This document shows, piece after piece, positions 1 to 64,000 of a DNA stretch of 64,000 nucleotides (positions are counted from its first letter, which is position 1; every line of letters starts with the position of its first letter). Location of the stretch: positions 2,790,001 through 2,854,000 of the forward strand of contig NC_063071.1 of NCBI RefSeq assembly GCF_022605165.1. Reading direction: 5' to 3'. Under the pieces are notes generated by a model. It was not told the origin of the DNA. It saw nothing but the letters and a program-made list of their open reading frames with translations, and did not search any database. This stretch comes from Purpureocillium takamizusanense (taxonomy: Eukaryota; Ascomycota; Sordariomycetes; Hypocreales; Ophiocordycipitaceae). Made by a program: the position numbers and the translations under genes.

Positions 1-3000
1 GAAGAGAATGGCGCTCAGGAAGGCCAAAATCATCGCCTTGCGCTTTGACTCCTCCATTTTGTCCACCACAGTCTCCACCTGTGCCATGCTCTCGACAGCT
101 TGAACAATCATGAGAATCGGCAGAGATATTGTGTCAACAAGCTCGAAGCTATCGCCGGCATAGCAGCTCAGGTTCAGTCTAAGGACGACGTCGTTTACTT
201 GCTCCAAAAGCTGGTTAGAGTTGCTGAGCGCCTTTTGAGCCACATCTTGCGGATTTGCCACGTCATTTGCACCAAAGCCGTCAGGTATCGGCGTGCCAAA
301 ATCAATGTCAGATGCGTGACAAGCCGCCTTGGGGTCAGATTCCTGAGACGGGGCACAGTCGTGAATGCGGTAATAATCGCCCAACTTCGTCTTCGCCTTG
401 GGAACGCCGGTGTCGCTCAAGAGGTCGGCATAGAACGCACTAGATTTGTCTTCCCGTAGCGTCCAGTAGACACTTTGAGGGTAGGTCTCGTCACCCTGAC
501 CACGCTTGGAGTAGTCTGGGGGACACGGCTCTGACACGTTCTTATATCGCACGATTGGATGCTCGTCAAAACCTGGCCCCTCCGGTGGCCCCTGTGACCC
601 TGAGGGGGCGGCGCCTATCGCGGTGCCATGGCCAGATTGATCTGAGATACAGCCAATCAATGAACAATCTCGATAGCACTCGCCTTCTGTGAAGCAATAG
701 TCGCATGCGTTTTGGCGATTTGACGTTGATTCGTAAAGTTTGCAGTATTCGCAACAAGTAGTTGCCTCAGTAACGATGCAGGAAAAGTACTTGTCGCCGT
801 TTTTGTAGATGAAGTCGTGTACAGACTTATCTATGTTGTCGGCCACTGCTTTCGCATACGTTTTGAATTTGCCAGTATACCCATTGTTCATCATGTCGGT
901 GTAATTTTGGACAGATGCTGCCAGCATGCTGGACAACGCCTGGGCAATGTAGTAGCTCTTGCAATTGCTTGGAATGTTGCCGATATCTTTGTCAAGGTCC
1001 TCAATAGTCGAATATTCAGCTGTGCAAGGTGGTAGGGCTGTTGCTGGTAACGGGAAATAGTCGTCGTCATATCCCTCCTGCACGAGAAGATCCGTAATCG
1101 GTTGTAGGTCGACAGCCCAATCGACAATCCCAGCGAAGTTCAATCCCTCGTAGTACGCTGTACGGGAAGTCTTCGTATCCGAGCTCATGTACGCGACCCA
1201 CTGGTTTTCATCGTATGTCAAGATGTCCGAGTTACTATTGGTGTCATACCATGTGGTGGGTTTCACGCTATCCACGTCCCCGTTCAGAATCTCGTAGATC
1301 TCACCATCAGCGAGATACCCAGGCGCGCCAGTGCACCGCCCAGCCTTGGCTGTGGAGGCCTTGCCGCCGAAAGTGCACATAGGTCCTGTACAGCCCGGCT
1401 GCGTCATACCAAAAGAGCGGCCATAGCTAGAAACGCCAACTACAACCATGTTTGCGGGGACACCCGCCTTTGTTATCATTGCCAGAACATAGTTTGTTTC
1501 GGTAAGATTGACATGGCTCCGTAGACAACCGCCACTGGGACAGCCATCCTGACTCCATGAATTGCCGTAGTCCCATTGCCCATGTAGGTCGTACGTCATG
1601 TAAACGATGTAATCCAGGTGCTTTGCCATGTCTGCCACCGGAAAGGGACGGAGGTACCAAAACGAAGCCGGCGCCGCGATCGAGAGTGTCTTATCCTTGG
1701 GCAATTTCTCGCGAAGTGTCTTCAGTAATGAGAGATAATTGGGGCCATCCGAAGGAAATCCTGCCGGTATATCTGGAAGATCCGAAGCACCAGGATACTC
1801 CCAATCAAAGTCAACGCCATCGAGTCCGTTGTCATTGACGAACTGGACAACATTGTCCGTGAACAAGCCAACATTCTCGGGGTACATCGCCTTACGCAAC
1901 ATGTCGTACGTCTCGGGGCTCGTCGAGTATCCCCAGCCACCAAAGGAAACGACTTTCTTCAGACCAGGTATCGACAGGAATGAATCCCACTGGAGATATG
2001 TGTTGTTAATGTTTACCGCCAGGGATGGACTAATGGTCGCAAATGCCCAGTGAGCGTGTGTATATGACGAGTCGATGTTCAGTACTCGCATATTGAGGCA
2101 TGGTCGATCCCAGTTCCACGATTCATAGTACCCAATTTTGGTAAAGCTGCTTGGACCAGAGTCACCGGTCACGATTTTCGTTCCACAGTGCGAAATGCAA
2201 CCATTTTGTCCGGCTGCAGCGGTGCCCGGGTTGCCAGTTGGGCCACTGCTTTCAGTACAAAACTCTGGGGTGATTCCGCACTGGCCCCAGATATTGCAAC
2301 ACGAGTTTAGTGGGCACGGGTTCATGTCCGAGAGAGTGACTTTCGGATCAGGTTTGCTTCCCGGCTTGGTCGGTCCACAGACGGCATTCGAGACTGGAGC
2401 AGGCATTGGCACTGAGCCTGACGAGACGCATATGACAGTGCCGACTGTCAGGCGATTGCATCCGAACCATCCCCATGTGACTTTGTCATTGAAGGCGCTC
2501 AGATCCGTGGCCTTGAGTCCATTTTTGTTGGCGATGGCGTCGCATGTATCGCCAGACTGGACGGTGTACGTGGCACACGAGCCGTCTTTATTTGGCTTCG
2601 GCCGGACGTCCGGTAGCGTGCCTGCTGAGCAACAGACACGCTGGCCGACGGACAGACCGGAACACAACTTGGGATTGTTGTTGAACTTGGTGAAGTCGCT
2701 CCCAGAAATGCCGCATCTGGTAGCAAGTGAAGCGCAAGAGTCTCCAGCGATGACTGATATGACTTTGCAGTCACCGCGGGCGAAAAGACGTGAGGAGTAA
2801 GATGTGAAATTGCTCGTGCGCGAGGGTGTCGCCTCAGCAATGGAAATATTGTCCAGATGCCCCACGGTTCTGGAACCATTGATGTCAAAACAAGTAGCAT
2901 TGTTCCAAGCTGCCACAGCCTTCTGGGCCGTAACAAAGTCACCCACAGTGTCGATAACTATGCCGAACGTGTGATGTGATGTTCTTCCTTGACCACAAAT

Positions 3001-3582
3001 TTGGACAAATGTTGTCTTGGCACTAGTTTTGTATGACGCAAGGCTGTCGAGTACAGACGAAACGGTGACCTTATTGTCAATATCCGGCCCAGAATAAACC
3101 GCGACAACTATACCATTTTTGTATCCCACAACAAAGCTTTCGTCGCAAAACTTTTGAAAGTGGATTTTGACATTACTCAAAGCAGAGTCCAGATCAGAAG
3201 CAGAATGCTGACGCTGTCCAATGGCCTGGATATCCAAACTTGTAGTCTTCGTGCTTAAGGATATACCGCACGAGGTGTTTTTCTGACCAGTGACTTTATC
3301 CCCGGGTGCAGATGAGGCATTCAAGGTAGTAAAGTTTCCTGGTGAGCACGCACGCAGCTTGATATGGCTAGATGCATCGTCTAGAGGGGTGTAAATGGCA
3401 AAGTCTAGCAAGACAGGATCTTTGCAAACGTGAAGACGATCTGTCGATGTATAGACAGTCCAGTTGGAAAGGGGACCGGAGCAGGGCTGAGGACATGGCT
3501 GGAGCTGGCTATCCAGTGTATGAACTGTGGCCAAAAATCGGAACAGTAAGACAGTGTTCGCAAACGAGGACTTCAACCACAT
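1..3582 (-). CDS. class V (subgroup C) LysM/chitin-binding GH18 chitinase, 3' end beyond the window
   Basis: An uninterrupted frame runs from ATG at 3582 to base 1 (1194 codons) with no stop, so the C-terminus is outside the window. Residues 1 to about 26 form a signal peptide. A Cys-containing N-terminal module of unknown function follows. Two LysM domains lie near residues 271-316 and 331-383 (the second opens CATYTVQSGD), then a hevein-type chitin-binding domain near 420-462, then GH18 from about 480 to 830. The catalytic signature DGVDFDWEYP is at 588-597, with the proton-donor Glu at 595 (bases 1792-1821). A Cys-rich tail follows. In this family the enzyme is secreted and hydrolyses chitin; LysM-bearing members are linked to cell-wall remodelling or attack on other fungi (family knowledge). 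No intron is needed. It is divergent from the secreted-protein gene at 4369. Confidence 0.93.
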   Translation of the reverse strand, partial: MWLKSSFANTVLLFRFLATVHTLDSQLQPCPQPCSGPLSNWTVYTSTDRLHVCKDPVLLDFAIYTPLDDASSHIKLRACSPGNFTTLNASSAPGDKVTGQKNTSCGISLSTKTTSLDIQAIGQRQHSASDLDSALSNVKIHFQKFCDESFVVGYKNGIVVAVYSGPDIDNKVTVSSVLDSLASYKTSAKTTFVQICGQGRTSHHTFGIVIDTVGDFVTAQKAVAAWNNATCFDINGSRTVGHLDNISIAEATPSRTSNFTSYSSRLFARGDCKVISVIAGDSCASLATRCGISGSDFTKFNNNPKLCSGLSVGQRVCCSAGTLPDVRPKPNKDGSCATYTVQSGDTCDAIANKNGLKATDLSAFNDKVTWGWFGCNRLTVGTVICVSSGSVPMPAPVSNAVCGPTKPGSKPDPKVTLSDMNPCPLNSCCNIWGQCGITPEFCTESSGPTGNPGTAAAGQNGCISHCGTKIVTGDSGPSSFTKIGYYESWNWDRPCLNMRVLNIDSSYTHAHWAFATISPSLAVNINNTYLQWDSFLSIPGLKKVVSFGGWGYSTSPETYDMLRKAMYPENVGLFTDNVVQFVNDNGLDGVDFDWEYPGASDLPDIPAGFPSDGPNYLSLLKTLREKLPKDKTLSIAAPASFWYLRPFPVADMAKHLDYIVYMTYDLHGQWDYGNSWSQDGCPSGGCLRSHVNLTETNYVLAMITKAGVPANMVVVGVSSYGRSFGMTQPGCTGPMCTFGGKASTAKAGRCTGAPGYLADGEIYEILNGDVDSVKPTTWYDTNSNSDILTYDENQWVAYMSSDTKTSRTAYYEGLNFAGIVDWAVDLQPITDLLVQEGYDDDYFPLPATALPPCTAEYSTIEDLDKDIGNIPSNCKSYYIAQALSSMLAASVQNYTDMMNNGYTGKFKTYAKAVADNIDKSVHDFIYKNGDKYFSCIVTEATTCCEYCKLYESTSNRQNACDYCFTEGECYRDCSLIGCISDQSGHGTAIGAAPSGSQGPPEGPGFDEHPIVRYKNVSEPCPPDYSKRGQGDETYPQSVYWTLREDKSSAFYADLLSDTGVPKAKTKLGDYYRIHDCAPSQESDPKAACHASDIDFGTPIPDGFGANDVANPQDVAQKALSNSNQLLEQVNDVVLRLNLSCYAGDSFELVDTISLPILMIVQAVESMAQVETVVDKMEESKRKAMILAFLSAILF

Positions 3583-4368
3583 GATCGCGAGTTGAGATCA
3601 CTGCGACGCCAATTGACTTTGTTGAAGCTGTGAGAGAGCTCAGGTGTGTAATGCGAGGCACGGAGGGAATTTTGACGCGACCAGTGCTCACGACCAATGT
3701 CGAGTACCCTGCTTAGCGGAATATATCCAAATTCGATTTGGGTGTATTCATGTTACGTTCAGCACAATGTATGATTTGGAAGACCTAGCTCGTATCTGCA
3801 CTTGATCACATGCCACTCGCAGAAACAAGATGCAGCTGCAAGTGCCTTAGTATAGTACAGCGCTTAGACGAAGGCACAACTTCGTTGAGCATCATGTTTG
3901 CTTTACTATGGCCCGGAGGGAGGCGGGGTCTGTCTGTCACCTGCTTCGGTTTTATCCAGATGGAGGCCACCAACAGTCAACTTAAACGGGGGTAAATTTG
4001 AGAAAACGTTGTTGGGCCCAGGGGGTTGATCGAAGTTGGTGAGCTGATTTTCCATGCCAAGATAAGTCGGCCTGCAAAGGCTCACTAAGACCATTCAACA
4101 TTACTCAACTCAACCAACCTCACGGGACTTGTATCGGTAAGACGTCTAGTGAAACGTCTGGTCGTGGACGACAGTGACCTAGCAACTGGACCAGATTACA
4201 CATGCCCCATGCACCATGGCCAAGTGCTCCTCTTAAGATGCTCGGATATCGAAAATACGTTATAAGCTAAAGCAGGACGAGGCGACGAAATTGGTCAAGA
4301 CAGTCAAACTGCCACTCTGTGATTATTTTGGAGCTGCCGTCCACGTCACTGTCTAAGATTTTTCCGCC
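3583..4368. promoter_or_regulatory. shared divergent promoter region, chitinase / secreted protein
   Basis: About 790 bp separate the start codons of two divergently transcribed genes that both encode secreted products. I see no coding frame of protein-like character here. No specific operator was recognised. Confidence 0.4.
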
Positions 4369-5322
4369 ATGAAGGCCTTTATCCCTTGCCTCATAGTGCT
4401 CGGGACTTTTCTCCCTCCTGTACTTACATACGGCACCCGGGGTGCCATGGAGCGGTAAGTACACACCGCATATCTGATCCTGTGGATCATGCCCCAGCAT
4501 GACATGACTTGATGTGACTTACATAAGGTATATCTGGACTCAAGTATGGTCTACTACTATGCTTATCTTGCCGAGTTCTATACTGAGCCCGACCCTGCGG
4601 CTCGCAAAATTGGTGTTGGTTGTGTGGGCACTCGCGAGGATGGGCGGTGCACCTTCAACGAGTTCACTGAGTATATCTGGAAGCCATATCCCGAAAAGGC
4701 GGACATTCATCGCCCCAACGTGAAGATATTCACTGCTCTGGAGGATTTCCCAGCGATATCTATAGCAAACGCCTTCAATCGTATCTACAAATGGACAGGC
4801 CCTAATGGGATAGCCATTACTTACAACACGGATAATGAGCGCATCTGGGCGGGCTCGACTGACTTCTACGATGCTCTCGCTAGGGTAACGGAGCCGATTG
4901 GGACGCTCTCAAAGATGCCAATTGCGAGCAATGACCCAAAGGCAAAAGAGATCAGTCGCATCGTTAGCAAGGGAAAGACGTGTGCTGACACTCTTTATGA
5001 CCTGCGCTTTAAGGACCTGGAAGGTTTTCGCCTCAGAGCAGTGGCCATACGACTGGGCGTGGCGGGCAGCTTGATCAAAACGAACCCAGGAAGAGACACT
5101 CTGGGTCTTGTTGGCCCTTGGAAAAGTTGGGATCCGGGGGCTACAATACAGGCATTGGAAGATGACGAGAAGCAGCAGCATAAAGGCCACGACTACGCCA
5201 AACAAAACTTCAAGGACAAGCTGAATAGAGCTATCACGGCGTGGGCGAACGGCGGACAATCTGCGATCAACCACGTCAGGGCACTAGATGCTGCCAAGTC
5301 TGCTATGCAATTAAGCTGCTGA
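4369..5322 (+). CDS. secreted protein of unknown function
   Basis: Exons 4369-4454 and 4545-5322 join in phase (864 bp, 287 residues). The intron 4455-4544 has a GTAAGT donor and an AAG acceptor. The first exon supplies an N-terminal signal peptide (about residues 1-22, hydrophobic core CLIVLGTFLPPVL), which supports starting at 4369 and not at the in-frame ATG 4546. The mature part has a Tyr-rich start (MVYYYAYLAEFY), a few cysteines and no domain I recognise. It is divergent from the LysM chitinase and convergent with the ankyrin gene 178 bp downstream. Its position suggests co-expression with the chitinase (inference). I assign no function. Confidence 0.72.
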
Positions 5323-5499
5323 AAGGTGACAAAGGGGGCACAGATGCACAGCTGATGACGGCCTTCTTGATGGGATGTGAAGGGAGGAAGGGGAACTACA
5401 TAAGCGGTCCAGCGAGAGAGAGAGAGAGCCGGCCAACTGGGAGGCTGACGAACCAACCTACAAGACGAGCAACGCACTGCCTCAACCAGGGGAAAGAAA

Positions 5500-7197
5500 T
5501 CAGTACTCTCTGTTCAGACTTAGCTCTGGTTTTTGAGCCTGTAGCACAGACGCAGTCTCCCTTGTGGCATATTGTTGTGCGACATCCACTGCGGTTCTTC
5601 CCTCTGAGTCTTTGACTAGCGCATCGACGCCCTTGTTTAGCAGAAATGTCATCCTGCCTCTCGTCCTCGCTATATCATGCTTTGCTACTATGTGAAGCAG
5701 CGTCCTGCCCTTGCCATCAGTCTCCATCCATTTCACTCCGGCTTTGTCAAACATTTCAAACACCTCCGCATCCAGCTCTTCCTCGACTGGAACCTGCTTG
5801 TAAATTACTCGGCACATATATCTTGACTCTCGAAACTCAGAAATGCTCCCGTCATCGTCGAGGAATACTTCCATGGCCGACCGCCCCGATGCATTACGCG
5901 CGTTCACGTCCACACCCAGGTCTATAAATTGACGAAGCACGCGTCGGGCGACCTCGGAACGAAGCCGCTCGGCGAGACCGTTGGCGGCAAGATAATGCAG
6001 CGCCGTGTTGCCCCTACCGTCCGTGGCGAGTGGATTGGCCCCGGCGGCGATGAGCTCCTGAATCATGGTTACGATGCCGATTTCATCCTCCATATTGCTG
6101 AACCACTGGTGACGACACCAGAGTTGAAAGGCGGAGTGGAGGGGCAGCGTCCCGTGCCGGTCGGGTTTCTGAACTAATTCGGGGAGATTGGCAAGGACGT
6201 AGGAGAAGGCATTGTGGATCACCGGCGGCCGACTGCCCCAAGGCCACAGCCTATTCGCCTCGAGCATGTGGTGTAGTATGTGCTTTCCGTTGTCGTCAAC
6301 AGCAAGCAAGTCGGCATTGCGCAGTCGCAGGGCGTGGAACAAGGAGAGATCCGCATCCTCTGCAGTGACAAAGATCTTGCGATTGTAATCGTTGCGTTCC
6401 ACTTCCCCCAAGATGGTTCCTACCAGGGCGTCCGCACCCAAGCCGCTTCGACAGGCGGAGTGAAGGATGGTCCGCCCCTGTGGATCGCGGGACTCCAACG
6501 AGAGCGGAAAGTCTTCGTCAAAAAAAGGCAACACCTGTCCTCCTTCTTCAAAGAGAGAATGAATGACGCTTCGAGTGCCGTATAAGCGGCCCTGCGGGGG
6601 CGGTTCCTCGGCGTAACGGTCTTCCCAGGGAGGGTCGAGCTCTTCATCGTACGCATCGCCGGGAAAGGGATACCAATTGCAGCGCCCAAGAGCCTCTCGG
6701 TACAGAGCGTACGGGTCCGCACCTTTCTTGATCAGCAGTCGCATCACATCGATTTGCCGCTCTATCGCTTCATGGGTTATTGGCAACCTCGTCGCCTGTG
6801 AGACGGTCCGTAGCGGAAACCATTCCTGCCACTCGTCGTAAAATATCACGTTGCGCCAGGTAACCATAACGTCCCGCGTCGTCCAGCCCGTCGGAACCCC
6901 GGCGTCTGGGGCTGCGGCCGACTCAGACCTAATATTTGCCGAAATTCCGGCCTCGAGAAGGACTTCAAGCGCGCCCGTGTGGCAGGCGTCAGCCGCGGCA
7001 AGTACACCTTCGGGAGTGACGTGTGTGCCATCTGCGAGAAGCCTCTTCACCGCATGAGGGTCCTTTGCTGCGTTGACGAAAGGGTCATCGCCATATTTTA
7101 GAACCAGCGGGTCTGGGGGGTCCCATCCTTCATCTGAAGGCGGAGGAGGTCCGCATTCCAAGTGACCCCATTGATACGGCTCCTCGTCCTCGTCCAT
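5500..7197 (-). CDS. ankyrin-repeat protein
   Basis: Single-exon gene of 565 residues with an acidic N-terminus. Ankyrin-type motifs recur along the chain: an LLAAADA-like helix pair near residue 60, GRTILHSAC near 240, GKHILHHML near 305, GTLPLHSAF near 345, GNTALHYLAANG near 400, GRSAMEV near 440 and GRTLLHIVAKH near 500, ending in GRTAVDVAQQYA. The canonical G-x-TxLHxAA signature and the spacing LL..GA/VD are clear. Such proteins are protein-binding scaffolds, mostly cytoplasmic. No catalytic domain, membrane segment or targeting signal is seen. The ATG at 7197 is the first in frame. The partner is unknown. Confidence 0.88.
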   Translation of the reverse strand: MDEDEEPYQWGHLECGPPPPSDEGWDPPDPLVLKYGDDPFVNAAKDPHAVKRLLADGTHVTPEGVLAAADACHTGALEVLLEAGISANIRSESAAAPDAGVPTGWTTRDVMVTWRNVIFYDEWQEWFPLRTVSQATRLPITHEAIERQIDVMRLLIKKGADPYALYREALGRCNWYPFPGDAYDEELDPPWEDRYAEEPPPQGRLYGTRSVIHSLFEEGGQVLPFFDEDFPLSLESRDPQGRTILHSACRSGLGADALVGTILGEVERNDYNRKIFVTAEDADLSLFHALRLRNADLLAVDDNGKHILHHMLEANRLWPWGSRPPVIHNAFSYVLANLPELVQKPDRHGTLPLHSAFQLWCRHQWFSNMEDEIGIVTMIQELIAAGANPLATDGRGNTALHYLAANGLAERLRSEVARRVLRQFIDLGVDVNARNASGRSAMEVFLDDDGSISEFRESRYMCRVIYKQVPVEEELDAEVFEMFDKAGVKWMETDGKGRTLLHIVAKHDIARTRGRMTFLLNKGVDALVKDSEGRTAVDVAQQYATRETASVLQAQKPELSLNREY

Positions 7198-7451
7198 TGC
7201 TTTGTCACGGATTAGCTATACTTCGTACGGTTGTGATTCCTGGTGACGGGCGTTGCAGGTAGGAGTGAAGATGAAGGGCAAGGGTTTGAAAGGCTGTCAT
7301 ACCAGCGCGCCCTGACATGGAGCGATCACGGTCACGCGTCAAACATGAGGGGTAGATGGTGACCTAGGACCTGTTGGTGAGTGCACTTACCCAGAGACCA
7401 ACTTCAGTTGGAGGCTACGCTTTGCTAGGTGGTTGACGGTGATTCGTAACG

Positions 7452-7944
7452 TCAGTGGAGGTTGGCGACTTTGTACGATGCTCCAGTCGTTGACCAACGC
7501 AGATACAGCTTGGCATGACCAATCTCAACCAGAGAGCCAACAGCTTTTGAAGTAGGGGGGCCCGTATATGCACAGTGAGTGCCATGCATCTACATGTGTT
7601 GCTCCAAAATTGTGACGCATCACCAATTACTTACAGATTTTGTACGATCGTTCGAAAACACGGATGAGAGTGTGGGCATAGAGGCGGGCGACTGCCTCGT
7701 GAAAAGGGAGGGTCTTCCAGTGGCGTAGGACACCAGGCTCCGCTCTTGGGATGCGCATCCACTGCACCGTGAAAATGCCAGGTCCTGCGGCAACGCAGTC
7801 GGCCGCTGGGTAACGCGCGTCGTCGCCGTCGCTGCTGGTCCGCCACATCCCGTTCGCGCTGCCGTAGATGCTACACGGCACCCGCAGCATTTCATGGCGG
7901 GCTGCTTCCCTTTCAGCCGCCGGGAATACGTCAGCGTGCCAATA
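7452..7944 (-). pseudogene. two orphan exons of an unrecognised protein (5' part missing or unresolved)
   Basis: Two minus-strand exons fit together in phase: 7944-7635, entered by an AG acceptor and left by a strong GTAAGT donor, and 7543-7452, ending in a TGA. The joined frame gives about 133 residues of ordinary, amphipathic composition (for example FHEAVARLYAHTLIRVFERS, then EIGHAKLYLRWS). I could not find a first exon with a start codon above 7944; an in-frame TAG lies just upstream. Either an upstream exon escaped me or this is the remnant of a broken gene. No family is recognised. Confidence 0.35.
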
Positions 7945-9435
7945 CTAATATCTTTTTACCATCGAGCGGTAGCGATGGGTCTGAGTGATGCCGCATCCTT
8001 AGACTGCAGCCAACATCGCACGGCCACGCGGGCGTGGTCTGGTGGGGTCACGTCGGCCCTAGTCGGAGGCCGACGAGCCGATGATCAGTCTTGGCGATGC
8101 CTGGGGTGCGTTGATGATCAATATGTGTGACAGAACTGGTGTAGGGGTTGTTCGTAGGGAGATGAGGAAAGTGAGGCTTAAGGGGGACGAAGAAAATCAT
8201 CAGCGGAAGGAGGTCAGATCAAGTCACGCGGCGGCCTCTACAAGACGCCCATCTACCATGTCTAGATGCGACGATTGGATATTTGCAACGACCTTCCTGG
8301 CCGATCTCTGAGACGGGCGCTGCACACCAACACGGCATTCCCGAAAACAAGGTTATTATTCGTGCATCGAAGGATGGTAGCGAGGGTCCGCCGACACCAA
8401 CGTGATTGACGGACGATCGAAGCCGCAAAAAGGCCCCGCGATCCTCCAGCGCGGCAGGTGAGAACAGGCGATGATGGGTGGCGCAACTTGCAAGTGATGT
8501 TCAGGGGCAGAGAGAGCTGCCAAAGGCCCCAACCCAGCCAACGTAATGGAAGGTGGATACTGCAAAGGGCATGGATGGACCCGGTCCCCAGCGGCGCCAC
8601 TCACACTCACACGACTCTATCCATGCAAATAGACCCCTTCACTGTCCGGTTTTGATTGAAGTCCTGGACAGGCAAGCACCCAGCCCATTGGTTGGAAACA
8701 AGGAAGGAGGGGGATCGATGGTTGTTAACTTGCGGCATGTCACTGTACAAGTACTTATACCACTACGGAGACCAGGGCCTTTATCTGTGCCATTACTTGC
8801 AACCCAGGCTCGAAGGTTTCAAGTCCGGCGTTTGGTGTTTGTTGTGTGCCTGGTCACAGGGAGGGGGCGGCTCCATCACTCGCAGAACACCGACGACATC
8901 ATCCGGTGCAAGTCGGCATGCCCGCATCCCTTCAGCCGACCCACGACGCAAACAAATACCGAATATCGAGGGATGATGAATACTCGATCGAGAAGGCAGG
9001 GCCGCAGCCCGTCCTGGTTTGCAGGCGCACACCCCCAGCTGTTCGTAGCACCCGTTTACGCCTTCCCTGTCTTCCTTTCTCACACTCTAGCCGGCCCATC
9101 GCGCTTCTCCCAGCGGCCCGACAGCCGCACCTTGCTTTCCTGTTAAGAAAGATGTACGGCCGTTTGGTTTTGATCTCTGTGTTTCATAGGATCTTGTCTT
9201 TTATACCGATGCTCTGTCTCGTTCGCTTCCGCTGTCCTCGTAGGCGATTGGGGACACGACCTTGAGTATACGTAAAGCACCTACCAAGCTCCTTCCAATT
9301 CTCTCGTCATTCGCTCCGGTCTTCCATATCCGCTACCTATTGATTTAAGCCTCTGATACCCAATTCATTGTAAAATCGTTCAATCTTTCGACCTTGTTCT
9401 CTTCTCGTGCCTCGCCTCCACCCGCCGCCGCCGCC
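7945..9435. other. gene-free stretch, leader of the downstream gene
   Basis: I see no convincing gene here on either strand. The last 250 bp before 9436 are pyrimidine-rich (tctt/ctcc runs) and end in (CCG)n just before the start codon, typical of a fungal core promoter and 5' leader. Confidence 0.4.
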
Positions 9436-10358
9436 ATGACCTACTCGTCCACCTACAAGCCGCGTCCGTTCACCGACGTCTTCACGGGCGACACCGACAT
9501 CAACCGTCGCAAGTGCGGCCGCACTGTGCCCATGAAGGTGCTCATCCTTGGCCTCGGTCGCACCGGCACTGCCTGTTCGTTGCAACCCCTGGACCGCCTT
9601 GACCTTTCGTTACTGCGCGCGCTGACTCCAACGCAGCCATGCGCGCCGCCATGAAGCAGCTCGGCTACGTGGACACGTACCACATGATGAACTGCTCCAT
9701 TGAGAACCCGCCCGATGCCCTCATGTGGATGGACGCCCTGTGCGCCAAGTACGACGGCCAGGGCGTCAGGTTCACACGCGCCGACTGGGACCAGCTGCTG
9801 GGCGGCGCGCAAGCCGTGTGCGACTGGCCGGCGATTGCGTTTGCGCGCGAGCTCATCGAGGCGTACCCCGAGGCCAAGGTGGTGCTCACAAACCGCGACG
9901 TCGACTCGTGGCACGCGTCCACGATGAAAACGGTGTACTGGCGCGTCACGGACCCGGAGCTGCGCTGGCTATCGCACTTCGACTGGGCCGCCGGCATGTA
10001 CTACCCGATGCTGCGCAAGTTCTTCGACACCTTCTTCGAGGGCGACTTTCCCAACAGGGGCAAGGACGTGTTCCGCAGGCACTACGCCGAGGTGCGCAGC
10101 CTGGTGCCCAAGGAGCGGCTGCTTGAGTACCGCGTCACGGACGGCTGGGGCCCGCTGTGCGAGTTTCTCGGCGAGCCGGTGCCCAAGGGGTGCGCGTTCC
10201 CCAACGTCAATGACAACTCGGACTTTGTGACGCGGTCGCGTCGTCGGAACAGGAGCCAGATGTACAACGTGGCGCTGCGGTACCTGGTGTGGATGGTGGT
10301 TGGGCTGCTCATGTTTGTGGCTCTCCGGCGGCTGCTGGTCATGTACCAGCTCGTCTAA
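9436..10358 (+). CDS. fungal sulfotransferase-family (P-loop) protein with C-terminal membrane anchor
   Basis: Exons 9436-9574 and 9637-10358 (861 bp, 286 residues). The 62-bp intron (GTTCGT donor, CTGAC branch, CAG acceptor) falls inside the nucleotide-binding motif. Splicing restores GLGRTGTASMRAAMKQLGY near residues 39-57, which supports the model. Later blocks DWDQLL, CDWPAIAFARELI and VVLTNRDVDSWHAS are typical of the fungal Sulfotransfer_4 group, often annotated as NAD-dependent epimerase-like or sulfotransferase-like. A hydrophobic helix near residues 262-282 suggests a tail anchor. The family fold binds PAPS in true sulfotransferases; the substrate here is unknown. The start is set by a good context (GCCGCCATGAC). 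Confidence 0.85.
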
Positions 10359-11354
10359 AGAGGTGACGGCTTGGGATGCGCCTGCGCAGGAAAGTTCGGT
10401 TCCGCTTCATTTTGCCTGTCGCATCCGTGGATGCTAAATGTTCCCTTGGGTCTGGTTCGTGGTAGCTTAGAGGGCCGTGGCCACTACATCCGGCATGTAG
10501 GACGGCAGCTGTATGTTTCGCCGACGGTACATTATCAATAGAACCAGGAGATGCAAAGCCGCTGGACATGCGGGAGCCACTTATTGAGTCGCTTGCCTGC
10601 CCTTGGCGTGACGGTGTCACAGCCCATCTCTGGTGGTATTCTTGCGGCCACCAGTCCACACACAACGCGACAGTCTCGACGAGCAGGCACACCGTCCCAA
10701 CAATTGGGTTATCATAACTAACGAAATTACATTGTTGACTTCGTTGGTTGACACCTGTGAATTAAATTTAAGTTTCTTGTGTTTTGTTTTGAGGAGGGAA
10801 GTGCTTTTAGTACCGTAAGATCCGAATGCCATGAGGGGCGTGAGTTCAATGTTGCGAAAGGCCCTCTGAACGGGAGAACAGCGCGAGCGCCTCCCCCGCA
10901 CTTCTCTCTCGAAGAGGCCTGCGTGCTGCGAGAAGTGACTCATAATGTCGTTTACCTATGGGATGACCAAGAAGAATTGTAGCAGGCAGATATGATGGCC
11001 TTGTCACCGTCGTATTTCAGGCGGTCGCATGATGAAGTTTCGAACGCTTCGTGGTGTATAGACGGGGGTTGTGGCAGCGTGTGGCGTTAACTAAATTGTC
11101 TGCCCTTTCAAAGTTACAATGAATGATACGAGCATGGATGATGAAGCTGCTTCGACCTGTGTTGCTAGCAGTATCCCAATCTGCTACATGCCGTGAGAAG
11201 AAATCCCTTGACAAAATTCGTGACGACACTGCACTTTAACATGTAATCCCGGACTCCTAAATAGCATGTCTAGCGGTTGGAATTTTCAACAAGTTCCTTG
11301 CGGTTAACCCGTGATAGCACAGGTCAAATATCCATGTGCAGCCAAACTAGCCGA
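10359..11354. other. intergenic, no gene seen
   Basis: About 1 kb with only short, non-protein-like frames. It separates the sulfotransferase-like gene from the 3' end of the UstYa-like gene. Confidence 0.4.
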
Positions 11355-12363
11355 CTATACCAATGGCCGAAGCAGAGAGGGACTAGTGGGTATCATCCTG
11401 GAGCGACTCCAGTCCTCTATCGAACTCCACTTCACACACACAGCCTTCGAGTTTGATTGCGTATCTGGTCGCGGCGCTGTTGGATCATTCCACGCAAATG
11501 AATAGAGCCCTGTATTCCCATGGCACATGATGGTCAGGCGGAGGGTTTCCAGGCAATGATCTGTACCGGCAGCGCTTAGTATCAGAGAATGAACTGTTGT
11601 TTAGGGACGAGGGACATAGGATATCTACTGACCCAGATGTCCGTGAAGATAACGTTCTTGGGCTTCTGTAAGGTTTGGGTAATAACGCTGCTGGAAAAGA
11701 TGGAATCGTAATTGTCGCTGCGTTGAGTCAGTCAAGGTTCCCTGATACGACTAGGAGAGCGCGTACCAAACAATGCAGCTCGTGATACACGCCGAGAGAG
11801 GCGGGGTATCCTCCATCTGTCAGTTCAGCCAACTTCACCATCGATTCTCCTGCCCGTTGGAGTTCCTCGAGAGTTGCATTGAAATAAACCGCTGTAGTGT
11901 TGTCAGTCACGATCAACAGTAGGGACGGGCCGCGTACGCCTGATCAAAGTCTCCCAAGCAGCATCCTGTTCCACAGATGGTGGCCCAGAATACTCGCTAT
12001 ATTTATGGTGGTCTGTTGCATGGTTTGCGTTGATTTCGTACTGCACATGTCGCTGAATGGGAGCTAGTGAAATATGAGTGTAAGGAGGGTATATAGTAGC
12101 TGGGCCTGCTTACACCAAGTGCGACCGTCCGTGGACACAGCACAAGCCCCTGGGTCCTGACACCTCGACAGCATAACTATGGAAGCAATGCAGAACACAT
12201 GAAGAATGAGGATGTACAGTCGTGCCCAAGTAAAAGTGCCTGTCAGACCGGACCTCTTTGTCGGCGTGAATGGTTCGCCCCCTACAGTCTTACCGGTGAG
12301 TTGTTCCAACTCGTCGTCATCCGTGAAGCTGTTATTTCGCGACAGGAACCGAAGCAGAGCCAT
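11355..12363 (-). CDS. UstYa-like (DUF3328) protein, putative RiPP/mycotoxin tailoring oxidase
   Basis: Five exons: 12363-12114, 12063-11938, 11891-11767, 11717-11633 and 11560-11355 (792 bp, 263 residues). The four short introns (46-72 bp) keep phase. A membrane helix lies near residues 48-66. Splicing yields the family landmarks in order: WSPIQRHVQYE, YSGPPSVEQDAAW, then the two HxxHC motifs HELHC (162-166, followed by LRQLR) and HLDHC (194-198, followed by LETLR). In the ustiloxin, asperipin and cyclochlorotine pathways UstYa-family proteins carry out oxidative modification or cyclisation of peptides, and both HxxHC motifs are required (family knowledge). The gene is divergent from a Kex2-repeat precursor 546 bp away, which argues for a role on that peptide (inference). 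All key residues are present. Confidence 0.92.
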
Positions 12364-12909
12364 TGCGAGTGGGATGTAGAGACGAGATGAAAATCAACCG
12401 AGAAAGTGATGAGCTTGAGTGTTCAAAACTGATGTGCTACACTGTCCGCTCGAAAGCTGCCGTGGATCGTTGCTCCAGCAGTCAAGCTTCAAGCTGATAA
12501 GGGATGTGGAAGCACCAGAGATAACGCACGCACGGCTTCCATCCATTCCCAGTATGTTTCGGATCGGGTTGTGAAACAGGCGGGTCAGACAACGCCTCGA
12601 GGTCGTAACGCATCACTTACAAGTCAGTGATCTGCGAGGGACACGAGTGAGACGTGGCGCAAATGATAGAAAAATCAAATACTATAGATGGGATGAAATG
12701 TCGGTGAGAAGATTGAGTGAAGAGGGTAAAGATGAATCAATAAGCTATGTCGTGACAGGACCTTCTGTGCCGAGGTACATGTATCCAGTAGTATATATAT
12801 ATGTGTCTGCGCTTTGCGATAGCTCACCCTCTATCCGCAGTGTCAAATCAAATCTACCAAACCGCAAGGAAAGTTACAACTATCCTACCCTCCGCAAGTC
12901 AACTTCAAA
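12364..12909. promoter_or_regulatory. bidirectional promoter of the RiPP-like pair
   Basis: The 546 bp between the divergent start codons contain a TATA-like run (TATATATATATG, 12792-12803) about 107 bp upstream of the precursor ATG. A shared promoter would let enzyme and substrate be co-expressed. No pathway-specific operator was recognised. Confidence 0.5.
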
Positions 12910-13277
12910 ATGCATTTCACGAAAGTCTCGATTGCAGCGATTTCGCTGCTCATCGGCTCAGTTGTGGCAATTCCTCTTCCAACACGTAAGACGCACCAGA
13001 GCTTCTGCAATCCGGCTTTGACATATACAATATAGCTTTGAAACATGCTCGTGGTGACGAAAGGCCCGTCGCGGAAGGTGTCCAGGGCGAGGCCACTGTC
13101 TTCAAGCGTGCTGATGACAAGCCCGTCGCGGAAGGGGTCCAGGGCGAGGCCACTGTCTTCAAGCGTGCTGATGACAAGCCCGTCGCGGAAGGTGTCCAGG
13201 GCGAGGCCACTGTCTTCAAACGTGCAGATAATAGGCCCGGTGCGGCGGGTGCAGAGGAAGTGGGCGGACTGTACTAG
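12910..13277 (+). CDS. secreted Kex2-processed repeat precursor (ustiloxin-type RiPP precursor candidate)
   Basis: Exons 12910-12985 and 13036-13277 join in phase (318 bp, 105 residues). The 50-bp intron has a GTAAGA donor and a TATAG acceptor. Residues 1 to about 20 (MHFTKVSIAAISLLIGSVVA) form a signal peptide. After a short leader come four consecutive units of exactly 17 residues: GDERPVAEGVQGEATVF, ADDKPVAEGVQGEATVF twice, and a divergent ADNRPGAAGAEEVGGLY that ends at the stop. The first three are each followed by Lys-Arg, the Kex2 site. Each unit ends in its only aromatic residue (Phe, Phe, Phe, Tyr). This architecture matches precursors of fungal dikaritin-type RiPPs, and a UstYa-like gene is adjacent. 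The mature product and its modifications are inference. There is no Cys or Trp, unlike alpha-type pheromone precursors. Confidence 0.85.
13056..13271 (+). repeat. 57-bp coding tandem repeat (3 near-identical copies plus a diverged 45-bp partial)
   Basis: Copies at 13056-13112, 13113-13169 and 13170-13226 differ at only a handful of bases; 13227-13271 is diverged. Such near identity points to recent homogenisation by unequal exchange or slippage inside the precursor gene. Confidence 0.9.
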
Positions 13278-14151
13278 CTAGTCCACGGCAAGCCCGTCGG
13301 TTCAGAGAAACCCACCCGGCCAATGAAAGCATCACGGTGCCAACTTGTTTTGAAAGCTCCGTTACTAGCTCTGTAGTCGAAAAGTAACATGCAACTCCAT
13401 ATACGGTCCAGCCGTGCGTACGAAACCTGTCATAGAATGCGAGGGCTAGTCGCTCACCCTAGAGGGTATGGTTTGATGAGAATGCAAGGTGTCGTGTTAG
13501 TTTGACAAAACCTCCTGATTTCCTAGTTTCATTTGACTGGGACAATCTGTTCAAGGAGGGCAGTCAATATCCGCTGTGCTTCTGGCATATTAGACTTTCA
13601 GTGTTCGCATGGCTCGCACATTGATACTGTCGCAACTCTTACCCCAGGTGGCCGAAGACGATAGCGCTGTGCGACACGTGAATCACATTGGGTAGCAAGC
13701 AGCGTAAATATGTAACGAGTCCCATTTCACCTTGTGTTAGACGAACATGGCCTGGAGTCCGTCGTAGTAGCAGTGTTCACAACTAAACACCGTATTGCAA
13801 TGACTCACGTGCAAATGCTGAGACGTGGCAATGTCTAAGTCAAAATTTCCTGCATCTGCAACCCCAACGGCGAACAAGCGGTGAGAACCGTGTCGCGTGC
13901 TGATGGTTTGGGACGCTCATTCATTATGTGGGTGAGCTTGTGTCCGCTGCAATCATCGCTCGCCACTCCAAGTCGGTCTCATGGCAGTTATGTTGCGACA
14001 ATGCATAGTAACTCTCTATGTACTGACCTTCAGAAGCGTTGGGAAACTATAACAGACACACGACGAGCCATGATAAAATCCAACCTTGCCTTCTTCATCC
14101 CACGGTAGCAGGAACAAAAATCGGACACGTCAATCCTTCCTTGACTCTCGA
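13278..14151. other. intergenic, no gene seen
   Basis: About 870 bp between the precursor and the GNAT gene. Neither strand holds a recognisable exon or a second UstY HxxHC motif. Confidence 0.4.
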
Positions 14152-14961
14152 ATGAATATGCCAGCCGAGAAGCCCCTGCCCCCTCGATATGAGATCCGTG
14201 TCCTCGAGCTCAAACATATCGATTGGGTCTCAGCAATCGTTTGCCACGGCACTGTCTTCCACTCGCCGGTTTGGACAAGCATCTACCCAACAAACAAGGT
14301 AGCACGTACCTACGCTGCCTTCAAAAATGTCGCGTACATTGTCAACCATCAGATCCAGTCTGGTCATTCGCTCGGCGTGTTTGATCAGGAGTATAGGTAC
14401 AAACGACCAGAGTCTGAGGCTTCCGATGGTGCTCTGTATTGGGATTTTGAGAACAATAGCGTCGATGAAGCTACGCTCCTTGATCAGATGGATTTTCCTC
14501 TTGTGTCTGTCGCTCTGGCTTATGACAGCTTCCACCAACTTGACATGGATAAGATGACTGGACTAATGGCCGTACTGCCGCTTTGCAAGAACCTTTTGGA
14601 GATCTTGGCCGCAAGAGACGCTCGCGAATCGGACATGTGGAAGGCCCAGAGAGCGGGAGAGGTGTTGTTCTGCAACGGGACGAACACGAGGCACGACTAC
14701 GAAGGTCAAGGAGTCATGGGAGGGATGGCACGATACATGATGCGAGAGTCAGCGAGGAAAGGGTTCCGGGGCATCCAGATTGAGTGTACAGCGGATGCGG
14801 TGACGCATATATGGAGTAACCCACCGGAACCGTTCAGAGGGGATATCGTTAGTGAGGTTGACATGGGCACTTTTGCGGAAAAGGATGTGAATGGCACCGA
14901 GGGTCTTACTTTCTACCCGTCGAAGCAAAGGGCGACCAAGGTGTATTGTACATTGAAGTAG
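14152..14961 (+). CDS. GNAT-family N-acetyltransferase-like protein
   Basis: Single exon of 269 residues from ATG 14152 (a second in-frame ATG is at 14158). The central to C-terminal part carries a GNAT-like acetyl-CoA loop in RHDYEGQGVMGGMARYMM (about residues 182-199), followed by a helix and a strand (FRGIQIECTADAVTH). The N-terminal half (RYEIRVLELKHIDWVSAIV) is typical of a fungal GNAT subgroup of unknown substrate. GNATs transfer an acyl group from acyl-CoA to an amine. The gene lies 0.9 kb from the Kex2-repeat precursor on the same strand, so peptide N-acylation is possible, but nothing in the sequence proves membership of that locus. Confidence 0.75.
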   Translation: MNMPAEKPLPPRYEIRVLELKHIDWVSAIVCHGTVFHSPVWTSIYPTNKVARTYAAFKNVAYIVNHQIQSGHSLGVFDQEYRYKRPESEASDGALYWDFENNSVDEATLLDQMDFPLVSVALAYDSFHQLDMDKMTGLMAVLPLCKNLLEILAARDARESDMWKAQRAGEVLFCNGTNTRHDYEGQGVMGGMARYMMRESARKGFRGIQIECTADAVTHIWSNPPEPFRGDIVSEVDMGTFAEKDVNGTEGLTFYPSKQRATKVYCTLK

Positions 14962-16202
14962 ATGTCCTGAGCCGCCAGGTCCCGATGAGACTATCCTTGA
15001 CTTCCGCCTCAGTTTCGCCCGCTCTATTAGCTGACTGAGTTCTATAAAACAGACCTGTCACATCACGGACGGCTACCCCGTGACAAATCTTCATACTACA
15101 GCATTTTCCCGCGACTCAAGGGCTATCTGCCGATATGTGATCCCCAACACGAGTCATAATGCGGACGAGAATTGGGTAAAACGCAGACGCACACTTATCG
15201 TCAGAGGGCGGACGAAGGCCTTTCGACCAGTGATATAAGGGCGCTTCGAGATTCCCACCACACAAGAAACCGGTGGAACTTGCAATTGGTCTCGATTTAT
15301 CTTGGGTTGGAACATGACTCACTCCATGTCCTCGCGTTCATGTAGTAAATCTTTCAATTCGCGGACTGGGCAGTCTGTCCGCGAGAAGGACTGGACGCAG
15401 TATGAGTGTAGTGCAGTGTGACGTCTCCTGCAGGTTCCGCTCGTCTCTCTTGGATGTACATGAGTGGAGAAACATGTATGACAACTCTTGAAACAAAAAG
15501 GGTTACCTGTGGCGGAGAGAGATGGGCGGCCTGCCCCTAACGGTACCGGTACGTTATATGAACCCTGCACTCTAACTGTCAGCAATGACGACGAATTCCT
15601 TTCTACACCTTGTGGTAACACAGACACGGCGGCGACACTATAATACAGGCCGCTAGCTACTCGCATCGACAGTGCCAGGATATGTTAGCGTTTGACTCAT
15701 ATACTTTTATAAGATCGTTATGCTAACACGAGCAATTGGCCCAACCCATTTTCAAGGCTACGTTAGCCATAAAGTTTCGAACATGCAAGAAAAGTGAAGC
15801 GCCTTAATTCTGCTCTTATTTCTCAGGTTTAGTGCCTATAGGAGTTGCAAGACCCCTAGCTCTATGACGTGAATATTTGCGTAGCTGATAAATACATTCT
15901 GACCGGAAATTTGGGGGTATAAAGTAGTCTTTAGCGGCATCACTAAGCAGAAACCAAGCCTTTCTCGTCACTACGTCCTCCTCACTCTCTCTGCATATAT
16001 CAATAGCCCTGGACGTAACTACTTCTCGAAGGAGCCTAGCTGGCGGTTATCGCGAGGATGGCCAGTCTGCGTCGCCAGCACGTGACTTGGCTTGGAAATT
16101 TATTACAGAGCGTGGCTAGCAGTACATAGGTACAAGAGGTGCAAAGTCTCCTTCACAGCTAATAAGACGCGAGCCATATCATTGATCTCACGCAACGCGA
16201 CC
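14962..16202. other. intergenic, one weak small secreted-like frame
   Basis: Mostly non-coding. A 115-codon minus-strand frame (15666-15319) begins with a moderately hydrophobic stretch and holds several Cys, but resembles no family I know. A TATAAAG at 15918-15924 may serve the downstream glycine-rich gene. Confidence 0.3.
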
Positions 16203-16607
16203 ATGTGTCTCCAAAACCTCTTTTCCAGGAAGCAAAAACAAGACCCCAATGAGGAAACAACACCACAGCCATCACCAGCTGAGCCCACGGGCCGCAGAAC
16301 AGCCGAGGCCACCGCCCGGCTAGACAATACCATATTTTCAAGCAACGGGAGCCAGAGGTTCTCGCCCGAGAAGAAAACCGGCGCAGACTACACTCCAGGC
16401 GGGCATGCAGCTTCACCATCAGGGCTCGACGGGCAGTATGGAGGCATTTATGGAGGTGTTCAGGGGGGTTTGTATTCGGGAGTGAGCGGAGGAGCGAATG
16501 GAGGTGTGTCGGGTGGAGTATACGGTGGCGTATACGGAACTTCAGATGGAGGAGGACTGGGGACGACGCCGGGAGGGGGATATGGGGCATTACCAGGAGG
16601 GACGTAA
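16203..16607 (+). CDS. small glycine/tyrosine-rich protein
   Basis: A frame of 134 residues from ATG 16203 (MCLQNLFSRKQKQ). The first half is charged and Pro/Ser/Thr-rich (EETTPQPSPAEPT). The second half is a low-complexity array of GGVYGG/GGLYSG-type steps ending LPGGT. No signal peptide or domain is seen. The frame stays open upstream to 16092 but lacks another convincing ATG. Glycine-rich tails of this kind occur in many fungal proteins without a defined role. It may be a real gene, but composition alone keeps the frame open, so confidence is moderate. Confidence 0.5.
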   Translation: MCLQNLFSRKQKQDPNEETTPQPSPAEPTGRRTAEATARLDNTIFSSNGSQRFSPEKKTGADYTPGGHAASPSGLDGQYGGIYGGVQGGLYSGVSGGANGGVSGGVYGGVYGTSDGGGLGTTPGGGYGALPGGT

Positions 16608-17211
16608 TTTTTCGGAATTGCGTTGTAGAACGGTAGTAGCATGAAATCCCTTTAGAGACTTTAAGAATATGCATAACATGCTATATAGTAAGCCGCCCCA
16701 TTCCCACCAAACAACTGCTGTCTTGGGTACGCCCCTGCCGTGGAGCACATGTGCTAGTCCAGCCCTGCAGCCCAGTCCTCCGAGGCCACCGGTCCGGTAG
16801 ACCAAGCAGCAAGCATCCCGTTCCTGGCGCCTGGCTCAATTTGCTAGCCGCCCTCACCCGCTTTGGCGGTAGTGGCAGGTTCTCAAAAGGCGATGGGCAG
16901 ATTGGCTTCTCTGTATCTCGAACCTGGGTGCCATTAGAGAAACTACTAGCGGAGAGCGACCCTGAGCTTTAATCGCCACAACTCGACTAACCAACATTGC
17001 GAAGGCCAAAGTACTTAGATGCGTCCGGACCAGCTACCTTTAACGTACAGCTGCCCTCCCGATCGAGTAACCTGGCTGTAGAATGGGCGACCTGGCAACG
17101 AGAGCGTATAGGGCGTTGACCAGCAAGCACGGAACTCGCGACCCGAGAATATCGTGGTTCCTTAGGAGCTGGCTTTGCGATATGGCTTGGCCACGTTAGG
17201 TATCACGTTTA
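16608..17211. other. intergenic, no gene seen
   Basis: About 600 bp between the glycine-rich gene and the 3' end of the chromate transporter gene. No feature recognised. Confidence 0.4.
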
Positions 17212-18936
17212 TCAAGCGACTATGGTTTCAACAAAGAGGAACTGCCCCGCAATCGCACCCAAAATCACCAACAAGGGCGCCGTGTACTTGCTGGTGAACT
17301 TGTAGAGAGCTGCCAGAGCTAGCAGATACAGAACTGCCGCTGGTCCAACTTGCGCTGTTGTCGATATCATCTCATCGACGGGCTTGCCTTTCAATTTGTT
17401 CAAGGGGCCTTCGATACTGGCCTTTAGAATCTGCGCGGCAATGATAGCAATGACGCCAATGACTGATCCGCAGAGGCCGTCGAAGAAGCTGGCGAGGAAC
17501 TAGTCGTCGAGAGAGGGAAGACTGTCAGCGAGGTCGCTGCTATGGAGTACTACCGGCAGCGCGAAACGCCTGGGGCGGGGTTGCTACAGGAATCGGCCAA
17601 CACTAACCTTGTTCCGCACCAACTTCTCCAGCAAGTCATGGCCGGCAATGGTGAAGACGAAGCAGGGGAAGAACATCCCCAGCGTGATGATGATTGCGCC
17701 GGCAAACGCATTTGCGACAGAGCCGTTCGAGTACGCACCCTGGAACCCAACAAAGGTCGCAAAGATGACCAGCGGCGCTGGCAAGATGTTGCCAATGGCA
17801 ATCCCATCGATGAACACGCTCTGTGGGAGCCACGAGCCCATCAACACAGCCTCCACCTGCACGAAGGGAATGGCCGTGTACGCCCCGCCAAACGAGAGCG
17901 TGCCGGCCACCAGACCAAGTACAAAGAGGTTGATGAGCGAGGGTGTCCGGGAGATGCCCAAAGCCAATGACACGGGAAGGGGCACTCCGCGGAACACCAC
18001 ATAAATGGCGTACCCGACATACTGCATGATGAACAGCGCAGCGGCGGGTATCCAGAGACGGCGGGACACGAAGGTGTAGATTATACCGCAGAGACCCAGG
18101 GAGATGAAGCTATACAGGGGGGCGAAGTCAGTGGTGGATAAAACGGCGTTAGATGCAGGCAGAAGCCTTCGCACTCTGTCCTCTACCTCGGAGGGATGAA
18201 ACACTAACATGTTGATGCGGAGTGCCCCATTGATTGCTGTGCAGATGGCTGCGATGACAAGAAACGGGTCGATGTTCTTGGTGTCATGATTCCGCACCGA
18301 ATGCTCTGCAATCTTATGGGTTGCACGTAAGATCTAGAGCTTCGCATTAGCATCAACATGTTCCAAGATACTTCCAGCCCTAAAGAATGCTCGTCTCACC
18401 ATCGCCGCTACAATGGGCTGCAAGGCCCGGAACGAGGCATTGAAGTACTTGTTTTCGAATCCGGCCAGCGAGTAGAGATAGCTAGCCAGGAGCATGAGGA
18501 CAAGCCCGGGGAGGATAAACGCTATGCCGGCGAGAATCCCACCAATCCTACCTGCGGACAAGCAGCCAAAGAACATGCACAGCTCAGCGGCCTCTGGCCC
18601 AGGGAGGATCTGATAGACGGCGAAGACGCGCTGGAAACGCGGAAGGCTGATCCACTTGTCCTGTACCACGAGCCGCTCTTCGATCAGGGCGATCTGTGCG
18701 ACGGGGCCTCCCCAGGCGAAGAGTCCAAAGTTATAGAAGAAGAACCAAAAGAGTTTGAGGTAAGCAAGCTTGGGCACGTTCGAGTTGTCGCCGAGTCCCA
18801 GGTCGCCATCGTCCGGAGGTGACATGGAGGTGGAAGCCGGTTCATCGCGGTCGACGCCTTGAGACTCCTCATCGGATCTCTTGACAACATGTGGCCCTGT
18901 AGCAGTCAGTTTGGAAGGCATCGATTCTGTCGTCAT
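17212..18936 (-). CDS. CHR-family chromate ion transporter
   Basis: Three exons: 18936-18358, 18303-17608 and 17499-17212 (1563 bp, 520 residues). Intron 2 (GTTAGT donor, CTAG acceptor) is clear; intron 1 (GTTGAT donor, CAGAG acceptor) is chosen because it alone restores phase. The protein has two homologous halves, each rich in membrane helices. The N-half carries FNFGLFAWGGPVAQI-like and QILPGPEA motifs, and the C-half GTLSFGGAYTAIP and GNILPAPLVI. These FGG and LPGP signatures define two-domain CHR transporters, which export chromate or sulfate-like oxyanions. The soluble N-terminus (about 75 residues) is acidic. An alternative upstream in-frame start exists near 19095. It is divergent from a bZIP gene 505 bp away. 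Confidence 0.88.
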
Positions 18937-19441
18937 TATCGAGAAATGTACAAAAGTGACATCCTGATACGCACTGCTGGGATTCGGGAGTGTTGTGGTC
19001 GCTCGGTCTGTCTTTATACACAGTATTCCTCCATCTATCTCAACTCCCAGGAACGGGTAGTGGACGGACCGGAGAGCTGTGATTGGGCTGGTCATTCAGG
19101 TGGCGTCTAGTGCCCAGCACCTCGTGCAAATTGGAAACGACAAGGGAACTCGGTTCTCGCCTTTGGGGGTATGTGACAAGCTCCCGGGTCTCGGCTCAGC
19201 CAGGAACGCCACCGGCTGCGGGAATCGCCGTGAGTGGCACACATGGGACAGACTGGCCATACTGGATTGGCCGAGTCGAGATAACCCCTCCGTGCCCTGG
19301 TCGAGTGGTGCACCGGCCCAGAAGCAGATGCCCGCCCCACCAACCGGCTCCCAATTATACCGCATGAGTCCCGGCACCTGTGCGTCTCGTGGTTTCCCTC
19401 CCCCCACCTGTCTCCACGCAACCTCCCAGGCTGCCTCTCCG
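18937..19441. promoter_or_regulatory. divergent promoter region, CHR transporter / bZIP
   Basis: About 505 bp between the two start codons. No coding frame of note and no recognised operator. Confidence 0.35.
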
Positions 19442-20280
19442 ATGGATCATGCAAAGGTAATCGTCCTATCCGCAGTCAAGTTGGCCGATTCATGTTTTAT
19501 AGAACGCGGATCGTGCGCTCCGCCTGAGAGATAACAAGCGGAGGCATCGCCAACGACAGAAAGAGTACGTAGCGGACCTGGAGCGGAGGCTGGCCGGAAC
19601 GCGCGAGCGCGGCGTCCAAGCAACAAAGGAGGTACAGGCTGCGGCGCGGCGCGTTTGCTGGGAGAACCAGCGGTTGCGGCAACTTCTCCACGGCCATGGT
19701 CTGGACGACGATGCGATCAACTCGTTGGTATATAATGACGACGCGCGAAGAACCGTCCATGGGGCGGCAGTAAATCCCCAACCGACGAAAGAGCGCGGCG
19801 TACGCTATTACCCCATGGACGCACCGACTATGCCAAGTACTAAGTTCAAGACAGGATACGGTTCAAGGATGCGGCGACGCAAGTAATGTAAACACAAAAT
19901 GCAATTCCTCGGCGTCTAGCAGCGATAGGTCCGTGGAGGCCAACGCTCCCGAATCACCTTGGCCACAGGCGTCGGGTATAGCGCCGAACAGCGCGGCACG
20001 TTTTCCGCCTTGCAAGCTACTTACGATCCTCGCGGACAATCCCTATGCCGACCTCACGCAGGCACGAAGCGCAGCTGATGAGCAGCCCGAATGTAACAAG
20101 ACGGACGGCGTGGACTGCCTGCAGGCACGCGACATATTGATGCGGTTTGCCACAACAGAGGGCAAGCTCAACGACATTGCCCGCGCTCTAGAGGAGGGCT
20201 GTGTCAAGGACGAATCTGGTAGGGGTTGTCGAGTGAGGAATGATGTAATATGGGACACATTGGACCAGGTGTGTGAATGA
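19442..20280 (+). CDS. fungal bZIP transcription factor with an altered basic region
   Basis: Exons 19442-19456, 19503-19769 and 19855-20280 (708 bp, 235 residues), all phase 0. Intron 2 has a GTAAAT donor, a TACTAAG branch and a CAG acceptor. The basic region reads LRDNKRRHRQRQKEYVADLE (about residues 11-30), followed by a leucine-zipper-like helix with ARRVCWENQRLRQLL. This matches a fungal bZIP subgroup of the form RDNQRRxRARRKEY. Position +8 after the signature Asn is Gln (CAG) where bZIPs have an invariant Arg. The C-terminal CLQARDIL/MRF segment resembles the conserved Cys/Ala tail of the group. Nuclear role expected; targets unknown. The neighbouring chromate transporter is one candidate (inference). 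Confidence 0.82.
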
Positions 20281-21576
20281 TGTGTGTTCAATCGGCTCAA
20301 GGTAGCGGCTCTGTGAGCACCATTTCGGACAATGATAGTGTTCGCACATTCACAATCAAGTAAAATTGATTCTGTAGGCTTCACAGCTATTAGACAAAGC
20401 CTTGTGCGCCGGAAACCGTTGCGTTATTAGCTTCATCAGTTGTGGCATCTGGACTTCTTAACCTTGACGATCGCCCTGTTTTGGAAGTTCGTCTTAACCA
20501 CCCCCCTGGACCACAACCTTTTTCCCCCCTTCCCTTTCCTTTCCCTCGTCCCTAATCAAAGTTGTGTGCCTCTGCCTCATGTCGTTTTACCCGCCAGTTT
20601 CTTCCAGGTTGCCCCCGACACTACCAGTCAGACAGCCAGTTTCTGGCTTGATTCACTCACTGAATGGCATTGTGCTGTGAATGGTCGCCGGTTCGCCGTG
20701 CACGGAGACCCACCCCAGCCAACTGTTGCAAGTGCGCGGCTTGTTGCTTTGTAGCGCCCCTCGCCCAACCAGGCTTGCGCCCCTAATAACAGCGACCTCT
20801 CGCTCAGTTTCTTCAAGCCCACTGCGCGGCTTTGCACTACCTATGTATCTCTACACAAAACTTCAAACTCTCAGTTATCGCCTGCAAAATACCTGCCTTT
20901 GCCCCCTAAGGCGTTGCAACCAGCGACTCGTGATCCATCGCGCACCAACGCCGGTCCACCCCCTTCCTAGTCGGCCATGTTCCGTGCGCTGCGCTCCCCG
21001 CGCATTTTGCCCGTTTCGGGAGGGCGTGCGGCATGTGGTTGGTCGGTTGGTTGGACGGGTTCATGTCCGACTTCAATACGAACTGCATGCAACGGCGACA
21101 TCACAGAACGCTCTCACCATGACATTTGCGTTGCGCATCATCGGATGAAATCACAGCGTAAGGCATGGCCGCAAGGCCCTGGTAAATGAGTCGGCTGTCC
21201 CTCACGCCTCGTCGTGTTTCTCTGGCAACGCGACGGGTGTTCACTCACCGTCGCGCGACGCCCGCTGCTTGGGCCTGACATTCACTGGTCGAAGTAAGCT
21301 CACTGAATGCGTTGCGTTGCTGCAAGTAGTAATGAACAGGAGCAGGGCGTTCAGCGTGCGCAGCTGGCGCCAGGTGTGCGCGTGCCCCCGTGTAAACAGA
21401 GCTCAGCTGTTCAAGCAAGTGAATCGCACGCATGCGTGAACAGCTCTCGCGCCTGTTCTTTGCTCCATGCACCCACCTGCGTATTCTCCTTTGTCTTGTG
21501 TTTGCTTGCGTCACCTCAGCGCTCACCAGCGCGCGCATCATCATCTTCATCATCATCACCAGCGGGCAGCAGCAAT
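20281..21576. other. intergenic, pyrimidine-rich leader of the BTB gene
   Basis: About 1.3 kb with CT-rich blocks (20500-20570) and a TCATCATCATC run just before 21577. No gene recognised. Confidence 0.4.
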
Positions 21577-22759
21577 ATGGCAAACACCTCTGCGTCCACA
21601 AGCGCCGCCGCGAATCATCCACCGGGGGGGCGCGGTGTCGACGTCCTAGTTGCCTCCACAGTGCCCGATGCGAGCATCCCACGTGACCAGACCAGCCGGG
21701 AGAGCACGTCCGCCGCCGTCGTCGTCGCTGCGCCAGGGGGCGACGTGGTGCTCGTCGTCGGGAAGCGGCGCGCCCGCATCCAGGTCTTCTCCGTGGTGCT
21801 CCGCAACTCGTCGCGCGTCTTCGAGGCTATGCTGCGCCCCGAGTTCGCCGAGGGGGCCAAGCTCTTCCTCAACACGCACGGCAGCGCGCCCGTCGACATC
21901 GAGCTCCCCGAGGACGACCCCGACGCCATGGGCAAGCTCTGCAAGATGCTGCACTGCACCGCCGACGCGGGCGCGAGCCCCGGCGGCGCGCAGAGCCTGC
22001 TCGACCTGGCGAGGGCGGCGGACAAGTACGACCTGGTCAGCAGGGTCGTGTTCCCCGCGACGCAGTGGCTCACGGAGCTGATGAAGCGCCCTGCGGTGCG
22101 GGATGCGGAGCTGCTGCTGGGACTGATGGCGGCGTACACCCTGAAGCATGCGACGGGCTTCGCCAACTTGAGTCGCGCGCTGATGATGCAGCATGCGGGC
22201 TCATGGTGCGACTTGCTCAAGGGCTTGCCCGACGTCGACGGCTTGGCCCACGAGCTCCTAGGTATGTTTCGACAGCACGGCAGGCTGTCGGTCGTGGAAG
22301 TTGGTGTAGACGAAAGGCTAACATTCTCCATGCACAACCATAGTGGCACTCGAAGAGGCTCGGTCCTACATCCACGCATGCGTCTGCGAGACGGTCAACA
22401 ACCTCGCCATGATGTCCGCCATCAACTCGTGCCTCTGTACTCTCGAAAAGCCCGACATTGTCAACAGGTGGTTCCTCGGGCTCGGCGGGAGCCAGTTCCT
22501 CACCATAAACCTCACCACCCTGCAGACGCTCAGCATCGTGCACCTCAGCCGGGACGTCTACCACCTCTCGCACCTGGGGTCCGACCACCTGTCCGGCCTG
22601 CGACACGTCTGCGGTAGAAACCCCAGGCCGCTGCTGACCGAGGTCGTGTACGGCATCGTCGCAAAGAAGCTGGCCTCGTTCAAGGGGCTGTGCCTCCGCT
22701 GCTTCGACCGCAAGAATAGGTATGTCGGCGCCACGGGCGGATGCCGGCTGGCCCATTGA
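21577..22759 (+). CDS. BTB/POZ domain protein
   Basis: Exons 21577-22261 and 22344-22759 (1101 bp, 366 residues), with an 82-bp intron (GTATGT donor, CATAG acceptor). After a Ser/Ala-rich N-terminus, residues about 45-150 form a BTB fold: GGDVVLVVG, a strand with IQVFSVVLRNSSRVFEAMLRPEF, then ELPEDDPDAMGKLCKMLHC and LLDLARAADKYDLV. Such proteins dimerise and often act as adaptors in ubiquitin ligases or transcription. The C-terminal half is helical with no known domain. The 3' end is uncertain: a GTATGT at about 22721 could splice to an acceptor near 22830 and replace the last residues. Confidence 0.84.
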
Positions 22760-23372
22760 GCAGGCTGGTACCGGCCGATGATCCGGAAGAAAAGGAGAAG
22801 CGTGCGGGGAAGACGGCTGAGGATGCAGGCAGCTGGTTGTCCAACGGACTTTGGCAGCTGACGAACGGTACGGTGTGAAAACGGCCAGCCAGAGGGGCGC
22901 GCGCCTCCAGTGCGTTCGAGCCCAGGATATGGAGCGAGGTAACAGGGTGCCTTCAATACAGTGATTGGGCAACCTTCGCGGGATAACATGCCGTCGGCTG
23001 GACAAGCGGCCATGAAGCTAGCGAAAATTCGTTGACAATATGTGTTTGATGTCCCACCGCAAACATGAAATGTGTGCCAACGACAGCCTTGGACTATACA
23101 GCATGAACTCTCAAGCTGCCTTCCAACCTCTCAGCAGATGTTTTCCACTCGTGCCACGAGGCGTTTGCCTGTTGAAGAGTGAACTGAGTTTGCATGATGT
23201 ACTGGTGTGTGTGTGTGTGTGTGTCTGTCTGTGAGACCTGAGCGGCAGCTCGAACTCGATGTATGATTGCCTATAGGTATCCTAGTATATTAGGTAACAC
23301 CTAGCCGTCTAAGTGATTGTCCAGCTTGAAAGGACCCTCTGGTGCATTCACGCCAAGCTGCACGTATTGGTT
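22760..23372. other. intergenic with a short (GT)n tract
   Basis: No gene recognised. A (TG)n microsatellite lies at about 23206-23224. Confidence 0.4.
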
Positions 23373-23552
23373 ATGGCTTTAGGCATGGCTTTGCGCATGG
23401 GTTTGGTCATGGGTTTAGGTATGGTTTTGGCCATGGGTTTAGCCATGGGTTTGGCCATGCTTTTAGCCATGCTTTTAGCTATGGGTTTGGCCATGGCTTT
23501 AGGTATGACTTTAATCATGGCTTTGCGCATGGCTTTACTCATGTCTCTGCCT
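23373..23552 (+). repeat. 12-bp minisatellite, about 15 imperfect units
   Basis: Units of the form ATGGGTTTRGCC run head to tail with point differences only. Because 12 is a multiple of three, several frames remain open: one plus frame reads M-x-L-x steps, another xHGF steps (79 codons, 23342-23581), and the minus strand reads KAMAKP-like steps. No expression evidence is visible, so this is called as a repeat and not as a gene. Confidence 0.9.
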
Positions 23553-24519
23553 ATATCTCAAAGCAGTTCTCCTGGCGCTAAGCGCGGCTACTGCATGTGC
23601 TCTCGGACATTCAATCCAGGGTCGTTCTGAAGGCAACGAAACTTTACAGTGGTACCCGCCGACACCGTCGTCTAAATCTTGCCCGGTATCCGAAACACTC
23701 ACCCCGTCGTAATTCAGAAAGAAGAAAACTGGGCAAAGCACCAGATTGCATGCTCCAAGCAAGACGCCGTCGCCAGGAAAACTGCGGCAGCGCGATATAC
23801 TGTGAAGCGTACAGACGAAATTTCAACGAAACCTACTCCATCTCGACAACAACAAGGAATATGACAGTCGCGCGGCATGCTATGCTGCGACAGGCCGGGA
23901 AGCACCCCGGCAACCCTATTGCGAGGGCAACATTGACGAGCCGGGAGACGATTGCGCGCCGCTGGAGGTCTGGCGACGGCCTGACATTACCTGCATGAAA
24001 GAGTGGTGCGACCCGGTCCGAGATGAAGGCATCTTGGACAACGACGAGACTATTTGCGGCACCGAGTCCTATTGTAGGCTCTTCACGAGGCCCGAGGTGC
24101 TCAACAATCCTGATAGCCCATACACCAGCGAGAGCGACTGCTTCTACCGCCACGAGAAGATGCCTGAGACTGAGTGGAAGGCGAAGGGAATGTGGACATC
24201 GCCTCGGGGCCGCATGAAGCGAGGAAGCAAGCCGTTTCATCCCGCTCCTTGCTGGGCTCCCTACACAGAAAAGGAGTACACATACAAACAAAGAGATGAG
24301 GAGTGTCTCGGAACGGCACTATACTGTGCCCAGTTTTCGAATCCTTTCGGAGACAAAAACTCGAATTGGAGCGAAAAGGGCAAATACCAGGACGAAAGAG
24401 CTTGTCTCCTCGACCGTGAAGCTCAGCCCGACGCTGCTTCGAACGACAAGTGTTCTGGGGATTTCTGCACGTGGGGTCACACGGAGCCCGTCCCAGAGGG
24501 CGAATTCAACATAGTCTAA
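23545..24519 (+). pseudogene. secreted Cys-module protein, reading frame disrupted in its 5' half
   Basis: The 3' part (frame open from about 23806 to the stop at 24519) encodes repeated modules: CGTESYC...SDCFYRHEK and CLGTALYC...RACLLDRE, ending GEFNIV. Upstream the same module continues but in other frames. CGSAIYCEAY is in a second frame at about 23780-23810, and NWAKHQIACSKQD is in a third just before it. A signal-peptide-like stretch (LKAVLLALSAATACA) lies near 23550-23600 with no in-frame ATG. At the frame changes near 23770 and 23840 no acceptable intron is present, so single-base losses (decay or sequence error) are the simplest reading. The intact 3' frame could still be expressed from ATG 23995. 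Function unknown. Confidence 0.5.
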
Positions 24520-24966
24520 GATGTTTCGTACATGGCACGGAGCTTTGCAACATGATCGGGGAAAACAAATTGCTGTGGGTTGGTTGGTTGGGTAACCGCC
24601 TTGTTGGCCGGCTCTTTCACTGGGCTCTCTCACTCGGCCGCCTATACAGCTCCTCTTCTTCCTTCTCTTCATAGCCCATCACGGTCTTCATCAGCTATGC
24701 GCCTGTCACTTTGCCGGCGGTCTGGTATTGCCCTTCTCTCCCGGTACATGCATAGAGAACTCCAGTAGTTTGTCCATTTGCCCCATAAACCCTAAAGAAA
24801 CTCAAGGTCTGCATTTAGACGCGTTTGCAATTCCCAATCTAGGCGAGAAGATAACTCATGGCTGGCCCGAGTAAATGGCGTGCATACTTGCACTGAAAGA
24901 GTACGCTTTTCCCCAGCTTCGCCGCCATTCCACCCCGATGCTTTCATAAACACCGGTTGCTTTCCG
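24520..24966. other. intergenic, no gene seen
   Basis: About 450 bp between convergent genes. No feature recognised. Confidence 0.4.
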
Positions 24967-25908
24967 TCATCTCCTGATGTACATCGGTGGCGCATTTCCC
25001 ACTTCTGTCTCCTCACATACAACGCATGTGCCTCCGTCACGAATATCTTGGACGCTAGATGATGTCTTCGACAATGAGCACGTCTTCTTGGCCACCCACT
25101 TTGTCGCTGCCTCCTTCACGTAATTCTGGATCAAGTAACAATCGCAGTTTCCGTGTTGCAGCAGCATGTTTTTGAGAAGATGGACCTCCGCCGTCAGATC
25201 CACTGCTGCATTCGAGAGCGTGCGGTGCTCCTTCTCCAGGCTATCGTGCCTGGATTTGAGGTCCTCCTCCTCAAGACGCCTACGGTACCGGCATTTATCC
25301 GCAGCGATGCGATTCTTCGCACGAGTACGCAATGTCTTAGGGTCTTCAAGATCCGTTGGGTCAGATTTGATTTCGGCAGGTGGCCGCCTTTGGGACTCGA
25401 GGCCCGTCAACTGCTCTTCCGGGTCGGCTGCGGGCACGGCCGCCATCTTTCTGTGGACTGTTCTCGGCCTACCGCGTTTGTTTCCTGGTGGGCTTGGGGG
25501 AGAGTTTGTTGACAGTGTCTCCATGGAGCCGTCTCCTGCCACCACGGGACCCGGCGACGCATTGGTGATGGGACTGCAGGGTGTGGTGTCGCCAGCTAGA
25601 TCACCGTTCCATGTCCATACAGGGTCGAAGAAGGGTCCAAGTGTCTGCACGGTAGGAAAGGCCGTGCTTGCGCCCCACGGTGTTCCCTCAATGGCTGTCT
25701 GGGCAGCAAATCCATTTTTTATACTTGAATGAGTCCGATCGAAGGGAAGGATTTCTGTTGCCGTCTTGAAGTCCCTATAGTTCTGAAAGACATAGTAGTC
25801 ACTGTCCAAGTCGGTGTCGCGCCAGGTATCGAGGAGTCGGTCAGGAGCAACCGTTCTCCCAGCATAATGCGGCCTTGGCTGATGTGATGCGGTAAGGGTC
25901 AAGTTCAT
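24967..25908 (-). CDS. bZIP transcription factor (ATF/CREB-like)
   Basis: Single exon, 313 residues. The bZIP domain lies near residues 195-255: basic region RAKNRIAADKCRYRRRLEEE, with both signature residues (Asn and, at +8, Arg) present, then heptads LKSRHDSLEKEHRTL and LTAEVHLLKNMLLQHGNCDC. The last block is typical of fungal Atf1-type factors. An AT-hook-like KRGRPRT precedes it at about residue 144, and the N-terminal half is Pro/Ser/Thr-rich as in activation domains. The C-terminus carries a CVVC pair. Expected to bind CRE-like sites in the nucleus. Its targets cannot be read from the window. Confidence 0.88.
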   Translation of the reverse strand: MNLTLTASHQPRPHYAGRTVAPDRLLDTWRDTDLDSDYYVFQNYRDFKTATEILPFDRTHSSIKNGFAAQTAIEGTPWGASTAFPTVQTLGPFFDPVWTWNGDLAGDTTPCSPITNASPGPVVAGDGSMETLSTNSPPSPPGNKRGRPRTVHRKMAAVPAADPEEQLTGLESQRRPPAEIKSDPTDLEDPKTLRTRAKNRIAADKCRYRRRLEEEDLKSRHDSLEKEHRTLSNAAVDLTAEVHLLKNMLLQHGNCDCYLIQNYVKEAATKWVAKKTCSLSKTSSSVQDIRDGGTCVVCEETEVGNAPPMYIRR

Positions 25909-27786
25909 ATTGAGCGTGTCGCTACCGGTCTGGTGCGGGCGGTTGGGCGGTTACGATTTCAGTTGACGACATGGAGTTGCCTTAATAACATGAAGGCCGT
26001 TGGTGAGATATCAAGAGGAGGCAACCTCCACGTCGTTAAGTGACGACACGAACAAACGAGGTATCGGGGGAATCGTGTAAGGAACCAATTACATTACTGA
26101 GACAGTTATATAGCACCGTATTATACATACAGGGGAAAAGAGGAAACAGGACGCAGCACTTTCAGGCAGGTGTGTGGACTCTGAAGACAGTGGTGGCGTG
26201 TCCGTCGCTGACAGAAGGGCCCATCAAAGCCATCAATGTGCTACGGCACGATTCAGGCACATGCCATCCGGACCACTTCCGGGCAACTTAATTGGGAGAA
26301 CCTGGCAGGGGGGCGCGGGCCTTGTTCGGGACTCCGGAAGGCGATGCGCCTCCACCTTAGATGGACAATTGATCGCGGTAGTTCGCGCGGCAACACGTGC
26401 ACGCGGCGATCAGTCTAGGTCGAGCTCCGGATTCTGCGACTGAGAGGACCATTTTCCACATACGAGCTGCTGAGAGGCTTCTTGAGAGGATAGGGGTGCA
26501 CTGAGCTCTATGATGACAATGGCTAGTAGCGAGGCGTCTTCGCTTCTGATGGCCAATATTTAACGAAGCCATGCGGCGACGTGCTCACTGCAATGTGGCC
26601 TTCTGACACTGGCCTTTGGACGCCAAGGGCCCTCCAGCCCCATCGAACCGCCAGACTGGTCGAGAGAACGTGCGAGCCAGGTGGAGGTGCGACAAGAGGT
26701 GCCCCAGAGCCGGTGCAATGCGTCCCGGAAGCAAGTCAACAAGTGCCGCCTGGATCAAGGGTACGGTGTCAGGAGCATATGCACCGCCCCTCCCGGCGCC
26801 AAGCGCGGCATGCGCGGGAAAGCGGAGGCAGGGTCCAATTGGCCGAGTGCCTAACTCGATGATACTCTGTAGTGTGGTGTAAGAACATGAAGATTTGTTA
26901 ATCGGCATGTGCGGATGAGCCTTCCGAGCGCGCACGGTACTGGATGGCCCCCAATGCACTCAAGCTGTTTCTAAAGTCTGGCGTTTGCCCCTCAGTCGGC
27001 TGTTCAATGCACGATGAGAATATTGAAGAAAGTAGCACCCCCCCCCCCCGGGCCAAGGAGACATTGGACTCGATCACGGTTGCAGTTATCGCATGTTACA
27101 TCGACATGCGGGTTGGTGGCTTGACATGGGGAGAGAAAACAAGCACGGCGTTGGAGAACCCTTGCCAAGCAGGGACCAATAGCCAGTACTCCGTACTTTG
27201 CACAGAGACACTGGAGCCTTACTGACGGAGCACAACTGGCGGCTCCGTTGGTGCGTGCCTTGCGGAGACAGACTCACCTTGAGCGTTGGCCACGAATTGG
27301 CGAGACGGCCACAGCGCCAACATCAAATGTCGAGAAGGGAACCCCGTTGAACATAGCTCACTGAACGCACTCTTCACGGGACGACACGCGCATTCCGCTG
27401 AAAAGAATGCACAGCGATTAGGAAAGAAGCAGGAACGGCTTCAATGTTGTCTAGTGATTAGCTATAGGACATACTCTTCCACCGCCCCGATCGCACCCCG
27501 CATGTCATTTGATGATTATTCCTTCACTTGAGCTCTCAAAACACGAATTATGCAGTTCGACGGCGGTCTTGCGCGGGGCGTGAACCCTGAGTGCAAACAA
27601 ATCGAGGGTGAAAATGAAGCGGCAAGCTTTAAGCCTCTCAATGCTAGCAAGAACCCTCTCATCTTTTGACTCATAAAAATGCCCGCGATATATCAAGATC
27701 AAAGTTCAAACTAATGTTGAGCAAAATGTCACGAAACACCTGATGTCGAGACATGGACGTCGTGGTCACCAATGTACATGTAAATG
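25909..27786. other. intergenic, about 1.9 kb, no convincing gene
   Basis: Only short frames on both strands. A C10 run lies at about 27039. The stretch 26560-26960 keeps a 124-codon minus frame of GC-rich composition, which I regard as chance. Confidence 0.35.
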
Positions 27787-29222
27787 TCATACCGATAGTG
27801 ACGTCGTTTCAGTCTCCGCTTTGGCCATGTAAGGGTCTTCAAAAGGCTTCTGACCCATTCGCGACCAGCACATGGCCGACATCAGGGCCTCATCAGTCTC
27901 CTTTCCCTTGAATAGGAGCTCCGATTTCCCATCCCCCAGATGTGTGATCGACCGATCCTTTAATATGTCAGCAGCAGCACCGTCAAAGAGTTAAAGGATG
28001 TCGGTGGCATCTTACTAGTCCCAGTGTAAGTTTGATGACACCATCAGCCCATAGGTTGGTGTATTTGTGCTTGGGCTCCTGTCCCTGTGTGACGAGCAAA
28101 ATGTTTTCCGCAACTACCGTAGCCTGACGCATCGCGGAACGGGCATTAGGATTGGGCGTGTGCGTGTCGGCAACGTCGCCACAGGCGTAGACGTTTGGCA
28201 CATTTGCCGCATCAATTTGCAGAGTGTCTTTGACCTTGATGTGACCGTTTGGCGAGATGGCAGTCGGGACTAAGCTCTCGATGACTTGGGACGACGGCTT
28301 CTGTCCCGTGCAATCAATCTGACGAGGTCAATTGTGTCAGTAGAGTGCGTCCATCGAGGACAATACAAGCGTCGAAACTCACAACCAGATCGCATAAAAC
28401 TTTGCGCCCGGATCGCAGGACGATGGCGCCGCTCTCCCGTCCTCCCTCGTTGACGCGCTCGTTGAGGATGACCTCAACTCCGAGTGTTTGCAGCGCTTCT
28501 AAAGCCGAATTTTGCAAGCCTCTACCGAATCGATGCATGACGGCGTCGCGAGAGTGGACAAGAATGACGTTCTTCTTTGGGTAAAGATGCTTCGCGTCAG
28601 TGGCGATCTCAACGCCTGCAGCACCGCCTCCGACGACGACGACGGTCTCGGCCAGTTCGATCCTTTGCTGCAGCTCCTGTATGAGCTTCATCCCAGCAAG
28701 TTTGTCGGTTGCGTTGACGCGAGAGGGCAGGCCTTTGTCTACACCAGACCCCGTCGCAATGACGAGGATGTCGTAAGGAACATCCTCGCCACTGTTTGCT
28801 AGGTGAACAGCCTTTTCAGTCACGCTCGCCACGCGGTCTGTGACCCATCGCAGCACGCCCTCCGGGTTGTCTCGCACGAGTCCTCCGTAGGGGATAAAGG
28901 CCTTGTGCTCATGACCCTTGACGACGCATAGTCTTGGTAGAACCCAGGTGAACTGAAAATGAGAGTTTGGCTCAATGACCACAACCCGATAGGGGCTGTC
29001 CGGGGGCAGACTGCTTGTCAGGATGTACGCAACGTGGTGCCCCGAGAAGTTGGCGCCCACAATCACAATATTGCGAGTCCTGGGCGTAGACGCTGCCGAA
29101 GAAGGTCGGCGACGGATTCGACGTTGTACCAGGGCAGTTCTTACTGAACGTCGAAGTTCACCCCAGAGTACAAAGAGCATGTAGCTCGCAAGCTTGGCGT
29201 AGAGTGTAGCTTTGGCCAGCAT
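27787..29222 (-). CDS. AIF/FSP1-like FAD-dependent pyridine-nucleotide oxidoreductase
   Basis: Exons 29222-28383, 28318-28016 and 27957-27787 (1314 bp, 437 residues), all phase 0 with good donors (GTGAGT, GTAAGA). An N-terminal hydrophobic segment (residues 9-22) precedes an Arg-rich stretch, so membrane or mitochondrial attachment is likely. The FAD-binding strand NIVIVGANFSG starts at residue 51. The NAD(P)H Rossmann motif ETVVVVGGGAAGVEIA is near 205, and the second FAD motif NVYACGDVADT is in exon 2. This is the domain order of AIF/AMID (FSP1) flavoproteins, which oxidise NAD(P)H and pass electrons to quinones or other acceptors. The start is the first ATG in frame. Two perfect iron-type GATA sites lie 400 bp upstream. 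Confidence 0.88.
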
Positions 29223-29621
29223 TGCGACGGCCCAAGGAGCTTCCTGAATGTGCAGCACGAGTGGTGCGATCTAATACTGCCACCAGGGTCAAGCGCAACT
29301 TGACTTACCGCCAGTATGTTAAAGTAGCCCGAATCAGGTAGCCGCTTGCCGGCTGGGACTGGATGCCGGATCTTCCAATTCCGGGTGGTCAACAAGGGGG
29401 AAGGGGACTGGACTGAAGCTGAAGGAAGCGAGAACCTCAAGTTGGCACTTATGGGGCTTGATTGGCTCGAGTCGTTTACTACAAACTAGAAAGTGCCTCA
29501 TTACTTGGAAGCGAGTCCTAGGATCACTCCATGTCTGTGGGGCGTAGCCCAATCTGGTGGGCTTTGACAAAGTACGATCGAGCAGGTTGCTAGCGTCATT
29601 TTAGATCAATTATTGACGCTG

Positions 29622-29640
29622 TTATCTGATGATCTGATAA
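29622..29640. promoter_or_regulatory. inverted pair of SreA/Fep1-type GATA sites
   Basis: TTATCTGAT-G-ATCTGATAA: two exact copies of ATCWGATAA, head to head, one base apart. They lie 400 bp upstream of the AIF-like gene. SreA, SRE, Urbs1 and Fep1 are known to repress iron-uptake genes through this sequence. Confidence 0.7.
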
Positions 29641-29716
29641 TCCATACTACTAAAAACAAGTCACGCTCAACCGAAAAAAAAAAGTTTCTCAAAAGTCCGC
29701 CCCGGCGCCACTAGAC

Positions 29717-30588
29717 TTAAGCCACAATTTGCGGTGCATGCTGCACAACACCATCCGTCGTCACGTTTGTGCTCGGGGCTGGCAGGCCGCTGCTGCTGAC
29801 CCCCTCCATGTCCCCTTGTTGGCGACGCCACTGGTCAAAGGTCATTCCCTTTGCGGACGAGGGCAATTTCACCATCAGGGGCACCTCGATGTCCGACTCG
29901 GTCCCCAGGACCTCGGCTTTGTGGACGATCTTCTCGGGCAGGACCTCGAACCCCATCTTCTTGTACAGATTCACCGTCGACGGCGAGGACTCGAAGTATA
30001 CGGGCAGGCCCGCCAGTTCGCCCATCTGAATGCCCCACTGCACCAAGAGAGCCCCGGCCTTGCGCCCTTGGTGCTTGGGGTCGACTGCGATAACGTGGAC
30101 GTCTGAAACTCGCGTTATTAGCGCCGAACTTTGAGGCCCTGGTCTGGTCTGGTGGCTCGGGCCAACTGCCCATTGCAGCAATGTCACGTACAGATGTATG
30201 GTCGGCCGCCAAAGAGCCTCTCTCGCACCTCCCACAGGGGGTTGAGGATTTTCTCGGCTCGCTCGCGCTGCTCGCCCTGCAACCAGGGCACGCCAAGGTT
30301 CCGCCGCTCTTCTGGGGTCCGCTCTCTCAGGTAGAGATCGCCGAGCCCCATGCCGATGATGTCGCCCGTGTCCGTGTCGACACACTTCAGGGTGTACTGG
30401 CTGTCGCTGCTGTGCCAGTACTGCAGCGTGCCGGCCGCGTGGGCCTCCCGGAAGCCGTCGTCGAGGATGCTCGGGAACAGGATCTTGAGCATCAGGCGGC
30501 CCATGGGGTCGCTCTCGAAAGCCGCGAAATAGATGTCATAGACGCGGCGGATGTCGGGAATCAGCGCGGGCAGAATGACTTGAACCAT
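29717..30588 (-). CDS. GNAT-family N-acetyltransferase
   Basis: Exons 30588-30192 and 30102-29717 (783 bp, 260 residues), with an 89-bp intron (GTACGT donor, TTCAG acceptor). Splicing creates RPYIYVHVIAVDPKHQGRKAG (about residues 127-147). The motif-A acetyl-CoA loop HQGRKAG is followed by a helix and by YKKMGFEVL, standard for GNATs. The N-terminal part (DIRRVYDIYFAAFESDPMGR) matches the common fungal GNAT subgroup. The substrate is unknown. It sits between two genes with iron-type promoter sites, and some GNATs act in siderophore assembly, but this protein lacks any feature that would identify it as one. The neighbours are co-directional. Confidence 0.85.
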
Positions 30589-31513
30589 GGTGGGCGGTGT
30601 TGGAGGGAGAAACCAGACAGTAGATGATCCGCGTTCTCTGATATCCGGTATCCAGTGCTTCAGTGTGCGTTGAGATGACTGGAGCCTCTACTCCGTACAT
30701 GACGGATCAACGCCCTTAAATATTCGCAACCCCGCTCTCTCGGCTCGCCTCCGAGAAAAGTAGCAACGGATGGAGAGCAGCCATGTGGCTGCTATGGGCC
30801 TCGCCTGTCAGTCGAACGCCTCGAAACCTGTTATGTTGGTGCCGTTGAGGGCACTTCCTCTGCCTCTAGTTCCACCAAGCCATCGCTGATCCACCTCAGC
30901 CCCATCACAAGCTCGTGGCCATAACCGGGATCTTGGAGATGACTTGGTAAAGCAAGCACGCGCACTAGTCTCATATGTACCCTGGATGCCTGACAGCTCT
31001 AAAGTGGCAGGTGTGGTGTATGAATGGCACATCATGCAGAAACAAGACTTGTGGCCCTGGTACGACATCGAGGCACCGGACCTTCTGAGCACTGACTCGG
31101 CATAAACAGCTCGCGTTGCATGCCACATGTACGCATTCATGTGTCGCTTCGTTAGAACTGGCTAGCATCCGTGTAAACGGACGCTCTCGCTGCTAATTTC
31201 AGGCGCATTATAAACATGCTCACACGGTTGACTAAACTCAGGATCAAGGACATAGCACCGCAGCTTTCGTGTATTTGATTTGAAAGATTACGGGTCAACC
31301 CAGAAGCACGTCCTAAGTGCTTTGGCTATTAGGCATGCTTACATACAAGTTGTCCACGGAATATTATACAGTCTATGTAGCCTTCGACATAACATGCTTG
31401 GCCTCTGGAAAATGGATTCAATATTTGTTAGGCGAGGTCTTGGCTTGTAAGGAACAAGACCAGCCATTGACGTCGGCTCGCTGCCTACCACATTATACTT
31501 GACTGTGGCAATA
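30589..31513. other. intergenic, no gene seen
   Basis: About 0.9 kb upstream of the GNAT gene and downstream of the first CFEM gene. No feature recognised. Confidence 0.4.
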
Positions 31514-32391
31514 TCAGAGCATCTGGAACGCGGCAGCGCCAAGACCAGCAATGACGAGAGCTCCCGGAACAGTCTTTAGGCTCACACCCTTGAATTCAGT
31601 CAGCAATGTCTGCATTCGAAGTTTTTTGCAATGTCAATCATTCTTGCCTTGTTGACCACGACGTTTGTTGGGCTGGGCTGCGTCGAAGTGCCATTCGTGG
31701 GCGTCGAAACCCGCTTGGTCGACGACGGCAGGACGACAGAAGACTCAGCAGCGTGCGAGCTGGTGGGGAGACTCGTGGCCGAGCTGGACTTGGACGCGAC
31801 ACCTGTGGTGACGAGCGTCGTCTCCACCGCACTGGATGCCGGCCTCGACGTAGCGGCAACGGGGGTGCTGCTCTTCGCGGAGCTCGGGGGCTGTTGGGCG
31901 GTGGATGAGGACTACATCACGTCGTACGAATATGAGCGTGGTAAACATTTGGGTTTGGGGACGGGTGGACAATGTCTGTAAAGGATTGCTCGTACCGAAG
32001 GTCGGGCCGGCGGCACAATCGGAACTCCCATGTCTGTAGCGAGAGGTCAGCATGATGCCAGACACCAGTCAGGTCAGAGATGAGGCCATGCCTTTGCAGA
32101 GGCTGACACCAAAGTTGATGGCATTCTCGGCGTCGCTGGCACACTTGGAGTATGCGCACTGGGCGAAGAAGTTCTGGAGATCCTTGCCCTTGCAGAAGCA
32201 GAGGTACATGTTGGCCTCCTTGCAGTCCAGCGGCGGGTGCTCCGTCGTCACCGACTGAAAGCAGTTGACCTGTTTTCGGTCAGCCTCTGTCTGACCTTGA
32301 TCAAATATCAAAACGGGACGCTTACAGCGCAGAGAGACTGGGCGCTCGCGACTGCCGCCAGGCCGGCGATGGTGACGACTGTGGTCTTCAT
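31514..32391 (-). CDS. GPI-type CFEM protein 1 (variant haem pocket)
   Basis: Five exons: 32391-32326, 32269-32092, 32033-31996, 31911-31663 and 31609-31514 (627 bp, 208 residues). The third exon follows an intron with a GC donor (GCATGG...CTACAG). A signal peptide (about 1-18) precedes one CFEM domain with all eight Cys: CAVNC, LDC, LCFC, QC, KC, SLC. Next comes a Ser/Thr-rich stalk of about 80 residues, then a hydrophobic C-terminus (VPGALVIAGLGAAAF), the usual layout of a GPI-anchored wall protein. The position of the haem-binding Asp (D-x-x-C-x-C) is Met (MYLCFC). CFEM proteins of Candida bind and relay haem; in other fungi some act in virulence or wall structure. Iron-type GATA sites lie upstream. 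Confidence 0.85.
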
Positions 32392-32732
32392 GGTTGTTGA
32401 GTAATGATTGGTTTACGGTTAACGAGTGTACGGTATGTTCGATCAGGTGCAGAATCAGTCAGAGAGGCAGCTCCTTGCAAAGCTCCGGCATCTTGACGAG
32501 AGTCATTATTATACACCTCGTCGTCTCATGACGCCCGGGCTCAGCAGCGTCTAGCGTTCTCGCGTTGCCGTAGTCAATATTAGCTGAGCTTGACTCAGCC
32601 CAGATTTCGCTGGTCCCACATCACACTTCCAAAGTCCGGACTCGAGGGCTACGAGCGCAAGGTCCACGAGCACAAATTCACGCAATGCTGTGGCGGAGGA
32701 CCCGGGCCCACGATGTGCTCTGGCCTTGTTTT

Positions 32733-32751
32733 TTATCTGATCATCAGATAT
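32733..32751. promoter_or_regulatory. SreA/Fep1-type GATA site with inverted near-copy
   Basis: TTATCTGAT (32733-32741) is an exact ATCAGATAA on the minus strand. ATCAGATAT (32743-32751) is an inverted copy with one mismatch. They lie 342 bp upstream of CFEM protein 1. Confidence 0.65.
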
Positions 32752-33107
32752 CATTTTTTTTCAAGAACCCCCGGTCTGTATGGCTGCAAAGAGGGGGGGG
32801 GGGGGGGGCGGTGGCATGTCCAGGTAGGTAGTAGTTTACCAGCACGGACATGGTTCCGCAGGCGTATGTCGCCGAACACCCGCCCGATGGGATGAATCAG
32901 TCAATGCCTTGGCCGTTTGTTAGCGATGTGGCGCCTCAGCGGCTGGAGACTTGTGAAGCGCAAACGAGCCAAGCGTCATGCGGCTGCGAACAAACCCGGC
33001 CAGTCACCCAAGGAACTAGGGGTCTGGAATCTGCTGCTGCCCCACAAGGCGTTCTGTTGGCGACAGGGATGCCGACCCGTCGGTGTTTACGAGTGGATCC
33101 AATTATC

Positions 33108-33116
33108 TTATCTGAT
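33108..33116 (-). promoter_or_regulatory. SreA/Fep1-type GATA site
   Basis: TTATCTGAT, an exact ATCAGATAA on the minus strand, preceded by a further TTATC. It lies 717 bp upstream of CFEM protein 1. Confidence 0.6.
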
Positions 33117-33840
33117 CATCACATCAATAGTTCATGTGTGAGCCCGTGCAGGTCGTCAACTCCTGACATTTTCGGGTCGCCCGCATGCAACATTCTCATT
33201 ATACTCATAAACTTGAGATTGAGGAAGAGCCGTCTTCCTGTTATGGCGGTGTGGGTTACGGCGGCGCTTTCTATACAGGATACGAAGGACTAACTTGGCT
33301 ACAAACAAGGCTATGCATGTGCCTAAGCTCATCCACAGCCCCAGTCGCACGTGGAAGCGGATGTGCACCCGGATCGACCCGACTACTGAGCTGGACCTTG
33401 ACACTTGACATTGCTCCCATGAATACCGGACCAGCCTCGGCCGACAGCACAATATAATCCTAGTCTTTTCACCGGAGACCATCTGCGCATACAGGGAATT
33501 CGTGACAAGGCGGCGGATCCGTGCTGCCACGACGCTCGGCCGCTCAGCCCCAACTTCCGGGCGCTACCAGGAGATTGTTTTGCACCCGCTTCATCTCATT
33601 TGTGGACTGAAATACCTGGCTGTGAACCCCTGATAGACTATTGACGGACACGCCCACTCCACAGTGCAGGCAGATGTCAACGAGCAAGATAGGCCCTAAC
33701 TTTCTACAGCAAATTTCTGTTTACGGGTATACTGTACAGCATGACGCCGATGGACAGTGCCTCGATCGAGATTGAACTCTATTGCTCACAACCCCTGCTT
33801 CATCAATCGCGAAACCGATAGGCCCACCCACTCTCTCTTA

Positions 33841-34426
33841 CTACAACGCCGCCATCAGTCCAGCTGCAACAAGGGCAACGATCGGAGCCGGCCCGGCCGT
33901 GGCGACCGCTCCACCGGTGGACGTGGAGCTCGCTGCTGCCCCCGTCGCCGCGGTCGCCGAAGTAGTAGTTGCCGCAGATGCGTTGCCGGTGGCGGTGGCG
34001 GTGGCGGCAGAGCCACTGGCAGCTGGGCCGGTGGGCGATGCCGTTCGCGTCTTCGCCTGGGCAGTTACGGCGGAGCAAAACTTGCCGCCGGCGGGGAGAA
34101 CCTTGGCTGGTGTCCAGAGTCAGCATTGACGGCGTCACTTCAATCACTTTCACAGTTCGGCTGGCCACTTTGCCCCGTCGGGGATACGTACAGATTGCGT
34201 CGTTGGACCCGCATGCCTGCAAGACGCAGTTGACGGCCTGGTTGTAAATGTCTTCGTAGTTCTTCTGGACGCACATGCAGACCGCGTCCTCGAGCGAGCA
34301 GGTGGTGGCCTTCTTGATGGCGTCGTCGATGCACTTCATCGAGCACTCTGGGAAGTAGTCCTGTCGCTGTTGTGCGGCTGCGGTGGCGGCCAGGGCCGAG
34401 AGAAGCAAGACGAGCGTGGACTTCAT
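33841..34426 (-). CDS. GPI-type CFEM protein 2
   Basis: Exons 34426-34192 and 34106-33841 (501 bp, 166 residues), with an 85-bp intron (GTACGT donor, CTGAC branch, CCAG acceptor). A signal peptide (about 1-19) is followed by a single CFEM domain with eight Cys in the classic order: CSMKC, TTC, VCMC, NC, AC, FC. The haem-ligand Asp is present in EDAVCMC. An Ala/Thr/Ser-rich linker and a hydrophobic tail (PIVALVAAGLMAAL) indicate a GPI anchor. The likely location is plasma membrane or wall, with a role in haem or iron handling (family knowledge). It is divergent from the siderophore-type transporter, with an iron-type GATA site in the shared promoter. Confidence 0.9.
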
Positions 34427-35396
34427 GGCTCAATGTGTTGTTCCTTTCGTTCAGGGGGTGCGCGTCAAAGCTGGTCGTGTAGGTAACGAGCGTGAAGCAG
34501 TGAAAGTTCTCAGCAACGAAGGAATTCAAGCATGCAGGTGGAATCGCCCCCGGACCACTGGGTATTCAACGTCCTGCCGCAGATTTTAAGGCCTCCCGTG
34601 GTGTGGCGGCCCAAGCCAACCCCGCCTCCAGTGTCGCAACGGCGCTATCCACCTCGACGGAGGAGGGCAGCAGAGGCGTACGGGTTACGTAGGTAATTTG
34701 CCCCGAGCGAGCCCGTCCGGGGACCCTAGTTCGCGGATGGAGCCCATCGTGAGGCTGAACGGAGGCGGAGACTTCGGCGGTTTAGCCAACCCCGAAGCCG
34801 CCCACCGTTTTTGTGGCTGGTCTAACTAGCCCGCGGATCTGATAAGATTTTTGCGATGCATGGGGACCTGGCCAGCCTCGATGCGCCATTTACAGTCCGG
34901 GCTCGCTTACTAGCTCTGCCAGGGGTCTTTTCGTTTGCATCACTTGATCCGAAGCTACTGTATGTATATGTAAAAAAAAAAAAAAAAAACAAAGGAGGCC
35001 ACAAAGCCTTGTGGCATGCATGTGACCCCCGAGGGCCGCCGTTGTCGGGGCCGAAGCCAGCGTCACCCACTATGCTCCATATCCTCCTGTTCCCGCGCGG
35101 ACTAGGGCGCGTAACGCCGAGACTTGGCTGGTGCTTGTCCTTTTTACAAAAAGTACATTTGCATGTGCAGCGACTACTACATACTGTATATTGTTTTCGC
35201 GTACAGTGTTTTCTTTGACGGAACTGCTGTCGTTTATCGGGTGGCATTACACGGCGATTGCGAGGCGCCAGGCCACACTGTTGACGCTCGGTCACGGCTT
35301 GACTGCCAACTTTGCGACGACCTCAACCACTGACAATCGTTCTTCAAGCTGCTGTTTGCCGAATCACGGAGCCCCGCGGCAGTTGCAGAGTAGTGC
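34427..35396. promoter_or_regulatory. divergent promoter region, CFEM 2 / siderophore-type transporter
   Basis: 970 bp between the two start codons. It contains an exact GATA site at 34837-34845 and a run of about 18 A near 34972-34989. No gene recognised. Confidence 0.55.
34837..34845 (+). promoter_or_regulatory. SreA/Fep1-type GATA site
   Basis: Exact ATCTGATAA. It lies 411 bp upstream of CFEM protein 2 and 552 bp upstream of the transporter start, so it could serve both. Confidence 0.65.
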
Positions 35397-37350
35397 ATGA
35401 TGGCCGCGCCTGAGATGTTTGGCGCGGACGACAAGTCTGCGGCGAGGTCCGCCGCTAATAAGCAAGAGGCATCGGACCACTCTGCAGAAAAGCACGACAA
35501 CGACGACGTCGATGATGGCAGGCAGGCGGGAGTGCGGAAGATTGAGGCCGCTGCATCCATCTGGTCGAAATGGCACCTGATTGCCGCATTCGCAAAGTCA
35601 GTCTCTCGCCCGCCAGCGCATTCATGTTGTCCGCTTCATGTGCCCACAGCAACTTGACATCTGATCACTAACGAACGCTCGCCGACTCGTAAAGCATATG
35701 GCTTATTTACTTCATCCTGTCCATCATGGAAGTCGTGTTCCGCACGCTGGATCCCTTCGTCACGAGCGCCTTCTCGCGGCACTCCCTCACCGCGGCCATG
35801 GGCATCATCTCGAGCATCGTCGGCGGCCTGTCCAAGCTCGCCATCGCCAAGATCCTCGACACCGTCGGCCGGCCGCAGGGCATGGCGCTGGCGCTCTTGG
35901 TGTGGGTCATGGGCATGGTCATGATGGCCGCGTGCAAGAACGTCGAGACGTATGCCGCGGCGCAAGTCTTTTCATCAACAGGGTAAGCCCCGCCATTATG
36001 ACATACATGTACCCCTTTTTGCCGGACGAAAGTCAATATCACTGGTCATGATTCTCCCTGCTGACAAGTGTGGTTTGGTTTGTTGGTGCGCGCAGCTCTC
36101 AGGGGGTGAGCTACTGCCTCACCATCTTCATTGCCGACACTACGAGCCTTTTGAATCGTCCGCTGATGCTCGCGTTCGCCACGTCTCCCTACATCGTCAC
36201 GACGTGGATTGGCGGCCCGCTGGCGAGCAGAGTCATCGCTGGACCGGGTTGGCGCTGGGGTTTTGGCATGTGGGCCATCATCACGCCCGTGGTCGTCATG
36301 CCCCTCGTCATCCTCTTCGGCTGGGACCAATACAGGGCCAAGAAGCAGGGGATTGTGCCGCCCAAGGACACCTCCAAGTCGACCTTTGCCGCAGTCAAGG
36401 CCTTCGTCATCGAGGTCGATCTCTTCGGCCTGCTGCTTCTCGCCGGGGGCATGGCACTATTCCTGCTTCCTTTTGCCCTTTGGCAGTACCAGGACGACGG
36501 ATGGCGCAGCGCCCTGGTCATTAGCATGATCATCGTCGGCGGTCTGCTCGTCATTGCGTTCGTGCTGTGGGAAAAGTACCTCGCTCCGGTGACGTTTATC
36601 CCCATCGGCTTACTGACAGACCGGACCGTCTTCTTCGCCGGACTCATGTTCCTTTTCGTTTTCGCCAACTCTCTCATCTGGGGCAGCTACTTTACGTCCA
36701 TGCTCCTCGTCGTCTGGAACACGGGCGTCACAAAGGCGACATACATCAGCAACATCTATCGAGTCGGCTCGTGCTTTGCGGGTCTCGTTCTCGGATACCT
36801 CATTAGAGTCACGGGCCGCTTCAAATGGGTCGCGACCATGTATGCGCTGCCGCTCATGCTGCTCGGCGTGGGGCTCATGATTCACTTCCGGCAGGCGAGC
36901 CAGGCGGTCGGATACGTCGTCATGACGCAGATTTTCGTCGCCTTCGCGGGAGGCCCCATGGTCATCGCCGGTGAAATGGCCATGATGGCTCCTTCGGACC
37001 ATCAGCACGTCGCGGTCATCATCGCGATACTGGACCTGTTCGCCGGCGTTGGCAATGCTATTGGCCGTGCGATCTCTTCCGCGATTTGGGCGGGTACGTT
37101 TAAGGAGGCCCTGGCCAGGAACCTGCCCGCGGAGGCCCCCGTCGACAGCATATACGGAAGCCTGCCGATCCAGCTGAGCTACGAGCCGGGCTCGCCGGAG
37201 CGGCTGGGGATTTCGGAGGCGTACTCGGAGTCTCAGCGCTACATGCTCATCACGAGTACGTGCTTTGTGGCCATTGCGTGGGGATGCGCTTGGGTTTGGA
37301 GGGATATTCGCGTCAAGGACAGGAAGCAAGTGCAAGGCTACGTGGTATGA
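35397..37350 (+). CDS. MFS siderophore-iron transporter (MirB/Sit1-like)
   Basis: Exons 35397-35596, 35695-35982 and 36096-37350 (1743 bp, 580 residues); introns of 98 and 113 bp restore phase. After a charged cytoplasmic N-terminus (about 60 residues, rich in Asp/Lys) come many membrane helices, compatible with the 14-helix SIT family. Landmarks include AKILDTVGRPQGMAL, SQGVSYCLTIFIADTTSLLNR, ATSPYIVTTWIGGPLA, RWGFGMWAIITPVV and the late DLFAGVGNAIGRAISSAIW. Length and blocks match fungal transporters that import ferric siderophores by proton symport at the plasma membrane. The exact siderophore cannot be read. A GATA site of the iron-repressor type in its promoter supports iron control (inference). 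Confidence 0.92.
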
Positions 37351-37535
37351 TGGCATCGTGGGTACATATACCTTGGTAACATGCATAATTAAAGTCTTTT
37401 GACCGGCTCCAATTGCGCTGCGGAAAACATGCGACCAGTCGTTCACGTACGGTCCCAAGCTCCCCTGGATCTTCCATGCATTGTTACTTGCTTGTGGCGA
37501 AATGGTCAGGGTCAGCAGAGTGCCGGATGTGCCCG

Positions 37536-39177
37536 TCACAGCTCTTGAGAGAGCAGCCGTCGCAACTCCCGGATGCCATCAGGGCCCAGTGACTCCATGT
37601 CCAACCGCAGCCCCTGTGCGCTGTTCGAAGTTGCCACGTCCGGGTTCGGATAGTACCAACAGGCGATGGCGATGATGACGTAGACAATCTGCTCCTTGTC
37701 AGTACTACATCGTGTCAACTGAAGCAAGGGCATCCTCGTAGGACCATACCACTAGTAGAGCGCCTTCAAGCCAGTTCGATTCACCATCGCGAAGAAAGTT
37801 GCCCACGACGAGAATCGAGAGAACCAGGAGCGCCACCATGAAAATCTCAAAGTTGAGATCCATGGGCTTGCCGATAATCCAACCGACAATCACCACCAAG
37901 GGCGCGTTGAACAGGGCTGTTTGGATGGACGGCCCGAGGCAATGATATAGCGCGACGTTGATCACTCCGTCTGTCACGAGCAGAGTGCGCACGGTCAGCT
38001 TGATCCAAGACCCAGCGTGTTTGGAAGGAAGGGAACATGGAAGGTTGGGAAACTTACCCCAGGCCTCATCGATGGCAGTCAAATGCTCCGCAGACTTTTC
38101 CACGAGCGGGAGCAGGATGAGACCGAGGAACTGATCGGGCACGCCGCTCTCGACAACGTGCTCGATCTGCTCGACGAGAAGGACGAGCAGCACCGTGACG
38201 AGCACGAGCGACAGTGCAATAGCCAGCAGCGCCTCGGTCATGGTGAACTTGGGCTTCGCCATGTCCTCGTGCCTGTCGGTGTCTCGATGCTCGTCCTGCT
38301 CAATCACCTCGTCGAAGATGCTGTGCCGGCTGCTCGCCTGGTACCACGTGTACAGCAAGAATGCCACCATCAAGGCAATGGACGTCGCCTGGCTGATGCG
38401 CAGCACGTCTTCCCGGAGCTTCCTGTCGGTGAATGTCCAGTCCGGGCGTCTGAACCCCGGAAGCTCGCCTACCACTTCGGCTTTGAGGGCCGAGTAGAAG
38501 GCGCTCGGGATGAGCAGGCCAAAGGCAGCCACGAGGAGGAGCCCGGTGCCGACCTCGGAGACGATGGCGTGGAACTTTTGGCTGGCGTTGCGGAGGCCGC
38601 CGAAGAAGAAGCACAGGCCGAGACAGAGCAGCAGGTTGGTGAGGATGCTGCCGAGTATGGCTGCCTGTATGATGGGTATGAGGTTGCCCTCGTCACCGCC
38701 CCCACCGCCCCCGCCGCCGTTGTTGTTGTTGTTACCCGGCGGCGTCTCTGGTCGGTGCTTGCCGAGGAGGACGACAAACAGGATGATCTCGATGATGGAG
38801 CCAAAGGTGGTCTCGATGAGTATGCCGGCGACCTTGGGCATTTTGCGCGCAAACTCCTGGCCTGCGAAGCCGAGGAGGTTCGCCGACGGGATCACGGCGA
38901 CGTACGCGGTAGCAAACTTCCATGACTCGAGGCCCGACGAGATGTGCAGCAGCAGCGCGACGGGGACAAAGGGCCAGAGCAGGTTGACCAGCTTGGAAGC
39001 GGTGCAGGAGCTTCGCCAGAGTATGACGAAGAATTGGCGCGGGTCGAACCCATGGCGTCCGCTCTCGCCCTCGGCGGCGACGACTCCGCGCGTGCCGTGA
39101 CTGCTACCAGACGTCGGGAGGAGGGGTGAGTGCTCGCTGCGGTCTTGGTGTGCAGCGTGGGTGTGATTGTTGGACAT
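37536..39177 (-). CDS. CAX-like Ca2+/cation exchanger family membrane protein
   Basis: Exons 39177-38058, 37970-37750 and 37688-37536 (1494 bp, 497 residues), with introns of 87 and 61 bp (GTAAGT and GTATGG donors). Eleven or so membrane helices in two halves. The first alpha-type repeat reads IETTFGSIIEIILF; the second reads LVEKSAEHLTAIDEAW, followed by CLGPSIQTALFNAPLVVIVGW. The acidic Glu of each repeat is kept. The Asn of the usual GN-A/V-x-E motif is Ser in repeat 1, and the GNAAEH of repeat 2 is EKSAEH. A Gly/Asn low-complexity loop sits near residue 153. Vacuolar H+-coupled cation exchange is the family role; ion choice may differ here. Confidence 0.85.
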
Positions 39178-40442
39178 GACGACTGGAAACGAGCGGTTGT
39201 CAGCACAAAGTACACCGGCTTGCAGTGTCTACTGTCTGATCCCCCCAAGTTCAATGTTGGTCAGTAGGCTGAGGTCGAATGGGGATGTTGGAAACGATCA
39301 GTAAAGTTCAACTTTGACGGCGTGACTGACCGTTGACGTAGGAGCATCAACGATCCTGGGCGGGGTCGCGTGGCCAGTGCTTTTCGTGGCAGAAGCGGTC
39401 TCGATTAACAAGCTTTAGCTGGGATGATGTGGCAGCCTCCACTCGTTGGGGCAGTCCAAGACAGTTTCGCACTTGGATGACCCGGAGCATGTACTAACGT
39501 TGCTTTCTTTGTCCCGAGACAGCTGTCGTCAACACAAAGACGAAGATTGATCATCAGACTAAACTCCAGATTGACGGGGTAGCGTTCACTTGAGCTCAGC
39601 CCCCACGCCCTATTTCCTCGCTCTTGATTCCGTAACGACTTGACAACCGCGAGCTTGAGCGCGCCGGTCGCCAACCAAACTCTTTTTCAAGTTCCCATCG
39701 GGCAATGCAACACTGGAGAGCTGGGCATACAAAAAGCAAAGCGAGTCGACCTCTGAAAGGAGACAATCGCAGGCTTCGACAAGCAACCAGCAAGCCAGAT
39801 CTGCACTACCTTCGAGAAGAGTTGACATCAACGATCTTCTCTGAGCAAACGGATCAGGCGTGCGGGCCGAGGAATGACGAATCTTGTTCTCGGGGCCCCT
39901 CATCAAGATGGAGCTTCCCCAGGCACATCCGCACGTGTAATATGGGGAGGGGCGTCAGCGTCATCCATGCCCCAGCGCCACACATCACCACCGTTGGACT
40001 TGAAGCGCGCCCCCTCCAGTGAAAACACCTCTGGGCGGCCTCAACGCTCAGCCGCAGCGACTAATGCGGCGCGGATCATCGGGGCCCTCGCGCGCTGGTG
40101 GATGAATTAGCCTGCCCGCCTGCCCACCTAACAAGCAAGCAAGCGCGCGCAAACGAAGCAGGCACACAAGCCAGCCAGCAAGCAAGCAAGCAACGGCGAG
40201 GTGCGCCCCGTGTCATCGGAGGCCTCGCTCCGCATGCCACTTCTTCGACCCCCTGGCCGTCGCGCTCGAGGAGGACCCCGCGTCTGACATTTGATGTAGT
40301 AATATTAGTATGTCCCTCAGCCCTGTGTGGTAGGATATTGAGCCAAATCCCCTCACGGTGCTCGTGGGAGCACAGGCTAGTAGTGAGAACGCTCGCCTGT
40401 ACAGCTTCAAAAACGGACGAGCAGCAGACTGAACCAGACGTC
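39178..40442. other. intergenic with (CAAG)n microsatellite
   Basis: About 1.26 kb. CAAG-type repeats are at 40134-40192. Short frames only; no gene recognised. Confidence 0.4.
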
Positions 40443-42089
40443 ATGAGCCAGCAACCGCCGTACGGACACCCGCCGCAGGGCGGCTACTACCCGCAAGGCG
40501 CGCCGCCGTACAACCAGCAGCAGCAGCAACCATACGGACAGAATCCGCAGCAGCCTCCGTACGGCCAGGCGGCACCCCCTCCTCCTCACGCTCCTCCTCC
40601 TCAGGGCGGGCAGTATCCGGGGCAGCCGCCGTACCAGCAACCGCCATACGGACAGCCGCAGCAGGGCGGCGGCTACTATCCGCCCGGGCCGCAGCAGCAG
40701 TATCAAGGGCAGCAGCAGCATCAGCAGCAGCAGCCATACGGCGCGCCGCCGCCGCCGCAGGGGAATTATGCTGCTCAGCAGCCCTACGCTCCGCCGGGAG
40801 GGCCTCAGGGTGGTCAATATGGACAGCAGCCGCCGTATCATCCGGGCCAGGGGCATCAGCAGGCGTATCCGCCGGCTGGGTACGGCGCACCGGTATGTGA
40901 ACACTGTCGCGATATGACGCGCGGATCCGCGCCTGGGATGATTAGAGCGTGTGTGCATGAGCGCTGACATGGCGACCAACCCCCATCATCGCAGGCGCCG
41001 GGACAAGCTCCTCCCCATCAGCAGCCGTGGCAGCAGCAGCAGCAGCCCGGCCCGCCGCATCAGCAACAACAACCGTACGGCCATGTCCAGGTGGCGCCGC
41101 CTACTCCCGCGTCCCCGGGCTACGACACGGCGCAGAAACAATGGGCGCAGCCGGTGCACACGAGCGACGACATCGAGACGATCCGCAAGGCGATGAAGGG
41201 CATGGGCTGCGACGAGAAGGCGCTCATCAGGGTGCTGACGGACCTCAAGTACGCCAACCCGTGGGCCATGGAGCAGCTGGTGCGCGACTACAACAGCCGG
41301 TTCATGCGCGACCTCGTCAAGGACATTGAGAGCGAGACGCGGGGGGACCTGGAGACGGGGCTCATGGCGCTGGTGCGCGGGCCGCTCGCCAACGACGTCC
41401 ACGCGCTCGACAAGGCGCTCAACCGGGCGGGCACTGACGAGGAGACGCTCATGGACGTGCTGCTCTGCCGGTCCAACGCCGACGTGCGCGCCATCGCGGC
41501 CGAGTACCGCCGCGTCAAGGGCCGGGAGCTGCTCACGGTCATCAGGGACGACGTCGACGACAACCTCTACCGGCTGTACAGCATGGCGCTGGCGGCGACG
41601 CGCGCCGAGGACGCCGCCCCCGTGCTGCCCGCCGACATCGACCACAAGGTGACGGAGCTGCAGCGCGCGACCGAGGGCATGATAGGTGCCAACGCCGCGG
41701 CCGTGGCGCAGGTATTTACGAGCTCGAGCGACGCGCAGCTGCACGCCGTGAGCGACGCGTACCGCCGCAAGTACCACCGCAGCCTCGAGGAGGTCATCGA
41801 GAAGGAGTTCCGCGGCGACATGGAGGACGCGCTGCTGCGGATGCTGACGCACGCCGTCGACAGGGCGCGATGCGATGCGGCCCGCCTGCACCAGCCGCTC
41901 GTCAAGACGGTGCGCAAGGACAGGCTCTTCATCAACCGCCTCGTTGCGCTGTATTGGGACCGCCCGCGGCTGGAGGCGGCGCGCGCGGCGTATCGCAAGG
42001 CGTACGGCGCGTCGCCCGGGCGGACCATCAAGGATGCGCTGAGCGGGGACCACGAGAAGCTGATGCTTGCGTTGGTTGGCGAGAAGTGA
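40443..42089 (+). CDS. annexin with long Pro/Gln/Gly/Tyr-rich N-terminus
   Basis: Exons 40443-40892 and 40995-42089 (1545 bp, 514 residues), with a 102-bp intron (GTATGT donor, CGCAG acceptor). Residues 1 to about 200 are low complexity with PYGQ/PPQGG steps, as in annexin A7/A11. The core from about 207 holds four annexin repeats. Repeat 1 starts SDDIETIRKAMKGMGCDEKALI and repeat 2 has NRAGTDEETLMDVLLCRSN. Repeats 3 and 4 are degenerate: GMIGANAAAVAQVF, and a last repeat lacking a clear GxGT loop. Annexins bind acidic phospholipids in a Ca2+-dependent way and act in membrane trafficking or repair. Type-II loops are best kept in repeats 1 and 2. The low-complexity N-terminus could support condensation (inference). 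Confidence 0.93.
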
Positions 42090-42546
42090 GGGGTCCAGCC
42101 GCCTCCGTGAGGGGCTGCCTCCGTGAGAGGGAGAGGGAGAGAGGGTGCTGTTGTGAGCTTGATTAAATCACGACGACATGTTCCTGTATGTGCGTGCTGC
42201 TGTGAAAGACGTGTGCTGTGGAAGAGGTATCGACGTCTTGTGTTGGGTTTTGTTTCCAGTCCAGGGGCGGCAAGTGTTTTGATACAGATTGAAACGAAAC
42301 ATCAGGGGATGTGTTGTTGGTGCTCCTTCCTGATGGACGTCGTTTGGCAAAGCCTGCTTATGAGTACCGAATCGAAACTGGGATGAACATGTCAATTTCA
42401 TGTTATGATGATGATGATTCCTTAAAGTGTTGTCTATTGCTGCAACTGTTGCACGGAGGCTTGGAGCTCACGAAGTCATTTGATGGACGACGACACTATC
42501 ACATCACATACCCTGCCGAACAAAGAGCATACGTTCGCTCGTTCAT
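42090..42546. other. intergenic, no gene seen
   Basis: About 450 bp between the annexin gene and the small secreted-protein gene. No feature recognised. Confidence 0.35.
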
Positions 42547-43160
42547 TCACGCTTCATAGTCCTCGTAGAATCCAATCTCAGATGTCCCCTCCCCGTCATC
42601 GATCCCCATCATCATAGTGTCCCGCTATCGTCGCACCACTCGGCCAACATTGATCAATGTCCGTCCGCCCCCTCATCCGATCCATCATCAACTCCCGTCA
42701 GCCATAGTGGCAAACACACTTGCACACGGTTCCGAGACACTGGCGCATCCAACAAGTCAGTCACGAGGGGAGTGCACAACAACAACACATCCATCGTCGA
42801 TTGAAGCCAGCCCACGCCCATCACCAACTCTTAGTAAAAGAATCACCACGCCCATCTTCTCTTACTCAGAGGTTCATCACGTCGCCACCTCTTACTAAAA
42901 AGAAACACTCACGACGCGCGTCACCTCTTCATTTTTTTTACTCAACAAAAAGAAAAGACACTCACCTCGGACTGCCCGCAGTTGATGTACTTGCTCCCCC
43001 CCGTGCACAGCACCTTGCACTGGTCGTCCTGGTACGAGCACTCGTACCGCCGCTCGAGGGTCGTCAAGGTCTCACCAGCCACCGCGGCTGGGACGGCCAC
43101 CACCACCGTGCTCGCCGAACCCATCAACAGGATGACAGCAGAGGGCAGGGCGAAACGCAT
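42547..43160 (-). CDS. small Cys-rich secreted protein (second exon tentative)
   Basis: Exon 1 (43160-42966) is well supported. It encodes a signal peptide (MRFALPSAVILLMGSASTVV), a dibasic ERR site and a compact mature part with four Cys spaced C-x6-C-x3-C-x8-C (YECSYQDDQC, VLCTGG, YINCG). It ends at a strong GTGAGT donor in phase 0. A phase-0 acceptor at 42625 gives exon 2 (42624-42547), encoding an acidic tail ending FYEDYEA; this needs an unusually long 341-bp intron, so the C-terminus is uncertain. The total would be 90 residues. It looks like a secreted effector- or defensin-sized protein, but no family is recognised. Confidence 0.5.
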
Positions 43161-44164
43161 CGTGAACGTACGTATCGAATCGGTTGCTTCAGGTATCCCT
43201 GGGCCACGAGAGTAAAATCATGTTCCAACAGAAACCTCGTGGTTTTTTTTTTTTTGCGCGAGGAATCCAATGGCTTTAAGTACTCCTCTTATCCCCCCAC
43301 GTGAACAAAAGCAAGCTTTCTCCTCACGTCACGATAGTGACAGCACCAAAGCACCGGGCGGCGGCGGCGGCGGCGGGTAAATGGTATGCGATCAATACGC
43401 AAACGGCCCGGCTGCGTTGTGTTATGTCCAGACGCCAGCCAGCCTGGCCGCAAGAGGCACCACCACCACCTGACGAGGCGTCGAGTAGTACTTGAGGCGC
43501 CCACGTTGAAAGGGCCGGCTTCAATTCGTATATACTTGGCTTGGCTTGGCTTATTATTGATGCTTGGCTTCATCTTTACTTCGTACTCGCCCTTCACGAG
43601 GCGTAGGCGTGGGCGTACTTGGGGGCCGTGTCAACGTCGGCTTCACTTCGTACTCTTCGTACACGCCACTTGGTACATGTGCGCTTCGCTGGCGCTGGCG
43701 CTGTCTTTAATGCGGACCGGTGGGCGTGGCATGGCAGACCAGTCGGCCAGCCGGTTTGTCAGTCAGTCGATCAGCCAGTCTGCCCTATAACTTGACTTAC
43801 TACGTACCCCGCCAGCCAGCCTCAGCTTGAGCGAGGGCCGCCCGATCGCCAGGGCCGTGGATCACGAGGGCCGTGTCTCACGTTTCTCTCAACGTCCACG
43901 CCAATCTCGATTCGGCGAGTGGACGGACGAGGGCTGCGACGTCATTGATGGAAGCTTTGGCCGCACCGATAAATACCGGAGGAGAGGCTGCAACCTGAAG
44001 GGGGGTCAAACCACACCTGACAAACACCACAGCAGAGGAACGACACAGATATCAAGTGTACCCAGGCACAGTCATGCCCCATTACGCCAGTCTATTTTAT
44101 CCCGCCATCAACGATCCATTACTCCTTTTTTAAGACAAACAACAAATTCCGGTCCCAGGCATTA
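43161..44164. other. intergenic, no gene seen
   Basis: About 1 kb between genes; GGC repeats near 43362-43377 and an imperfect CTTGG repeat near 43538-43552. No gene recognised. Confidence 0.35.
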
Positions 44165-45922
44165 TTACCGTCCTCGACGCCCACCACCTCCCTGCGACCT
44201 GCCGTGCCGGGGCGGATCCGGGACCGTGTTGAGGCCCCTGGTGCCCCGGAGCCCCATCTTGCCGACGGTGCTCTTCGCTATGGGTGGCGTCTCGGGGCAG
44301 CCGAGGCCCTCGCGGGCGAAGACGTTGGCCTGTCGCACGAGCTCCTCCTTGTCCCACTTGAGCCCCTTGAGGTGGTTGTTGTAGTAGCCCAGCCACGCCT
44401 TGTAGATCTGAGCGCGCTCGTCCTCGGGCATGGCCTCCACGATGCTGTTGACTAAGTCGGTGTAGGACAGGTCGGCCTCTTTCGGCACAAACTTGATCTC
44501 CTTTAGATTCCACCGCGGGAACCACGCCTCCTGCTCGCACACGATGAAGAAGCCACGGCCGTCGGCGTCGGCGCGCGCGGTACGGCCGAGGCGGTGGACG
44601 TAGCTCTGCTTGTCGGACGGTATGCCGACTTGAAATACGGTCGTGACACCGGGAAAGTCCATGCCACGAGCAATCACGTCGGTGGCGACCAGGATCGCGG
44701 CCGCGGCATCGCGGTAGTCGTTGGTGATCTTGGTCCGCTTGTTCTGCGAGATGCGACTGTGCAGTGTTGTGGTAGGGGGCAGGCCGGGAACGAGAGAAAG
44801 GATGTGTCCGTAGAAGCCTGCAAGCGCGGCCGTTGGGGCAAAGACGATGGCCTTGAACTTGGCGTGTTCCGTGGCTTCCTGGCGCACACTGGCGACCATG
44901 GCGGCCGCGGTGGAAGAAAAGGTCGGAGCGACGATGAGGGCCTGGGGGACGCGTTCATGCGTGTTGATCTCGCCCGCCGGGATCGTCGATATGAACTTGT
45001 AGCCCGGGGACAGGACGAGACCGGCGACCTGGTTTACGTGAGGGGCGATGGTGGCGGAGAAGAGCATTCCCTGCCGGTTGACCTCTCGTCTATCGGGCAG
45101 GTGGCTGACGATGTCGCGGAGGGCAGGCATGAAGCCCATGTCAAGCAGACGATCGGCCTCATCGAGCACCAGGGTTTGGAGGTTGCGGAAGGCGTACTTG
45201 ACGTTCTCGTTGGACATGTGGTCGAGGAGGCGTCCGGGGGTGGCGATGAGGACGTCGCAGCCGCCGAGGATATGCCTCTCCTCCTTGTCCTTGTTTGTGC
45301 CGCCAATAGCGATGCGCACGCGGTACGACGGCATCCTCTGCAGCAGGTTGGTCGCCTCTTGGGCAATCTGCATGGCAAGCTCGCGGGTAGGCGAGATGAC
45401 GAGCAGGGAGATGCCGGCATCGGACGACGAGGCGCGGCTGCCGATCATGGTCTGCAGGGCGGGCAGCAAGAAGGCAACCGTCTTGCCGGTGCCGGTCCTG
45501 GCCTGGACGAGGCAGTCGCTGCGCTTGGGGGGCAGCAACTCCCAGAGGGTGGCGGCCTGGACGGGCATCATGTGGTCGAAACGCAGGTCTTCGGTGATGG
45601 TCTGCACCAGGACGGGGTGGACGGGGCTCTGGCCGCCGGCCAAGTCGGCGAACCGCGGCGTGTCGAGCGGGACGGCCTCGGTCAGCGGCGGCAGGGTGTG
45701 GCCCGAGGAGGAGGGCGCCATGGTGCTCTCTCGGCTCGACTCCGTGGTGGCCTGCGAGGAGGAAGGCGGCGGCAGCAGGCTGCTGGACTCGGCATCGCGG
45801 AGATGCCTGGAGGGGGCTGAGACTCGGTGACGCGATCGAGCGCTGCCGCCGCCGCCGCCGCCGCCGCGACGACGGTCATGACGCCGACCACCGCCACCAC
45901 CCCTGGGGGCACGGTCACTCAT
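44165..45922 (-). CDS. DEAD-box ATP-dependent RNA helicase (MSS116-like)
   Basis: Single exon, 585 residues from the first in-frame ATG (45922). The same frame stays open to 46081, and an upstream exon with a mitochondrial presequence cannot be excluded. After a Gly/Arg-rich N-terminus all helicase motifs appear in order: Q-like MMPVQAAT, motif I ARTGTGKT (about 141), Ia PTRELA, Ib TPGRLLDH, II LDEADRLLDMGF (about 256), III FSATI, V VATDVIARGMDFP and VI YVHRLGRTARAD. The C-terminus is again Gly/Arg-rich. The motif set and the extension after motif VI resemble the mitochondrial MSS116 group that unwinds RNA during intron splicing and translation. Location is inferred. Confidence 0.9.
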   Translation of the reverse strand: MSDRAPRGGGGGRRHDRRRGGGGGGGSARSRHRVSAPSRHLRDAESSSLLPPPSSSQATTESSRESTMAPSSSGHTLPPLTEAVPLDTPRFADLAGGQSPVHPVLVQTITEDLRFDHMMPVQAATLWELLPPKRSDCLVQARTGTGKTVAFLLPALQTMIGSRASSSDAGISLLVISPTRELAMQIAQEATNLLQRMPSYRVRIAIGGTNKDKEERHILGGCDVLIATPGRLLDHMSNENVKYAFRNLQTLVLDEADRLLDMGFMPALRDIVSHLPDRREVNRQGMLFSATIAPHVNQVAGLVLSPGYKFISTIPAGEINTHERVPQALIVAPTFSSTAAAMVASVRQEATEHAKFKAIVFAPTAALAGFYGHILSLVPGLPPTTTLHSRISQNKRTKITNDYRDAAAAILVATDVIARGMDFPGVTTVFQVGIPSDKQSYVHRLGRTARADADGRGFFIVCEQEAWFPRWNLKEIKFVPKEADLSYTDLVNSIVEAMPEDERAQIYKAWLGYYNNHLKGLKWDKEELVRQANVFAREGLGCPETPPIAKSTVGKMGLRGTRGLNTVPDPPRHGRSQGGGGRRGR

Positions 45923-48900
45923 GGGACGGGAGGGCGCTTGACGCTGCCTTGGCGTAGACGTGAAGATGCCAGAACGTATCAGCACTGTCTGGTGGAGTCT
46001 CTTTCTTTCGGTGGCGGTTTGGGGGCCGATGCGTGCGTCGTGTTGAGCGGCTGGTGGTGTGTGCCGTGCTGAGATGAGCAATGAGGCCTGATTGAGGTTT
46101 TTGGCGATGAGTTTTGATTTGATGCCCCGAAATCGAGGTTTTTTTTTTTGCCAGGAGCGGAAACCACCGCAGGGCGTGCGGCGCTCCCACTGGCCAGCCT
46201 CTGCAGTTAGGATGGGTCCTCCAATGCGCGCTAAAGACGCCGGCCCGGGTTCCGGGCGAGTTGAGCCGCTAAACGATCACCTCAGCACCTTGGGTACCTG
46301 CGGAAGGTGCAACGTACCTTGGTTCGGGCGCGTACCTGCCTTGCAGCCCGGTGAGTGCCTTGAGGTTAGAGGTAGCTGGAGCCAAGGTACTCAGCCCAGG
46401 GTGCGCTTTTGCCTGCTGCATGGAAGCTCTCGGTCAGTCCGAGGTAGGTTCCAGCCCGGGCAGGTCAGGTCCAGGACGCCTAACCGTAACTGCGGGCAGC
46501 CTGCTGACGGGCTGTTAGGCACTCCAGCTCCAATGAGCTGTGCTGTGCTGCGCGTGCTCCACTACAGTGGGCTCCATAGGCTCCCCGGGGGCCCATCCAT
46601 CCCAACTGCCACTAACCCCAGGTACGGGCAACCTACAGTGGCGCCAGGGCGGCGTTGAGGTGCCAGTCTGGCTAAATTCCCTCCCGCGTTCTAGCAGCGG
46701 TTCCATGCCCGTTGGGTCGTCTGTGCCATCATCTCGCGGCGCATGGCGTCCAGATCTCGCCCCATCTCATGACAGGTACGTACTGGGTTACTAAGGTGCT
46801 AAGACCAGTCAAAAAGCCAACCAGATACTAAAACCGCACCTTAAACCAACATCCCTTCATCAACTCGGTTCCTGCGTTTGGCGCTCGATTGCCGGCTGTT
46901 GGTCGCAACGACGACACACGCACACACACACACACACATGGACCCGACGGGACTGCTGCACTGCACTGCACTGCACTGCCCACGTTTTGCGCTGTGCTGA
47001 CGGGCCTACCGCGTGCATCAACTACCGCCCGCCCGCCCGCCCGCCGCCAGAGCCAGGGCCAGGGCCAGGGCCCCGACCAGACACGGGCTGGAAGCGGCTC
47101 AAGCAAGGAAGCCTCGCCTCGAATCTAGACGAAAATTCCGCGTGGGATTCAGCAGGTACGCGCTGCCAGATCGCATCTCACCAATCCCGCCCCGGAGATG
47201 GCTGTCACACCTCGGCGATTGCCTCATGCAAACCCAAAAAATCCCCATCCTCGTGGTGCCAATATTAACTACATGTAGGCATCACTGACGGCGTTAGCCA
47301 CGAATCGTTAGCCACTCTTCACGTCGAGGAGCTAGTCACATGAGGGCTATGCAGGGTTCCCAAAGTAAGATGCTGCACAGTTGACGGCGTCGGCCCATGT
47401 TCGCTCCATATTCCCTCGCGTGGTTTGTGGTAGCATTGCCTTCGCTTACCTCGTAGCAACGGCGTGGCAGCCAAGCCTCCCCCCCGCCACTGGACCTGGC
47501 AAGGCAACATCGCGCTTTCTCTTTCACTCTCTCTCCCTCCTCTCTCTCTCTCTCTTTCTCTTATTACTCACTCACACACACACACAGTGACACAGACACG
47601 TCCACGCACACGGACAAGGGGGGGCCCTCGCAAGCCAGGGGGGGGGGGGGGGGTGAGGGAGCCAAGAGCATAGCCAAGATCGTCAGCGATCCAGGCTCCG
47701 TAACGATTGACTCCCCCCGCCACCCGACCGAGCCGTCCCGTAGCGTCGCCATGGTCGTCAGCATCACGGACCACCGCCACCACTTTCGCACACATACGTA
47801 CGTACACAGCCCGTGCCGCCGCGCGTGGTGAGGGCACTGCGCGCTGGGCGTGCCCGGGCCGTTGGACAAGCTTTCTTGTGGCGTCCGCTCTCGCGTTGGC
47901 ATGTGCCCTCTCTCTCTCTCTCTCCCTCGTCCGACCTCACACAAGCCCCCGAGCGGCGCCCCGCGGCGGGATCGAATGAATCTTCTGATGCCTCATGTGC
48001 TACACCAGCGGCTCGCTGGCGCGATGCATCTCGTTCCCATGTCACAAATCCTCCTAGTAGTAGTACTAACTTGGAGGCTAGTAAGACCCCTGGGCCGCCG
48101 CCGGGCGAACGGCTGGGGTTCGTTTCGTTCCCCCCCCCCCCCCCCCCTTATGGGGGCACAGAGCAGAGGAGCTCTCTCCTATGAAGCTGGGCACCAATAC
48201 ATGCACCACAAGGAGCGACATTCTGCGAATCCCCGAGCCCCCTTCTCGTGTGTGTGTGCGAATGTGTGTGTGTGCTCGCGCTCTGTCGAGTGTATGGCGT
48301 ACGTTCCTCGCAGAAGGCTTCCCCCCTCTCCCCCCCCTTCGTGTGATACATTTACGCGACAAATATCGTCGCCCGGCAGGATTCATGCGCCGACAAAGAG
48401 GATGGTGGCAAGTTCGGCCGCACCCGGTGAGCCGTCACCAAGGGTAGGCGGGTCATCTGCATAGGCCCAGAATTGCTTGGCCGTCTCAAACCACGTTACG
48501 CGGCATCCCCCTCGTTTCTTGCAAATCTCACGTCGCGTCTTGTCACGGACGGATTGCTTACCATGCGGGCAACGGGCGTGGCGGTTGCACAGAGCATAGG
48601 CATCCCCCATCCATTCTCCGTCCAACCCCCGGTGCGAGGCGCGTCTCGGCGGCAGCAGTGAGGAGGAGCATCATCTCCTGCTGTCATGTCCGAGGTAGTT
48701 TCTCGGCAGGCTGCGTCTATGACTGGCTCGTCTTCTGGCGCTGGGCTTCTTCGTGGTTTCGCCGGTGCTGCGGCAGTGAAACTATTGGTCGGGGTCGTCA
48801 TCCTTCAGCGCGCCGCATCCGTGCATGGAAGTCTGGGCCAGAAAATTCTCTCGTAACAGTAATAGAAAGAGGGCGGGGGGCGCGGCTCTCACCCGTCTGT

Positions 48901-50868
48901 CCGTCAGGCCGCCGTCCGTTCAGGCCGTCTGGTCCACCAGTCGTCGAGAAAGCGAATTCGCACCTCACTCAGCCTCAGCGTCAGTGGACAGGAGGAGGCA
49001 ACAGTTACAGTGCCATTCCACATTCCACAGACACACACACACGCCCCCCCCCCCCAAAAAAATATATTGCTCCCGCAACACGAGGCGACGTCCACGCTGT
49101 GCATCCAATCGGGTCAATAAGCTTATTCATCCATGTACATGTACGATAACTGTTGTAGGACCCTCTGCCCATGTCGTGCTACGCACATGCCTCGTCTGCC
49201 ACGACGCCCCAGGAACACGTAACTGATACTTTCGGAGCTCATTGTGACCGGGGGGGGGGGGGCTTGGGCGAACAGCAAGTCCGAAGGCGGGCATCAATGG
49301 GACAAGCATTGATCTTACGCGGCTCCTCCATGTTGTCTCGCACCCGCTTCATGTTCGACATCAAGTCCAGACCCGGAGCAGCAGACGGGGCCCCAGCTCA
49401 TCGAGATTCGTAGGGCAGTTGTCTCTGTCGATCTTCGGAAACATAAGCCGATGGTTACTCGAGCCCTCACGCATGTTTCACTCTTAAAACTAAGCGAGGC
49501 TACAGTGCGGAATGCCGGCATCGCCCAGCCAAGGTTTTTTTTTTTTGGCCAAGTCCAAAGTCATATTGCAGTCCTCTGGTACTATGCACTAACTAGTTAG
49601 TCCCTTTGATCGCAGCCACGCGCGAACTCATGCAACAACATACCTTTCTAGACTACAATGCAACTAGAGTTGCGCAATAGGCAACAGCAAAGGCTACATA
49701 CAGACGAACCATGTGGGCCCCCCCCCCCCCCCCCCCTTGCGCCCTTCCTTTCGGACGGTCAAAACGAATAGTCTTGACACGGGCACCTTCTTCCTTGGGG
49801 CCAGGCGGCACGCACCAGACGTTTGCCCCCAGCCCCCGGTGCCCTCGGCGCCACATGGTTGGGGTATAGCAGCGTCTGACACGACAGGGTATAGCAACAC
49901 GATGCCGTAAGACAGTTACGCCCGTGACGTGACGTGGCAGAGCCTTGTTTGACCGGTAAACGTTTTTTGTATGTTCTCTTTTACTCTAGTCCCATTCATC
50001 GAGGTCCGTATATTGCCTCTTGCGGGACGGGTTGTCCCGATTCCATGCTGGAAGTTGAGGGCTGTGAAACGACGTGCATGCGTATGTGCGTGCGTATGTC
50101 CGTGTCGCCCGGCTCACAACCCATTCGCCGATGCCCCAGCTTCCCACCTCCCCCCTTCCTCCCCTTCCTTCCCCCCCTCCCCTATCTCACCCTCGACTCA
50201 CACGGGAAGTCGCCGCCGGACGTGCCGAAAGCGAGAAGGAATCGACTAGCAAGGTCCGCGCATCATCCTACCCACGTTCCTTCCACCAAACCATATATCG
50301 CCCATGTATACACACACACACACACTCACACTTGTTGTATTGGTAATCGTCAAGCCCGTTCAAAGACTCAACATCACGGAATAGGTTCCGAACAGCGGCA
50401 AGGCATCACGCCACGCGGCGACCGCGTCAGCACGGATCCTCTAATGTCCCCGAGAGAACTGAAGCGCGCGTGACGGGACCCCTTCGCGAAGGGCTAACGC
50501 TGTGTTCCCCTGCTTCTGCGCCCAGCTGCAAGACAAGCTTATGGCTGAAGTCGCCTGACCAGGTTTTTGTCGAACGAGGCTCCCAAAGTCTTGGTCAGCC
50601 AAGAAGACGCTTCGGATCTCTGAGCAGGGGACAGGGGGGAGGGGGGTGTGTGCAGAGGACTATCAGAACGAAACGAAACTAAGACGAATATCCCGTCCGT
50701 CTAACTCGACTATGTGCGTGTATATATATCTCTGTCTCTCGATATATATATCTATGTATATATGCCCTCTGCCTGGCCTCGGAGCAACCACGAACCACGA
50801 ACCTCAACTCAGCGCTCGCGAGTCAACCCTATCCTTGAAGAAAAAAACTCTACATCAGTTTTAGCATC
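45923..50868. other. 5-kb gene-poor stretch with many simple repeats
   Basis: No gene recognised on either strand. It contains (CA)n at 46918-46938, (CACTG)n near 46960-46978, (CCCG)n near 47030, (CT)n at 47519-47565, G-runs at 47639-47654 and 49250-49261, and C-runs at 48130-48147 and 49718-49737. A 9-bp inverted pair GTACCTTGG/CCAAGGTAC lies near 46313 and 46380. (TA)n tracts at 50719-50763 lie in the promoter of the next gene. Confidence 0.5.
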
Positions 50869-52962
50869 ATGGAGCCTGTTGTCCTTGCGTCGACCGCCTT
50901 GATGGCCGGGTCCTTTGTGACCTGGAGGTACCTCAACGGCTCCAAGAAAATCACACAGAAGATCCAACCCACAGAACCGTACATGTACGAGCGCAAGGCC
51001 AAGCTGGAGCTCGAGGACGAGTTCTGCGAACAGTACAAGAGCCTCTACTACAAACTGCACAACCTCGAACACAACAGCGATGCCCTCCCCGAGGCGAGGA
51101 AGCTGCTGCTGTCCTTCTTCTCGGATGTCCTGCAGTCGGAGAGGTTGGGCGGCGAGGACCCGGCCTCGATCCTCGCCATCACAGAGTACACGGAAAAGGC
51201 CCTCGAGGACTTTGTCCATGCCCAACTGGAATCCGTGACGACTGAATACCGGGAGTATCTCGCCCGGCGGAAGAACGGCAGCCCCCGCGAGCTGTTCCAA
51301 GACGCCACCGACGCGCGCAAGTGGCTCGCGCACAAGGCCCCTCACAAGCTCGTCGACGGCGCGTGGCTGGGACACGTCCACAGGGTCACGTCCCCGTTTG
51401 AATATCGCCGGGTCACCAAGGCCGCGTGGCAGGTCCTTTCCGAGGAGCTGGGAGACGGCGACCTGTCGAGGTGCCACGCGTATGTGTTTGAGCGCCTGCT
51501 CGAGAAGGTGGGCAGGCCCGTCCCGGAGCCGACGACGCTCGAGTTCATCGAGCAGACGACGGTGACGGACGCGGGGATCTGGCGCTCGGCGCTGGCGCAA
51601 ATGCTCATCTCGCTGTTCCCCGAGGACTTCCTCCCGGAAATCCTCGGCTTCAACCTGCACTTTGAGATGCTCACCCTGGAGACCCTGCAGGCGTCCAAGG
51701 AGCTCCGCGAGGTGAAGCTCGACCCTTACTACTTCACGCTGCACATCACCATCGACAACGCCGACACGGGCCACACCGCCATGGCCAGCCAGATCGTCGC
51801 CGACTACCTCCGTCTCGTCACCGAGCGGCACGGGCCCGCCGCCACGCAGCAGGCGTGGAAGCGCATCCAGGTCGGGTTCCTGGTGTCCCAGAACATCCAC
51901 TCGAGCTACAACGACAAGCTCACCGAGAGGCTCATCAACATCTTCATGGCCAAGGCCATCGCCTCGAACCGCATCCACGACCACTGCACCATGAAGCTCG
52001 GCGGCGAGTCGCTGAGCAAGTGGCTCGACCCGACCCTGTTCCACCGTCTCGACTGGCAGGCCAAGTTCCTGACGTGCCTCAAGAACGCGAAGCCCTGGGT
52101 CCACAAGGGGAACAGCGGCAAGAGCCGCCTCGTTCGTCAGCTCGTCTGGGGCGGCTCCATGTTCGGTGCCTTTACCGACCGGGAGGTGGTCGTGGTCAAG
52201 GACTGGATCGACACTCTTGTGCCCATCGGCCCCGAGGCGTACCAGAACTTCACGGGCAATGACGGCACAGTTGATTCGCCCAAGCCTACGTACTCCAAGG
52301 GCGCAGAGCTGTACGCCGAGTTCTCGCGCTCCGTCGACGACGTGCTCGACACGAGCATCCCCCTGGAGCCCCTCGCGCTGGAGCCCGCCAACATCAACGT
52401 CGACAAGCTCCTCCCCCTGTGGTTCGCGCAGGCCAATCTGCTCGAGTACATGGTGTCCGTGCCCTGGAACGTGGCCAGCGACGTCGGGTGCGCCATTGTG
52501 CGCATCCTCCGAGCCCAGTACGGCTTCCTGCCGGAGCCGCTGGGCGTCGACGGCCTAGACGAGATGAAGCGCGACGACTCGACCGATCTCATCGACATCG
52601 GAAACGAGATCCTCTCCCGGCACGACCCGGGGTGCGCGCTCCCTTCGCGCATCGAGGACGTGCTTCAGCGCTGGCCGTCGCCCTTTGCGGAGACGATGCT
52701 CATGGCGGCGAAGCGCCCGCAGGACCTCGGGTGGGTTCTCATCGGCATGGCGCAGGCGTTCGTCGAGCTGCACAGCATCATCGCGTCCTCCCCCGTCCTG
52801 CTCTCCGGCGTGAAGCGCGAGGCCCTCGAGTCCATCACGACGAGGGAGCAGCAAAGTATGAAGACCTGCATGGACGCCATCTCGAGCGGCAGCCGGGAAG
52901 ACGTCGACTTCAGGAGGGGCTATCAACTGGCGAAGAAACAGATCCTGTCTTGCGTTGCTTAA
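50869..52962 (+). CDS. haem-oxygenase-like (iron-containing redox enzyme family) membrane protein
   Basis: Single exon, 697 residues. A hydrophobic N-terminal helix (residues 4-18) suggests an ER or other membrane anchor. The middle part fits the haem-oxygenase-like di-iron oxidase group (Haem_oxygenas_2 type). LPEILGFNLHFE holds Glu257, His264 and Glu266. After a helix, YYFTLHITIDNADTGHTAMA holds His292, Asp296, Asp299 and His302, a plausible metal-ligand set spaced as in this fold. The C-terminal 300 residues are helical with no known domain. Characterised bacterial relatives oxidise small substrates (for example fatty acids or arginine derivatives); the substrate here is unknown. The start is the first ATG, in a purine-rich context. 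Confidence 0.68.
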   Translation: MEPVVLASTALMAGSFVTWRYLNGSKKITQKIQPTEPYMYERKAKLELEDEFCEQYKSLYYKLHNLEHNSDALPEARKLLLSFFSDVLQSERLGGEDPASILAITEYTEKALEDFVHAQLESVTTEYREYLARRKNGSPRELFQDATDARKWLAHKAPHKLVDGAWLGHVHRVTSPFEYRRVTKAAWQVLSEELGDGDLSRCHAYVFERLLEKVGRPVPEPTTLEFIEQTTVTDAGIWRSALAQMLISLFPEDFLPEILGFNLHFEMLTLETLQASKELREVKLDPYYFTLHITIDNADTGHTAMASQIVADYLRLVTERHGPAATQQAWKRIQVGFLVSQNIHSSYNDKLTERLINIFMAKAIASNRIHDHCTMKLGGESLSKWLDPTLFHRLDWQAKFLTCLKNAKPWVHKGNSGKSRLVRQLVWGGSMFGAFTDREVVVVKDWIDTLVPIGPEAYQNFTGNDGTVDSPKPTYSKGAELYAEFSRSVDDVLDTSIPLEPLALEPANINVDKLLPLWFAQANLLEYMVSVPWNVASDVGCAIVRILRAQYGFLPEPLGVDGLDEMKRDDSTDLIDIGNEILSRHDPGCALPSRIEDVLQRWPSPFAETMLMAAKRPQDLGWVLIGMAQAFVELHSIIASSPVLLSGVKREALESITTREQQSMKTCMDAISSGSREDVDFRRGYQLAKKQILSCVA

Positions 52963-53335
52963 GTAAAGGCCCTGAGTAGGGAAGGGCCTGCATCGTTTTT
53001 GATGCCGTCATGTTCATGTTGTTTCTTAGAGAAAAAAATTGGGACTTGAGAGAGACTGTTCATGATAACCAAGGCAACTGGTCGTTCACAGACTGAACTA
53101 GAAAAAAAAGCGCCTGATTCTTTAGCCTGATTTCTTTAGTACTTATTTATTACAATGTCAAAGTTTGGCCCTGAGCTGAGCGCAAGAACATGATGTGTTG
53201 TGCTTTCAATCGGAGCCTAAGCCCTTCATGCCTCGTGGGCATAGTCGTACTGGCTCCATGGGCGGGAATCACTTTCTCAAGTCTGATACACGCAATTATT
53301 GACTGACCAGAGCTTTGCATGTGGTGCTAGGATCA
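52963..53335. other. short convergent intergenic region
   Basis: About 370 bp between convergent genes, with A-rich tracts. No gene recognised. Confidence 0.4.
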
Positions 53336-55335
53336 TCATGCCCTGCACATCCGGCCATCGTTTCCAACGTTCCAAGCCTCGCTTCCCACACCCTTGAGCG
53401 TATAAAGAACACTCTCAGGATCCCACTTGCGCTTAACGGCCAGCAGCTTCTCGTAGCTAGCCCCGTAAAACGTCTGCTGCCAGTTCGGCTGCCTAAAGTC
53501 GGCCTCGTTCATGTACGACCCGCTGCCGGGCGTGACGCGCTCCATCTGCGGCATAAACTCCTCCGTCATGCGACGCTGCGCCGCCTCCATGTCCGACCAC
53601 GGCGCCGTCGAGTCCCAGTCCGTGATGAGCTGCAGCTGGACCAGCGTGGAGCGCCACACCGGGTTGACCGCGTTGTCGGCGCCGCCGGCGGGCTTGTTGG
53701 CGTAGGCGGCGGCGCTGCCGACGGCGAGGATGCCGTTGGCCGTCAGGTTGTTGACGACGCGGACAAAGGCGCCGCGGCTCGCGTCGTCCTCGAGGACCCG
53801 GCGGGGGATCAGGCGTCCGCCGAACTGGTACCGCTCGACCTCGAAGCTCCCCTGGGGGAGGGGCCCCATGTAGCGGTCGTAGTGGTCGCGGTAGGAGAGC
53901 TCGCTGTACGCAACCGGCAGGGCGATGCCAATGTCCTTGAGCGCCGCGGTGAAGGGCTGCAGGACGACGTCGCGGACGTGAGCGGCCGTCGAGTTCCACA
54001 GGGTCAGGGGCTTGAGCACCAGCATCTGCTGGTTCGTGTAGAAGACGACCATGGCGCCATTGTCCACCATCTTGGGCAGCAGCTCGTAGAACTTGGCCAG
54101 GGCGGCCTGGAACTTCTCAGGCGTGGTAGTGGGCGCGAGCAGTTGGAAGGCCGCGCCTCCGACCGTCGCCGCCTTGTGCGCACGAACCGTCACTCCCACG
54201 ACGACGCCGTAGTTGCCGCCGCCGCCGCCGCTCAGCGCCCAGTAGAGGTCCGCGTTCTTTGTTGGCGACGCTGTGACGGTGCGACCGCTCGTCGTGACGA
54301 CCTGGAAAGCCAACGTCTGGTCCGAGGCGAGACCAAAGGCGGTGCTGAGCGCAGAGTGCCCGCCCCCCTGGATGAAGCCGCCGGCGAGACCGACCGTCGC
54401 GCACTCGCCCGTCACCACCGCGAGGCCCTGCTTGTGCGCCGCCTCGATGATCTCATACCCGATGACGCCCGCGCCGACGCTGGCTGCCGGTCCGGAGTAG
54501 TGCTCGTCCGACCAGTCGGCAAAGGACACGGCCTTGAGGCCCTGGGTCCAGATGGAGAGGGCGCCGGCGCCGGTGGAGCGGCCGAAGAAGCTGCACGACA
54601 ATTGTCATCAGTACTCATTATTCCCCCTTCCCCCTTTCCCCTGCGCAGTGTGGGCACTCCACAGCAGCTTGAATGAACGATGGGGGGCAACATACTCGTG
54701 GCCCGTGTTGCGGACGACGACGCGGAGGTTGTGCTCCTTGGCAAAGCGCAGAGCGGCTGCGACGTCTGCGTTGCACTTGACCTTGACGGCGTAGCTGACG
54801 TAGTTGCCAAGCACGCAGGGCTTCGTCCTATCGGTGAACGGATCGCAGCTCTGATTTGCGAAATACGTCTGCATCACCGACGACGATGACGGAATACTGT
54901 TGCAACCCTCGGGTTAGCGCTCCCAACTCCCATTTGCCTCGGTGGCGGGCGACCGGGCCTCCCCAAGCTGCTAGCAAGCAGCCCGGGTGGACGGACGGCA
55001 TCTAATGCCCGCGATAGATGATAAAAAACGCACTGAGTGAGAGGGTTCTTCCAGCTTGCCTGCAGCGCCGCGCACGCGGCGGCATCGTAGGTCGGGTCGT
55101 GGCACGGCGACCCGATAGGCACCGTGGCGACGAGCCTGCCCCCGACGGTGGCATTAAGCTTTGCCCAAGTGCCGTCCGAGGGCCAGCAGGCGTCTCCCGG
55201 TAGGCACCGACACGACGTGGACGTGGACGTGGACGTGCCCGAGGCGGCCGCGTTGTCGGCGTCGGCCAGAGCACCAGGAGCTTGGGCCGCGAGCAAGGCC
55301 GCCGCCGCAGCCTGCACCAGCGACGTGAGCTTCAT
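53336..55335 (-). CDS. secreted BBE-type FAD-linked oxidase
   Basis: Exons 55335-55034, 54896-54696 and 54590-53336 (1758 bp, 585 residues). Both introns restore hallmark sequence: exon 1/2 gives THIPSSSSVMQ before ANQSCDPF, and exon 2/3 gives RNTGHDFFGRSTG. A signal peptide (about 1-24) leads a VAO/PCMH-type FAD domain. His167 in NTGHD and Cys231 in GECATVG are positioned for bicovalent FAD attachment, as in berberine-bridge-enzyme-like oxidases. The FAD fold continues with GGFIQGGGHSALS. The C-terminal BBE motif region includes NPVWRSTLV and ends NEADFRQPNWQQTFYG near YEKLLAVKRKWDPESVLY. These enzymes oxidise alcohols, sugars or alkaloid-like substrates with O2; the substrate is unknown. 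Confidence 0.93.
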
Positions 55336-56804
55336 CTTATTTGTCTGATCGTCGTCTGACGGGCGGATGACACCCGGGGCCTGCTGGTGCGCGAGAGGTA
55401 GAGACAGAGAGAGAGAGGTCTGTGGTTGCTGACGTGGGATGCACACGGGGGCTCGAGCTGCTGCCGGTGCGCTGCGCTACATGTACGGACTCATGGAGGT
55501 ATTCATACTCGGCGGTCGCGGACGGCCGTTGGAGAGCTTCTTCTCCTTTCTTGTGCGCTCCTCCTCCTTTTCCCGTGGACTCTGGAGACCCCTTCCAGCC
55601 CGGCCCGTTGGAGACTGGAGGCTAGACGGCACGGAGCGGCGGGCGGCATGCCGTTAGTAGTACTAGTAGGTCCGGTCGCGCCGGAGATGAGTCTTGATGT
55701 TCTCTGGAGTCTGGAGTCTGCAAGCCCTTCCCGCCGGCGGCAGTGGCAAGTTGGTGGTAGTAGTACGTGGTACAAACGTGCGCACATACACACATACATG
55801 CATGCATACCCGTCAAAGATCCCTCGGCTTCATCGCATCTTTGCCCATCAACCGGGGCCCGCCGCCTTACCCGACGCGGGATCTGACCGACGACCAGGGG
55901 CGGGGCCGCAGCTCTTGAGCCTCCTGTCACATGGACTTGGGGCATTTGGGACCCGTTGTTGCAACAGGGGCTCGAGCGACACTAGTTCGTAGTAGTTAAC
56001 TAAGTACGTAGTAACCAACATCTTGGACCGGCTCGAGTCGTCCGTCCCTTGAACCGTCTGTCTGCAAGGAATATTCGGGGCTCTCGCTGGTTCAACGTTG
56101 GGCGCGCGCAACGCTGTGCCGGGAATAGATGCCGGGCCTGGCCGCAAGTTGGTTCCCCAAGTCCCCCAAGTAGGGCGCCCGTAAACCCTTCCTGGACTAT
56201 CCCCCGAGAGAAGCTCCAATCGGCCAACCTCGAAGGCGTATGGCGGTTCCAGAATTCGCAGTAGATTCGGCCAAGGGGAGGCGGGAGGCGGAGGGGGGGG
56301 CTTTCGGTCCCATAAATCTCCATTCCGCGACACCAGACTCATCAGGACGCCAACGACAGCCCGCCATCAGTCAAGTGTCACCACATCACTCACCACCGCC
56401 GCCGTCGCCCTGCCGCGTTAGCTCAGGGCACGCTTCACACACACACACACAAGTTCACCATCAGGACGTGCTTAGTGCAACGCGTGGTGGACCAGACCCT
56501 AACCGATCATCACCGGCTGATCTCTCTAGCCCCTTCTCGGTCCCAAGAGTCGGGAACACCAGCGGCCATCTGGCGGGTTTCGGACTGTGTCTGGAGGGGC
56601 AAGGCAAATCAAATAATAAACTGCTCGCCATGCCCACCCCAGCTAACCCCAACGATGAGGAGGAGAAGACTGGGCTCTCACGAGACAGTCGCAAGACGGC
56701 CACCTCTATTTTCTTTCTTTCCCCAGCCAGCTTGACTCCTTCACCCATCATTGAATCGGCCATGAAGTGCTAGAGTCGAGTTCAAACCAAGAACCACCGC
56801 CACG
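55336..56804. other. intergenic, no gene seen
   Basis: About 1.5 kb. Short repeats only, such as CATACATGCATGCATAC near 55792. It ends in the leader of the receptor gene, with (CA)n at 56438-56450. Confidence 0.4.
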
Positions 56805-58456
56805 ATGCCACTGTCTCTTCGCGGGGTCTTGCCCCTACTCCTCGCCATGCTGCTCATGGTGACATGCCAGGCGCAACATCAACAAGACATTGGGGTTTCC
56901 ATGCGAGCAGCGTCTCCCTTGGCTGGATACCCCGAGTGTGCAGTGGGTCGGCCCCCTGCTGCCCATGCTCTACTCTCCTCTCAACATGCCGATTCGAACT
57001 GCTGCTAACGATCTGGCGATAGGCGAAATGCATCCTGGTAGCCATGGGAGGCGGGCTCTGCAGTCCCACGGACAACAAGTGCATCTGCACAGATCAGACG
57101 TTCCAGCACAACGTCACGGCCTGCGTGTCGTTCGGCTGCACCATCCCTGAAGCCTTGGGTGCGTATTCTCGACCGCGGCACGAAGCATCTTCGTTCTTGG
57201 CGGGCAAGCGGAACTGACAAGTCCAACTCTATGCCCCTCTCAGTCACGCAAAATGCCAGCCTCACCAGGTGCGGCGTCACGCCTCGCGACCGCGGCCAGG
57301 AGCTCATCACCGTCACCGCCGTGCTCGCCTCCCTGGCCGCCGCCTTCATCGTCACGCGCTTCGCCTACAAGCTCCTCGTCGCGCGCCTCGACCTCGGGCT
57401 CGACGACGTCTTCGTCCTCGCCACCATGGTCTCGGCCGTCCCCAGCGCCATCATCACCAAGTTCGGCACCGTCCCCAACGGCCTCGGCCGCGACATCTGG
57501 ACCCTGACGCCGCAGCAAATCACAAACGTCGGCAAGTACTTTTACGTCATGGCCTGGCTGTACTTTTTGCAGACGGCCCTGCTCAAGCTGTCGTTTGTCT
57601 CCTTCTTCATGCGCATCTTCCCGGCCAAGGAGGTCCAGCGGCTCCTCTGGGGCACGTTTGCGTTTGTGACGGTCTGGGGCTTTGCTTTCATCATCACGTC
57701 TATTTTCCAGTGCCGCCCCGTGCATTACTTTTGGACAAAGTGGGACGGCATGCATGCGGGCTCCTGCGCTAATGCCAATGCCATCACCTGGTCCAATGCT
57801 GCCATGAGCATCGCGCTGGACCTGTGGATCCTTGCGATCCCGCTGTGGCAGCTTCGCAACCTCAAGATGCACTGGAAGAAGAAGGTCGGCGTGGCGCTCA
57901 TGTTTTGCGTCGGCACATTGTAAGTTACATCATCTTGCACGCGAAGAAGGACGCGGGCCATGTAGCTTTCATGTTGAACTGATGCTAACCATTGCCCAGT
58001 GTGACAGTCGTCAGCATCATCCGACTCCGGTCGCTCGTCAACTTCGCCGCCACGGCCAACTCGACCTGGGAATTCTACGACGTATCCCTCTGGTCGACGA
58101 TTGAGATTTGCATCGGCGTCATATGCGCCTGCCTCCCCACGATCCGCCTGCTCCTCGTGAAGCTCATCCCGGCGCTCGCCGGCTCGACCCAGCGGAGCAA
58201 CTACTACCGCTACGGCACCGGAGGCAACGCGAGCGGCCGCGGGCGGTCCTCCAAGACGGCCACGTCGAGCAACCACCAGACCACTGTTCGCGCCGACTCG
58301 GCCAGCCGAGCGCAGTCCGATCACGACAGCGCCGCGGAGGAGCCCCAGGGCATCTTGTTCCAAAAGTCCTACACGGTGCAGTACAGCGACAATGACGAGG
58401 CGAGCCTGGTTGCGATGAGGGATCTGGAGGCAAAGGCGCCGCCGAGCAGGAGGTAG
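56805..58456 (+). CDS. CFEM-domain PTH11-type G-protein-coupled receptor
   Basis: Exons 56805-56942, 57023-57158, 57244-57919 and 58000-58456 (1407 bp, 468 residues); introns of 80, 85 and 80 bp, the last with a TGCTAACC branch. A signal peptide (about 1-23) is followed by an extracellular CFEM domain with eight Cys (CAAKC, LC, DNKCIC, AC, GC, RC), including the Asp before CIC. Seven membrane helices of the fungal rhodopsin-like type follow, with ARLDLGLDDVFVLATM, FVMAWLYFLQTALLKLSF-like blocks and TSIFQCRPVHYFW. A Ser/Arg-rich cytoplasmic tail of about 110 residues ends the protein. PTH11 receptors sense surface or nutrient cues during infection-structure formation in some fungi. The ligand is unknown. 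Confidence 0.92.
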
Positions 58457-61201
58457 GAGTGGAATGACTTTGACGAATCGATGTCTTTAGACGGACCGGC
58501 CCAATAGACTAGTTTTTGTTTTTTACAGCGAAAATTCAGCCGCCGCTGATGCTGCATGTATGTCACGATGGATTGCCTTTTGATGCTGCAATATTTCGGG
58601 GTGGTAACCTTTACAACTTCTCCCAAGGCACACGTCGTCTGGCACCCACGGCTGCCCTGTCGGATTCGCCCTTGCTCGTGCGGTAAAGCGGTATGTTGCA
58701 CACAGGAGTAGCGAGTCACCTTGTTTAGTTTTGCTCGCCAATTGCCAAGCCATTTGGCTGGCCTGCGTCGAGGGGGCTGGACGTGCTGCAGAGCTCGAAT
58801 CTCCGCCAGCTTCAGCACGATAGGATCATGGTATCACAAAGCACTAAGAAACGCAAACAACCCAAGTCTATGACACAAGTGCCAAGGACGAATCTCCTCA
58901 CCGTCTTTACGTGTATAAGCGCTTACAAACCCCAGCGCTGTGCGCAAAATCCCCGCGCGAATAGCCTCACCTTCAATACCCGCGATAAGGCGGACGATTC
59001 ATTCTGTGGGCAGACACTTGCGGTGAAGAAACGCCACATTCGATCGGCGACAAATGCGTGTACGACGATCCGGGCCAACGGCACTTCAACAACATCGAGT
59101 CGGCATTTCAAAGAGGCAGGTCCGTGCCTGGTACATAGAGTTCAGCCTTACGTGTTAATGCCTGGCGATCGAGCACAGACCTTGTCACCATGCCTCCCAC
59201 TTCGGAGAGTTTTTAGTACAGCACGGTCTGCCTCCGGTACACGTTCATTGGCTCAGCGCATCGGTTTCTGCTAGTCATGGACACGTGCCGTTCATGTTTC
59301 CGCTGCCAGTGGAAGAGAGCCGAGAGACTACCCGCAGCAACATCAAGTCGCCCAATTACGGGATTGCCCTGTCTGAGACCTATCGATATAAGGATATAGT
59401 AAAGCCGTTGTGATCAATAACGGGGGGGCTGGGAGGCTTTCCATTACGACTCTTCTTTCTCCATGAGCTCACATGATTGATCGCTTCGATGCGCCTACCA
59501 ACTTCAATACTTTGTACACGTGCATGCGATGCAACGTCTTGTGTGCAGGGATCCGGCGATGACAGAGGCTCCATCTCAAGGCCAATGCAACCGGACATGC
59601 ATGTAAAAGGTACTTTGTAAGGCCTTGACATTGAATTGGAGAGCCAAGAACACAGCACGTCTGGTCTGGTCTTGTCTGAGTGCTAGACATGGGCCACGAC
59701 GATGAACACTAGATTGCTCATCACCCCCGCACGTGCCCGCTCTTGGGGTCAGCCGAGGCTGCGGAGACGTTAGGGCTCAGTAGACCAAATGAGAAAATTA
59801 GGATCATTGCCAGTGACCGTTGCGAGCAACCAACTACACCAGGCACGCGGCACCCTATTGGACGCGGTGGTTCATGCTGCTGGTGAGATGAGACGCTGTG
59901 TTTGTATAAAGGGCCGGGCCGCGCAAAGACCCAACGCAACGGAATGCTGCGCCGCAAAAGAAGAAACAAGACGTGTGCGTGATTGGTGCGTTGTTTGTTC
60001 AGATGTAGTAACGCCTGAAGATTGATGTGGGTTGATGGAACATGACCAGACAGAATACGACTGGGAGCCAGGTCGTTCCGTTCCGTTGATCGGCGTCTGA
60101 TGATTAGAAAACAGACAATCTATCCATTCACAACGGGATACGTATGTTACTATACGACGTCAGTTACTTCAATAGTACGTGTAAAGAATCGCGCGGAGCA
60201 AAAAAAGTGCACAGCGATGAACCCCGTCTCCCGACCCGCTCGCTCGCCCGCTCTTACTACGCGCATCGGAGCTGAAGAGAGGGCTTTATCTCTTAAATCA
60301 AGTTGCTCTTCGAGGGCACTGCCCCGCGGCGGAGTGCTGCTACCTTGCTACAGTCGTCCATCTCCGCGCATCGATGCAGTAACGAGCATCCATCAGGAGT
60401 GCAACGCTGTAGGAGCATTATGTTTGATGATGCATAGAGAATGATGCTGAGGGACTTGGCGTCCGAGGAGACATGCCAGCCGTGGAGAGGGTGAAGACGA
60501 TCGATCGTGGGCTTCAGTCTCAGCCCCGAGTACTTTTGCGTCTGCGTCTGGTAAGGCGATAGAAACGCTTTCCACTACTACCTAGCGCGCATAGTGAGTT
60601 CAACAAGACGATTGAGCGGTGTGTAAGAAGGAGAGGCTCCGGGCTGGTTGAGACACAATCATGTAGAGTGTATTACACGTGTTGAGCCGGCCAACACGAA
60701 GAACCCTCCATCCCAGCCAACGCCTCTTGTTGCGGCTCCCGATTCACACCCGATTGACTTTCCGTCCCGAGGCACAAGCTCAACTGCGACGACTAGCCAA
60801 GTCGGCTTCGGTTCGATGAACGTCCCGGCAGAACGCATAACGACCCATAACCCATGACGCCGACGCGGAGCATCAAATGAGGCCGCGACTCCATCCAGTC
60901 CGGCGGGACGGCGTTATGTGCCTCATCTCCCCTCCATGTCCAGCGCCGCTAAAAACGGCACGCGAGATGACATCCGCTTACGAATTTCTTTGCGCTTGCC
61001 TTGGAGGTCGCAGCAGGCGGTGGTGGAGTACGTATATGTACCGTTGGGGGGGCGGCGGCGAGGGTGGTTGCATTGGCGCCGCGCCAACCGCACTGGGGAG
61101 ATGATGGGCGATGGGACATGCATCGAGGCGGGCTTCCTCCATGCGGGAAAGATGAAGGAAACATGGTTTACTCATACTACTACTGCCGCTGCTGCTGCTG
61201 C

Positions 61202-61265
<64 letters not shown>

Positions 61266-61523
61266 ACGTACGTTGCGGAGATGGAGAGACGGCGATCTAC
61301 GCTTCTGGTGCCGCGGAATCATAAGTAGCCCGGCGGCCGCTACATGTATTCCTCGAAATCAATGTCTCGCCCGGGTCCAGTCCAGTCCAGACTTCAAAGC
61401 AGCGAGGTCGACAACGGGTTCAAGCTGTCCGTCCTTGTCTGTCTGTCGTCTTGATCCAGGCTCTTCAGTCGCGCGCTCCTGACTCCTGACTCCTGACGCC
61501 GCTGCCCGGCACCGGCCCTCACC
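58457..61523. other. 3-kb intergenic stretch with a possible coding remnant and a CTG microsatellite
   Basis: No intact gene recognised. Near 58860-59130 two plus frames in turn show protein-like, Cys-containing text (NLLTVFTCISAYKPQRCAQN, then CGEETPHSIGDKCVYDD), but they do not join without a frame change. A (CTG)n tract is listed separately. Confidence 0.35.
61180..61265 (+). repeat. (CTG)n trinucleotide microsatellite, about 28 triplets
   Basis: Almost pure CTG/GCTG run with a few interruptions at its left end. It reads as poly-Ala, poly-Cys or poly-Ser depending on frame and strand, but lies in no recognised gene, about 260 bp upstream of the GMC oxidoreductase. Confidence 0.95.
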
Positions 61524-63473
61524 ATGCGCTTCTTCACCGTCTCAACCCTCCTCGCCCTCCTCCCGGGCCTCTCCTCGGCCGTCCACCTCACCGGCTATGA
61601 CTTCATCGTTGTCGGCTCCGGCGCCGGCGGAGGGCCCCTCGCCGCCCGCCTCGCCCTGGCCGGGCACAAGACGCTGCTCCTCGAGGCAGGCGACGACCAG
61701 GGGCAAAACACAAACTACACCGTCCCCGCGTACTCGGCGCGCGCGTCCGAAGACGGGGCCCTGGCGTGGGATTTCTTCGTGCGGCACTACGCCGACGATG
61801 CCCGCCAGGCGCGCGACTACAAGACGTCGTACCGCACCAAGGAGGGCGGCATATACACGGGCCTGAGCCCCCCCGCGGGCGCCGAGATGCTCGGCACGCT
61901 GTATCCCCGGACGGGCACCCTCGGCGGGTGCACGACGCACAACGCCCTCGTGGCGATATACCCGCACCGCTCCGACTTTGAGCACATCGCCTCGCTGACG
62001 GGCGACGCGTCGTGGTCCCCCGACAACATGCGCAAGTACTTTGTGCGCATGGAGCATAACCGCTACCTGCTCCCGCTTCTCGCAAAGAGCAAGGGCCACG
62101 GCTTCGACGGCTGGCTGTCCACGGAGACGGCGCCCCTGACCATCCCGCTCGAGGACCCCCAGCTGCTCAGCCTCGTGCTCGGCGGCACGTTTGCGCTCGG
62201 CAACTACACCCACACGATCTTCAACCTCGCCTCGGTACTCGCCGGCGACGCCAACGCCGACTCGGCCGCCCGCGACAGGGACGGCGGGTACTACATGATC
62301 CCCATCTCGGCGGGCGGCGGCGTGAGGGTCGGGTCCAGGGACTTTGTCGTCACGGTCCGCGACGCCAAGAACGCGGACGGCAGCAAGAAATACCCCCTGG
62401 ACGTGCGGCTCAACGCGCACGTCACCAAGATTCTGTTTGACGAGAGCGGTGACTCAGAGCCACGCGCCACGGGCGTAGAGTTTCTCGACGGACAGTATCT
62501 CTACAAGGCGAGCCCGCGGCATCGGGCGGGCGACAAGGGCACCCCCGGCTCCGCCTCGGCCAAGCACGAAGTCATCATCGCGGGCGGCGCGTACAACTCC
62601 CCGCAGCTCCTCAAGCTGAGCGGCGTGGGGCCCGCGGCCGAGCTCTCCCGCTTCGGCATCAAGGTCGTCAAGGACCTGCCCGGCGTCGGCACCAACCTGC
62701 AGGACCATTACGAGGTCGTCGTGCAGGGCAGCGTGCCCAAGGACTTTGCCGCGCTCAAGGGGTGCACCTTCAAGGACGACCCTGCCGAGGACGCCTGCCT
62801 GAACCGCTGGCAGCATCCCGTCCTCAACAACCGCGGCACCTACGCCTCCAACGGCCTGGCCGTGTCCATGCTCTTCAAGTCCTCCGCGTCGGCCACCCCC
62901 GAGTACGACGCCTTTGTGTTCGGCGGGCCCGTCAACTTCCGCGGCTACTTCCCCGGCTATAGCATCAACATCACCGCCCGGCACGACACCTTTAGCTGGG
63001 CGATCCTCAAGTCCCACCCGCGCAACACCGCGGGGTCCGTCACCCTGCGCTCCGCCGACCCCCTCGACGTCCCGGACATTGTCTACAACTACTTCGACAC
63101 GGGCGTCGGCGACGCGGCCGCCGACCTCCAGGCCCTGCGCGAGTCCATTACCCTTGCCCGCGATGCCTTTAAGCGCCAGCTCGTGCCTGTTAAGGAGATA
63201 CTGCCCGGTTCCGAGGTCAAGTCCGAGGAGCAGATGGACGACTACATCAGGGACACGGCCTGGGGGCACCACGCAAGCTCGACCTGCCCCATCGGACGCG
63301 CGGACGATCCCATGGCCGTCCTCGACTCTAGCTTCCGAGTCTATGGAGTCAAGGGCCTCAGGGTCGTGGACGCGAGCGTCTATCCGCGGATTCCGGGCAC
63401 CTTTACCGCCGTGTCGACGTTCATGGTCGGTGAAAAGGCGGCAGACGTCATTTTGAGCCAGATGGCAAAGTGA
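61524..63473 (+). CDS. secreted GMC-family FAD oxidoreductase
   Basis: Single exon, 649 residues. A signal peptide (MRFFTVSTLLALLPGLSSAV) is followed at once by the dinucleotide-binding motif VVGSGAGGGPLAARLA (from residue 29) and LLLEAG at its end. PRTGTLGGCTTHNALVAIYP is GMC signature 1, and IAGGAYNSPQLLKLSGVGP near residue 352 is signature 2. The catalytic His lies in WGHHASSTCPIG (His582/583), followed by LRVVDASVYPRIPGTF. Length and order fit fungal secreted GMC enzymes (alcohol, sugar or aryl-alcohol oxidases or dehydrogenases). The second catalytic His/Asn after PRIPG is not obvious by eye, so activity on a given alcohol is unproved. Confidence 0.94.
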   Translation: MRFFTVSTLLALLPGLSSAVHLTGYDFIVVGSGAGGGPLAARLALAGHKTLLLEAGDDQGQNTNYTVPAYSARASEDGALAWDFFVRHYADDARQARDYKTSYRTKEGGIYTGLSPPAGAEMLGTLYPRTGTLGGCTTHNALVAIYPHRSDFEHIASLTGDASWSPDNMRKYFVRMEHNRYLLPLLAKSKGHGFDGWLSTETAPLTIPLEDPQLLSLVLGGTFALGNYTHTIFNLASVLAGDANADSAARDRDGGYYMIPISAGGGVRVGSRDFVVTVRDAKNADGSKKYPLDVRLNAHVTKILFDESGDSEPRATGVEFLDGQYLYKASPRHRAGDKGTPGSASAKHEVIIAGGAYNSPQLLKLSGVGPAAELSRFGIKVVKDLPGVGTNLQDHYEVVVQGSVPKDFAALKGCTFKDDPAEDACLNRWQHPVLNNRGTYASNGLAVSMLFKSSASATPEYDAFVFGGPVNFRGYFPGYSINITARHDTFSWAILKSHPRNTAGSVTLRSADPLDVPDIVYNYFDTGVGDAAADLQALRESITLARDAFKRQLVPVKEILPGSEVKSEEQMDDYIRDTAWGHHASSTCPIGRADDPMAVLDSSFRVYGVKGLRVVDASVYPRIPGTFTAVSTFMVGEKAADVILSQMAK

Positions 63474-64000
63474 AGGAAGCAACATTTATGCAGAGACGCG
63501 GTGATACTGGCTACATACACATAGATTTGTCTTAATGTACTACTTTGTTTAAGCCAACGAGCTTAAGCAGCGCAAACAACATATTTGTCCGCTCCGAGAT
63601 GATACCAATGTGTGCATGGAATCAACTTCGAGCGAGTCCTTGGCCAAACGCGGGAGTCCAGTCGCGTGCCCATAGACAGCTGCACATTACGGCTGTAGCC
63701 AGAGATACGAAGTAGGAGGAATGCAGCCATGGCATTGCGAACCCAACCTGCGCCCTACAAGGCCGCGACTGAGGCTCAACAGCTCATCTGCCGGGCCTTG
63801 ACTTCCGAGACACTGATCGACATCGATCGTGCAGTAACCCGGCCATTGTGGGCGGAAATAGGACAGTGATGCGACAGCCACGCCTGGGATACTAGACGTA
63901 ATATACATGGTAGCCACTAATCGCAGGCTCTGACGATAGGGAGCAATTTGCTTCACTAACATGTAGACACACGTCACAATCACAAGCACCAGACATTGAC
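63474..64000. other. 3' flank, no gene seen
   Basis: About 530 bp to the window edge. Only a 100-codon minus frame without recognisable features; nothing annotated. Confidence 0.35.

Follow-up and report, generated by a model that had tools for sequence, protein, structure and literature searches.

When a UstYa-like gene lies beside a short gene for a Kex2-split repeat precursor whose repeats lack Tyr, do the two form a RiPP pathway, and of what type? In the 2020 survey, which defines a KEP by at least three tandem repeats of at least 8 aa between dibasic sites, 1,758 of 7,878 KEPs had a UstYa gene among their 15 nearest genes, and the count peaked at the adjacent gene (PMC7329392); against these 1,758 predicted pairs, a 2022 review counts five chemically known dikaritins (PMC10512285). 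We examined one such pair in Purpureocillium takamizusanense, within a 64-kb stretch of DNA (C4:2790001-2854000; hereafter the window), and conclude that it is probably a compact dikaritin-type (KEP plus UstYa) RiPP locus, in which UstYa would oxidize the repeated core of the precursor.

The original prediction had placed a UstYa-like gene divergent from a Kex2-repeat precursor at 11355..13277, and splice models of both genes reproduced this arrangement. The UstYa/DUF3328 gene spans 11355..12363 on the minus strand and encodes 263 aa in five exons (plus-strand coordinates 12114-12363, 11938-12063, 11767-11891, 11633-11717 and 11355-11560) joined at GT..AG introns. The PF11807 profile matched the spliced protein at E=4e-44 with 151.5 bits (cut-off 25). 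Both predicted HxxHC motifs were present, HELHC at residue 162 and HLDHC at residue 194, the second being encoded across a splice junction, and hydropathy placed a single hydrophobic helix near residues 47-65. Database comparison yielded 105 relatives among 645 candidates (E<=0.001; 29-66% identity), most of them from Sordariomycetes by their names, including proteins of Hypomontagnella monticulosa (58%), Trichoderma velutinum (57%) and Ophiocordyceps unilateralis (66% over 73% of the length). Alignment of 16 of these 105 relatives showed the motif His and Cys residues to be invariant or at least 90% conserved. No Purpureocillium name appeared among the named relatives shown, several matches being nameless and records resembling the genome itself possibly left out. 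P. lavendulum is represented in the protein database (a helicase of the window was 91% identical, others at most 82%, among the best 120 of 492 matches listed), and an absence of UstYa from the sister species is only suggested by these matches. A search of viral contigs with the UstYa profile returned no relatives, and the search for solved structures gave one chance match at E=0.5.

The precursor gene lies head to head with UstYa on the plus strand. The start codons are separated by a shared intergenic stretch of 546 bp (12364..12909), in which a TATA-rich element at 12792-12802, 108-118 bp upstream of the precursor ATG, would serve as a promoter. Two exons (12910-13277, ATG at 12910) encode 105 aa. 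Exon 1 (12910..12985) carries a putative signal peptide (about MHFTKVSIAAISLLIGSVVA), assigned by hydropathy only (2.66 over 11 residues from residue 11, a weak test), and the start of the leader; a predicted 50-nt intron follows (12986..13035), bounded by GTAAGA and TATAG and containing a CTTTGAC branch-site-like stretch; exon 2 (13036..13277) contributes the leader LKHAR, four units and the stop codon at 13275-13277. Splicing alone joins the signal sequence to the repeats. The units are unit 1, GDERPVAEGVQGEATVF (13053-13109 including KR), units 2 and 3, ADDKPVAEGVQGEATVF (13110-13166 and 13167-13223, each including KR), and a divergent unit 4, ADNRPGAAGAEEVGGLY (13224-13274). A signal peptide followed by four 17-residue units split by Lys-Arg had been predicted, and this was confirmed with refinements: we found the signal-peptide-like start, three near-identical units and three Lys-Arg sites, but unit 1 is preceded by HAR rather than a dibasic site, and unit 4 retains only 5 of 17 residues, lacks ATVF and ends in Tyr. 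Any two of units 1-3 share 14-17 of their 17 residues, and all three end in ATVF, with Phe directly before Lys-Arg; only two base changes, both synonymous, separate unit 2 from unit 3. Units 1-3 contain no Tyr or Trp, and the repeats no Cys or Trp.

At the DNA level the repeats form a 57-bp tandem array of 3.2 copies with 93% matches. A chance repeat was ruled out by the TRF score of 311 together with the KR-17-KR-17-KR pattern, which a six-frame search of the window found in the precursor and nowhere else. Repeat-like text continues in frame past the stop codon (13278-13340; the TRF row reaches 13299). This stretch is probably a faded further unit of an array that was once longer, and the array appears, from its sequence, to be decaying at its 3′ end. 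G+C by codon position (0.72, 0.46, 0.58) gave no independent sign of coding. The precursor had no Pfam match, no relatives at E<=1 among 2,823 candidates or in viral contigs and no second copy in the assembly, and its four core strings were not found in the literature searched. That the repeat yields a new product, as originally suggested, is plausible but unproved. Cores of ascomycete alpha-type pheromones contain Trp/Cys. A pheromone precursor was ruled out by repeats without either residue and by the UstYa neighbour, almost all pheromone KEPs of the 2020 survey being without one (PMC7329392). The RiPP candidate of a Trichoderma paper (PMC7099791), as far as described there, is unrelated.

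The same genome offers parallels. Searching the whole assembly (35,574,015 bases, 14 contigs) gave 35 exon-level PF11807 matches, one of them in the window, and 16 stretches of 10 kb around other UstYa matches were compared. KEPs were present in eight of the 16 (L035, L036, L037, L039, L040, L041, L043 and L046), seven by a scan for dibasic-delimited repeats and L040 by a looser scan; the remaining eight showed none by either scan, both of which would miss intron-split or divergent-unit KEPs. Left out of this count were further frames of those KEPs (L035, L036, L039, L043) and chance rows that were short or rich in Arg (L035, L045 and three in L051). A permissive script produced signal-peptide gene models for seven of the eight KEPs, all except L039: in four an intron separates the signal peptide from the repeats, as it does in the window precursor (L035, L040, L041, L043), and three are unspliced (L036, L037, L046). 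The head-to-head layout recurs in L039, L043 and L046. Over matched pieces, UstYa proteins in seven of the eight stretches are about 23-41% identical to that of the window; L046 gave no match at E<=1e-3. All eight repeats contain Tyr, and five (L036, L037, L040, L041, L043) also contain Trp. Example cores are AEPDRHQAYI, in 12 similar segments (L035), and SPDxLYNNQAGWG, in six (L036). The first 10 kb of C9, at a contig end (L040:1-10000), holds four UstYa match groups and one KEP whose core contains Tyr and Trp. P. takamizusanense PT3 is an entomopathogen (PMC9302088), and by their sequences these eight loci represent a rich predicted dikaritin-type repertoire in it.

A Pfam scan of the surroundings covered 245 open frames of at least 85 aa (136 in window positions 1-32000 and 109 in the adjoining 20 kb on the left), a design that misses genes made solely of exons below 85 aa, as it did the UstYa gene itself. 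At E<=1e-4 it found 24 families, all from 112 of the frames, the other 133 having none. Tyrosinase, P450, peptidase and small-molecule methyltransferase families were all absent from the 245 frames, one SET domain being present, and PF11807 matched nowhere else in the window, in agreement with the predicted lack of a nearby tyrosinase, P450, methyltransferase or second UstY. Neither repeat scan found a further KEP in the window or the 20 kb flanking it on the left; the looser one returned two frames of the precursor and four low-complexity rows in the window, the latter not counted. The families present were LysM/GH18 chitinase, ankyrin, sulfotransferase, chromate transporters, arylsulfotransferase, pyridine-nucleotide oxidoreductase, bZIP, GNAT, PLD, SET and pieces of MFS. 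A LysM/GH18 chitinase open frame lies on the minus strand at window 1-5322, beside a frame without Pfam match (4513-5322). A Sulfotransfer_4 protein is encoded roughly 1 kb away from the UstYa end (9603-10358), and the scanned frames include an arylsulfotransferase family match; these two are possible but unproved tailoring genes. Such minimality is not unusual: the asperipin-2a cluster has one UstY gene (PMC12048977), and four of the eight other KEP stretches (L039, L041, L043, L046) show only one UstYa gene each over their 10 kb.

These observations allow us to propose how the pair could work. We infer that the precursor is expressed and would enter the ER through its signal peptide. By analogy with CctR, UstYa would be anchored in the membrane, carry two coppers and oxidize the repeated core inside the secretory lumen, either before or after Kex2 cleavage. 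Kex2 would cut after Lys-Arg and a Kex1-like carboxypeptidase would remove the basic residues, so that three near-identical 17-mers ending in ATVF are set free. Because units 1-3 lack Tyr, Tyr-ether chemistry is, going by their sequence, excluded for them. With neither Tyr nor Trp in the repeat, the terminal Phe or a C-H of the neighbouring Val/Thr would be the most likely target, undergoing victorin-like ring closure or hydroxylation/desaturation; we rank these positions highest, and choosing among them is a guess.

Does the evidence favour this proposal over its rivals? The reading of the two genes as a KEP/UstYa pair is backed by the PF11807 match with both HxxHC motifs, the precursor anatomy and the parallel KEPs in eight of 16 UstYa stretches; the orphan precursor, the decaying end of its array and the absence of Tyr, present in all eight other KEPs, weigh against a dikaritin-type assignment. 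One rival accepts a true KEP whose peptides stay linear, as signals or effectors, and assigns the neighbouring UstYa to another pathway. It draws weight from the 2020 survey, where most KEPs (6,120 of 7,878) lacked a UstYa gene within their 15 nearest neighbours (PMC7329392), from the Tyr- and Trp-free repeat, and from the wide spread of the UstYa clade, for which no conserved precursor could be detected. We nevertheless regard it as unlikely, since here UstYa is immediately adjacent and divergent, KEPs occur in half of the 16 other UstYa stretches compared from this genome, and no other biosynthetic core gene was found in the 245 frames nearby. That the pair is instead a remnant in decay, whose precursor no longer yields a product, seems to us very improbable: the UstYa reading frame is uninterrupted, its introns have GT..AG ends and both motifs are present, the precursor retains its signal sequence, intron and open frame, and units 1-3 keep identical ATVF-KR ends, the second and third differing only synonymously. 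What speaks for decay is the erosion of unit 4, the repeat-like text beyond the stop codon and the lack of any precursor relative at E<=1.

The dikaritin-type reading thus remains our preferred one, with one qualification. No precursor relative was found while UstYa relatives are widespread, and the link between enzyme and substrate therefore rests on adjacency. The UstYa clade is older than its visible partnership with the precursor, and may have another substrate. A widespread UstYa with an undetected precursor may reflect fast turnover, unannotated short genes or no functional link. More speculatively, and with low confidence, a UstYa clade across Sordariomycetes could act on ribosomal cores free of Tyr and Trp, oxidizing the C-terminal Phe or its aliphatic neighbour, with fast-changing precursors missed by homology searches; this would make a second, Phe-type dikaritin branch besides victorin.

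Little about the locus is without precedent when its traits are taken singly. The arrangement of a KEP with UstYa is a described class. Because asperipin-2a has a one-UstYa cluster (PMC12048977), the 2020 survey counts 2,560 KEPs without a homologue, and the repeats of its UstYa-neighboured KEPs contain Tyr in 65.6% of cases, leaving about a third without (PMC7329392), neither the minimality, the orphan core nor the absence of Tyr is unprecedented alone. The one notable trait is the Tyr-free, Phe-ended core, and its unusualness is modest. A one-enzyme pair with such a core would cleanly test what else UstYa enzymes can oxidize, and the eight Tyr-containing pairs of the same genome are built-in comparisons.

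How, then, does the locus compare with known systems? With its putative KEP precursor and adjacent UstYa it belongs to the dikaritins in the broad sense only, in which UstYa is the class-defining enzyme; the narrower 2015 sense adds tyrosinase, methyltransferase, several UstYa and a transporter or peptidase (both as reported in PMC12048977), of which the 245 frames showed only MFS transporter pieces and the window a single PF11807 gene. Like ustiloxin, phomopsin and asperipin-2a, it combines a predicted signal peptide, Kex2-split repeats and an adjacent UstYa with two HxxHC motifs; unlike them, it has a repeat without Tyr and showed no tyrosinase, peptidase or second UstYa. The label 'ustiloxin-type' in the original prediction is not supported on this point: the rings of those three products are closed through Tyr (PMC7329392), one survey calls the conserved Tyr essential for ustiloxin and phomopsin cyclization (PMC6339444), and here only the divergent unit 4 carries Tyr, at its end. 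The eight other KEP/UstYa loci of this genome share the gene anatomy and proximity, three of them also the divergent layout, and differ in having Tyr in all repeats. UstYa homologues of the phomopsin pathway also desaturate residues (PMC10512285). CctR, a DUF3328 cyclochlorotine hydroxylase, resembles the window UstYa in its HxxHC..HxxHC motifs and single N-terminal membrane helix; it associates with the membrane, is dimeric, contains two coppers, depends on O2 and cannot do without its HxxHC residues, their change abolishing activity (PMC12435403). Unlike the substrate proposed here, that of CctR is a non-ribosomal cyclic peptide. By analogy, the closest precedent for a Tyr-free, Phe-ended core is victorin of Cochliobolus victoriae, likened here by description rather than sequence and differing in that no peptidase gene was found near our locus: its ring joins the side chain of the C-terminal Phe to an internal Leu (PMC9233826), and Phe is also the residue on which the core in the window ends.
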